In this document: in pieces, positions 1 through 38,624 of the stretch
Layout: the number at the start of each line of letters is the position of its first letter
How positions within the stretch are numbered: position 1 is the first letter of the stretch
DNA from: Asaia bogorensis
Lineage (GTDB): Bacteria; Pseudomonadota; Alphaproteobacteria; CACIAM-22H2
Direction of reading: 5' to 3'
Assembly: GCA_945901855.1 (NCBI GenBank)
Contig: CAMDLT010000039.1
Coordinates: forward strand, 1-38,624
Length of the DNA: 38,624 nucleotides
The notes under the pieces: generated by a model
The model's input: the letters and a program-made list of their open reading frames with translations, nothing else
Told to the model about the DNA's origin: nothing
The model's database searches: none
Position numbers and translations under genes: made by a program

Positions 1-135
1 CTCGCCCTCGACCACGCCGCACAAGATTGCGTCTATCTTGCTGTCGCGCGCCAGCTGGGCATGCCGCTTGTCACGGCCGATGCCGTCTTCGCCCGCAAGG
101 CCCGCCGCAGGGGCGATGCAGTCGAGGTGCTCTGA
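1..135 (+). CDS. PIN-domain (VapC-like) toxin, C-terminal fragment
   Basis: An open frame runs from the window edge to a TGA at 133-135 and encodes the last 44 residues of a protein. It contains the segment DCVYLAVARQLGMPLVTAD followed by VFARKA. This matches the C-terminal part of PIN-domain ribonucleases of the VapC type: the D-C-x-Y helix, then L-V-T-A-D carrying a late metal-binding acidic residue. PIN toxins are Mg-dependent RNases usually paired with a small antitoxin gene just upstream, which would lie outside the window. The start is missing, so the size and antitoxin partner cannot be judged. The gene converges on rpsU and is separated from it by a hairpin terminator. Family assignment rests on about 40 residues. 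Confidence 0.75.
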   Translation, partial: LALDHAAQDCVYLAVARQLGMPLVTADAVFARKARRRGDAVEVL

Positions 136-142
136 ACACCAA

Positions 143-172
143 AAAGCCGCCGGGGCATCCCCAGGCGGCTTT
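143..172. terminator. Bidirectional hairpin terminator between the PIN gene and rpsU
   Basis: The arms AAAGCCGCC and GGCGGCTTT plus inner GGGG/CCCC form a stem of about 13 bp with one bulged A and a 3-nt loop. It is flanked by A-rich and T-rich ends, so it could terminate both convergent genes. Confidence 0.75.
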
Positions 173-205
173 GGCGTCGAAACGCTTGAAATCGGTCGTC
201 GAGGC

Positions 206-409
206 TTAGAAGCCTTCGCGCTCCAGACGCTTGCGCTGCAGCTTGCGCAGACGGCGAACGCCTTCGGCCTTCTCGCGCGCCTTCTTTTCCGAGGGCTTCT
301 CGAAATGGCGGCGCAGCTTCATTTCCCGGAAAATGCCCTCGCGCTGCATCTTTTTCTTGAGCGCGCGCAGGGCCTGGTCGACATTGTTGTCGCGAACGAT
401 GACTTGCAC
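206..409 (-). CDS. rpsU: 30S ribosomal protein S21
   Basis: Small basic protein of 67 residues that begins [18 protein letters not shown] and ends with a Lys/Arg-rich tail ([16 protein letters not shown]). This is the standard S21 pattern and length. S21 is a late-assembling 30S protein near the anti-Shine-Dalgarno region of 16S rRNA. I choose the GTG at 409 because the conserved family start (M/V-QVIVRDN) lies there and an AAAGGAG ribosome binding site ends about 10 bases upstream. The in-frame ATG at 430 overlaps that site and would add seven unconserved residues. The gene is divergent from def and the COQ9-family gene, an arrangement common in alphaproteobacteria. Confidence 0.95.
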
Positions 410-595
410 GGGATCCGTGCTCCTTTCCAAAACCGTTTCAAGAGGTTAGGGGAATTTCGAAAAACCCGAAAGCGCTTTCGAAACCCGCCCGTTACCGACT
501 GAGCCGGGGCTTATAACATAGGGTTTGCGGGCTTGCAAAGCCTCGATTGGCCCCCTTTTCAGCCCTGCCCTTGCGTGCCATATGGTTGATCGACC

Positions 596-1126
596 ATGGC
601 CATTCTCAAAATCACCCGGATGGGGCACCCGATCCTGGCAATGCTTGCCGACCCGGTCGACGATCCGACCGATCCGGCGATTCGCGCACTTGCGGCCGAC
701 ATGATCGATACCATGGTGGATGCGCCGGGTACCGGCCTTGCAGCACCCCAGGTGCACGTGCCGTTGCGCGTGGTGGTGTTTTTTGTGCGCCCCGAACGTA
801 CGACCGGGATTGCGGGCGATACGCCCGTGGATTTGACCGTGCTGGTCAATCCGGTGCTCGAGCCGCAGGGCGAGACCACGAACGACGCGTTCGAGGGCTG
901 CCTGTCGGTGCCGGGCCTGACCGGCCGCGTGACGCGCTACACGCATTTGCGCTATCGCGGCTTCGATCTGGACGGCAAGCTTGTCGAGCGCACGGTGGCA
1001 GGTTTCCATGCGCGCGTCGTGCAGCACGAATGCGACCATCTGGACGGCATCGTGTATCCCCAGCGCATGGACGATCTGGGCCAACTCGGCTTCGTCGACG
1101 AAATGCGCAAACGCCAGGAGAAATGA
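596..1126 (+). CDS. def: Peptide deformylase
   Basis: This 176-aa cytoplasmic metalloenzyme removes the N-formyl group from nascent proteins. All three family motifs are present: GTGLAAPQ at residues 45-52, EGCLS at 100-104 (metal-ligand Cys102) and QHECDH at 143-148 (His144 and His148 ligands, Glu145 catalytic). Length is normal. It is followed after a single base by a COQ9-family gene, so the two are probably cotranscribed. It is divergent from rpsU. It is not beside fmt here, so it may be one of several deformylase genes in the genome; that is an inference. Confidence 0.95.
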   Translation: MAILKITRMGHPILAMLADPVDDPTDPAIRALAADMIDTMVDAPGTGLAAPQVHVPLRVVVFFVRPERTTGIAGDTPVDLTVLVNPVLEPQGETTNDAFEGCLSVPGLTGRVTRYTHLRYRGFDLDGKLVERTVAGFHARVVQHECDHLDGIVYPQRMDDLGQLGFVDEMRKRQEK

Positions 1127-1127
1127 C

Positions 1128-1790
1128 ATGGCTTTCGACCGCGACCTCGCGCGCGACCAAATCTGCCGGGCGGCGTTGCCGCATATCGCGTTCGACGGCT
1201 GGACCGGCGCCGTGCTCGCCCGCGCGGCCGAAGATGCGGGCTACGAGGCGCTGACGGCGCTGCGCGTCTTTCCGGGCGGCGCGATCGACGCGATCGAACA
1301 TTGGTGCGCCATGGCCGACCGCGCGATGGTCGAAGCCTGCGCCGACGATCCGGCGTTCGCTGCGCTCAAAGTGCGCGAGAAAATCGCGACCGCCATCCGC
1401 CGCCGTCTGGCGCCGCTGGCGGGCGATCGCGAGGCCGTGCGGCGCGCGCTTGGCGTGCTGGCTTTGCCGACGGGCGTTGGCGTGTCGTTGAAGACCGTTT
1501 GGCGCACGGTCGATGCGGTCTGGTACCTTGCGGGCGACACGGCGACGGATTTCAACTTCTATTCCAAGCGCGGTTTGGCGGCCGGGGTGTATTCGTCGAC
1601 GCTGCTGCATTGGCTCGACGACAAATCGGAAAACCAGGAAGACACCTGGCGCTTCCTCGACCGGCGCATCGCCAACGTCATGGCGATCCCCAAGGCGATG
1701 GCGGGGGTGCAGGCGCGCTTGGGCAAACTGCCGAACCCGCTGGCCCCGTTGCTGTCGCCGCTGCTGGCCCGCTTCAAGCGCGCGGGCTGA
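1128..1790 (+). CDS. COQ9-family protein (TIGR02396, rpsU-divergent family)
   Basis: This 220-aa protein belongs to the COQ9 family, whose alphaproteobacterial members were named for lying divergent to rpsU, exactly as here. The COQ9 signature appears as ALPHIAFDGWT near residue 15, a VFPGG segment, and a tryptophan-rich centre (TVDAVWYLAGDTATDFNFYS). Eukaryotic COQ9 is a lipid-binding, TetR-fold partner of the COQ7 hydroxylase in ubiquinone synthesis; the bacterial role is presumed similar. The start ATG follows the def stop by one base, and longer in-frame starts would run into def. The 3' end converges on purK with six bases between the stop codons and no terminator hairpin that I can see. 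Confidence 0.9.
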   Translation: MAFDRDLARDQICRAALPHIAFDGWTGAVLARAAEDAGYEALTALRVFPGGAIDAIEHWCAMADRAMVEACADDPAFAALKVREKIATAIRRRLAPLAGDREAVRRALGVLALPTGVGVSLKTVWRTVDAVWYLAGDTATDFNFYSKRGLAAGVYSSTLLHWLDDKSENQEDTWRFLDRRIANVMAIPKAMAGVQARLGKLPNPLAPLLSPLLARFKRAG

Positions 1791-1796
1791 AACGCC

Positions 1797-2894
1797 TCAG
1801 CGCGTTTTTTTCGACAGCCACGTGACATGGCCCATTTTGCGGCCCGGACGCGGGGTCGATTTGCCGTAAAGATGCGGGATCGCGCCGGGATCGTCGAGCA
1901 GCGCTGGCAGCGCCAGCACGTCGTCGCCGATCAGGTTTTTCATGCGCGCGTTGGAATGGCGCGCAGGATCGCCAAGCTTCAGCCCCGCGATCGCGCGCAC
2001 CAGCTGCTCGAACTGGCTGGCCTTGCACGCGTCGATCGTCCAATGGCCGGAATTGTGCGGGCGCGGCGCAAGCTCGTTGACCAGCAAGCGCCCCGCCCGC
2101 GTCACGAACATCTCGACCGCCAGCACGCCCACGAGATCGAGCTTCGCCGCAATATGGTGCGCGATCGCTTCGGCCTCGTGCGCGAGCCTTGGGGCAAGGC
2201 GCGCGGGCGCCAGCGTTTCGTCGAGGATATGGTTTTTGTGGCGGTTTTCGACCGGCACGTAGCACGCGACCTGCGCGCCCTTGGCACCTTTGCCGCGCGC
2301 GATCACGACCGAAATCTCCCGCTCGAAATCGACAAAACCTTCCAGAATGCCGACATTGCCCTTGAGCACGCCGAACGCGTCGTCGATCGGCGTTTTGGGG
2401 CCAAGCTTGATCTGGCCCTTGCCGTCATATCCCATGGTTGCAGTTTTTAGAACCGACGGGCGGCCGATATCGGCCAAGGCGCGCTCCAGATCGTTTCGCG
2501 TGCGCACGCGCAAAAAGGGCGCGGTCGCAACGCCGATGCGGTTGAGAAACGTCTTCTCGGCAATGCGATCCTGGCAGACGGCCAAAATTTTGGCCGAAGG
2601 ATGCAAGGCGGCGGCACTTTTGGCTGCGACCGCCGCAATGCCGGCAGCCGGGATATTTTCGAATTCGTAGGTCACGACGTCGCACGCCGCGAAAAAGCGC
2701 CTCAAGGCGGTATGATCGGCGTAGCTTGCGACCGTCGCGCGGTCGGAGACTTGGGCTGCGGGCGCATCCGGCTCGGGCCCGAAGGAATGCGTGCGATAGC
2801 CAAGCCGGGCTGCGGCAAGTGCCGTCATGCGGCCGAGCTGGCCGTTGCCAAAAATGCCGATCGTTGCACCCGGCGCCAGACGCTTGGTTTTCAT
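1797..2894 (-). CDS. purK: N5-carboxyaminoimidazole ribonucleotide synthase
   Basis: This 365-aa ATP-grasp enzyme makes N5-CAIR from AIR, bicarbonate and ATP in purine synthesis. The N-terminal nucleotide-fold motif [12 protein letters not shown], the YEFENIP segment, [12 protein letters not shown] in the ATP-grasp lid and [18 protein letters not shown] near the active site are all standard PurK features. The start ATG overlaps the purE stop codon (ATGA), so translation is coupled to purE. PurK hands its product directly to PurE. No frameshift or missing catalytic segment is apparent. Confidence 0.96.
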
Positions 2895-3379
2895 CGGGCG
2901 GGCTTGCGTTTGATTTTGGCAGTTTGCGCCGCCCGAAATTTGTCGAGCGCAACCGCCACTTTGGGATCGTGCAGGGCGATGACGGCGGCAGCGAGCAGGC
3001 CCGCGTTGGTTGCCCCCGCCTTGCCGATCGCAAGCGTGCCGACAGGAATGCCCGCCGGCATCTGGGCGATCGACAGCAACGAATCGAGCCCTTTGAGGGC
3101 ACGCGATTCGACCGGCACGCCGAATACGGGCAGGCGCGTCAGCGCCGCCGCCATGCCCGGCAGGTGCGCAGCCCCCCCCGCCCCGGCCACGATGCAGGCC
3201 AGCCCGCGCGAAACCGCCGCGCCCGCGTAGTCGTAGAGACGCTTTGGCGTGCGATGCGCCGACACGATGTTGGTTTCGTGCGCGACGCCAAGCTGATCGA
3301 GAATTTCGGCGGTATGGCGCATGGTTTCCCAGTCCGACTGGCTGCCCATGATGATCCCAACCAACGGCTTTTTGGCCAT
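2891..3379 (-). CDS. purE: N5-carboxyaminoimidazole ribonucleotide mutase
   Basis: This 162-aa class I PurE converts N5-CAIR to CAIR. Diagnostic segments are MGSQSDW near the N-terminus, SAHRTPKRL with the catalytic His, [10 protein letters not shown], and [19 protein letters not shown]. Length matches bacterial PurE. It is the first gene of a purE-purK operon joined by a four-base overlap, and it is divergent from a diguanylate cyclase gene with about 140 bases between. I see no clear riboswitch or PurR-type operator in that gap. Confidence 0.96.
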
Positions 3380-3520
3380 GCTTGCGCGTACTCCCCGATC
3401 TTTCGCCCGCGAAAGGGCGCACTATAGATTCCCACCCCCGGCCAGGGGAAGAACGATGCGTCTTTTTCGCGATTTCTGTGCTATTTCTCTGGGACGAAAG
3501 CGCGTCTTTGCGGCAAACAA

Positions 3521-4261
3521 ATGAAAATCGGCGATCCTCCTCGAACTCAAGGTCTGGGAACCGTCGCGGCAACGCGGCGCACCGACACGCCCACGCGCCC
3601 CGGCGGCGGCCCGACGGCGGGCGTGCGCTCGCCGCTCGACGTTGCCCAAGTCATGGGCATCCCGGAGGCCGAGTTTACGCCCAAGGTGCGCGACGCAATC
3701 ATGCGTCTGATGGGCGAGGTCGACAAACTGCGCCGCGAAGCCGCCCAAGCCAACGCGCGCAGCGCGCATCTGGAACGCCTTGCCGACCAGGACAGCCTCA
3801 TTCCGGTTTTCAACCGCCGCGCCTTCGTGCGCGAGTTGGGCCGCATGCAGTCGTTCGCCGAACGCTACGACCAGCCGTCGAGCCTCGTCTATTTCGATGC
3901 CAACGGCCTCAAGAACGTCAACGACACGCACGGCCACGCGGCAGGCGACGCGCTGCTGGCGCATATCGCGCGCGTGCTGGTCGCCAACGTGCGCGACACC
4001 GACGTGGTCGGCCGGTTGGGCGGCGACGAATTCGGCGTGATTTTGACCTACATGGACAAGCCGTTGGCCGACGAAAAAGCCGCCTCCCTTGCCCAGCGCG
4101 TCGAGGAAAGCGCGCTCGATTGGCGGGGCGTTGCGATCCGCCCGTCGGTCGCGTGGGGCGTCTATACGTTTCGCGGCGGCGACGACATCGCGCGCTTGCT
4201 GGAAAGCGCCGACCGCGAAATGTACGAACGCAAGCGCGACGCCAAACGCGGCACGCCGTAG
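3521..4261 (+). CDS. Diguanylate cyclase (GGDEF domain)
   Basis: This 246-aa protein has about 85 N-terminal residues without a recognisable sensor, including a predicted helical stretch (VRDAIMRLMGEVDKLRREAA), followed by one GGDEF domain. The catalytic motif GGDEF is intact at 167-171. The metal/nucleotide segment FDANGLKNVNDTHGHAAGD is present. An RxxD product-inhibition site (Arg158-Asp161) lies at the canonical spacing before the motif. It should therefore make c-di-GMP and be feedback inhibited. There are no membrane segments, so it is likely cytoplasmic. Two PilZ genes later in the window could be receptors for the same messenger, though nothing links them directly. Confidence 0.9.
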   Translation: MKIGDPPRTQGLGTVAATRRTDTPTRPGGGPTAGVRSPLDVAQVMGIPEAEFTPKVRDAIMRLMGEVDKLRREAAQANARSAHLERLADQDSLIPVFNRRAFVRELGRMQSFAERYDQPSSLVYFDANGLKNVNDTHGHAAGDALLAHIARVLVANVRDTDVVGRLGGDEFGVILTYMDKPLADEKAASLAQRVEESALDWRGVAIRPSVAWGVYTFRGGDDIARLLESADREMYERKRDAKRGTP

Positions 4262-4271
4262 GGCCGGACGA

Positions 4272-4478
4272 TCAGGCGATAATATCGGGCAGCAATTGGC
4301 TTTCCAGCCGCGCCATCTGGTCTTTGAGGACAAGTTTGCGCTTCTTCAGGCGCTGGACCTGCAGCATGTCGGTCGTGCTGCTTTCGGCGAGCCTGGCAAT
4401 TACTTCGTCCAGATCGCGATGCGCGCTTTGCAGCTCGGCGATCTGGCGGCGGATTTCTTCGAACAGCGGATCGTCCAT
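4272..4478 (-). CDS. YdcH/DUF465-family small protein (copy 1)
   Basis: A 68-aa protein starting MDDPLFEEIRRQIAELQSAH. It is an antiparallel helical hairpin type with a hydrophobic heptad pattern and the family motif LKKRKLVLKDQMARLE near the C-terminus, which identifies the DUF465 (YdcH) family. Function is unknown. The family is small, soluble and coiled-coil-like. It converges on the GGDEF gene with 10 bases between stops. Its start faces the start of the TIGR02444 gene only 23 bases away, so the two divergent genes must share an unusually tight promoter region or one of them starts further downstream. Confidence 0.85.
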   Translation of the reverse strand: MDDPLFEEIRRQIAELQSAHRDLDEVIARLAESSTTDMLQVQRLKKRKLVLKDQMARLESQLLPDIIA

Positions 4479-4501
4479 CGACGCCAGAGCCGGAAAAACA
4501 G

Positions 4502-5017
4502 ATGCCAAACAGGAAACGCACTGTAGCAGCAAAACCCGCGGGGCGGAACCGCGCTCTGTGGCCGTTTGCGCTGCGTCTTTACGGCCAGGCGGGCGTCGCG
4601 GACGCGTTTTTGGAACTCCAGGACAAACACGGCGCCGACGTGCCGCTGCTGCTGGCGGCGCTGTGGCATGGCGCCAGTGCGCGCGGCATTTTGAGCGCCG
4701 CCCAGAGCCGCGAATGGCAGCGCATTTCGGCGCGCTGGCAGGACGACATCGTGGCGCCGCTGCGCCGCGCAAGGCGCGCGCTCAAACCGCTCGAAGCCGA
4801 TGCGGGCGCCAAGCGTTTGCGCGCCCGCGTCAAACGCGCCGAACTGGACGCCGAGCGGCTGCAACTGCGCCTGCTGGAAATGCGCGCAAGCCCGCCCGCA
4901 CCTGCGCCCGCAAACGCGGCCAGATGCGTTGGCGATGCCAGAACCAATCTGCGGCTCTTCTTAAAAAGCGGCAAAACTGCGGCGGCCGTCGAAAAAATAA
5001 TTTCGGCCCTTGACTGA
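4502..5017 (+). CDS. TIGR02444-family protein
   Basis: A 171-aa soluble protein. The segment LWPFALRLYGQAGVADAFLELQ near residue 19, then DVPLLLAALWHG, is characteristic of the TIGR02444 (DUF2390) family of unknown function, found mainly in proteobacteria. The rest is Arg/Ala-rich and probably all-helical. The first 18 residues are basic and not conserved, so translation might begin slightly later, although no better start codon with a ribosome binding site is visible. It sits between two divergently oriented YdcH-like genes. Confidence 0.8.
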   Translation: MPNRKRTVAAKPAGRNRALWPFALRLYGQAGVADAFLELQDKHGADVPLLLAALWHGASARGILSAAQSREWQRISARWQDDIVAPLRRARRALKPLEADAGAKRLRARVKRAELDAERLQLRLLEMRASPPAPAPANAARCVGDARTNLRLFLKSGKTAAAVEKIISALD

Positions 5018-5077
5018 GCGCCTTGAAATCAAGGTCATGCCTCGCAATTTTTGAAAAATTACAATCTATCGTACACA

Positions 5078-5148
5078 AAGCGTACGCCCGTACGCTTGCG
5101 CACGTTTTTGCCGAGGCTTAGGCTTGTGACGGTTCGATTACGGAACCG
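5078..5148. promoter_or_regulatory. Two inverted repeats in the leader of the second ydcH-like gene
   Basis: A palindrome with arms AAGCGTACG and CGTACGCTT (2-base centre) lies at 5078-5097. A second inverted repeat, CGGTTC with GAACCG (7-base loop), lies at 5130-5148. Both fall in the 160-base gap before the ydcH-like start at 5180, where an operator or mRNA hairpin would act. No protein is assigned to them, and promoter boxes are not convincing. Confidence 0.4.
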
Positions 5149-5179
5149 ATGTCTTGTGAAGCCGAAGGAGGTTGGGAAA

Positions 5180-5344
5180 ATGCCAAAATCCGATCGCGTC
5201 CGCTCGCTGCAAGCCAAACACGCCAAATTGGAATCCGAACTTACGCACGAGGAAGCAAGGCCGATGCCCAACGGGGTTATCGTTGCCTCCCTCAAAAAAG
5301 AAAAACTTCGATTGAAAGACGAAATGATCCGCATGTCGGGCTGA
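5180..5344 (+). CDS. YdcH/DUF465-family small protein (copy 2)
   Basis: A 54-aa protein, short for the family, with the hallmark C-terminal segment ASLKKEKLRLKDEMIRM and the HAKLESELTHEEARP segment that precedes it in DUF465 proteins. A strong AAGGAGG ribosome binding site lies nine bases before the ATG, which fixes the start. It resembles the other small protein at 4272-4478 (both end in K-LKDxM-R) and is a likely paralogue. Its leader contains two inverted repeats, so it may be separately regulated. Function unknown. Confidence 0.85.
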   Translation: MPKSDRVRSLQAKHAKLESELTHEEARPMPNGVIVASLKKEKLRLKDEMIRMSG

Positions 5345-5455
5345 AGCCGAGCCCTTGCGGCCCCGCCGTCCTGCCAAAACCGGCGCTCGATCGTTGGGAA
5401 TGGCGGGCGGCGGCGAGCGCCGCTTGACCCGCTTTCGCGAACCACGCTTCCGGTG

Positions 5456-7093
5456 CTAGAGCGCCTTCGCGCGTTCGCGCAGCAGAAATTTTTGGATCTT
5501 GCCGGTCGAGGTTTTGGGCAGCGGGCCGAAGACGACGTGCTTGGGCACTTTGAAATGGGCGAGATGCTCGCGCGCGAACGCAACGACTTCGCTTGCGGCC
5601 AGCGTGCGACCGTCTTTGAGTGCGACGAACGCGCACGGCGTTTCGCCCCATTTTTCGTCGGGCCGCGCGACCACGGCCGCTTCCAGAATGTCGGGATGGC
5701 GATAGAGCGCGCTCTCGACCTCGATGGTCGAGATGTTTTCGCCGCCCGAAATGATGATGTCCTTCGAGCGATCCTTGAGTTCGACGTAGCCGTCTTGATG
5801 CATGACGCCAAGATCGCCCGTGCGGAACCAGCCGCCCTTGAACGCTTTTTTGGTCGCGACGGGATTTTTGAAATAGCCCTTCATCACGATGTTGCCGCGC
5901 ATGAAGACCTCGCCCATCGTCCGGCCGTCGCTGGGCACGGGACGCAGCGTTTTTTCGTCGGCCACCATCAGCCCTTCGAGCATCGGATAGCGCACGCCCT
6001 GGCGCGCTTTTTTCGCGGCCGCGTCGGCAGGGGCCAGCGCGTTCCATTCGTCGTGCCACGCGCACACGACGGCCGGCCCGTAAACTTCGGTCAAGCCGTA
6101 GACATGCGTGATGTGGAAGCCCATGCGCTCCATTTTTTCGATGACGGCGGCGGGCGGCGGCGCTGCGGCCGTCATGATTTCGACCACGTGGCTCGGGTCC
6201 TGGCGCAGATTTTCGGGCGCGTTGATAAGCATGTTCATCACGATGGGCGCGCCGCACATGTGCATGACGCCGCGTTCTTTGATTGCGGCGAAGATGTTCG
6301 GCGCGTCGATGCGGCGCAGGCACACGTTGGTGCCCGCCATGGCCGCGATCGTCCACGGGAAACACCAGCCGTTGCAATGGAACATCGGCAAGGTCCACAG
6401 ATAGACCGGGTGGTGCGCGAGGTTCCAGACCATCGTGTTGGAAACGGCGTTCAGATAGGCGCCGCGATGGTGGTAGACGACGCCCTTGGGATCGCCCGTG
6501 GTGCCCGACGTGTAGTTGAGGGCGAGCGCGTCCCATTCGTCGCGGATTTTGAGCGGCACAAAATCCGCATCGCCGCCCGCAACAAACGCTTCGTACTCGA
6601 CCTTGCCAAGACGCTTGCCGCCGGGCCCTTCTGGGTCGGCGATATCGACGACCAGGGGCTTGCGTTTGGCAAGCTTCAACGCGGCGGCGATCACGGGCGC
6701 GAATTCGGTATCGGCCAGCAGCAGTTTGGTTTCGCCGTGGTCGATCTGAAAGGCGAGCGTCGCGGCATCCAGGCGCACGTTCATGGCGTTCAGCACCGCG
6801 CCCGCCATCGGCACGCCGAAGGCGCATTCGTAGGCGGCGGGAATGTTGGGCGCCATCAGCGCCACCGTATCGCCGCGTTTGACCCCGGCTTTGGCAAGGG
6901 CGCTTGCCAGCCGCTTGCAGCGCGCATGCGTCTGGGCCCAGTTGCGCTTGATCTTGCCGTGCACGATCGCGGTGCGTTTGGGCCACACGGCAGCCGCGCG
7001 CGCAAGGAACCCCACCGGCGACAGCGGCTCGTAATTGGCCGCGTTGCGTTCGAGGCCCGATTCCCATTTGCCGGGTTTTGTGCGCGGCGCCAT
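5456..7093 (-). CDS. Acyl-CoA synthetase (AMP-forming; AlkK/DmdB-like)
   Basis: A 545-aa ANL-superfamily enzyme that activates a carboxylic acid with ATP and CoA. The P-loop-like A3 motif YTSGTTGDPKG is at 194-204, followed by VVYHHRGAYLNA. HVYGLTEVYGP, GWFRTGDLG, KDIIISGGENIS and the C-terminal STGKIQKF with the adenylation Lys are all present. The pattern around the A3 motif and the short N-terminal lead resemble medium-chain and methylmercaptopropionate CoA ligases, but substrate cannot be read from sequence. It lies 11 bases downstream of the DUF3422 gene on the same strand, so the two are probably cotranscribed. Confidence 0.92.
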   Translation of the reverse strand: MAPRTKPGKWESGLERNAANYEPLSPVGFLARAAAVWPKRTAIVHGKIKRNWAQTHARCKRLASALAKAGVKRGDTVALMAPNIPAAYECAFGVPMAGAVLNAMNVRLDAATLAFQIDHGETKLLLADTEFAPVIAAALKLAKRKPLVVDIADPEGPGGKRLGKVEYEAFVAGGDADFVPLKIRDEWDALALNYTSGTTGDPKGVVYHHRGAYLNAVSNTMVWNLAHHPVYLWTLPMFHCNGWCFPWTIAAMAGTNVCLRRIDAPNIFAAIKERGVMHMCGAPIVMNMLINAPENLRQDPSHVVEIMTAAAPPPAAVIEKMERMGFHITHVYGLTEVYGPAVVCAWHDEWNALAPADAAAKKARQGVRYPMLEGLMVADEKTLRPVPSDGRTMGEVFMRGNIVMKGYFKNPVATKKAFKGGWFRTGDLGVMHQDGYVELKDRSKDIIISGGENISTIEVESALYRHPDILEAAVVARPDEKWGETPCAFVALKDGRTLAASEVVAFAREHLAHFKVPKHVVFGPLPKTSTGKIQKFLLRERAKAL

Positions 7094-7104
7094 TTGCTTG
7101 GTTC

Positions 7105-8394
7105 CTATTTGCGTTCGTCTTTTTCGATCGATTTGCGGAAGCGCCGCAGGCCAAGCCACACGGCGAACCCGACGAGCGGTATGGCAAAGCCTGTCGCGAT
7201 GTCCTTGTCGACGCGCAAGCCCGCCGTTTCGACCGCGCGCGCGCCGTACGCGACCAGCCCCACCATGTAGTAGGTGATCGCCGCGACCGACAGGCCTTCG
7301 ACCGTCTGCTGCAGGCGCAGTTGCAGGCGCGCGCGCCGATCCATCGAGCCCAGCAGTTCCTGGTTCTGCGCTTCGACGGCCAGATCCACGCGCGTGCGCA
7401 GCAAGGCGACCGCGCGCGTCAGGCGCTCGGACATTTGGCGCAATCGTTCCGCCGTCGCCTGGCAGGTGCGCATGGCGGGCGCAAACCGGCGTTCGAGAAA
7501 TTCGCGGTAGGTTTGCAGACCCTCGATGCGTTCTTCGCGCAGTTCCTGCGTGCGATGGCCGACCAGTTCGGCATAGGCCGTGCCGGCCGCGAAGCGAAAC
7601 GCCGATGCCGCCGTCGCCTGCTCGATGCGGCCCGCCAGATTGCTGAGCCGGTCGAGCAACGCGCGCTGCTCGGCCAGATGCTGGACGTTCGGCATCGCGT
7701 CCATGATCGCCAGCAATTCGCGGTCGACCGCGCCGATTTTGGGACCGATTTCGCGCGCCATCGGCAAGGCCAGCATCGCCATCGTGCGGTAGGTTTCGAT
7801 TTCCAGCAGCCGCTGCACAAGGCGCCCGCTTTGGCGCGTGCCAAGCCCGTGGTCCTGCACCACGATGCGCGCGAAACCGTCCGGATGCAGGCGAAAATCG
7901 GTCCACGCGGTGGCTGCGCGCCCCGCGACCACGCTGCCGACCAGATAGTCGGCATGCAACCATTCGCCGAGTTCCTCGGTCGTGGGGTCGCTGGCGGAGC
8001 GCGCCAGAATAGCGACATGCACGGCCACCAGCCGTTCGCCCGGAATGGCGGCGACCCAGTCGGGCGGCGCAAGATCGATGGCGTTCTGCGCAAAGGGCGT
8101 GGCGAACGTGCCCGCTTTCAAAAACGTCCAGGTGCAGAACTCGGTATGGCGCTCCCATTTGAGCCGATAGCCGTCAAGCTCGGCGACAAAATGGTTGGCG
8201 CCGGGCGGCGGATAGGCAGCCCCGTAGCGCTGGCACAAAGCGATCAGATGGGCATGGTCCGCCGCCGCCCCCTGCTCGCCCGACGTCATGGCAAGATGCG
8301 AGGCGCGCTCGGGCGCCGCCAGCGCCAAAAACGGCCGCGCATGGACTTCGTTGGCCAGCGCCAGGCGCAGCGGATGGTCGGGAGATTGGTCCAT
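7105..8394 (-). CDS. DUF3422-family membrane protein
   Basis: A 429-aa protein. The opening HPLRLALANEVHARPFLAL and the following AHLIALCQRYG segment are typical of the DUF3422 family, whose function is not established. A large soluble helical region is followed by two C-terminal membrane segments (about GLSVAAITYYMVGLVAYGA and IATGFAIPLVGFAVWLGL). It resembles CorA-like topology in outline, which is only an analogy. I choose the ATG at 8394, which has GAGG nine bases before it; a TTG eight codons earlier is a weaker alternative. It is divergent from tldD and upstream of the acyl-CoA synthetase. Confidence 0.85.
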   Translation of the reverse strand: MDQSPDHPLRLALANEVHARPFLALAAPERASHLAMTSGEQGAAADHAHLIALCQRYGAAYPPPGANHFVAELDGYRLKWERHTEFCTWTFLKAGTFATPFAQNAIDLAPPDWVAAIPGERLVAVHVAILARSASDPTTEELGEWLHADYLVGSVVAGRAATAWTDFRLHPDGFARIVVQDHGLGTRQSGRLVQRLLEIETYRTMAMLALPMAREIGPKIGAVDRELLAIMDAMPNVQHLAEQRALLDRLSNLAGRIEQATAASAFRFAAGTAYAELVGHRTQELREERIEGLQTYREFLERRFAPAMRTCQATAERLRQMSERLTRAVALLRTRVDLAVEAQNQELLGSMDRRARLQLRLQQTVEGLSVAAITYYMVGLVAYGARAVETAGLRVDKDIATGFAIPLVGFAVWLGLRRFRKSIEKDERK

Positions 8395-8536
8395 GCGCGC
8401 GAATCCTCGAAGAAACAATGCTCCCCCCGTTTATGCAATATCCGGGCACGACTGGCTAGCAGCGCCGATTTGGAAATTGTCCCCGAACCGCCTATATTGT
8501 TCGCAAGACGTCCTTTTGCCGGAGTTTGCCTGCCCG

Positions 8537-9988
8537 ATGCGCCATCCCGCCGTGAACCATCTCGACCGCACCGATGCGCTGTTCTTTGCCGATGCCGGTC
8601 TCGATCTTGCCAAAGCCCAAATCCAGACCGAACAAGCGCTGGCCGGCATGGACGACGGCGAGCTCTTTCTCGAATACCGCCAGTCCGAGAGCTTGGCCTT
8701 CGACGACGGCAAGCTCAAAAGCGCGTCCTTCGACACCACGCAAGGCTTTGGCCTGCGCGCCATCGCGGGCGAGACGGCCGCGTACGCGCACGCCTCCGAT
8801 TTGAGCCACGATGCGATCGCGCGCGCGGCGCGGACCGTTGCGGCCGCCAAAGCGGGCCATTCGGGGCACGCCGCGGCGGCAGGGCCCGTGGGCACCAATG
8901 CGCGCCTGTACACCGACGACAATCCGCTCGAACTGATGGCCTTTGCCGAAAAGACCAAGCTGCTTGCCGACATCGACGCCTATGCGCGCGCCAAGGACGA
9001 ACGCGTGCGCCAGGTGATGTGCTCGATCGCGGGCGAATGGCAGGCGGTGCAGATTCTGCGCGCCGACGGCCAGCGTCTGGCCGATGTGCGACCGCTGGTG
9101 CGCCTGGGCGTTTCGGTCGTGGTCGGCAAGGGCGACCGCCAGGAAACGGGCTCGTTCGGCTGGGGCGGGCGCTTTGCGTTTTCAGCCGTCGTCGATCCTG
9201 CCAACTGGCAGCACGGCGTGGACGAAGCGGTGCGCCAAGCGCTGGTCAATCTGGACTCGATCCCAGCCCCGGCGGGCGAAATGCAGGTCGTGCTCGGGCC
9301 GGGCTGGCCCGGCATTTTGCTGCACGAGGCGATCGGCCACGGGCTGGAAGGCGATTTCAACCGCAAAAAGACGTCGGCCTTTTCGGGGTTGATGGGCCAG
9401 CGCGTGGCAGCCCCCGGCGTTACGGTCGTCGACGACGGCACGCTCAACGACCGGCGCGGCTCGCTGACCGTGGACGACGAAGGCACGCCCACCCAGCGCA
9501 CCGTGCTGATCGAAGACGGCATTTTGGTCGGCTACATGCAGGACCGCCAGAACGCGCGCCTGATGGGCATGCAGCCTACCGGCAACGGCCGGCGCGAAAG
9601 TTTTGCGCACCATCCGATGCCGCGCATGACCAACACGGTCATGGCAGCGGGCAGCCACGATCCGGCCGAGATCATCAAGTCGGTCAAGAAGGGCCTGTAT
9701 GCCGTCAATTTCGGCGGCGGGCAGGTCGATATCACGTCGGGCAAATTCGTGTTCAACGCGGCCGAAGCGTATCTGATCGAAAACGGGAAAATCGGCCCGG
9801 CCGTGAAGGGCGCGATGCTGATCGGCGCCGGCCCCGAGGCGCTGACGCAAGTCAAGATGGTCGGCAACGACATGAAGCTCGACCCCGGCATCGGCACGTG
9901 CGGCAAAGACGGCCAAGGCGTGCCCGTGGGCGTGGGCCAGCCAACCTTGCTGCTCGACCGCCTGACCGTCGGCGGGACGGCCGCTTGA
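8537..9988 (+). CDS. tldD: Metalloprotease TldD
   Basis: This 483-aa protein is the TldD subunit of the TldD/TldE zinc protease, which trims modified peptides and antitoxins in other bacteria. The zinc motif HEAIGH is at 263-268 followed by GLEGD, and the family segments MPRMTNT, NFGGGQVD and GTCGKDGQ are present. Length is normal. The partner TldE (PmbA) is not in the window. The stop overlaps the start of a small cupin gene. It is divergent from the DUF3422 gene with about 140 bases between. Confidence 0.94.
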   Translation: MRHPAVNHLDRTDALFFADAGLDLAKAQIQTEQALAGMDDGELFLEYRQSESLAFDDGKLKSASFDTTQGFGLRAIAGETAAYAHASDLSHDAIARAARTVAAAKAGHSGHAAAAGPVGTNARLYTDDNPLELMAFAEKTKLLADIDAYARAKDERVRQVMCSIAGEWQAVQILRADGQRLADVRPLVRLGVSVVVGKGDRQETGSFGWGGRFAFSAVVDPANWQHGVDEAVRQALVNLDSIPAPAGEMQVVLGPGWPGILLHEAIGHGLEGDFNRKKTSAFSGLMGQRVAAPGVTVVDDGTLNDRRGSLTVDDEGTPTQRTVLIEDGILVGYMQDRQNARLMGMQPTGNGRRESFAHHPMPRMTNTVMAAGSHDPAEIIKSVKKGLYAVNFGGGQVDITSGKFVFNAAEAYLIENGKIGPAVKGAMLIGAGPEALTQVKMVGNDMKLDPGIGTCGKDGQGVPVGVGQPTLLLDRLTVGGTAA

Positions 9989-10302
9989 TCCCCACGCGCA
10001 CGACGGCGCATGCCGCAGCGGCGCTGCCGCATGCGCCGGGCCGATCGTCGGCGCAAGTGCTCAACACGCCTGGTCTCGAAGCGCGCTGGTACGCGCCGCC
10101 CAACCCCGACCTGCAAACGCCGCACGACCGCGACGAAATCTACGTGGTGGTCGCAGGCCGCGGGTTCTTGCGGCGCTGCGAGGAGCGCGTGGCGTTCGGG
10201 GCGGGCGATCTGCTGTTTGTGGCGGCGGGCGAGGCCCATCGCTTCGAGGACCATACCGACGATACGCGTGTCTGGGTTGTGTTTGGCCCCGGCGCTTTCT
10301 GA
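9985..10302 (+). CDS. Small cupin-domain protein
   Basis: A 105-aa single cupin. The first cupin motif is seen as PHDRDEIYVVVAGRG (one His plus the Asp/Glu pair), and the second as GDLLFVAAGEAHRFED with a conserved His. These residues usually bind a metal, so it may be a small dioxygenase-like or sensing protein; the substrate is unknown. No ATG or GTG suits the start. A TTG at 9985 overlaps the tldD stop as TTGA and gives full coverage of the domain, so translational coupling is likely. This makes the start less certain than the gene. Confidence 0.8.
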   Translation: MIPTRTTAHAAAALPHAPGRSSAQVLNTPGLEARWYAPPNPDLQTPHDRDEIYVVVAGRGFLRRCEERVAFGAGDLLFVAAGEAHRFEDHTDDTRVWVVFGPGAF

Positions 10303-10331
10303 TCCCCTTCCCCCGCCCGCGAGGCCCGTTC

Positions 10332-10952
10332 ATGTCCGCCCATCCCGGTTCCGATTCCGACGCGTTGTCGGCGGTTTTTTTGCGTCTGCTCGATCCCGCG
10401 CGCGGCCCCACGATCAGCTTGCGCGAAATGCTCGACCAGCTTGGCGAGCGCGGTTTCGGCGCCTTGATCGTGCTGCTGTGCCTACCGAATTTCCTGCCGT
10501 TTTCGATTCCCGGATTTTCGGCGCTCACGGGTCTGCCGATCGCGTTTTTCTGCCTGCTGCTGGTGGTGGGCATCGAAAAACCCTGGCTGCCCGCAAAGCT
10601 TCTGGACCGCACGGTCGATCGCGCCACCTACGCCAGCGTCGTGCGGCGCTTCTTGCCGTATTTGGAAAAGCTCGAAGCCTATGTGAAGCCGCGTCTGCCC
10701 GTCTTCACCTCGAACGTCGGCAAACGCGTGCTCGGGCTGTTCGGCATTCCGGTCGCAATTTTGCTCGCGGCGCCGATTCCGTTCGGCAATCCGCCGCCCG
10801 CCATCGCGCTTGCCTTGCTGGCGGTGGGGTTGCTCGAACGCGACGGGCGCCTGGTGATTATGGGCTACAGTGCGGGGATTCTGGCGTTCGCGGTCGTGGG
10901 CGCGTTGGTGTTCGGGCTGTTCAGTGCGGGCAGCGCCGTTTTGGGGAACTGA
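10332..10952 (+). CDS. ExoD-family membrane protein
   Basis: A 206-aa protein of the exopolysaccharide synthesis ExoD family. The motif LGERGFGALIVLLCLPNFLPF followed by a PGFSALTGLPIAF segment is diagnostic, and there are several hydrophobic membrane spans. ExoD in Sinorhizobium affects exopolysaccharide production and alkaline tolerance, but the molecular activity is unknown. It is followed after one base by uppP, so they form an operon, perhaps reflecting shared use of undecaprenyl carrier. The start at 10332 follows a purine-poor leader and has only moderate support. Confidence 0.88.
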   Translation: MSAHPGSDSDALSAVFLRLLDPARGPTISLREMLDQLGERGFGALIVLLCLPNFLPFSIPGFSALTGLPIAFFCLLLVVGIEKPWLPAKLLDRTVDRATYASVVRRFLPYLEKLEAYVKPRLPVFTSNVGKRVLGLFGIPVAILLAAPIPFGNPPPAIALALLAVGLLERDGRLVIMGYSAGILAFAVVGALVFGLFSAGSAVLGN

Positions 10953-10953
10953 C

Positions 10954-11760
10954 ATGGGCTTTGGGGTTTACGCCGACGCGATCTTGCTTGGCATCGTCGA
11001 AGGTTTGACGGAGTTCGTGCCGGTTTCCTCGACCGGCCATTTGCTGCTCGGCAACGCGTTGCTCGGCTTCGAAGGCCCGCCCGGCCATACGTTCGAAATC
11101 GCCGTGCAGTTGGGCGCCATCCTCGCGATTCTGTGGGTCTATCGCGCCAGATTGTTGGGGGTGGCGCTGGGCCTTGCAAGCGAGCCCGCCGACCGGCGCT
11201 TTGCGCGCAACGTGATTCTGGCCTTCATCCCGGCGCTCGTGCTGGGTTTCACGCTGCACGGCTTCATCAAGGGCGTGCTGTTCAACCCGTGGGTCGTCGC
11301 GGTCGCGCTGATTGCGGGCGGCATCGCCATTTTGTGGATCGAGCGCAACGTGCCCCGGGCACGCATCCACGAGGTCGACCAGATCGGCCCGCTGATGGCC
11401 CTCAAGATTGGGGCGTGCCAGGTGGTCGCGATGATTCCGGGCGTGTCGCGCTCCGGGGCGACGATCATGGGCGCCTTGCTGATGGGCGTGGATCGCAAGA
11501 CCGCGACCGAATTTTCGTTCTTTCTGGCGATCCCGACCATGCTGGGCGCTACCGTCTACGATCTCTACAAAAACCGCCACCTGCTCGCGGCCGAGGATTT
11601 CAACGTCATTGCCGTCGGCTTTGTCGCCGCGTTCGTGTCGGCGCTGCTGGTCGTGCGCACGGTCGTGGGGTTCGTTGCCCGCCACGGCTTCGCGCCGTTC
11701 GCATGGTACCGCATCGCGCTCGGCACGGCGGCGCTCGGCCTGCTGATCGTCTATCGTTGA
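10954..11760 (+). CDS. uppP: Undecaprenyl-diphosphatase
   Basis: This 268-aa integral membrane enzyme (BacA/UppP) dephosphorylates undecaprenyl pyrophosphate to recycle the carrier for peptidoglycan and polysaccharides. The two active-site regions are clear: EGLTEFVPVSSTGH at 16-29 and PGVSRSGAT at 162-170. About eight membrane spans are visible and length is normal. The start ATG lies one base after the ExoD-like stop, which points to cotranscription. The 3' end converges on a cyclic-nucleotide-binding gene 13 bases away. Confidence 0.95.
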   Translation: MGFGVYADAILLGIVEGLTEFVPVSSTGHLLLGNALLGFEGPPGHTFEIAVQLGAILAILWVYRARLLGVALGLASEPADRRFARNVILAFIPALVLGFTLHGFIKGVLFNPWVVAVALIAGGIAILWIERNVPRARIHEVDQIGPLMALKIGACQVVAMIPGVSRSGATIMGALLMGVDRKTATEFSFFLAIPTMLGATVYDLYKNRHLLAAEDFNVIAVGFVAAFVSALLVVRTVVGFVARHGFAPFAWYRIALGTAALGLLIVYR

Positions 11761-11773
11761 GCGGGGACGCGTA

Positions 11774-12403
11774 TCAAGCGCCGGTCTTGGGCATGCGCGC
11801 CAGCACGTACTCGGCGAGCTTGCGGTAGATCGCGCGCAGGAATTCGTTGTCGATTTTCGCGAAATGGCCCGCCGCTTCGGCCAGCACGCGCGAGACTTTT
11901 TCGCGGCTGATCTCGCCCGACAGAGCGGGCATCAGCCCGTCGACCCACATGTCGCGCGGTGGGACTGCCCGGATATAGTCGAGCATGATCTGCAAGGCGT
12001 CGGAGACCGACCGCTCCACCCCGTCAAGTTCGCGCTCGAAATCCGACGTTTCGATGGCCAGCACCACAACCTTGTCGATCGCGATCGCGGAAGCCGAACG
12101 GTTGCGTCCGTCGATCAGCGCCATCTCGCCGAACACGTCGCCGGCTTTGAGGCGCGCGATCGGCACGTGTTTGGACGCACTGCCCGGCTGCGCGTTCTTG
12201 ACAATCGCGACCTCGCCGCTTTCGATCAGATAGGCCGCATCGCCGGACTGGCCTTCGAAAAAAATCGCCTTCTGCGCTTCGAAGCTCCAGCGTTGCTGGG
12301 CGCGGCCTTGTACAACTTTGATTTCGTGGAGTTTTCCGGAAGCGTCGCGCCCTTGCAACACTTGCTGCTTTGCAAATTTGAACGGCGAGGGCGCTTCCGA
12401 CAT
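11774..12403 (-). CDS. Cyclic nucleotide-binding domain protein
   Basis: A 209-aa protein with one CNB domain and no DNA-binding helix-turn-helix. The phosphate-binding cassette reads GDVFGEMALIDGRNRSASAIA, which retains the Gly-Glu and Arg residues that contact a cyclic nucleotide. Upstream, FFEGQSGDAAYLIESGEV is the first beta-roll part. The C-terminal 80 residues are helical and unassigned. It may be a regulatory subunit or scaffold that senses cAMP or cGMP. A GGAG site seven bases before the ATG at 12403 supports the start. It is divergent from the yjfM-like lipoprotein across a 261-base gap rich in inverted repeats. Confidence 0.85.
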   Translation of the reverse strand: MSEAPSPFKFAKQQVLQGRDASGKLHEIKVVQGRAQQRWSFEAQKAIFFEGQSGDAAYLIESGEVAIVKNAQPGSASKHVPIARLKAGDVFGEMALIDGRNRSASAIAIDKVVVLAIETSDFERELDGVERSVSDALQIMLDYIRAVPPRDMWVDGLMPALSGEISREKVSRVLAEAAGHFAKIDNEFLRAIYRKLAEYVLARMPKTGA

Positions 12404-12540
12404 GCCGAGTCTCCGCAGCGAAATGACATTGCAACCAGAACCAAAGACGATAATGGCCGCAAGTTGATGCAAGTATGCGGCCATCGGCACGATTTCGAAA
12501 CAAGAGTTTAGATGCAGAATCAGATGGATAAAAAGCAATT

Positions 12541-12617
12541 TGCAAAAATCCGTTTTGCATTTTGCGGATATACCGCCTTAGGGTCGCAATTAACGGCCAT
12601 TCCTTGGAAATTGCGAC
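12541..12617. promoter_or_regulatory. Cluster of three inverted repeats between the CNB gene and the yjfM-like gene
   Basis: Within an AT-rich gap of 261 bases there are three inverted repeats: TGCAAAA/TTTTGCA (12541-12559, 5-base loop), GCGG/CCGC around ATATA (12564-12576), and GTCGCAATT/AATTGCGAC (12583-12617, 17-base centre). They lie 50-125 bases before the lipoprotein start. They could be operators for the divergent genes or a folded leader. No known regulator site was recognised. Confidence 0.45.
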
Positions 12618-12664
12618 GCATTTTCTTCCATTGAAACGCCCGGCGATGTGCCTACATTGTCTTC

Positions 12665-13312
12665 ATGCGCAAACTCCGCCCCCTTCTGCTCGCCTCGGTC
12701 GCCGTGCTCGCTCTGTCGGCCTGCGACGGCCAAAACGACATCGCGTCGGAATTCGTCCGCGACGAGGCGCAATGCGCCAGTCAGTCGGATCCAAGCGCTT
12801 GCCGCCAAGCCTTGGCCGACGCGCGTATCGCCCATCAGCGCACGGCCCCGGCCTTCGCAAGCCAGACGGCGTGCGAGGAGCGTTTTGGCCAAGCCAATTG
12901 CCAAGCGGTTGCCGACGTGCGCCCAACGGCCGAACAGCTTGCAGCCGGCGCCGGCGAAACCGCGCAAGCGGCCGCAGGTGCCGCCGGCCAGCAGGTCCAG
13001 CAAGCGGGCGGCTCGTGGTTCATGCCGCTGCTGGCAGGCTACATGATGGGCCGCATGGGCGGCGGGGGCATGATGGCCCAGCCGCTTTATCGCGACGCGA
13101 ACAACCGCGCCTATTCGGGCAACCGGCCGATGGGCCGTTTCGACGACCGGCTGATGCCGCCGCCGCGTGCCGCAGGGCAAGCTGCGTCGGCTCCGGCGCG
13201 CGGTCCCCAGCAGGCAGCAGGTGCGCCCGTGCAGGAACGTCGGGCAGCCTCGGCGCCGGTGCAACGCGGCGGCTTCGGCATGTCGGGCGGCGGGCGCGCG
13301 GGCGGCGGCTGA
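12665..13312 (+). CDS. DUF1190 lipoprotein (YjfM/YgiB-like)
   Basis: A 215-aa secreted lipoprotein. A signal peptide with lipobox LSAC ends at Cys20, and Asp21 follows, a +2 residue that in enterobacteria favours inner-membrane retention. The next region has the DUF1190 spacing of cysteines (AQCASQSDPSACRQAL and CEERFGQANC). The C-terminal third is low complexity (Gly, Pro, Ala, Arg) with a GYMMGRMGGGGMM stretch. In E. coli, yjfM and ygiB lie beside a glutathionylspermidine-synthase-like gene, as here, which strengthens the call. Role unknown, probably envelope-related. Confidence 0.85.
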   Translation: MRKLRPLLLASVAVLALSACDGQNDIASEFVRDEAQCASQSDPSACRQALADARIAHQRTAPAFASQTACEERFGQANCQAVADVRPTAEQLAAGAGETAQAAAGAAGQQVQQAGGSWFMPLLAGYMMGRMGGGGMMAQPLYRDANNRAYSGNRPMGRFDDRLMPPPRAAGQAASAPARGPQQAAGAPVQERRAASAPVQRGGFGMSGGGRAGGG

Positions 13313-13323
13313 GCCGCACCGCG

Positions 13324-14451
13324 ATGGAATGGATTCGCGTCGAAGCGGCTGACCCGCTGGCTCCCGCGTTAGGCCTCGATCCGCGCCATGCGGACGGAAC
13401 GCTCTATATCGACGAGCACGAGGGCGTGGCGCTCGACAAAACGGAAATCGACGCGCTGTACGACGCCAGCTTGGAACTTGAGCGGCTGTGCCTCGATGCG
13501 GTCGCGCACGCGATCGAAAAAGACGATTTGGCGCGCTTCGGGCTCTCGGATGTCGCTGCGCGGCTGGTCGCCGACAGCTGGCAGCGCCAAGCGCGCAATC
13601 TGATCGGCCGCTTCGATCTGGCCTACGTGCCCGGCAGCCCGCCCAAGCTGCTCGAATACAATGCCGACACGCCGGTCGTGCTGGTCGAAGCGGCGAACTA
13701 CCAGGCGGCGTGGAAAGACCGGCATTTTCCCGACGCGATGCAATGGAACGAAATCGAAGCGCGGCTTGTCGAAGCCTGGCGCCAGATGGGCCTGGCGCGG
13801 CTGCCTATCCATTTTGCAGGGTCGGGCGACGACGCCGACGCCGCGCTGACGCTCGATTTTTTGGCGCAATCCGCGCGCGCAGCCGGCTTCGAGGCAAACC
13901 GCCTCGATCTCGACGCGATCGGTTGGGACGGCGAAAAATTCCTCGATCGCGACAACCGGCCGATCCGCACCTTGTGCAAGCTCTATCCGTGGCAATGGCT
14001 GGTCGAAGATGACTTCGGCGCGCATCTGGCCGACGCCGAAATGACGACGATCGAGCCCGCGTGGAAAATGCTGCTGGACGACAAGCGCCTGCTGGTCCTG
14101 CTGTGGGAACGGTTCGAGGGCCATCCGCTGCTGCTGCCCGCCAGTCTGGAATCGGGCGACATTGCGGGGGCTGGCGTTGCCAAACCCGCTTTGGGGCGCA
14201 ATGGCGCCGGCGTGCGGCTGTTTGCCAACGGTCTCGATGCGGGCCAAACCGGCGGCGATCGCGAACCCGTCGACCCGCGCGACGGCCCGATCGTGTTCCA
14301 GGCGCTGGCGCCGCTTGCAACGCTTGGCGAGGCCAAGCTGCTGGCCTCGACCTGGATGGTCGCCTCGCAGCCCGCGGGCCTTGGCCTTCGCGCCGAAGCC
14401 GGCGCCTTGGTTGGCAGCGCCGCCCGTTTTGTCCCCCATATCGTCAGGTGA
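13324..14451 (+). CDS. Glutathionylspermidine synthase-like ATP-grasp protein (YjfC/YgiC-like)
   Basis: A 375-aa enzyme of the glutathionylspermidine synthase C-terminal domain family. The segment PKLLEYNADTPVVLVEA at 107-123 and the later LCKLYPWQWLVEDDFG and EPAWKMLLDDKRLLVLLWE match the ATP-grasp ligase core. It lacks the N-terminal amidase domain of E. coli Gss, as do YjfC and YgiC, whose substrates are unknown. It follows the lipoprotein gene by 11 bases and precedes a DUF350 gene by five, giving the yjfM-yjfC-yjfL gene set in one operon. A peptide-ligase activity on an envelope or polyamine substrate is inferred only. Confidence 0.88.
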   Translation: MEWIRVEAADPLAPALGLDPRHADGTLYIDEHEGVALDKTEIDALYDASLELERLCLDAVAHAIEKDDLARFGLSDVAARLVADSWQRQARNLIGRFDLAYVPGSPPKLLEYNADTPVVLVEAANYQAAWKDRHFPDAMQWNEIEARLVEAWRQMGLARLPIHFAGSGDDADAALTLDFLAQSARAAGFEANRLDLDAIGWDGEKFLDRDNRPIRTLCKLYPWQWLVEDDFGAHLADAEMTTIEPAWKMLLDDKRLLVLLWERFEGHPLLLPASLESGDIAGAGVAKPALGRNGAGVRLFANGLDAGQTGGDREPVDPRDGPIVFQALAPLATLGEAKLLASTWMVASQPAGLGLRAEAGALVGSAARFVPHIVR

Positions 14452-14456
14452 GGTCC

Positions 14457-14852
14457 ATGATCTATCTCGAAACGATCCCGAATTTTCTGATGTTCTTTGT
14501 CGCCGCCCTCGCCTATCTGGCGGCGTTCTTGTGGATCTACACGCGCGTAACGCCCTGGGCGGAACTCGCACTGATCCGCGAGGGCAACAACGCCGCCGCG
14601 ATCAGCCTGGCCGGCGCCGGGCTCGGCTTTGCGATCCCGCTTTCGATCGTGATCGTGCGCAGCCTCAATCTGGTCGATATGGCGGTGTGGAGCGCGGTGG
14701 CCCTGGTCGTGCAGCTTGGCGTCTATTTCGTGGCGCGCGCGCTGAAGCCGGGCCTGGCGGCCGACATCGAAGCCGGCCGCACGGCCACGGCCGTATCCTA
14801 CGCGGCGTTTGCCTTCTGCATCGGCCTGCTCAATGCGGCGTGCATGACCTGA
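14457..14852 (+). CDS. DUF350 membrane protein (YjfL-like)
   Basis: A 131-aa protein with four hydrophobic segments (about residues 10-30, 45-68, 75-95 and 108-128) and the DUF350 pattern of a charged loop, LIREGNNAAAISLAGAGLG, between the first two. YjfL in E. coli is the equivalent protein beside yjfM and yjfC. A GAGG ribosome binding site overlaps the preceding stop codon. As the last gene of the operon it is followed eight bases later by a strong hairpin terminator. Function unknown. Confidence 0.88.
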   Translation: MIYLETIPNFLMFFVAALAYLAAFLWIYTRVTPWAELALIREGNNAAAISLAGAGLGFAIPLSIVIVRSLNLVDMAVWSAVALVVQLGVYFVARALKPGLAADIEAGRTATAVSYAAFAFCIGLLNAACMT

Positions 14853-14859
14853 CAAACAA

Positions 14860-14892
14860 AAACGGCGCGGGCATTTTTGGCCCGCGCCGTTT
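14860..14892. terminator. Bidirectional terminator between the DUF350 gene and fusA
   Basis: A perfect 13-bp inverted repeat (AAACGGCGCGGGC and its complement) with a seven-base loop containing TTTTT. It is flanked by A-rich sequence on the left and T-rich sequence on the right, so it suits both convergent transcripts. Confidence 0.9.
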
Positions 14893-14919
14893 CTTCGGTT
14901 CCCAAACCGTTTGGCGAAA

Positions 14920-16995
14920 TCAGGCCGCGTTCTTGGCCATGATTTCGTCCGCGATGTTGCGCGGCACGGGTTCGTAGTGGTCGAACTGCATCGTGAAGGA
15001 CGCGCGGCCCTTCGACATCGAACGCAAGTCCGAGATGTAGCCGAACATTTCCGACAGCGGCACGTGGCTGCGGATGATGACCGACGTGGCGATCTGGTCC
15101 TGGCTTTGGATGATGCCGCGACGGCGGTTCAAGTCGCCCACCACGTCGCCGACATGGTCGGGGGGCGTGGTCACTTCGACGTCCATGATCGGCTCGAGGA
15201 TGATGGGCGATGCCTTCTTCATGCCTTCGCGGAAGCAGGCCTTGCCGGCGATTTCGAACGCGAGCGCCGAGGAGTCGACGTCGTGGTACTTGCCTTCGAG
15301 CAGCGTGTACTTGAAGTCGACCGTCGGGAAGCCCGCCAGCACGCCCTGTTCGCACTGCACCTTGATGCCTTTTTCGACCGCCGGGATGAACTCGCGCGGG
15401 ATCGTGCCGCCGACGACCTTGTCTTCGAACTGCACGCCGCCGTTGCGCTCGACCGGCTCGAAGCGGATCTTCACTTCGGCGAACTGGCCCGAACCGCCCG
15501 ACTGTTTCTTGTGCGTGTAGACCTCGACATGCGACTTGGAAATCGTCTCGCGATAGGCAACCTGCGGCGAGCCGATATTGGCTTCGACGCCGTATTCGCG
15601 CTTCAGGCGGTCGACGATGATCTCAAGATGCAGCTCGCCCATGCCCGACAGAATCGTCTGGCCCGATTCGTGGTCGGTGCGCAGGCGAAGCGAAGGATCT
15701 TCGGCGACCAGCTTTTGCAGGCCGAGCGCCATCTTTTCGACCGAGTCCTTGGTCTTGGGCTCGACCGCGATGTCGATGACGGGCACCGGGAACGCCATGC
15801 GCTCGAGGATCACGGGGTCTTCGGGCGCTGCGAGCGTGTCGCCCGTCGTCGTGTCCTTGAGGCCGACGAACGCGGCGATGTCGCCTGCGTAGACTTCCTT
15901 GATTTCGTCGCGCTTGTCGGCGTGCATCTGGAACATGCGGCCGATGCGTTCCTTGCCGTCCTTCGTGGTGTTGAGAACGGTATCGCCCGAGCGCAGCACG
16001 CCCGAATAGACGCGCACGAAGGTGAGGTTGCCGTATTTGTCGTTGATCATCTTGAACGCGAGCGCCGAGAACGGCTCTTCGTCCTTGGCGAGCTTGAAGC
16101 GCTCGGGCTCGCCTTCTTCGGTGATCACGCGCATGCCGCGCACGTCCGCGGGCGACGGCAGATAGTCGATGACCGCGTCGAGCAACGTCTGCACGCCCTT
16201 GTTCTTGAAGGCCGAGCCGCAGAACACGGGACGGAATTCGCCCGAGACCGCGCCCTTCTTGATGCAGCGCTTGAGCATCTCGACCGACACGTCGCCCTTT
16301 TCGTAGAACTCTTCCATGGCCGCGTCGTCCATGCCGAGCACGGTATCGAGCAGCTGCTGGCGATATTCCTTGGCCTTGTCGACCAGATCGGCGGGGATCG
16401 GAATGTCGTTGAACTTGGCGCCGAGCTCGTCGCCCTGCCACACCACGCCCTTCATCAGAACCAGATCGATAATGCCCTTGAAGTCGCCTTCGGCGCCGAT
16501 CGGCAGCTGGCAGATCGCGGTCTTGATGCCGAGCTTCTCGTGCATCGAGTCGACGGCCTTGTAGAAGTCGGCGCCCGTGCGGTCCATCTTGTTGATGAAC
16601 ACGACGCGCGGCACGTTGTAGCGGTCGGCGAGGCGCCAGTTGGTTTCCGACTGCGGCTGCACGCCCGCGACGCCGCAAATGACGAAGATCGCGCCGTCGA
16701 GCACGCGCAACGAGCGGTTCACTTCGATGTTGAAATCGATGTGGCCGGGCGTGTCGATGACGTTGATGCGGTGGCCTTCCCACTCGGCGGTCACGGCGGC
16801 GGACGTGATGGTGATGCCGCGCTCGCGTTCCTGCGCCATGTAGTCGGTCGTGGTGTTGCCGTCGTGCACTTCGCCGATCTTGTGCGACTTGCCGGTGTAA
16901 TACAGGATGCGCTCGGTCGTCGTGGTCTTGCCGGCGTCGATATGCGCCGTGATGCCGATGTTGCGAATCTTCTCGAGCGCGATTGTTCTGGGCAC
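14920..16995 (-). CDS. fusA: Translation elongation factor G
   Basis: This 691-aa GTPase translocates tRNAs and mRNA on the ribosome. G-motifs are clear: AHIDAGKTT at 18-26, the switch I segment [15 protein letters not shown] at 81-85 and NKMD at 135-138. Length is full. I choose the GTG at 16995: the protein then starts [15 protein letters not shown] as usual, and a GGAGG site (17001-17005) lies six bases upstream. The gene is alone, without rpsL, rpsG or tuf. Some positions after the G3 motif ([19 protein letters not shown]) differ from the common EF-G form, so it may be a second paralogue (EF-G2) rather than the housekeeping copy. Confidence 0.93.
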
Positions 16996-17231
16996 GACTG
17001 CCTCCGTCGGAGAGTGACGCCCCGATGCGCAACGCTGCACGGGGCCGTAAAAGATGGGTTTGGAACCGCAAAAACCGGTCATGTCGCCCGCCCGAATCGC
17101 TCGCGCGGGACGCCGCGACCGGAATCCGTAAAACGGCGCGGGATATATACCGAAGGGCGCCCGATGGCAACCCCCCGCCGCCCCGCGTCGTTTCACTAGC
17201 CAATTTGGGCGATTCGCGTTACGATTCAACT

Positions 17232-17480
17232 ATGTCTGATTCGCCCTCCCCGGAACGCAAGTCCAGCCTGCGCCTGATCACGGCCCAGGCCGACAAAATC
17301 CGTTTGAAACTCGACCCCAAAGTGCTCGAACGCGCCAAATGCGTGGTCGAAGGCGGCGAGATTTACGACAAAACGGCCGCCCAAAAAGTCATCGCGGAGT
17401 TCCTGAAATCCAAAAGCCGCCGCGACGGCGGAATGTTCCAGCAGGAACTGCAAGCGCGCCTGCGCGGCGTCCGGCACTAA
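17232..17480 (+). CDS. Hypothetical protein, 82 aa
   Basis: A small soluble protein with no family that I recognise. The N-terminus is polar (MSDSPSPERKSS), followed by basic and hydrophobic segments including ITAQADKIRLKLDPKVLERAK, and a basic helical C-terminus (FLKSKSRRDGGMFQQELQAR). No signal peptide or membrane span is seen. It is divergent from fusA with a 236-base gap and converges on a small secreted protein gene. The start ATG is the only one with a plausible position, but a ribosome binding site is weak. Confidence 0.6.
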   Translation: MSDSPSPERKSSLRLITAQADKIRLKLDPKVLERAKCVVEGGEIYDKTAAQKVIAEFLKSKSRRDGGMFQQELQARLRGVRH

Positions 17481-17491
17481 GCCCTTTTCGT

Positions 17492-17749
17492 CTATTGCCG
17501 CTCTTGGGTCCCGATGCGCCGCCCGGCCGCGTCGCGCACCACCATGCGCTTGGGCCCGTCGGGCTCGATCGTGCCGGTGCGCCGGCCTTGCGCATCGCGC
17601 AGGATCTGGCGCCCGCTGGGCTCGATCTCGACGGTGCCCGTCCGCCGCCCCTGCGCATCGCGCTGAACAAGCGTCTCGGCCCGAGCAGCGCCAAGCGCAA
17701 AAAAATCTGCCACGAACAAAAAGATCAGAAGAACTGGCAACCGGCGCAT
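17492..17749 (-). CDS. Small exported protein with three RDAxGRRxGT repeats
   Basis: An 85-aa protein with a signal peptide (MRRLPVLLIFLFVADFFALG ending at ARA) and a mature part made of three short tandem repeats: RDAQGRRTGT, RDAQGRRTGT and RDAAGRRIGT, each followed by about ten variable residues. It is probably periplasmic. Function unknown; short G-R-R-x-G-T repeats may form beta-strands. I start at 17749 because GGAGG lies eight bases upstream; an in-frame ATG at 17764 overlaps that site. It is 58 bases from the end of the glycosyltransferase gene on the same strand. Confidence 0.75.
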   Translation of the reverse strand: MRRLPVLLIFLFVADFFALGAARAETLVQRDAQGRRTGTVEIEPSGRQILRDAQGRRTGTIEPDGPKRMVVRDAAGRRIGTQERQ

Positions 17750-17807
17750 CGCGTTTTCCTCCATGCCGGGAAAACGCGGCGCAGAGATAACCTATTCCGC
17801 GCGCGGC

Positions 17808-18881
17808 CTACTCGGCCGCAGCCGCAGCCGCCGTCGGCCCGCCGACGCCGCGCGGGCGCAGATGGTCGGCGAATTGGCGTGCACACTCGGCCCAGCTGTA
17901 GCGCGCCGCGTGTTCGCGCGCCCGCTCGCGCGGGATTTCCAGTGCGCGCAAACATGCGGCCCGCAGATCAGCGTCCATTGCACCGCCCGACCGCTCGGCC
18001 GGAACGTCGCCAAGCACGTCCAGCGGACCCGTGACCGGGAAAGCTGCGACCGGCGTGCCGCACGCCATCGCTTCGAGCAGGACCAGGCCGAACGTGTCGG
18101 TCTTGGACGGGAACACGAACACGTCGGCGGCCGCATACACGCGCGCCAATTCTGCCTGCTGCAGCACCCCCAAATAGCTGACCTCCGGATATTTGGCCTT
18201 GAGGGACGCCATCGCGGGCCCCTCGCCGACCACCCATTTGGAGCCCGGCAGATCGAGCGCCAAAAACGCCTCGACGTTTTTTTCGACCGCCACGCGCCCG
18301 ACATAGACGAAAATCGGCGGCTTGGTGTCGAGCCGGTCGCGCGGCCCCGGCTTGAAAATTTCCAGATCCACGCCGCGCGTCCACAGCACGACGTTCTTGA
18401 AGCCCCATTTGTCGAGATCGGCTTTGACCGTGGGCGTGGGCACCATCACGCGGCTGGCGGGCGCGTGGAAGCGGCGCAAGACCGAATAGCTGAGGCCGAC
18501 GGGCAACCGCGTGCGCGCTTCGACATATTCGGGAAACCGCGTGTGGTAGGCGGTCGTGAACGGCAGGCCGCGCTTCAAGCACGCCTTGCGCGCAGCCCAC
18601 CCCAGCGGACCTTCGGTTGCGATATGCACGGCGTCGGGCGCAAACCCGTCGATCAGTTTGCCAACGCTCCCCGCCCCTGCCAGCGACAGGCGAATTTCGG
18701 GGTATGTGGGGCATGGAAACGTCGTGAACCGTTCGGGCGCCACCATCTCGACCGTGTGGCCCGCCCGCTCAAGCTCGCGTTTGGTTTCGGTCAGGGTGCG
18801 CACCACGCCGTTGACCTGGGGGCGCCACGCATCGGTCACGATCGCGATGCGCAGGGATTTGCCGGTTGCGGTTGCGATCAT
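17808..18881 (-). CDS. Family 4 glycosyltransferase
   Basis: A 357-aa GT-B fold enzyme. The N-terminal domain starts RIAIVTDAWRPQVNGVVRTL, typical of GT4 enzymes related to mannosyltransferases and sulfolipid-type transferases. The C-terminal domain has FVYVGRVAVEKN and the nucleotide-sugar E-x7-E region as SKTDTFGLVLLEAMACGTPV. The acceptor is probably a membrane lipid, but the sugar and acceptor cannot be read. Its start overlaps the stop of the LpxH-like phosphoesterase (ATGA), a pairing seen in many alphaproteobacteria. The C-terminus ends in an unusual run of alanines. Confidence 0.9.
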   Translation of the reverse strand: MIATATGKSLRIAIVTDAWRPQVNGVVRTLTETKRELERAGHTVEMVAPERFTTFPCPTYPEIRLSLAGAGSVGKLIDGFAPDAVHIATEGPLGWAARKACLKRGLPFTTAYHTRFPEYVEARTRLPVGLSYSVLRRFHAPASRVMVPTPTVKADLDKWGFKNVVLWTRGVDLEIFKPGPRDRLDTKPPIFVYVGRVAVEKNVEAFLALDLPGSKWVVGEGPAMASLKAKYPEVSYLGVLQQAELARVYAAADVFVFPSKTDTFGLVLLEAMACGTPVAAFPVTGPLDVLGDVPAERSGGAMDADLRAACLRALEIPRERAREHAARYSWAECARQFADHLRPRGVGGPTAAAAAAE

Positions 18882-19729
18882 CGCACGCTCTCCATCATGT
18901 CGAATTTGCGGATCTCGGCCCAATGGACGATTTGGAAGCTGCCGTCCCAGTCTTCGACCAGGGCCGTGCAGCTTTCCACCCAGTCGCCGTCGTTCATGTA
19001 GAGCATGCCGTCGATCGTGCGGATTTCGGCTTTGTGGATATGGCCGCAAATCACGCCGTCGAGCCCGCGCCGACGCGCTTCGTTGGCCAAGGCCATTTCG
19101 AAATCGTCGATGTATTTGACGGCGTTCTTGACCTTGTGCTTGAGCCAGGCCGACAGCGACCAATAGGGAAAGCCAAGGGCGCGCCTGGCGCGGTTGAACC
19201 AGTCGTTCGACCAGAGCGCCCAGTTGTACGCATGGTCGCCAAGGAAGGCGAGCCAGCGCGCATAGCGCACCACGCCGTCGAACGCGTCGCCATGGATGAC
19301 CAGCAGCTTGCGCCCGTCGACGGTTTCGTGGACCGCGTCGCCCGCCACGAAGATGCCGCCGAAATGCAGGTCCAGATAGTCGCGCAGCATTTCGTCGTGG
19401 TTGCCGGGAATGTAGATCACATCGGTGCCCTTGCGCGCCTTGCGCAGCACCTTCTGGACCACGTCGTTGTGCGATTGCTGCCAAAACCAGCTCTGTTTCA
19501 AACGCCATCCATCGACGATGTCGCCGACCAGATACAGCCGGTCGCTTTCGTTGTGGCGCAGAAAATCGAGCAGGAAGTCCGCCTTGCAGCCGCGCGTGCC
19601 CAAATGGATGTCGGACAAAAAGATCGCGCGCCAGCGCCGCGCATCGGGTTCGTCCCCCGGAACGGGAAGAGCGCCGCGATCGAGACCGTCGGGCACATGC
19701 AAAAACTTTTTGTCCACAAAACGATCCAC
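18878..19729 (-). CDS. LpxH-like metallophosphoesterase
   Basis: A 283-aa calcineurin-like phosphoesterase related to UDP-2,3-diacylglucosamine diphosphatases. All metal-binding motifs are present: SDIHLG (Asp40, His42), GDIVDG (Asp70), GNHDE (Asn110, His111), HGD (His146) and GHIHK (His230, His232). The SHNDVVQKVLRKARKGT segment is typical of the alphaproteobacterial branch. The lipid A role is inferred from family membership; the branch also acts on other nucleotide or lipid substrates. The start is a GTG at 19729; a second GTG at 19717 is possible. It is cotranscribed with the glycosyltransferase. Confidence 0.87.
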   Translation of the reverse strand: MDRFVDKKFLHVPDGLDRGALPVPGDEPDARRWRAIFLSDIHLGTRGCKADFLLDFLRHNESDRLYLVGDIVDGWRLKQSWFWQQSHNDVVQKVLRKARKGTDVIYIPGNHDEMLRDYLDLHFGGIFVAGDAVHETVDGRKLLVIHGDAFDGVVRYARWLAFLGDHAYNWALWSNDWFNRARRALGFPYWSLSAWLKHKVKNAVKYIDDFEMALANEARRRGLDGVICGHIHKAEIRTIDGMLYMNDGDWVESCTALVEDWDGSFQIVHWAEIRKFDMMESVR

Positions 19730-19855
19730 AAGCCCACCCCATATATGGATGTCGTCAGGAATTCATCTTCTGTATATTGTTTTTGTGGTAACAAACTTAA
19801 GTGAATATTCCATTGCGGTCGAATTTCTTCATAGATTCACAGGAACGTCACGCCG

Positions 19856-20749
19856 ATGTCACAAGAACCGGTTGCGTTGCCGCCTTTGCTGGTCGTCTAC
19901 AACCCGATCGCCGGGCGCCGACGACGTCGCTTTCTGTCGCGCGTTCTGGAACAGCTCGAAGGCCGGGCGGCATCCGTTCGCCTCGAACCCACCAAGGCGC
20001 GCGGCGACGCGCAGGCGCTGGCGCAAGCGGCGGCGGCAGGCGGCGCCACGCGCCTGGTCGTCGCGGGCGGCGACGGCACGATCAACGAAGCGCTGAACGG
20101 GCTTTCGGGCAGCAAGGTTGCGCTTGGCATCGTGCCGCTGGGCACGGCGAACGTGCTGGCGGCCGAACTTGGCATCGGCCAGTCGGCGCGCACCGTGGCG
20201 GCAGCGATCCTCGACGGGCGGCAGCACAGCGTGACGCTGGGCACCGTCAACGGCCGGCGCTTTTCGATGATGGCGGGCGTCGGCTTCGATGCGCATGTGG
20301 TGCGCGACGTATCGAGCAAACTCAAGCGCGCGATCGGCAAGGGCGCCTACGTGCTGGAGACGTTGCGCCAGCTCGTCGTCTACAAAAGCAAATTCTACGA
20401 CGTGCGCGTCGACGGCGTCGCCATGCGCGCGGCATCGCTCTTGGTTTGCAACGGCCATTATTACGGCGGCCGGTTCGTCGCCGCCCCGCAGGCGCGCCTG
20501 GAAAATCCCGATTTGCAGGTCGTGCTGTTCCAGCGCAAGGGGCGTTTTGCGATCTTGCGCTATACGCTGGCGCTGGCCTTGGGGCGCCTGCCGACGCGCG
20601 AGGATGTGCGCATCGTATCGGCGCGGACGATCGAGATCGACGGCCCCGCAGGCGAGCCCGTGCAAGGCGACGGCGACATCGTGGCGCATCTGCCCGCGCG
20701 CTTCGAAGCGATGCCGGACGCCGCGATTTTGGTGGGTCCGCCGGGGTGA
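19856..20749 (+). CDS. Diacylglycerol kinase-family lipid kinase (YegS/BmrU-like)
   Basis: A 297-aa cytoplasmic or membrane-associated kinase. The nucleotide-binding motif VVAGGDGTINEAL (GGDGT at 71-75) and PLGTANVLA at 94-102 are intact, and the YNPIAGRRRRR start is typical of the DAGK catalytic domain. It probably phosphorylates a diacylglycerol-like or sphingoid lipid. It is divergent from the glycosyltransferase-phosphoesterase operon, with an AT-rich 126-base gap between them, so it may belong to the same lipid pathway. That link is by context only. Confidence 0.9.
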   Translation: MSQEPVALPPLLVVYNPIAGRRRRRFLSRVLEQLEGRAASVRLEPTKARGDAQALAQAAAAGGATRLVVAGGDGTINEALNGLSGSKVALGIVPLGTANVLAAELGIGQSARTVAAAILDGRQHSVTLGTVNGRRFSMMAGVGFDAHVVRDVSSKLKRAIGKGAYVLETLRQLVVYKSKFYDVRVDGVAMRAASLLVCNGHYYGGRFVAAPQARLENPDLQVVLFQRKGRFAILRYTLALALGRLPTREDVRIVSARTIEIDGPAGEPVQGDGDIVAHLPARFEAMPDAAILVGPPG

Positions 20750-20771
20750 ATCCCTGCGAACCGCAATCGCG

Positions 20772-21935
20772 TTAGCCCGCCAGTTGGGCGCGCCGTGCCG
20801 CGTCGTTTTGGAAGGCGGCCAGCGTTTTTTCCAGATCGGCGCGCGCGATCTCGCGCGTGATGAACACGAATTTCGAGCGCCGATCCGCATCGGGCCATGC
20901 CGGCAAGCGGGCCGGCGGGTGGAACAGGTGCTGCACGCCATGCACCACGACCGGCTGGTCCTCGCCCGCGATATTGACGATGCCTTTCATGCGCAGCAAA
21001 TCTGCGCCGCGCGACTGGGCCAAGCTGCCAAGCCAGCTTGCGACCACGTCCCAATCCATCGGCGCATCCACCGTCAAGCAATGCGCGCGGATGCGATCGT
21101 CGTGGCGGTTGACGTCCAGATGGTCGTGCCCGTGCCCGTGCCCGTGGGCGTGGTCGTGGTCGTGGTCGGGGCCATGCGTGTGGTCATGGTCATGGTCATG
21201 ACCCTTTTTGGCAGCGTAGGCTTCTTCGGCGAGCCAGCGGCGCACATCGGCGGTTTTGGTCTCGGGGTTGTAGAGCCCGGCATCGAACAACGCGGCGGGA
21301 TCGACCTCGCCCAACGTCGCCACGACGATCGGCGCCGCCGGATTGATTGCGGCCAGGCGCTGGCGCAAGGCGGCCACGGCGGAAGGATCGGCAATATCGG
21401 TCTTCGTCAAAATCAGACGGTCGGCAACGGCGATCTGCTTGACGCTTTCGAACTGCGCGCCAAGCTGCGCCTCGGCATTGACCGCATCCACCGTCGTCAC
21501 CACACCGTCGAGCCGGTAATAGGCCGCCAGGACGGGATCGTCCATCAGCGTGTGCAGAATGGGCGCAGGGTCCGCAAGGCCCGTGGTTTCGATCACCACG
21601 CGCTTGAATTCGGGCACTTGGCCGCGCACGCGCTTCAGATACAGCTCGCGCAAGGCCACTTCCAGATCGCCGCGCACCGTGCAGCACAGGCAGCCCGAAT
21701 TCATCTTCACGAACTGGGTCTGCGCGGTCGGATCGACATGGTTCAGAAGTTCGCCCTGCACCAGCAGATCGTCGAGCCCGATTTCGCCGAACTCGTTGAT
21801 GATCACGGCCGTCTGCGCCATGCCGGGATGGCGCAAAAGCTTCGCCAGCAGCGTGGTCTTGCCGCTGCCAAGGAAGCCGGTGAGCACGGAAATGGGAATG
21901 GGCGTCCAACCGCCCGCTTGGTTGCTTGGGGTCAT
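20772..21935 (-). CDS. COG0523/CobW-family GTPase with His-rich loop
   Basis: A 387-aa G3E GTPase of the metal-chaperone type. The P-loop GFLGSGKT is at 20-27, the metal-binding CxCC (GCLCC, Cys82, Cys84, Cys85) at 81-85, and the TKTD base-recognition motif at 177-180. A very His/Asp-rich linker at residues 246-272 (about 13 His) lies before the CobW C-terminal domain, and probably binds zinc or another metal ion. Such proteins deliver Zn, Co or Ni to client enzymes. Neighbours do not include a zinc transporter or cobalamin gene, and I see no Zur-like palindrome in the 74-base upstream gap, so the metal is undecided. Confidence 0.9.
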   Translation of the reverse strand: MTPSNQAGGWTPIPISVLTGFLGSGKTTLLAKLLRHPGMAQTAVIINEFGEIGLDDLLVQGELLNHVDPTAQTQFVKMNSGCLCCTVRGDLEVALRELYLKRVRGQVPEFKRVVIETTGLADPAPILHTLMDDPVLAAYYRLDGVVTTVDAVNAEAQLGAQFESVKQIAVADRLILTKTDIADPSAVAALRQRLAAINPAAPIVVATLGEVDPAALFDAGLYNPETKTADVRRWLAEEAYAAKKGHDHDHDHTHGPDHDHDHAHGHGHGHDHLDVNRHDDRIRAHCLTVDAPMDWDVVASWLGSLAQSRGADLLRMKGIVNIAGEDQPVVVHGVQHLFHPPARLPAWPDADRRSKFVFITREIARADLEKTLAAFQNDAARRAQLAG

Positions 21936-22009
21936 GGATCCGTGAATAGCACGGCGCGCCGCGTGCGCAAACGTGACCTTGGGCGGCTCCGTTTGCTAGA
22001 CTGGCACGC

Positions 22010-23332
22010 ATGAAAGCCGTATCGATCCCGCCGCGTGTGCTGCTGCTTGGGTTTGCGATCGGAATCGTGCTGTTCGCCGGGCTTTATTGGAGCCTCGCGC
22101 GCGGCGGCCGGGTGCCCGAGCTTGGCGTTGTCGTGCTGTGCGCGGCGATGGCGCTGGGGGCATGTCTGGGGGCGATCGCATTCGCGCTGCGCCAAAGCGG
22201 GGCCGATGCCGCGGCCGAGCAGCGCTTGATGGGCGCGCAATTGGCGGCAGCGCGCACAGCCACGGCCCAGCTCGAAACGCAAATCGCGCACGACCGGCAA
22301 TGGCTCGAAGCGATCCTGCACGATTTGAGCGACGCGGTAATGGTGCTCGACGAACAGTTCCGCCTGTTGCTGTGCAATGCGCGCGCGCATGCGCTGCTGG
22401 CGCCGTGCGGGCTGGTCGGGCTGCGGCGCGATGCAGGCAACCTGGTCGATCTTGCGGGCGCCGGCGATGCGTTTGCGGCGGCGCGAAGCGACGGCCATGC
22501 GACGGCCGCCTTGCGCTTGCGCGACGGGCGCGGCCCGTTCGAGGCACGCATTGCCTGGATCGGCGACGCGACGCACGGCCATGTCTATGCCGTGACCCTT
22601 GGCGGCGGCATCGGCGCGGGCGACCTTGCGCTTGCGCGCGTTCCCGCACGGCCGGAATTCTACGATTTCGATTTGGTGCGTCTGCGCGAGGTCCCGGCAG
22701 CCGTCGCCTTGCGGCCCTTGTCGGCGCTCGCCTATTGCGTGTTCGATCTGGAAACGACCGGGCTCGACATTGCGGGCGACCAGATCGTGTCGGTTGGGGC
22801 CGTGCGCGCGCTCGGCACGCGCGTGCTGGCGGGCGAAACATTTTCGACGCTCGTCGATCCCGGCCGCCCGATCCCGGCCGCCTCGACCGCTATCCACGGC
22901 ATCGACGATGCGGCCGTGGCAGGCGCGCCCGCGCCGGCCGATGCGATCTTGCGCCTCAAGGATTTTGCGCACGACGCGATTTTGGTCGCGCACAATGCCG
23001 CGTTCGATCTGTCGTTCGTGCGCCGGGCGGCGGCGGCGGGCGGCTATGCGTTCGACAATCCGCCGTTCGACACGCTGCTCATCGCGCGCTGGCTGTTTCC
23101 GGATCTGCCCGACCACAGCCTGGATGCGCTTGGCAAACTTCTGGGCGTCGATCCGGGACGGCGCCATTCCGCGCTCGACGACGCGCGCGCAACGGCGGCG
23201 ATTTTTGCCAGGCTGCTGGAGATGTGCGCCGCGCGCGGCGTTGCAAGCTACGGCGACCTGATGGCGGCATCCAACATGGCGCTCGACATGCGCCGCGCCG
23301 CCCACCAGCTCAGCCAAGCAGGCGGCCCGTAA
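22010..23332 (+). CDS. Membrane-anchored DEDDh 3'-5' exonuclease with a PAS-like middle
   Basis: A 440-aa protein. Two hydrophobic spans (about 9-28 and 38-60) are followed by a helical linker, a PAS-like region (about 98-200, LHDLSDAVMVLDEQFRLLLCN) and a DnaQ-type exonuclease. The catalytic residues are present: FDLETTGLD (Asp246, Glu248), HNAAFD (Asp333), and RRHSALDD (His386, Asp391). It should degrade DNA or RNA at the cytoplasmic face and may be gated by the sensory part. Its 3' end overlaps the DUF294 gene tail-to-tail by 23 bases. The same gene types accompany acetate-permease-like symporters in many bacteria. Confidence 0.88.
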   Translation: MKAVSIPPRVLLLGFAIGIVLFAGLYWSLARGGRVPELGVVVLCAAMALGACLGAIAFALRQSGADAAAEQRLMGAQLAAARTATAQLETQIAHDRQWLEAILHDLSDAVMVLDEQFRLLLCNARAHALLAPCGLVGLRRDAGNLVDLAGAGDAFAAARSDGHATAALRLRDGRGPFEARIAWIGDATHGHVYAVTLGGGIGAGDLALARVPARPEFYDFDLVRLREVPAAVALRPLSALAYCVFDLETTGLDIAGDQIVSVGAVRALGTRVLAGETFSTLVDPGRPIPAASTAIHGIDDAAVAGAPAPADAILRLKDFAHDAILVAHNAAFDLSFVRRAAAAGGYAFDNPPFDTLLIARWLFPDLPDHSLDALGKLLGVDPGRRHSALDDARATAAIFARLLEMCAARGVASYGDLMAASNMALDMRRAAHQLSQAGGP

Positions 23333-24761
23333 ACTCCGCGCGCGTGGCGGCGGCAAACTGGTCGATGGCGCGCAAGGCCTCGGTCAGCCGTCCGCGCTCG
23401 GGCTTCGAAAGCGCGTCCGGGCGCACAAAATTGTCGGGGACCCGCCCCGCGCGCGCATCGGCCAATTGGCTGCGCAGCAGGAAATACGTCACGGTCTCGA
23501 ACGCCGCGCCGAGGGCTGCCGCTTCGTCGGCGCGCAGTTTGTCGAGACGGGCCAAAGCATCGAGCCGTTCGCGCGTGCCGGTCGCCAGAACGCCGTGCGC
23601 GAGCGCGCGAAGCCGCACGTTGGCAACCAACGGCATCGTGCCGTTGAGCTTGAGATCGATCTCCCCCGCATGCGCGCCCGAGCCCAGCGTCGACAGCCGC
23701 CCGAACATGCCGAGCGCGACTTTGAGGCGCCGATCTTCGCCGAGCATCGCCTGCGCGAACCCCGGATAGCGCTTGAGCGCTGCGGCAACCTGGGCGCGCA
23801 GCCGCACGGCAGGGGCGGGATCCCCCCAGATCGGCTCGAAATCGAAGAAAATATCCGCCGTCAGCAAGGCCGCGGGCGTGCGACGGCCGATCCAAGTCGC
23901 AACCTGCTCGCCCCATTGCGCAGCGGTTTTGCGCCATACCGGGTTTTCGGACATGACATTGCCCTTGCACAGCGCAAACCCGACGTTTTCCAGCGTGCGC
24001 GCAAAACGCACCGCAAGCTCGATGAAATAGGCGTCGATGACGGCGTGCGCATCGTCGGGATAGTCGGCCAGCATCATCCCGTGATCCTGGTCGGGCGCAA
24101 GGAAGCTCTCGCCGCGTCCGCCCGATCCCATGATCAGCAGCGTGAAGGCGACCGGCGGCGGTCCAAGCTCGGCCAGATGCGTTTTCAGCACCAAGCGATG
24201 GATGTCGCGGTTGATCTCGGTCACCACGCGCTGGATGTCGGGGGCGGCGAGCCCGTCGTCGAGCAGCGCTTGCGCCAGTTCGATCTGCGCGGCTTTGGCG
24301 GCGCGATGGTCGGCAAGCGCGGTTTCGAGCCCGCCCAAAATGTCGAGTTCGCGCAGCACCCGCGCCCCTGCCGCCGCCAACGCGCCCGCCCGCGCCACAA
24401 GGCCCAGCGGCCGCCCGTGGACATCGACAACCGGCATGTGCCGCCAGCCGCGCCGCCGCAACCTGGCGACGATGCGGTAAAGATGTTCGTCCGCCGACAC
24501 CGCGACCGGGTTCGGCGTCATGAACTGCGCCACGGCGGCGCCGGGTTCGGCCTTGAGCGCGACGCGCGTGACGACGTCGCGCTCGGTCAACAAGCCCACA
24601 AGCTTGCCGTCGGCATCGACCGCCAGCACGGCCGAGGCGTTGGAGGCGGCCAGTTGCGCCAGCGCTGCTTCGATCGGCAGATCGAGCGATACGACCGGCA
24701 CGATGTCGAGCGCGTCGCTAGCCCGGCCCAAGAACAGTTCGAGCGCGGTGCGCCCCGCCAT
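23310..24761 (-). CDS. CBS-pair / DUF294 putative nucleotidyltransferase
   Basis: A 483-aa cytoplasmic protein. Two CBS domains occupy about residues 20-125 (AVLAVDADGKLVGLLTERDVV and MPVVDVHGRPLGLV), usually binding adenine nucleotides. The DUF294 nucleotidyltransferase core follows, with GSGGRGE at 212-218 and the DxD pair at 224-226 that hold metal and nucleotide, as in GlnD-like enzymes. The C-terminal DUF294_C part follows. It lacks the N-terminal cyclic-nucleotide domain found in many relatives. The start ATG overlaps the upstream stop by one base. Target unknown; the neighbouring symporter is a candidate for regulation. Confidence 0.88.
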   Translation of the reverse strand: MAGRTALELFLGRASDALDIVPVVSLDLPIEAALAQLAASNASAVLAVDADGKLVGLLTERDVVTRVALKAEPGAAVAQFMTPNPVAVSADEHLYRIVARLRRRGWRHMPVVDVHGRPLGLVARAGALAAAGARVLRELDILGGLETALADHRAAKAAQIELAQALLDDGLAAPDIQRVVTEINRDIHRLVLKTHLAELGPPPVAFTLLIMGSGGRGESFLAPDQDHGMMLADYPDDAHAVIDAYFIELAVRFARTLENVGFALCKGNVMSENPVWRKTAAQWGEQVATWIGRRTPAALLTADIFFDFEPIWGDPAPAVRLRAQVAAALKRYPGFAQAMLGEDRRLKVALGMFGRLSTLGSGAHAGEIDLKLNGTMPLVANVRLRALAHGVLATGTRERLDALARLDKLRADEAAALGAAFETVTYFLLRSQLADARAGRVPDNFVRPDALSKPERGRLTEALRAIDQFAAATRAEFTGRLLG

Positions 24762-25393
24762 CAGCCCGCCAACGCCGCGCGCAACGGCTCGGCCTGCAGC
24801 ATCGGGCGCAAATCCTGCAGGTACGACACCATGCCGAATTTGACCCCGCCCGACACGGCCTGGTAGTCGGCATCGTGGACGCCGGATTTGACCGGCATCG
24901 TTTCGAACATGCGTTTGGCCGAGCGGATGGCGATTTTCTGGGCCGGGCGCGGCGGCTTGGCGATCGCCGCCAGCAGACGCGCCTCGAACACCGCAATGTC
25001 CGGGCCCCAGCCATCGGGCCGGCTTTCGGGCGGTTCGTGCCGGGCAAGGATCTCGGCATAGATCTGCACCAGCCCCGGCACCAGGCGGCGGTCGTCGAGT
25101 GTGCCGGGCTTGCGCAATTCGCCCTCCAGCACCAGCAGCATGTCGGCCAGCACGGTTACAAACGATTCCCAGCGGCAGACAAACAACGCCGCCTGAAATT
25201 CGGCATTGGCAAACGCCGCCTGCCCGTAATGCCCCAGCGAGTTCCGGCAGAACTCCTGCGAGGTGCGCTGCGCCAGCAACGACGCACGCTCGTAGAGAAA
25301 AATCTTCAACGACTCCCGGTCTGCGAGAGGTGCTGCTTTCCAGCGCCGCCAAGTATCCGCGAAATATCTACGAACAGAATTTGTGAAATTCAC
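24761..25393 (-). CDS. Hypothetical protein coupled to the DUF294 gene
   Basis: A protein of about 210 residues with no family that I can name. It is mostly helical and soluble, with motifs such as SLKIFLYERASLLAQRTSQEF and a conserved-looking EFQAALFVCRWESFVTVLADML segment. Its stop overlaps the DUF294 start (TGATG), so the two products are made together. Together they are divergent from the DUF4212-symporter operon. I choose the GTG at 25393 (VNFTNSVRRYFADTW); no strong ribosome binding site is seen and a longer start is possible, so the N-terminus is uncertain. Confidence 0.65.
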   Translation of the reverse strand: MNFTNSVRRYFADTWRRWKAAPLADRESLKIFLYERASLLAQRTSQEFCRNSLGHYGQAAFANAEFQAALFVCRWESFVTVLADMLLVLEGELRKPGTLDDRRLVPGLVQIYAEILARHEPPESRPDGWGPDIAVFEARLLAAIAKPPRPAQKIAIRSAKRMFETMPVKSGVHDADYQAVSGGVKFGMVSYLQDLRPMLQAEPLRAALAG

Positions 25394-25658
25394 GATATTT
25401 TCCGATACTGATAAGACTTGCAGCGTTTCGTTTGAACGTGATACACGGCTCTTAGCTTGTACAACAAGACTCGAAATGCAAGCCTTGTCCGGAGAATGCC
25501 CCCGTAATCTTTCCGCTCCCCAACCTCGCAATCTCCATGCCTTGATTTTGGGCGCGTTCCGTCAGTCGCGGGGCATCGACGCGCACAGTCTTGGCACTTC
25601 CACCGGATGTCGACGGTCGACATTTCAAAGTCCACGAAAAACGAGAGAGGATCCCCCC
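25394..25658. other. Divergent intergenic region before the symporter operon
   Basis: This 265-base gap separates the unknown-DUF294 operon (minus) from the DUF4212-symporter operon (plus). It must hold both promoters. A TTGGCAC near 25592 recalls the -24 half of a sigma-54 promoter, but no TTGC follows at the right distance. I see no gene, RNA or clear operator in it. Confidence 0.5.
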
Positions 25659-25931
25659 ATGGCTGCAAAGCAGCTCACTCAAGAAGAAGCCAAGGCCCAT
25701 TGGGCCAAGACGTCCACGTTGATGTGGACTGCAATGGCGATCTGGTTCTTCTTGAGCTTCGTCGTCCATATTTACGCCCGCGAACTGAACTCGATTTCGA
25801 TCCTGGGTTTCCCGATCGGCTTCTGGTTCGTCGCCCAAGGTTCGATCACCGGGTACGTGATCCTTTGCTTCTGGTCCTCGTCGGCCCAGAACGCGATCGA
25901 CCGCGAATTCGGCGTCGACGAAGAATCGTAA
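25659..25931 (+). CDS. DUF4212 symporter small subunit
   Basis: A 90-aa membrane protein with two spans (about 21-41 and 50-73) and the family motif AHWAKTSTLMW with the later FPIGFWFVAQGSI. DUF4212 (TIGR03647) proteins are the presumed small subunit of VC_2705-type sodium:solute symporters and are always found just before the large subunit, as here. A purine-rich site (GAGAGAGG) precedes the ATG. The stop lies 13 bases before the symporter start, so the pair is cotranscribed. Confidence 0.92.
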   Translation: MAAKQLTQEEAKAHWAKTSTLMWTAMAIWFFLSFVVHIYARELNSISILGFPIGFWFVAQGSITGYVILCFWSSSAQNAIDREFGVDEES

Positions 25932-25944
25932 GGAGCGCTCAGCC

Positions 25945-27795
25945 ATGGTCGTCAAAATGGAAGGTGGGTTCCTGAACAACCTCGGTCGCGTCTACGCGAT
26001 GTACACGGGTTGCTTTCTGGCCTTCACCGTCATCATCGGCATTCTCGAATACATGGGCGTGCCGAACAAATTTCTCGGTTACATGTACGTCTTCGGCACG
26101 CTGTCGGTCTACGCGATCATCGGCGTTCTGTCGCGTACGGGCCAGCTGACCGAGTACTATGTCGCGGGCCGTTCGGTCCCGGCGTTCTACAACGGGATGG
26201 CGACGGCGTCCGACTGGATGTCGGCGGCATCGTTCATCGGCATGGCGGGCTCGCTGTATCTGGGCGGCTTCGACAGCCACGCGTTCATCATCGGCTGGAC
26301 CGGCGGCTACGTGCTGGTCTCGGTGCTGATGGCGCCGTACTTGCGCAAATTCGGCCAGTACACGGTTCCCGACTTCTTCGGGGCCCGCTACGGCGGCAAC
26401 GCGGCGCGCCTGATGGCCGTCGTGGTGCTGATCGTCGCGTCGTTCGTGTACATGGTGGCGCAGCTTGTGGGCGTGGGGATCATCACCTCGCGCTTCTTGG
26501 GCCTGTCGTTCGAAGTGGCGGTGTTCGCCGGCCTCGCGGGCATTCTGGTTTGCTCCATGATGGGCGGCATGAAGGCCGTGACCTGGACCCAGGTTGCCCA
26601 GTACATCATCCTGATCGTTGCGTACCTGATTCCGGTGACAGTGATGTCGGTGGAAGTCACGGGCGTGCCGATCCCGCAGCTGATGTACGGCCAGGCGCTC
26701 GAAAAGGTCGCGGCACTCGAAAAGAGCCTCGGCATCTTGAACGCGCACGCCAATCCGTTCTCGAACGCGCGCGGCGAGTACGAGTTCATGCGCATGGTCA
26801 ACTTCTTCGCGCTCACCTTCTGCTTGATGGTGGGCACGGCGTCGTTGCCGCACATCTTGATGCGCTACTTCACCACGCCCACCGTGCGCGAAGCTCGCTC
26901 GTCGGTCGGTTGGTCGATCTTCTTCATCTACCTGCTCTACTTCACGGCGCCGGCCTATGCGGTGTTCGCGAAGCTCGAAGTCTATCAGAACGTGATCGGC
27001 CAGCCGATCACGTCGCTGCCGGGCTGGGTTGCAGAGTGGGCGAAGATCGGTCTGGTGACGCTGCGCGACGCCAACAACGACGGCATCGTCCAGCTGGCGG
27101 AATTCCGCATCCAGCAGGACGCGATCGTGTTGGCAACGCCGGAAATCGCCGGCTTGCCGTACGTGATCGCAGGCCTGGTGGCCGCAGGGGGCCTCGCGGC
27201 CGCTCTGTCGACCGCCGACGGCTTGCTGCTCGCCATGTCGAACGCCATGTCGCACGACGTGTACTACAAGGTCATCAACCCCAAGGCCGACACCAAAACG
27301 CGCATGTTGATCAGCCGCGTGCTGCTCATCGTGCTCGCATTCTTGGGCGCTTGGGTTGCGGGCCAGCTCGGGGCAGACATTCTGTTCCTGGTGGCTTGGG
27401 CCTTCTCTATTGCCGCGTCCGGCCTGTTCGCAGGCTTGGTGCTCGGCGTGTGGTGGAAGGGTTGCAACAAACCCGGCGTGCTTGCAGGCATGATCGCGGG
27501 CTTCGGCGTGTGCATGTTCATGCTCGTCGCGTCGGAGTTCTACGGTCCGTGGCTCAAGTCGCTCCTGGGCGACAGCACCACCCTCGTGGCCGCGCGCGGT
27601 CGCCAGGTGGCGTGGCCGTTCGGGTTGAACTCGATCTCGGTCGGCATTTTCGGCATCCCGACGGCGTTCTTGATGACGATCATCGTCTCCAAGCTCACGA
27701 CGCCGCCGCCGCAAGAAATGCAGGACTTCATCGACTCGATCCGCGTCCCTTCGGGCGCGGTGAAGATGGCCGACGGCGAAGCGCCCGCGCACTAA
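25945..27795 (+). CDS. Sodium:solute symporter (ActP-like, VC_2705 subfamily)
   Basis: A 616-aa inner-membrane transporter with about 13-14 spans. The SSS-family segments YYVAGRSVPAFYNGMATASDWMSAASF and SLPHILMRYFTTPT are clear. It closely fits the VC_2705 (TIGR03648) branch related to acetate permease ActP, which takes up acetate or other short carboxylates with sodium. The DUF4212 partner and the divergent DUF294/exonuclease genes form the usual company of this branch. An AGGAG ribosome binding site lies before the ATG. A hairpin terminator follows the stop by 27 bases. Substrate is inferred, not proven. Confidence 0.92.
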   Translation: MVVKMEGGFLNNLGRVYAMYTGCFLAFTVIIGILEYMGVPNKFLGYMYVFGTLSVYAIIGVLSRTGQLTEYYVAGRSVPAFYNGMATASDWMSAASFIGMAGSLYLGGFDSHAFIIGWTGGYVLVSVLMAPYLRKFGQYTVPDFFGARYGGNAARLMAVVVLIVASFVYMVAQLVGVGIITSRFLGLSFEVAVFAGLAGILVCSMMGGMKAVTWTQVAQYIILIVAYLIPVTVMSVEVTGVPIPQLMYGQALEKVAALEKSLGILNAHANPFSNARGEYEFMRMVNFFALTFCLMVGTASLPHILMRYFTTPTVREARSSVGWSIFFIYLLYFTAPAYAVFAKLEVYQNVIGQPITSLPGWVAEWAKIGLVTLRDANNDGIVQLAEFRIQQDAIVLATPEIAGLPYVIAGLVAAGGLAAALSTADGLLLAMSNAMSHDVYYKVINPKADTKTRMLISRVLLIVLAFLGAWVAGQLGADILFLVAWAFSIAASGLFAGLVLGVWWKGCNKPGVLAGMIAGFGVCMFMLVASEFYGPWLKSLLGDSTTLVAARGRQVAWPFGLNSISVGIFGIPTAFLMTIIVSKLTTPPPQEMQDFIDSIRVPSGAVKMADGEAPAH

Positions 27796-27822
27796 GCGCA
27801 GGCGTCCAGCTTAAACAAACGG

Positions 27823-27857
27823 AAGGGCGGGACCGCAAGGTTCCGCCCTTTTTCTTT
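27823..27857 (+). terminator. Intrinsic terminator after the symporter gene
   Basis: Arms AAGGGCGGGACC and GGTTCCGCCCTT pair over 12 bp (including one G-T pair) around a GCAA tetraloop and are followed by TTTCTTT. This is a textbook intrinsic terminator on the plus strand. Confidence 0.9.
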
Positions 27858-27890
27858 GCCAAAACCGAAAAATCGGGTAGACCGGAACGC

Positions 27891-28223
27891 ATGTCGGGCA
27901 GCAACAATTTCGTCTTCGCGTATCCGATCTTTTTCGCGTTCGTGTACGGCGTTGCCATCGTGCAATGGACGTGCGTCGGGCGCTTCATGCTCGGCGCCAT
28001 TCTGCCGCACAACTCGCCCAACTATATCTGGCGCTGGTTCCGTCTGCTGACCGATTGGGTCATGTACGCGATGCGTTTCGTGACGCCGCTTTACGTGCGC
28101 CCGGTCTGGGTTCCGCTGATCGCGTTTTTTTGGCTCGGGCTGCTGCGTCTGGTAGGCTCGATGGTGCTGTTCAAGATGGGGCTCGCCCCCATGCTGTCCG
28201 GCACCGGGGCCGAGGGCGGCTAG
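27891..28223 (+). CDS. Small membrane protein, unknown
   Basis: A 110-aa protein with an N-terminal span (about 8-35, FVFAYPIFFAFVYGVAIVQW), an amphipathic Trp/Arg-rich middle (NYIWRWFRLLTDWVMYAMRF) and a second span near 72-95. The layout recalls YggT-type small membrane proteins but no diagnostic motif is found. It begins 33 bases after the symporter terminator and is followed by a second small membrane gene after four bases. Function unknown. Confidence 0.7.
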   Translation: MSGSNNFVFAYPIFFAFVYGVAIVQWTCVGRFMLGAILPHNSPNYIWRWFRLLTDWVMYAMRFVTPLYVRPVWVPLIAFFWLGLLRLVGSMVLFKMGLAPMLSGTGAEGG

Positions 28224-28227
28224 CGCC

Positions 28228-28545
28228 ATGGAGCCGCGCAAGCTGTTTGCGATCGCCCTCGCGGTCAGCCTCGCCAACGGCACGCTGTCGCCCTGGCTGC
28301 CGTGGATTGCGTTCTTTTTGCCGTTCTTTTTGCCCGAAATCATCCCGCTGACGCGCGAGACCGTGTTTTACGGCGCCTCGTTCCTGCTCGGCATGGGTAC
28401 GCTGATCGCAGGGGGCGTTGCGGCGGCGATTTACGAAGGGCTGCGCGGCCAGACCGAACCCAGCGAACGCTCGATGCAAATCTGGATCGGCGGCTGCGTG
28501 CTGCTGTCCACGCCTGCCATCTTGCGTATCGTCGGCCTCTGGTAA
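28228..28545 (+). CDS. Small membrane protein, unknown
   Basis: A 105-aa protein with three hydrophobic segments: about 6-35 (including a WLPWIAFFLPFFLPEIIP stretch), 47-68 and 86-103. A short charged loop, YEGLRGQTEPSERSMQIW, separates the last two. No family recognised. It follows the preceding small membrane gene by four bases, so both are probably made from one transcript and may form a complex. Confidence 0.7.
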   Translation: MEPRKLFAIALAVSLANGTLSPWLPWIAFFLPFFLPEIIPLTRETVFYGASFLLGMGTLIAGGVAAAIYEGLRGQTEPSERSMQIWIGGCVLLSTPAILRIVGLW

Positions 28546-28597
28546 AACGCCCGTTCCTCCCCTAACCTTCCAAACGAGGGTCGGGGGGCCTTGCGCC

Positions 28598-28990
28598 ATG
28601 GATGAACTGGACCGCGTGCGGGCGATGGCATGGATTTCCATCGGGCGCGCGTGCGCCTTCGGCATGCTCGCCATCGCGATGGTCAGTTTCAGCTTGGTGG
28701 CGTGGCCGCATATCGCGTTCAAGCTCGCGGCGCTCGGCTGCACGCTTGCGACCGCCATTCTGGTGCTGAAGGGCGAGCGCGCGCCCCGCACATCCTACAA
28801 ATCGACCGAAGTGTGGATCATGCTGGAGCGCCATGTCGACGTGCCCGAGGCGCATGTGCATCGCCTGATCACGGGCGCGTTGCAGGACACCTACCGCCAG
28901 TTCGCGCTGGCGGCGGCGGCGTTGGCGACGGGCTTTTGGCTGCTGGCGCTCGTCGCGTGGCTGTTTCACACGCCCCGCGTATTGACATAG
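28598..28990 (+). CDS. Small membrane protein, unknown
   Basis: A 130-aa protein with two N-terminal spans (about 12-35 and 37-56), a soluble loop (KSTEVWIMLERHVDVPEAHV) and one C-terminal span (about 102-123). No family recognised. It is the last of three small membrane genes in a row, 52 bases after the second. Its 3' end overlaps the gluconolactonase-like gene on the other strand by 25 bases, so the two genes cannot have a terminator between them. Confidence 0.65.
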   Translation: MDELDRVRAMAWISIGRACAFGMLAIAMVSFSLVAWPHIAFKLAALGCTLATAILVLKGERAPRTSYKSTEVWIMLERHVDVPEAHVHRLITGALQDTYRQFALAAAALATGFWLLALVAWLFHTPRVLT

Positions 28991-29892
28991 AGCGCATACA
29001 GCGACTGGCTGGCCGCCATGAACAGGCGGTTTTTGCGCAAGCCCCCGAAACACAGATTGGCGCAGCGCTCGGGCAAATGGATCTGGCCGATGGCGGTGCC
29101 GTCGGGCGCAAAGACGCGCACGCCGTTCAAGCCCGGCGCCATGCCCCACCCCGCCCACACATTGCCGTCGACATCGCAGCGAATGCCGTCGGGCGTGCCC
29201 GCGCCGCAATCGGCAAAGCGCCGCTTGTTGGCGAGTTTCGTTCCCGCCGCCACGACATCGTAGACGAACAGATTGCGCGGCCGCGCGGCCGACTCGACGA
29301 CGTAAAGCAGCTTTTCGTCGGGCGAAAAACACAGCCCGTTGGGCCCGTCGATGCCGTCGGCCACGACCGACAAAGCGCCGCTCGCAGGATCGATCCTGTA
29401 GAACGCCATCGGCGTTTGCGAGGCGCCGGGCGCGCCCTCGTAGTCGCCGCCGATGCCGAAGATGGGATCGCTGAACCAGACCGAGCCGTCGGATTTGACG
29501 ACGACGTCGTTGGGCGAGTTCAAGCGCTTGCCCTCGAAATTGTCGGCGAGCACCGTGACGCTGCCGTCATGTTCGGTGCGCGTCACGCGGCGGGTCAGAT
29601 GCTCGCACGAGACGAGGCGCCCTTGGCGGTCGCGCGCATGGCCGTTCGAATTGTTGGACGGCTGGCGATAGACCGATAGCGCGTTCGTGCCCGCATCCAG
29701 GCGCAGGATGCGGTCGTTGGGAATGTCGCTCCACAAAACGCAGTTCTGGTCGCCGAACCACACCGGTCCCTCCGACCAGCGCATGCCCGTGGCCAGCCGT
29801 TCGACGGCCGCATGGAACAGCACGTATTTGGCAAAACGCGGGTCGAGCGTTTCGACGCGCGCATCGGGATAGGTTTCGCTTTGCTGCCACAT
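28966..29892 (-). CDS. SMP-30/gluconolactonase-family protein
   Basis: A 308-aa six-bladed beta-propeller of the SMP-30/gluconolactonase family. Motifs include WSEGPVWFGDQNCVLWSDIP with a metal-binding Glu, NSPNDVVVKSDGSVWFSDP with the metal Asn, and DGPNGLCFSPDEKLLYV with another metal Asn. It probably hydrolyses a sugar lactone or similar ester in the cytoplasm, as no signal peptide is present. Its first 30 codons recur, decayed, near 31.7 kb, so the gene start was part of a duplicated segment. Confidence 0.88.
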   Translation of the reverse strand: MWQQSETYPDARVETLDPRFAKYVLFHAAVERLATGMRWSEGPVWFGDQNCVLWSDIPNDRILRLDAGTNALSVYRQPSNNSNGHARDRQGRLVSCEHLTRRVTRTEHDGSVTVLADNFEGKRLNSPNDVVVKSDGSVWFSDPIFGIGGDYEGAPGASQTPMAFYRIDPASGALSVVADGIDGPNGLCFSPDEKLLYVVESAARPRNLFVYDVVAAGTKLANKRRFADCGAGTPDGIRCDVDGNVWAGWGMAPGLNGVRVFAPDGTAIGQIHLPERCANLCFGGLRKNRLFMAASQSLYALYVNTRGV

Positions 29893-29985
29893 GCGGGGGT
29901 CTCCCTTTTTTTCGGCCGGTTCGCCGGTGTCGTTGAGGATATGTTAACCGGTTCCGGGGTTTGCTGAAGGCGGAAAAGGACCGCC

Positions 29986-30978
29986 ATGGCTGCCGATGCC
30001 AAACCCGCCGGAATTTCGCCCGAAGCCGCCGTCCTGCTGCGCGGCAGCGACGCGCCGACGCATTTTGCCTTCGAACATAAACTGTTCCAGGCACAAGGCG
30101 CCGTCTTCCGGGTCGACGAAACCAACGGCCACCCCTGCTTGGCGGTCGATCTTGGCGACGTGGTCGCCAATATGGATCTGGACGCGATCGGTGCGGGCTT
30201 CGGCATCGAGCCTGCGAGCGCCGATGCGCACATGCTCGAACTCGTGCGCCGGGCGCTCGAACATGTCGAGCGCGTGGCGCCGGGCGACCCGATTCCCTCG
30301 GAGATTCTGGACGGCGCCGCATCGTGGAAGATCGGGCCCCATCATCTGCTCGTGGCCGAGGGGCGGATTTCCCAATCCTTGATCGCCTGGATGGGGGGCA
30401 GCCAGGACGATCGGCTGTCGCCGGGGGAATTGGCGCGCCTGGCGGCCGATCCTGCGACCAAAGCGCGCCTGCGCGAAGCGTTCGGCAGATTGGCCGAGCG
30501 CATGGGCCTGCCGCCGTCGCGCAAGGGCGAGGTGCTGGGCCGCGTGGCGACGCTGGCCAAGGAGCTGTCCTATATCGAGGCGCTGCGCGAGCGGCTGGGC
30601 GAGATCGAGCGTTTGCGCGCCAAGACGACGGAGCTGCGCCGCCAGTACCGTACCGACAAAAGAAACGCCGAGGAGATCGACCGCGCGCTGAAACTGATGG
30701 CGCCACCGCTCAAAAAATTCGCGCAGCGTTTCGACGAACTCGATGCGCAAACCGGCGAGACGGCGAACGTGATGCCGAACCTGACCGCCGCGATCGCCTT
30801 CATCCGCCAGGCGCGCGACGAACTGCGCAGGGAATTCCGCCTCTGGGAACCGCAGTTGGAATTGTGGCGCGATCTTGCGCCCGTCCGCAGCGCCAAGGCC
30901 GAGCGCGCGGTCGTCTATCTGTACCGCTTTCTGGCGCGCCAATATCCTGCCGACCAACTATGGACATCGCACGCATGA
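29986..30978 (+). CDS. Hypothetical protein, paralogue 1 of a duplicated pair
   Basis: A 330-aa soluble protein with no family that I recognise. The N-terminal third looks globular (THFAFEHKLFQAQGAVFRVD, PCLAVDLGDVVANMDLDAIG). The second half is helical and rich in charged heptads (ALRERLGEIERLRAKTTELR), which suggests coiled coils. Its stop codon overlaps the start of a PilZ gene (ATGA), so the products are coupled. A second copy at 31902-32894 has the same length and 30 of 42 identical residues in the best segment I compared. A c-di-GMP-linked role is inferred from the PilZ partner only. Confidence 0.8.
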   Translation: MAADAKPAGISPEAAVLLRGSDAPTHFAFEHKLFQAQGAVFRVDETNGHPCLAVDLGDVVANMDLDAIGAGFGIEPASADAHMLELVRRALEHVERVAPGDPIPSEILDGAASWKIGPHHLLVAEGRISQSLIAWMGGSQDDRLSPGELARLAADPATKARLREAFGRLAERMGLPPSRKGEVLGRVATLAKELSYIEALRERLGEIERLRAKTTELRRQYRTDKRNAEEIDRALKLMAPPLKKFAQRFDELDAQTGETANVMPNLTAAIAFIRQARDELRREFRLWEPQLELWRDLAPVRSAKAERAVVYLYRFLARQYPADQLWTSHA

Positions 30979-31355
30979 AAAAGCCCAAAGAACCGCTCGA
31001 TCGGCGGCGCGAACCGCGCTTCGACGTGGCGAGCGGCGCCATGACGCAAGCCGACGCGCCCGCCGCCGACGGGCATGCCTGTTTGGATTGGAGCCGCACG
31101 GGCTTTCGCGTCGCGGCCCAGACCGCGGACGGCCGCAACATGCTGCCCGAAGAAGGTGCCGGGCCGTTTGCAGTCGCGCTGCGCATCCGGGCGGCCATTG
31201 GGCACATATCGGTAAAGGGTACGGGCACGATCGTGCGCCGGACAGACGATTTTATTGCCGGCACCTGGACGCTTAGCGACCCCAGCGGCCCCCATGCGGA
31301 GATGGCGGCAGCGATCCTCGACGCGTTCATGGAAGCGGGGCCGGGCGCGGCATAA
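30975..31355 (+). CDS. PilZ-domain protein, paralogue 1
   Basis: A 126-aa single PilZ domain, the common c-di-GMP receptor. The two ligand motifs are present: RREPRF (RxxxR, about residues 11-16) and DWSRTGF (D-x-S-x-x-G). There is no membrane segment or extra domain. The start ATG overlaps the stop of the 330-aa gene, so the two proteins probably act together. A slightly upstream ATG (30960) is possible but lies deeper in the previous gene. The second copy at 32891-33259 has the same motifs. Confidence 0.88.
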   Translation: MKKPKEPLDRRREPRFDVASGAMTQADAPAADGHACLDWSRTGFRVAAQTADGRNMLPEEGAGPFAVALRIRAAIGHISVKGTGTIVRRTDDFIAGTWTLSDPSGPHAEMAAAILDAFMEAGPGAA

Positions 31356-31373
31356 ACAAATCCGCGCCTCCGG

Positions 31374-31446
31374 TGGGCCCGGCAGGATTCGAACCTGCGA
31401 CAACACCGTTATGAGCGGCGGGTTCTAACCGCTGAACTACGGGCCC
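31374..31446 (-). tRNA. tRNA with CAT anticodon (probably Ile2, possibly Met)
   Basis: Read on the minus strand, 73 bases fold into a full cloverleaf: acceptor GGGCCCG/CGGGCCC, D-stem GTTC/GAAC with an 8-base loop, anticodon stem CGCCG/CGGTG with loop CTCATAA, T-stem GCAGG/CCTGC with loop TTCGAAT, and discriminator A. The CCA end is not fully encoded (ACCG). The CAT anticodon with the short D-loop resembles the lysidine-modified Ile tRNA (decoding ATA), but an elongator Met tRNA cannot be excluded by eye. The genome should have TilS if it is Ile2. Confidence 0.9.
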
Positions 31447-31671
31447 TTCCGGCGCGCGGAAGCGACTGTTGTAGCGGAGCAAGCGTGCGGCGCCAAGGGC
31501 GCCGCAATCCGTCCTATTTCGTTCGAGTTTGCTCTGTCGGTCTGCACTTGGCACTTCGTATCGCAAAGCTGCAACCGCCCCGCCCGCCCCCTGCAGCGAC
31601 TCCAAGCGCATTGGCCCTTGCCGTCGACGGGACGCGGGCCGCGCCTTGGATGTGCGACGCTTGATCCAGGC
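31447..31671. other. Gap between the two duplicated copies
   Basis: Apart from the inverted repeat at 31487-31505 I see no gene here. It is the spacer between the tRNA flank of copy A and the start of homology in copy B, and probably holds the tRNA promoter. Confidence 0.5.
31487..31505. repeat. Perfect GC-rich inverted repeat upstream of the tRNA
   Basis: Arms GCGGCGCC and GGCGCCGC flank AAG. It lies 40 bases 5' of the tRNA start on the minus strand. It could be a terminator for an older upstream transcript or an operator; no T-run follows on either strand. Confidence 0.4.
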
Positions 31672-31771
31672 GTCCTTGTCGATCAACCGCCGCATGGAAA
31701 TGCATAATTTTTGCAAAACGCGAATCGAGCGCGACGCGCGGATCGAGAAGAGTTTCGCTTTGCCGCCACAT
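31672..31771 (-). pseudogene. Gluconolactonase 5' stub (copy B)
   Basis: About 33 codons translate as MWRQSETLLDPRVALDSRFA then KIMHFHAAVDRQ, matching the start of the intact protein (MWQQSETYPDARVETLDPRF then AKYVLFHAAVERL). The match stops abruptly, and what follows in frame is unrelated to the propeller. This is a truncated duplicate, not a functional gene. Confidence 0.8.
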
Positions 31772-31901
31772 GGCGTTTCTCTTGCCAACTTTTTGCTAGG
31801 ATCGGATAAGCTCCATTGTCGCCGCGCACGGATCGGTTTAGCAATGCGCAGGCAGCGTATTGAAGGTTTCCTGACAAGTTTACCGCTTTGATGGCAGTTT
31901 G

Positions 31902-32894
31902 ATGGCGATTACAACTCTCAGAAACGAAGCGCAACCAGATCCTGCAGCTTCGCCGCGCGGCGCCGACGGGCCGACGCATTTCGTCTTCGAACATCGGCTT
32001 TTCGCGGTCAAAGGGGCGATGTTCGAAACCGCCGAGGCGACCGGCACGATGTGCCTTGCGGTCGACCTTGGGGACATCGTGGCGCATATCGATCTCGACG
32101 CGATCGCCAACAGCTTCGGCATTGCGGCCGACTCCCAAGACGCGCAGATGCTCGAACTGGTCCGCCGCGCGCTTGCACACGTCAAGCGCATCGCGCCCGG
32201 CGACGCGATCCCATCCGAGATACTGGACGGGACCGCATCGTGGCACATCGAGCCGCGCCATCTGCTGCTCTCGCAGGGGCGAATCTGCGCTTCGCTGCTG
32301 GCCTGGATAGGCGAGCGACACGGCCACGCGCTGGAGCCGTCGGCGCTGATGAAGCTCGCTGCCGATCCGCAGGCGAAGGCAAGCCTGCGCGAGGCCTTCG
32401 ACAGACTCGCGGCACATCTGGGGCTGCCGCCTGCGCGCACGGGCGAAGTGCTCGGCCGCGTGGCCACGCTCGCCAAAGAGCTTGCCTATATCGAGGCGCT
32501 GCGCGAGCGGCTTGCCGCGATCGAGGGCGTGCGCACCACGCTGCGCCAGCTCTTCCGCCTGTATCGCGGCCGACACCAGACCGCCGGCGAGATCGAGCGC
32601 GCATTGAAACTCATGACGCCGCCGCTGGCGCGTCTTGCCGCGCGCTTCGACAATCTCGACAGCCAGACCGCCGAGACCGCCAACGTGATGCCCAATCTGC
32701 CGACCGCCATCGCCTTCATCCGCACGGCGCGCGACGAATTGCGCGGCGAGTTCCTCAAATGGGAACCGACGGTCGAATCGTGGCGCTCCGTGGCGCCCGT
32801 GCGCAGCGAGCGTGCCGAGCGCGCAATCATGCAGATATACGGATTTCTTGCGCGCACCTATCCGGTGGCGAAGGAATGGGCGAAACACGTATGA
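31902..32894 (+). CDS. Hypothetical protein, paralogue 2 of a duplicated pair
   Basis: A 330-aa soluble protein, the same length as the product of 29986-30978 and similar throughout; segments such as MLELVRRAL, IPSEILDG, GEVLGRVATLAKEL and ETANVMPNL are shared exactly. The first 20 residues differ. Both copies keep an open frame despite many substitutions, so both are probably under selection. I choose the ATG at 31902; a TTG sits directly before it. The stop overlaps the second PilZ start as ATGA, as in copy A. No known family; helical C-terminal half. Confidence 0.8.
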   Translation: MAITTLRNEAQPDPAASPRGADGPTHFVFEHRLFAVKGAMFETAEATGTMCLAVDLGDIVAHIDLDAIANSFGIAADSQDAQMLELVRRALAHVKRIAPGDAIPSEILDGTASWHIEPRHLLLSQGRICASLLAWIGERHGHALEPSALMKLAADPQAKASLREAFDRLAAHLGLPPARTGEVLGRVATLAKELAYIEALRERLAAIEGVRTTLRQLFRLYRGRHQTAGEIERALKLMTPPLARLAARFDNLDSQTAETANVMPNLPTAIAFIRTARDELRGEFLKWEPTVESWRSVAPVRSERAERAIMQIYGFLARTYPVAKEWAKHV

Positions 32895-33259
32895 CCGACG
32901 CAACCGACCGCCGACACGAACCGCGCTACGAGGTGGCACGCGGCAGCCTGGTGCCTGCAGGCATCTTCGGCGCTGGCGCGCATGCATGCCTCGATTGGAG
33001 CCGCACGGGCTTTCGCATCGCCGCCGCCGCCGCGGGCGGGTCCGACGCGCTGCCGACCGACGGCACGCCGTTCGATTTCGATCTTGCGGTCGAGGGTGCC
33101 CTTGGCAGCATCGGCGTCAAAGGCACGGCGCGCATCGTGCGGCGCACGTCGGAATTCGTGGCCGGGACCTGGACCTTGCGCAACCCAACCGGCCCCAACG
33201 CCGGCATTGCCGCCCTGGTGCTCCTCGCGTTCCTCGAAACGGGACCGGGCGAGACCTAA
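32891..33259 (+). CDS. PilZ-domain protein, paralogue 2
   Basis: A 122-aa single PilZ domain. The c-di-GMP motifs are HEPRYEV preceded by Arg (RRHEPR, RxxxR) and DWSRTGF, identical in key residues to the first copy. The start overlaps the preceding gene stop (ATGA). The segment RIVRRTSEFVAGTWTLRNPTGP parallels the copy A segment TIVRRTDDFIAGTWTLSDPSGP, which shows common origin. Retained motifs suggest it still binds c-di-GMP. Confidence 0.88.
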   Translation: MTDATDRRHEPRYEVARGSLVPAGIFGAGAHACLDWSRTGFRIAAAAAGGSDALPTDGTPFDFDLAVEGALGSIGVKGTARIVRRTSEFVAGTWTLRNPTGPNAGIAALVLLAFLETGPGET

Positions 33260-33277
33260 ACAAATCCGTGCCGCCGG

Positions 33278-33322
33278 TGGACCCGACAGGATTCGAACCT
33301 GGGAAAATACCGGTAGGAGCGG
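33278..33322 (-). pseudogene. tRNA remnant (3' half) in copy B
   Basis: On the minus strand the sequence CAGGTTCGAATCCTG followed by TCGGGTCCACC equals the T-arm and 3' acceptor half of the intact tRNA at 31374-31446, with a few changes. The D-arm and 5' acceptor strand are absent: about 28 bases are deleted, after which the flank (GCGACTGTT) resumes. The anticodon loop is also changed, so no functional tRNA can form. Confidence 0.8.
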
Positions 33323-33364
33323 CGCGCGGGCGCGACTGTTACAGCGAAGCGCCAAGCAGATCGC

Positions 33365-33460
33365 AAAAATAAGGGGAGGCATCCCCCACTCGCCCTTGCG
33401 GACGAGGGGGTAAGCCCGCAGTGGATAAACCACTTACCGTGGTTTCCCAACCGACTCCCA
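33365..33460 (-). ncRNA. tracrRNA (minus strand, upstream of cas9)
   Basis: An anti-repeat lies at 33436-33460. Its plus strand equals the crRNA-sense repeat at 23 of 24 positions from repeat base 2 to 25 (one mismatch at base 14), so the minus-strand RNA pairs with the 5' part of each repeat. Next on the minus strand come a small hairpin AGTGG/CCACT (33420-33434) beside the duplex, as expected of a nexus, and a GC-rich hairpin with a GCAA loop (33383-33410). The RNA ends in TTATTTTT (33365-33372). Predicted length is about 96 nt. The 5' end follows from the promoter below. Confidence 0.85.
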
Positions 33461-33465
33461 AAACG

Positions 33466-33494
33466 ACTAAACCATCTCGCCACATTCCCGTCAA
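33466..33494 (-). promoter_or_regulatory. Putative tracrRNA promoter
   Basis: On the minus strand TTGACG (33489-33494) is followed after exactly 17 bases by TTTAGT (33466-33471), a good -35/-10 pair. Transcription would begin about 33458-33461, right at the edge of the anti-repeat. Confidence 0.6.
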
Positions 33495-33531
33495 GATGCT
33501 AATTCTTGAAGACAACTTTGGCGAGGAACAT

Positions 33532-36500
33532 ATGAAATTCGAGGCGAATCGTACGTTCGGTTTCGACATCGGCATCGCATCGTGCGGGTGGGCGGTTATC
33601 GACGACGGGGAAAAGATCGTCGATATGGGCGTCTGGCTGTTCGATGCGCCCGAAACCGACAAAGAACGCACGCCAACCAACCAGCTTCGCCGCACCGCGC
33701 GCGGCATGCGGCGCGTGCTGCGCCGCCGCCGCCAACGCATGCGCGACATCCGCGTGCTGTTCGAAAAACACGGACTGCTCGCCTCGCGGGTACAAGATGC
33801 GTTTGCCGTCTTGCGCCTGGATCCGTGGAAGCTGCGGGCCGAGGGGTTGAAGCGCGCTTTGTCGATGCCGGAGCTGGCGGTGGCGCTGGCGCATATCGCC
33901 AAACATCGCGGCTTCAAATCGAACAGCAAGCGCGATCGCGGCGCCAACGCGCCCAAAGACACAAAAGGCATGCTGGGCGCGCTCGAAGCAACGAAGGCCA
34001 AGCTCGCCAATTTCGAGACGGTCGGCGAAATGCTCGCGCGCGACCCGGAATTTGCGCTGCGCAAGCGCAACCGCGACGGCGACTATTCGAGGTCGGTCGA
34101 GCGCGACGCGCTGGCGCGCGAGGTGGCCCTGCTGTTCGACCGCCAGCGGCGCTTCAAAAATGCGGCGGCAACGGGCGAGTTGGAAGACGCATACGTCGCC
34201 ATCGCCTTTCGCCAGCGCGGGCTCGCCGACAGCGAAGACCGCGTCGGGTTCTGCCGCTTTTTTCCCGATGAACGTCGGGCCGCAAAACGCGCCTATTCGT
34301 TCGAGCTGTTCCGCCATATGTCGCGCTTGGCGAATTTGCGCCTGCGCACCGGGCGCGCCGAACGAACGCTGACGGCGGACGAAATTCGTCTGGCCAGCGC
34401 CGATTTCGGCGCGAATCACGGCCTGAAATTCGCCAAGCTGCGCAAGACGCTGAAACTCGACGATGCCGAACGCTTCGAGGGCGTGCCCCTCGACGAAGAA
34501 GGCAAGCGCGAGGTCGTGTCGCGCAACGGCGATTCGGCGTCGGGCACTTACGCGCTGCGCCAAGCGTTGGGGGCGGCCTGGAACGGACTTCTGGGCGCGC
34601 CCGACAAGCTCGACCGCATCGCCTTCGTGCTGAGCTTCCGGGAGTCGGACGACACGATCCGAGCGGGTCTCGCCGAAATCGGCCTCGAAGCGACCTTGCT
34701 TGAGGCGCTTATGGCGGGGCTGGCGCGCGGCGATTTTTCGGACTTCACGGGCGCGGCCGATCTGTCGGCCAAAGCGTGCCGCTTGCTGCTGCCGCATCTG
34801 GCGCAGGGGTTGGATTTCACAAAGGCTTGCGCGGCGGCGAGCCTGAAAGATCCCGACAGCCGGGCCGGCAGCCTTGCCGAGCTTGTCGCGGCGGGCGATA
34901 TCGGCAAGGCTTTGGGCGAATTTCGCATCCAGGCGCGCAAGGCGATCGACGAGATCGGCAATCCCGTGGCGCGCAAGGCGCTCAGCGAATCGGCCAAACA
35001 GTTTGTGGCGCTGGCGCGCGAATACGGCTTGCCGGGCAAGATCCATGTCGAGCTGGCGCGCGACGTGGGCAAAAGCAAAGAAGAGCGCGACGAAATCAAG
35101 ACCGGCATCGACAAGCGCAACGCCGAGAAAGACAGGCTGCGCCTGCGTTTCGAGGAGCAACTGGGCCGCAAACCGCGCAATGCGGGCGATTTCCAGCGCT
35201 TCGAGCTGTGGAGCGAACAGCAAGGTTTTTGCCTCTATACCGGCGATCCGATCCCGGTCGGCCTGCTCGCATCGGACGACAATTCGATCCAGGTGGACCA
35301 CATCTTGCCGTGGAGCCGCTCGGGCGACGATTCGTTCGTCAACAAGACGCTGTGTTTTGCCAAGGCCAATCAGGAGAAAAAGGGCCGCACGCCCTGGGAA
35401 TGGCACGCAGCCGCCAAGACGCCCGACCAATGGGACGCGTTTGCAGCGCGCGTGGAAACGTTGCGCCCGATGAAGGGGCGCAAAAAGCGCAACTATCTGC
35501 TGAAAGACGCGAGCGTTCTGGAAACCAAATTCCGCGACCGCAATCTGGGCGATACGCGCTTTGCGACGCGCGCGTTTGCCGATATTTTGCGTGCGCTCTA
35601 CCCGAAGAAGGACGCGGCGCGCAGCGTGTTTGCGCGGCCCGGCGCGCTGACCGACCGGCTGCGGCGCGGCTGGGGCGTGCAGGGCCTGAAGAAGGACGAA
35701 AACGGCGAACGCATCCCCGACGACCGCCACCATGCGATCGACGCGCTGATCGTGGCGGCGACCAGCGAAGCGATGCTGCACGCGCTGACCAAGGCGTTTC
35801 AGGCGGCCGAGGCGCTGGGCAGCCCGCGCGATTTCGGCAGGCTCGATCCGCCGTGGCCCGGCTTCCTCGAACAAGCGCTTGCCGCCTACGCTAAGGTGTT
35901 CGTGGCACGCGCCGAGCGCCGTCGCGCGCGCGGGCAAGGACACAAAGAAACGATAAAAGGCTTCGAAGACACGCCGGACGGTCCCCAAGTCTACGAGCGT
36001 AAGTCCGTTGAAGAACTCACGCTTACGGATCTCGAACGGGTCCCGGATTCAGAGCGCAACGCTGCGCTGATTTCGGTATTGCGCGCCTGGATCGAGGACG
36101 GCAAGAAAAAAGGCACTAAACCGATCTCGCCGCAGGGTCACCCGATCGGGAAGGTACGCCTCAAGAGCAAAGACAAGGTAGCGGTCAAAGTTCGTGGCGG
36201 CACAGCAGGTCGTGGCGAGATGGTTCGTGTTGATGTGTTTACGAAACCGAACACGCGCGGCAAGGACGAGTTTTTTCTAGTCCCGATCTATCCCCATGAA
36301 GTGATGAACGAAAGACTCCACCCAGAACCTCCGAATCGAGCGATTACGCGCGACAGAGCCGAGAACGATTGGGTGGAAATCAAGAGAGAGCATGTGTTCC
36401 GCTTCAGCCTATACAAACTAAGTCTGGTCCAAATTGTTAAATCAACAGGCAAAGTACTCGAAGGCTACTTTCGTAGTGTTGATCGAGACAGCAACTCTCT

Positions 36501-36654
36501 TAAGATTTCATTTCCGACGTCAAAAACGGAACTAAGCCCAAAAATTGGGTTCAAAACGCTACATTCGATGCGCAAATTCCAAGTCGACCGCCTCGGCCGT
36601 CGTTTCGAAATCAAAAGCGAGCAGCGAACATGGCATGGCGAGGCGTGCAAATAA
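33532..36654 (+). CDS. cas9: Type II-C CRISPR nuclease Cas9
   Basis: This 1040-aa RNA-guided nuclease has all catalytic residues: RuvC-I Asp12 (FGFDIGIASCGWAV), RuvC-II Glu507 (IHVELARD), HNH His590 with Asn604 and Asn613 (VDHILPWSRS, NKTL, ANQEK), and RuvC-III His734 and Asp737 (DDRHHAIDA). The Arg-rich bridge helix spans about 50-80. GQGHKETIKG near 803-812 marks the start of the WED/PAM-interacting part. Size and gene set (no csn2 or cas4) fit type II-C. I choose the ATG at 33532, with GAGGA just before it; a longer in-frame start at 33421 would run through the tracrRNA. Codons from about 35940 on are far more AT-rich than before. Confidence 0.95.
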   Translation: MKFEANRTFGFDIGIASCGWAVIDDGEKIVDMGVWLFDAPETDKERTPTNQLRRTARGMRRVLRRRRQRMRDIRVLFEKHGLLASRVQDAFAVLRLDPWKLRAEGLKRALSMPELAVALAHIAKHRGFKSNSKRDRGANAPKDTKGMLGALEATKAKLANFETVGEMLARDPEFALRKRNRDGDYSRSVERDALAREVALLFDRQRRFKNAAATGELEDAYVAIAFRQRGLADSEDRVGFCRFFPDERRAAKRAYSFELFRHMSRLANLRLRTGRAERTLTADEIRLASADFGANHGLKFAKLRKTLKLDDAERFEGVPLDEEGKREVVSRNGDSASGTYALRQALGAAWNGLLGAPDKLDRIAFVLSFRESDDTIRAGLAEIGLEATLLEALMAGLARGDFSDFTGAADLSAKACRLLLPHLAQGLDFTKACAAASLKDPDSRAGSLAELVAAGDIGKALGEFRIQARKAIDEIGNPVARKALSESAKQFVALAREYGLPGKIHVELARDVGKSKEERDEIKTGIDKRNAEKDRLRLRFEEQLGRKPRNAGDFQRFELWSEQQGFCLYTGDPIPVGLLASDDNSIQVDHILPWSRSGDDSFVNKTLCFAKANQEKKGRTPWEWHAAAKTPDQWDAFAARVETLRPMKGRKKRNYLLKDASVLETKFRDRNLGDTRFATRAFADILRALYPKKDAARSVFARPGALTDRLRRGWGVQGLKKDENGERIPDDRHHAIDALIVAATSEAMLHALTKAFQAAEALGSPRDFGRLDPPWPGFLEQALAAYAKVFVARAERRRARGQGHKETIKGFEDTPDGPQVYERKSVEELTLTDLERVPDSERNAALISVLRAWIEDGKKKGTKPISPQGHPIGKVRLKSKDKVAVKVRGGTAGRGEMVRVDVFTKPNTRGKDEFFLVPIYPHEVMNERLHPEPPNRAITRDRAENDWVEIKREHVFRFSLYKLSLVQIVKSTGKVLEGYFRSVDRDSNSLKISFPTSKTELSPKIGFKTLHSMRKFQVDRLGRRFEIKSEQRTWHGEACK

Positions 36655-37523
36655 CGCGCCCTGCCCGTTTGTCGCTCGAAGACGGGCAATTGGCAGTGGC
36701 GCAAGAAGACGGCGAGGTGCGATTGGCGTTGGAGGATATTGCCTGGCTGATTGTCGATACGCCCCAAGCCACGCTGACGGCGGCGCTGCTGTCGGCCTGC
36801 ATGGAAGCGGGCATCGCCGTGATGACGACAGATGCCCGCCACATGCCGTCGGGGTTGCTGCTGCCGTTCCACCGCCATCACCGGCAGGCCGACATTGCCT
36901 TCAAACAGGCGAATACGGGGGCGCCGTTGCGCAAACGCCTATGGCAGGCGATCGCGCGCGCCAAAATAGCCAATCAGGCCGCCGCGCTCGACCGGTTGGG
37001 CCGCGCCGATGCGGCCGCTATCCGGCAGATGCTGGCGCATGTGGGCTCGGGCGACCCCGACAATGTGGAGGCGCGTGCGGCCCGTGCCTATTGGGCGAGC
37101 CTATGGCCCGATTTTGTGCGCGACGACGAGGGCGACACGCGCAATATGCGTCTCAACTACGGCTATGCGGTCATGCGCGCGTGCGTGGCGCGCGCGCTCG
37201 TAGGGGCAGGGCTGCTGCCCGCCTTTGGCCTGCACCATGCCAGTGCGGTCAATCCGTTCAATCTGGCCGACGATCTGATCGAGCCGTTCCGCCCGTTCGT
37301 CGACGAGCTGGTCTGGCAAATGGCGGGCGACGGCGCGCCCTCGCGCGCCAAGCTGACGCGCGAGGACCGGCAGCAACTCGCGGGCTTGCCGCTTGCGGCA
37401 TGCCGCATGGGGGCGGATCGCTTGACCTTGCTCGCGGCAAGCGAGCGCGCAGCGGCAAGTCTTGTGCGCGCGATCGAGGGCGCGTCGCCCGAGCTGTTGG
37501 AATTGCCGATCTTCGCGCCGTGA
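36630..37523 (+). CDS. cas1: CRISPR integrase Cas1 (type II)
   Basis: This 297-aa metal-dependent integrase inserts new spacers together with Cas2. The catalytic set is present: Glu147 (NVEARAARAYW), His202/His203 (GLHHASAVNPFN) and the acidic segment NLADDLIEPFRP around 211-220. The N-terminal beta-domain begins MAWRGVQITRPARLSLEDG, typical of type II Cas1. The start overlaps cas9 by 25 bases, so the operon is tightly coupled. Base composition is back to the high-GC host level, unlike the end of cas9 just upstream. Confidence 0.94.
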   Translation: MAWRGVQITRPARLSLEDGQLAVAQEDGEVRLALEDIAWLIVDTPQATLTAALLSACMEAGIAVMTTDARHMPSGLLLPFHRHHRQADIAFKQANTGAPLRKRLWQAIARAKIANQAAALDRLGRADAAAIRQMLAHVGSGDPDNVEARAARAYWASLWPDFVRDDEGDTRNMRLNYGYAVMRACVARALVGAGLLPAFGLHHASAVNPFNLADDLIEPFRPFVDELVWQMAGDGAPSRAKLTREDRQQLAGLPLAACRMGADRLTLLAASERAAASLVRAIEGASPELLELPIFAP

Positions 37524-37543
37524 TCGCCGGGGAGGTGCGTATC

Positions 37544-37849
37544 TTGTGGCTGTTCGTTTTTTTCGATCTGCCGGTGAAAACGAAGCCCGAGCGACGCGCG
37601 GCGACGCAATTCCGCAATTTCCTCAAAGACGACGGCTACATGATGCTGCAGTATTCGGTTTATGCGCGCGCTTGCAGGGGCGAAGATGCCGTTGAAAAGC
37701 ATGTTGCACGCGTGACCAAGCGCTTGCCCACGACGGGCAGCGTAAGAGTCCTGCAAGTGACGGAGCGCCAATATGGCCGGATGCGACTTTTGCTGGGACA
37801 GGCCGGAAAAAACGAGAAATTTGCCGCCCGCCAGCTTGTTCTGCTCTGA
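37544..37849 (+). CDS. cas2: CRISPR adaptation protein Cas2
   Basis: A 101-aa ferredoxin-fold protein that dimerises to bridge Cas1 during spacer acquisition. The start WLFVFFDLPVKTKPERRAAT, with the acidic Asp at the end of the first strand, and DDGYMMLQYSVYARAC are typical of type II-C Cas2. I favour a TTG start at 37544, eight bases after a strong GGGGAGG site (37529-37535). A GTG at 37520 overlapping the cas1 stop (GTGA) is an alternative that adds eight residues. The stop codon lies inside a long inverted repeat. Confidence 0.92.
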   Translation: MWLFVFFDLPVKTKPERRAATQFRNFLKDDGYMMLQYSVYARACRGEDAVEKHVARVTKRLPTTGSVRVLQVTERQYGRMRLLLGQAGKNEKFAARQLVLL

Positions 37850-37882
37850 TTTCGGCCGAAGAATCGGCGGAAATCAGAGCAG
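37841..37882. terminator. Long inverted repeat over the cas2 stop codon
   Basis: Arms CTGCTCTGATTTC and GAAATCAGAGCAG pair perfectly; after one G-G mismatch, GCCGA/TCGGC continue around an AGAA loop, giving 18 of 19 pairs. The left arm contains the cas2 stop (TGA at 37847-37849). The plus strand continues TTTCAAGCAGTTTT. It lies where the cas operon (plus) and the predicted array transcript (minus) meet, so a two-way terminator is likely. Confidence 0.65.
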
Positions 37883-37905
37883 TTTCAAGCAGTTTTGCCG
37901 GGGCG

Positions 37906-38624
37906 AACCTACACGATGGGAGTCGGTAGGGAAACCACGGCGCCGGCGGCTGGCATCTGGGGCTTGCGCGCAACCTACACGATGGGAGTCGGTAGGGAAA
38001 CCACGGCCGCTCCGCACGAGGTCGATGCAGTGCCAAAAACCTACACGATGGGAGTCGGTAGGGAAACCACGGCGCGTATTCGGCGCGGGCTTCGAGCTCG
38101 GCGAACCTACACGATGGGAGTCGGTAGGGAAACCACGGCTCAAAGCCAAGCCAGTCGGCCAAGCGGCGAAACCTACACGATGGGAGTCGGTAGGGAAACC
38201 ACGGCGGGGCCGATCACCGCACGGATCTTGGTGGCAACCTACACGATGGGAGTCGGTAGGGAAACCACGGCCGATAGGCGCCGTTGGCCCAGCGCTTGAC
38301 GAACCTACACGATGGGATTCGGTAGGGAAACCACGGCGAAAATGCCGAGCGCCGCGCCGCGCCTCGGAACCTACACGATGGGAGTCGGTAGGGAAACCAC
38401 GGCGCATCCCCGCCACGTGCGTGACGGCGATCGAACCTACACGATGGGAGTCGGTAGGGAAACCACGGCCAGCCGCACGCGCAACCTGATCGAGGCGCGA
38501 ACCTCCACGATGGGAGTCGGTAGGGAAACCACGGCCGTGCCGGTGAGGCCGGCATGGATGGCCGAAACCTACACGATGGGAGTCGGTAGGGAAACCACGG
38601 CTGGCTTCGCGCTTCATGCCAACG
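37906..38624 (-). CRISPR. CRISPR array, type II-C, continues past the window end
   Basis: Eleven 36-bp repeats start at 37906, 37972, 38038, 38104, 38170, 38236, 38302, 38368, 38434, 38500 and 38566. The period is exactly 66, giving ten full 30-bp spacers and a cut eleventh (38602-38624). On the plus strand each repeat begins AACCTACACGATGGGAG and ends GGGAAACCACGGC. Two repeats differ by one base (G to T at 38318, A to C at 38505). The strand is inferred: only the minus-strand repeat pairs by its 5' end with the tracrRNA. The leader would then lie beyond 38624. The repeat nearest cas2 is unchanged, so the array end is not marked by a degenerate repeat. Confidence 0.97.

Follow-up and report, generated by a model that had tools for sequence, protein, structure and literature searches.

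Described type II-C systems

According to Fonfara 2014 (PMC3936727), the type II-C systems of N. meningitidis, P. multocida and C. jejuni have a three-gene cas operon and an array read in the opposite direction, and the paper gives this orientation of array transcription as a feature of II-C. These features are shared by the locus described here, although the Cas9 record of P. multocida is only 29.6% identical to its Cas9. In another study, the metagenomic EHCas9 system was described as II-C, with a Cas9 of 1070 aa whose nearest kin are alphaproteobacterial, a tracrRNA upstream of ehcas9 and a contig ending in the array, as in the present case; its authors placed EHCas9 in II-C clade IX near Sulfitobacter (PMC10281378). 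Clade IX is that of Gasiunas, with EHCas9 and Sulfitobacter donghicola; in our tree, the Cas9s of Novosphingobium and Pseudosulfitobacter fell outside the clade of the present Cas9.

Two other systems are closer. First, the II-C locus on plasmid pTM3 of Tistrella mobilis KA081020-065 (NC_017958) has, as here, an array of 66-nt units on the downstream side of cas9, a tracrRNA on the opposite strand upstream of cas9, and a repeat whose 5' half (GCCGTGGTTTCCCTACCGA) is nearly identical to that found here. It differs in being plasmid-borne and in its Cas9 (49% identical), and between the two systems the 3' half of the repeat and the anti-repeat have co-varied (TTTGCC versus CTCCCA). Second, Azospirillum halopraeferens DSM 3675 (NZ_KE386932) has a minus-strand tracrRNA and a Cas9 that groups with ours in a set of four sequences (SH-aLRT 96), but this Cas9 is 55% identical and the stretch examined holds no array.

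Organization of the locus

The present locus lies at the end of the window, by which we mean the whole 38,624-nucleotide stretch of Asaia bogorensis DNA that was analysed. The minus-strand tracrRNA comes first, followed by cas9, cas1, cas2 and an array that reaches the contig end. Sequence comparison indicates that this is very probably a complete type II-C CRISPR-Cas9 locus for adaptive immunity in an alphaproteobacterium, with tracrRNA and crRNAs from the minus strand and a dual-RNA Cas9 mechanism, and that, compared with three congeners, it has been inserted. The locus is a further representative of a known and widespread alphaproteobacterial II-C type, and its layout is the usual one for II-C. 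The protein-coding genes are as follows.

33532..36654, plus strand: cas9, 1040 aa from an ATG start, with D12, E507, D589/H590, N613, H734 and D737 present
36630..37523, plus strand: cas1, 297 aa, type II (NMENI) subfamily, overlapping the end of cas9
37520..37849, plus strand: cas2, 109 aa from GTG (TIGR01573, E 4.1e-22)

The sequence-only reading had listed every part of a type II-C system, namely tracrRNA, cas9, cas1, cas2 and array, and each of them was recovered. The three overlapping genes occupy 33532-37849 with the array next to them, as in a type II-C operon; rpoD is the next gene past the array, about 0.45 kb off, and the absence of csn2 and cas4 was judged from space alone. Cas9 matched NCBIfam TIGR01865 over nearly its full length (E 3.8e-178), Pfam HNH_4 and RuvC_III were found in it, and its best sequence match to solved Cas9s had an E value of 5.7e-121. 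The RuvC and HNH nuclease residues claimed earlier are indeed there, with D12, E507, H590, N613, H734 and D737 invariant over 11 aligned Cas9s. The length of 1040 aa holds for the ATG at 33532, while an alternative upstream GTG would give 1077 aa. Cas1 scored 290.5 bits (E 1.2e-86) against TIGR03639, the type II Cas1 profile with a cut-off of 120. By gene content and nuclease residues, the system is apparently intact.

Placement of Cas9 and its repeat

Comparison of Cas9 with its relatives and a tree, which the sequence-only reading had proposed as a check, placed the protein inside a Tistrella/Azospirillum-like alphaproteobacterial II-C clade, with SH-aLRT 99 at a 60-row fork and 96 for the four-row set under a quick tree method. 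Identity to the compared Cas9s outside this clade is only about 31-37%, with one intermediate (L045/L138) at about 40%, which could suggest a Cas9 subtype distinct from II-C. Such a subtype is extremely improbable, given the cas9-cas1-cas2 content, the type II Cas1, the near full-length TIGR01865 match and the dozens of alphaproteobacterial relatives of this Cas9. The assignment to II-C is instead backed by the family profile matches, the Cas9 residues and the guide-RNA layout of the clade. No Cas9 was found in IMG/VR in a scan with a single protein as query.

The repeat type is shared by members of this broad clade, among them Nitrospirillum, Tistrella, Gluconacetobacter, Rhodopila and Bombella, and the repeat of the window has the clade form GCCGTGGYTTCCCTACCGA...TAGGYT, a majority form from which several members deviate. 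The repeats of N. meningitidis, P. multocida and C. jejuni presumably differ from it. The repeat and tracrRNA had at first been considered unfamiliar; since the opposite-strand layout is published for II-C and the repeat type is widespread in the clade, this suggestion of unusualness falls away. No published Cas9 work on clade members, nor the repeat sequence, was found among the matches listed in the open-licence literature, and no measured PAM for clade members was found in the main texts of that literature. The locus adds to the clade a compact, apparently intact Cas9 of 1040 aa with a well-defined predicted dual RNA.

The tracrRNA and its promoter

The predicted tracrRNA and its parts are listed below.

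33365..33460, minus strand: predicted tracrRNA, with a 23/24 repeat match, fold z -3.2, and strand and place conserved in the clade
33437-33460, minus strand: anti-repeat
33420-33434, minus strand: predicted hairpin 1
33414-33417 with 33377-33380, minus strand: closing helix, maintained through compensatory substitutions in some clade members
33383-33410, minus strand: predicted inner hairpin
33365-33372, minus strand: U-rich tail, present whichever 3' structure holds
33466..33494, minus strand: putative tracrRNA promoter, TTGACG-17-TTTAGT

Over repeat bases 2-25, anti-repeat and repeat agree at 23 of the 24 positions, just as had been read from the sequence. A nexus hairpin and a terminator had also been proposed. 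The small GGGGGATGCCTCCCC hairpin given by a terminator scan is less conserved than the closing helix around the inner hairpin, and the U-rich tail comes next in both cases. In a targeted search that had no shuffled control, a candidate closing helix was present in 48 of 63 tracrRNAs, and in 36 of these 4-5 of the 5 pairs could form when G-U was counted, while a MAFFT/RNAalifold consensus of the 63 recovered the inner stem only.

A consensus scan, which demands A at position 2 of the second hexamer, returned no tracrRNA promoter. The putative promoter is proposed because it is conserved across the clade: of 66 loci, 63 have TTGAC or TTGAA no more than 60 nt upstream of their anti-repeat, and TTGAC usually stands 58-60 nt ahead of the end of the anti-repeat.

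Strand of the guide RNAs

Folding by itself does not settle the strand, since the plus-strand sequence that runs from the anti-repeat into the start of cas9 likewise folds better than its shuffles (z -2.4). Comparison across the clade points to the minus strand in several ways. First, of 76 clade loci, the window included, 66 have a tracrRNA on the strand opposite to cas9 and 76-191 nt upstream of it; the same search found none in the other 10, two of which begin at a contig edge. Second, the repeat is read on the tracrRNA strand in 56 of 58 clade arrays (the exceptions, L098 and L143, scored on the other strand); a usable repeat was absent from 26 of 86 loci. Third, standard pairing of each repeat with its own anti-repeat was 0.961 over 32 unique clade pairs, whereas no value above 0.930 was reached when partners were shuffled 1000 times, and the two covary at position 8 and positions 17-24. 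These results support the earlier claim that tracrRNA and array would both be transcribed opposite to the cas operon. If guide RNAs came from the plus strand, like the cas mRNA, the array would be a simple extension of the cas operon transcript, and type II-A loci read their arrays in this way (PMC3936727). This arrangement is nonetheless very improbable here: within the clade it is the minus strand that conserves the -35 boxes and the tracrRNA structure, and the anti-repeat with which the repeat pairs is on that strand too. The comparative set fixes the predicted guide-RNA strand for the clade.

For the minus-strand arrangement, we infer expression, processing, acquisition end and cleavage as follows. 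The cas9-cas1-cas2 operon would be transcribed rightwards, the tracrRNA from the minus-strand promoter between it and cas9, and the array leftwards, most likely from promoters within repeats. The tracrRNA anti-repeat would pair with repeat bases 2-25, RNase III would trim the duplex, and Cas9 with the dual RNA would cut DNA beside a PAM. New spacers would probably be inserted at the cas2 end, as suggested by published II-C systems and the mutated far-end repeat.

Array and insertion site

The array and the elements that flank it are given here.

37906..38624, minus strand (transcribed strand): CRISPR array of 11 repeats, 10 full spacers and the start of another, continuing on contig C6 (L009:12331-12706)
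37841..37882, no strand assigned: palindrome spanning the stop codon of cas2, ahead of the array, conserved in the clade
33276..33324, minus strand: remnant of a tRNA-Met gene, the 3' 49 of 75 nt, bordering the inserted module on its left; the gene is intact in three congeners

The 11 repeats in the window are 36 nt each (nine identical, two with a single substitution), and all 10 spacers are exactly 30 nt; over both contigs there are 15 spacers, and the distal repeat is mutated. The array had been read as contained within 33365-38624. Its start and content hold, but the contig stops at 38624 and the array resumes at the end of C6, and its sequence is not the same at the two contig ends.

At the cas2 stop, 41 of 55 clade loci, the window included, had a palindrome helix in which 11 or more of 13 pairs were Watson-Crick, compared to 1 of 550 shuffled controls. 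This palindrome likely serves to end the cas transcript and/or as a leader element. At the place of the CRISPR module, the three congeners carry an intact tRNA-Met beside rpoD, a site without the module; ARAGORN called no tRNA at 33276..33324.

Spacer targets

Both parts of the array were searched for phage and plasmid protospacers, with all rows up to E 0.5 considered. The window part gave 12 phage records with a best E of 0.06, and the C6 part gave no phage match up to E 0.5. Of the 12 records, 11 are Gordonia phages whose tape-measure gene matches the final base of the repeat plus bases 1-25 of spacer 7 (25/26, E 0.2), a GC-rich match in actinobacterial phages that is probably due to chance. 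Among plasmids, the Tistrella array itself was matched through its repeats, and all else was at E 0.06 or worse. Seeds of 20 nt from 6 of the 15 spacers were searched in IMG/VR: five had no match, and the spacer 3 seed occurred in three contigs where the rest of the spacer was mismatched, and was again attributed to chance. In a screen of 192 genomes with three candidates scored per genome, many matches were artefacts spanning the spacer junctions of the joined query. Outside the own genome, regions in G089 and G005 and four further loci were examined; a 27/30 match of spacer 10 in G089 was rejected, as it lies within a gene that looks transporter-like by eye.

The sole accepted protospacer lies in the same genome assembly, where spacer 5 matches a phage-type integrase gene on contig C67 at 30/30, with the 3' flank GTCGCCAC. 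The other 14 spacers gave no second match to their own genome at E < 0.1, with 40 of 76 first-look candidates scored. This exact self-target is a mild argument against simple full activity. A locus that is intact in sequence yet silent or inhibited, through lack of expression or an anti-CRISPR block, would agree with the resident integrase; this explanation is possible but unlikely. The assembly is fragmented and the array variants differ between the two contig ends, so the C67 element may sit in other cells, and the flank GTCGCCAC may be without a PAM. There is also a low probability that an inhibitor of the Cas9s of this alphaproteobacterial clade is encoded by the integrative element with the matched integrase, or by another one; if so, that element would be a lead to an anti-CRISPR for the clade. 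The self-target, together with the module-free site in the congeners, makes the recent history of the locus testable.

A complete type II-C locus

The sequence-only reading had described a complete type II-C system in the window, and all of its parts (tracrRNA, cas9, cas1, cas2, and array) were present as judged by ORFs, Pfam, NCBIfam, and the repeat match.

Features of the locus
33276–33324, minus: degenerate 3′ 49 nt of a tRNA-Met gene (homology to three congeners)
33365–33460, minus: predicted tracrRNA
33532–36654, plus: cas9 (ORFs, Pfam, NCBIfam)
36630–37523, plus: cas1 (ORFs, Pfam, NCBIfam)
37520–37849, plus: cas2 (ORFs, Pfam, NCBIfam)
37841–37882: inverted repeat overlapping the cas2 stop, 23 nt ahead of the first repeat in the window
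37906 onward, predicted transcribed strand minus: CRISPR array

Neighboring ends overlap at both cas9/cas1 and cas1/cas2. Alignment of 11 Cas9s bore out the nuclease residues claimed earlier, all six of which (D12, E507, H590, N613, H734, and D737) were invariant. The anti-repeat (33437–33460) is an inverted match to the repeat at 23 of 24 positions, again as had been read, and the sole mismatch, a U-U at repeat base 14, recurs in 9 of 32 distinct repeat/anti-repeat pairs. Downstream of the anti-repeat, the tracrRNA is predicted to form hairpin 1 and then an inner hairpin, and a U-rich tail comes last.

The available text of Fonfara 2014 (PMC3936727) describes II-C systems as three-gene operons with arrays opposite the cas operon, and the accessible sections on EHCas9 (PMC10281378), a characterized metagenomic II-C system, show a layout similar to that of the window locus. 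Since this layout is already found in both sources, as far as those portions go, the window locus represents a sound addition to the established II-C systems. In the sections available, Fremin and Kyrpides 2022 (PMC9067536) report a II-C tracrRNA upstream of cas9, mainly in Bacteroidetes.

Strand of the guide RNAs

The window tracrRNA folded with a z of −3.2. However, the strand is not decided by folding alone, because over the stretch that runs from the anti-repeat into the start of cas9, the plus strand also gave a z of −2.4. The predicted guide-RNA strand is minus, as decided by a conserved promoter box and covarying pairs in related loci.

A single-protein Cas9 scan of named genomes returned no relatives. 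Using an alignment of six Cas9s (that of the window and five class members), at least 589 stretches were recovered, at least 125 of them relatives, and the best 80 loci were retained. With three additional loci from IMG/VR, the window, L039, and L056, the set comprised 86 loci, of which 76 have at least 40% identity. A usable repeat was found in 60 of the 86, and none was readable in 26.

The sequence-only reading had placed both guide RNAs opposite the cas genes, and comparison across the set argues for this arrangement in three ways, in addition to covariation. First, 66 of 76 loci (window included) have a tracrRNA on the strand opposite cas9, positioned 76 to 191 nt upstream of the gene's start; the same search found none in L088, L098, L099, L107, L111, L113, L119, L122, L137, and L143, among which L099 and L137 begin at an edge. 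Second, the array is predicted to be transcribed from the strand opposite cas9 in 56 of 58 loci, the exceptions being L098 and L143. Third, 63/66 loci carry TTGAC or TTGAA in the 60 nt that precede the anti-repeat. In one genome (G109; L044/L126), cas9 of a relative is broken across two reading frames, with a tracrRNA and repeats there.

Covariation was assessed in 49 loci with both parts, which gave the 32 distinct pairs. With their own partner, 96.1% of positions 2–25 formed standard pairs, whereas 1000 partner shuffles, which keep relatedness in, averaged 90.7% and never exceeded 93.0%. Two-sided changes were found at positions 8 and 17–24. Furthermore, the short helix closing the inner hairpin reads AAGGA/UCCUU in many loci, ACGGA/UCUGU in L080, L091, and L130, and GGGC/GCCU in the window; a targeted search, its count without a control, found a candidate helix in 48 of 63 tracrRNAs. 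In some of the loci, compensating changes support this putative closing helix.

Insertion site

In the three congeners compared, out of ten (G002, G003, and G004), the site is free of the module: the homologue of 31899–32894, an intact tRNA-Met gene, and the rpoD side are directly consecutive. Homology of the window to these genomes ends at 33324, within the tRNA-Met gene, and restarts at L009:12194 on C6, another contig of the same assembly. From this break it follows that a module of about 5.7 kb replaces about 125 bp; with its tracrRNA, cas genes, and array, it is placed by the comparison in the broken tRNA-Met site. The neighbors common to the congeners also support the join between the window contig and C6. 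No integrase gene was seen within the module.

A second tRNA-Met gene is intact in the window at 31372–31446. Segments 29986–31446 and 31899–33324 form a diverged tandem duplication, each unit holding a ~330-aa protein, a small ORF, and a tRNA-Met; the large proteins are 63% identical to each other and lack a convincing Pfam family.

Array and contig ends

The repeat unit is 36+30 nt. Within the window there are 11 repeats and 10 complete spacers, up to the point where its contig, C39, ends (assembly of 3.68 Mb in 82 contigs). The array resumes at the end of C6 (L009:12331–12706), where the final ten bases of spacer 10 come first, followed by six repeats with five further spacers and an AT-rich flank; rpoD and then dnaG lie beyond this flank after about 0.45 kb. 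The 23 bases that close the window are identical to the beginning of the third full spacer on C6, and the two contigs therefore differ by two repeat-spacer units (38566–38624 versus L009:12331–12706), either as a population variant or through an assembly error.

The repeat most distal to cas2 differs at a single position, the first base as read on the transcribed strand. In the accessible portion of Feussner 2025 (PMC12080349), the oldest repeat of II-C arrays is the first transcribed and is mutated in 60% of cases, with spacers inserted at the last repeat; the changed distal repeat fits this polarity as described there.

Spacer targets

Spacer 5 (38206–38235) matches its own genome exactly (30/30) at positions 11130–11159 of contig C67 (L182). 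This target lies within a gene for a tyrosine recombinase (Phage_integrase in Pfam, E 3.4e-16; integrase in PHROG). The gene is near the end of the 12-kb contig, which interrupts the element. Read on the protospacer strand, the target is followed 3′ by GTCGCCAC. Integrases at 44–48% identity occur in three of ten congeners. No published measured PAM for the clade, the broad alphaproteobacterial II-C group holding this Cas9, was found in the literature searched. Gasiunas 2020 (PMC7606464) mentions neither Tistrella nor Azospirillum nor Gluconacetobacter in its main text.

For the remaining 14 spacers, scoring 40 of the 76 first-look candidates turned up no second own-genome match with E below 0.1. 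Against phages and plasmids, no match was better than E 0.06 except repeats of a Tistrella array. The first 25 bases of spacer 7 (38338–38362) match Gordonia phage tape-measure genes at 25 of 26 positions when one repeat base is counted in (E 0.2), probably by chance.

Palindrome over the cas2 stop

A 13-bp helix with at least 11 Watson–Crick pairs recurs at this place, roughly equally far from the array, in 41 of 55 loci (window included), compared to 1 of 550 mononucleotide-shuffled controls; a separate palindrome count, leaving out L119 (a run of N), gave 43/55. Its letters differ between loci with pairing preserved (CTCTGA/TCAGAG, CTGTGA/TCACAG). The palindrome may be either the end signal of the cas transcript between converging transcripts or a leader part for spacer insertion; a terminator scan of the window did not call it. 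Palindromes over other cas genes are described in the available part of Fremin and Kyrpides 2022 (PMC9067536), in whose main text the word cas2 is absent.

Placement and distribution

A Cas9 tree, proposed as a check in the sequence-only reading, was built from 80 rows by a quick method with midpoint rooting. Window Cas9 groups with those of Azospirillum halopraeferens and of two Rhodospirillales assemblies, a 4-row set with an SH-aLRT of 96. This set is nested in a 60-row fork (SH-aLRT 99) in which the rows with a name at class level or below are alphaproteobacterial; some titles give just Proteobacteria, and two of the rows are contigs from IMG/VR. Cas9s of Ilyobacter, Synergistales, Methylotenera, Novosphingobium, and Pseudosulfitobacter lie outside. 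Among 22 genomes of the genus and family, several of them incomplete, window Cas9 had no match at E 0.001; the order-level search covered the same 22. Cas9 of one IMG/VR contig (L145) is identical to that of Pannonibacter carbonis (L123), and L145 may therefore be DNA of the host or a locus carried by a mobile element.
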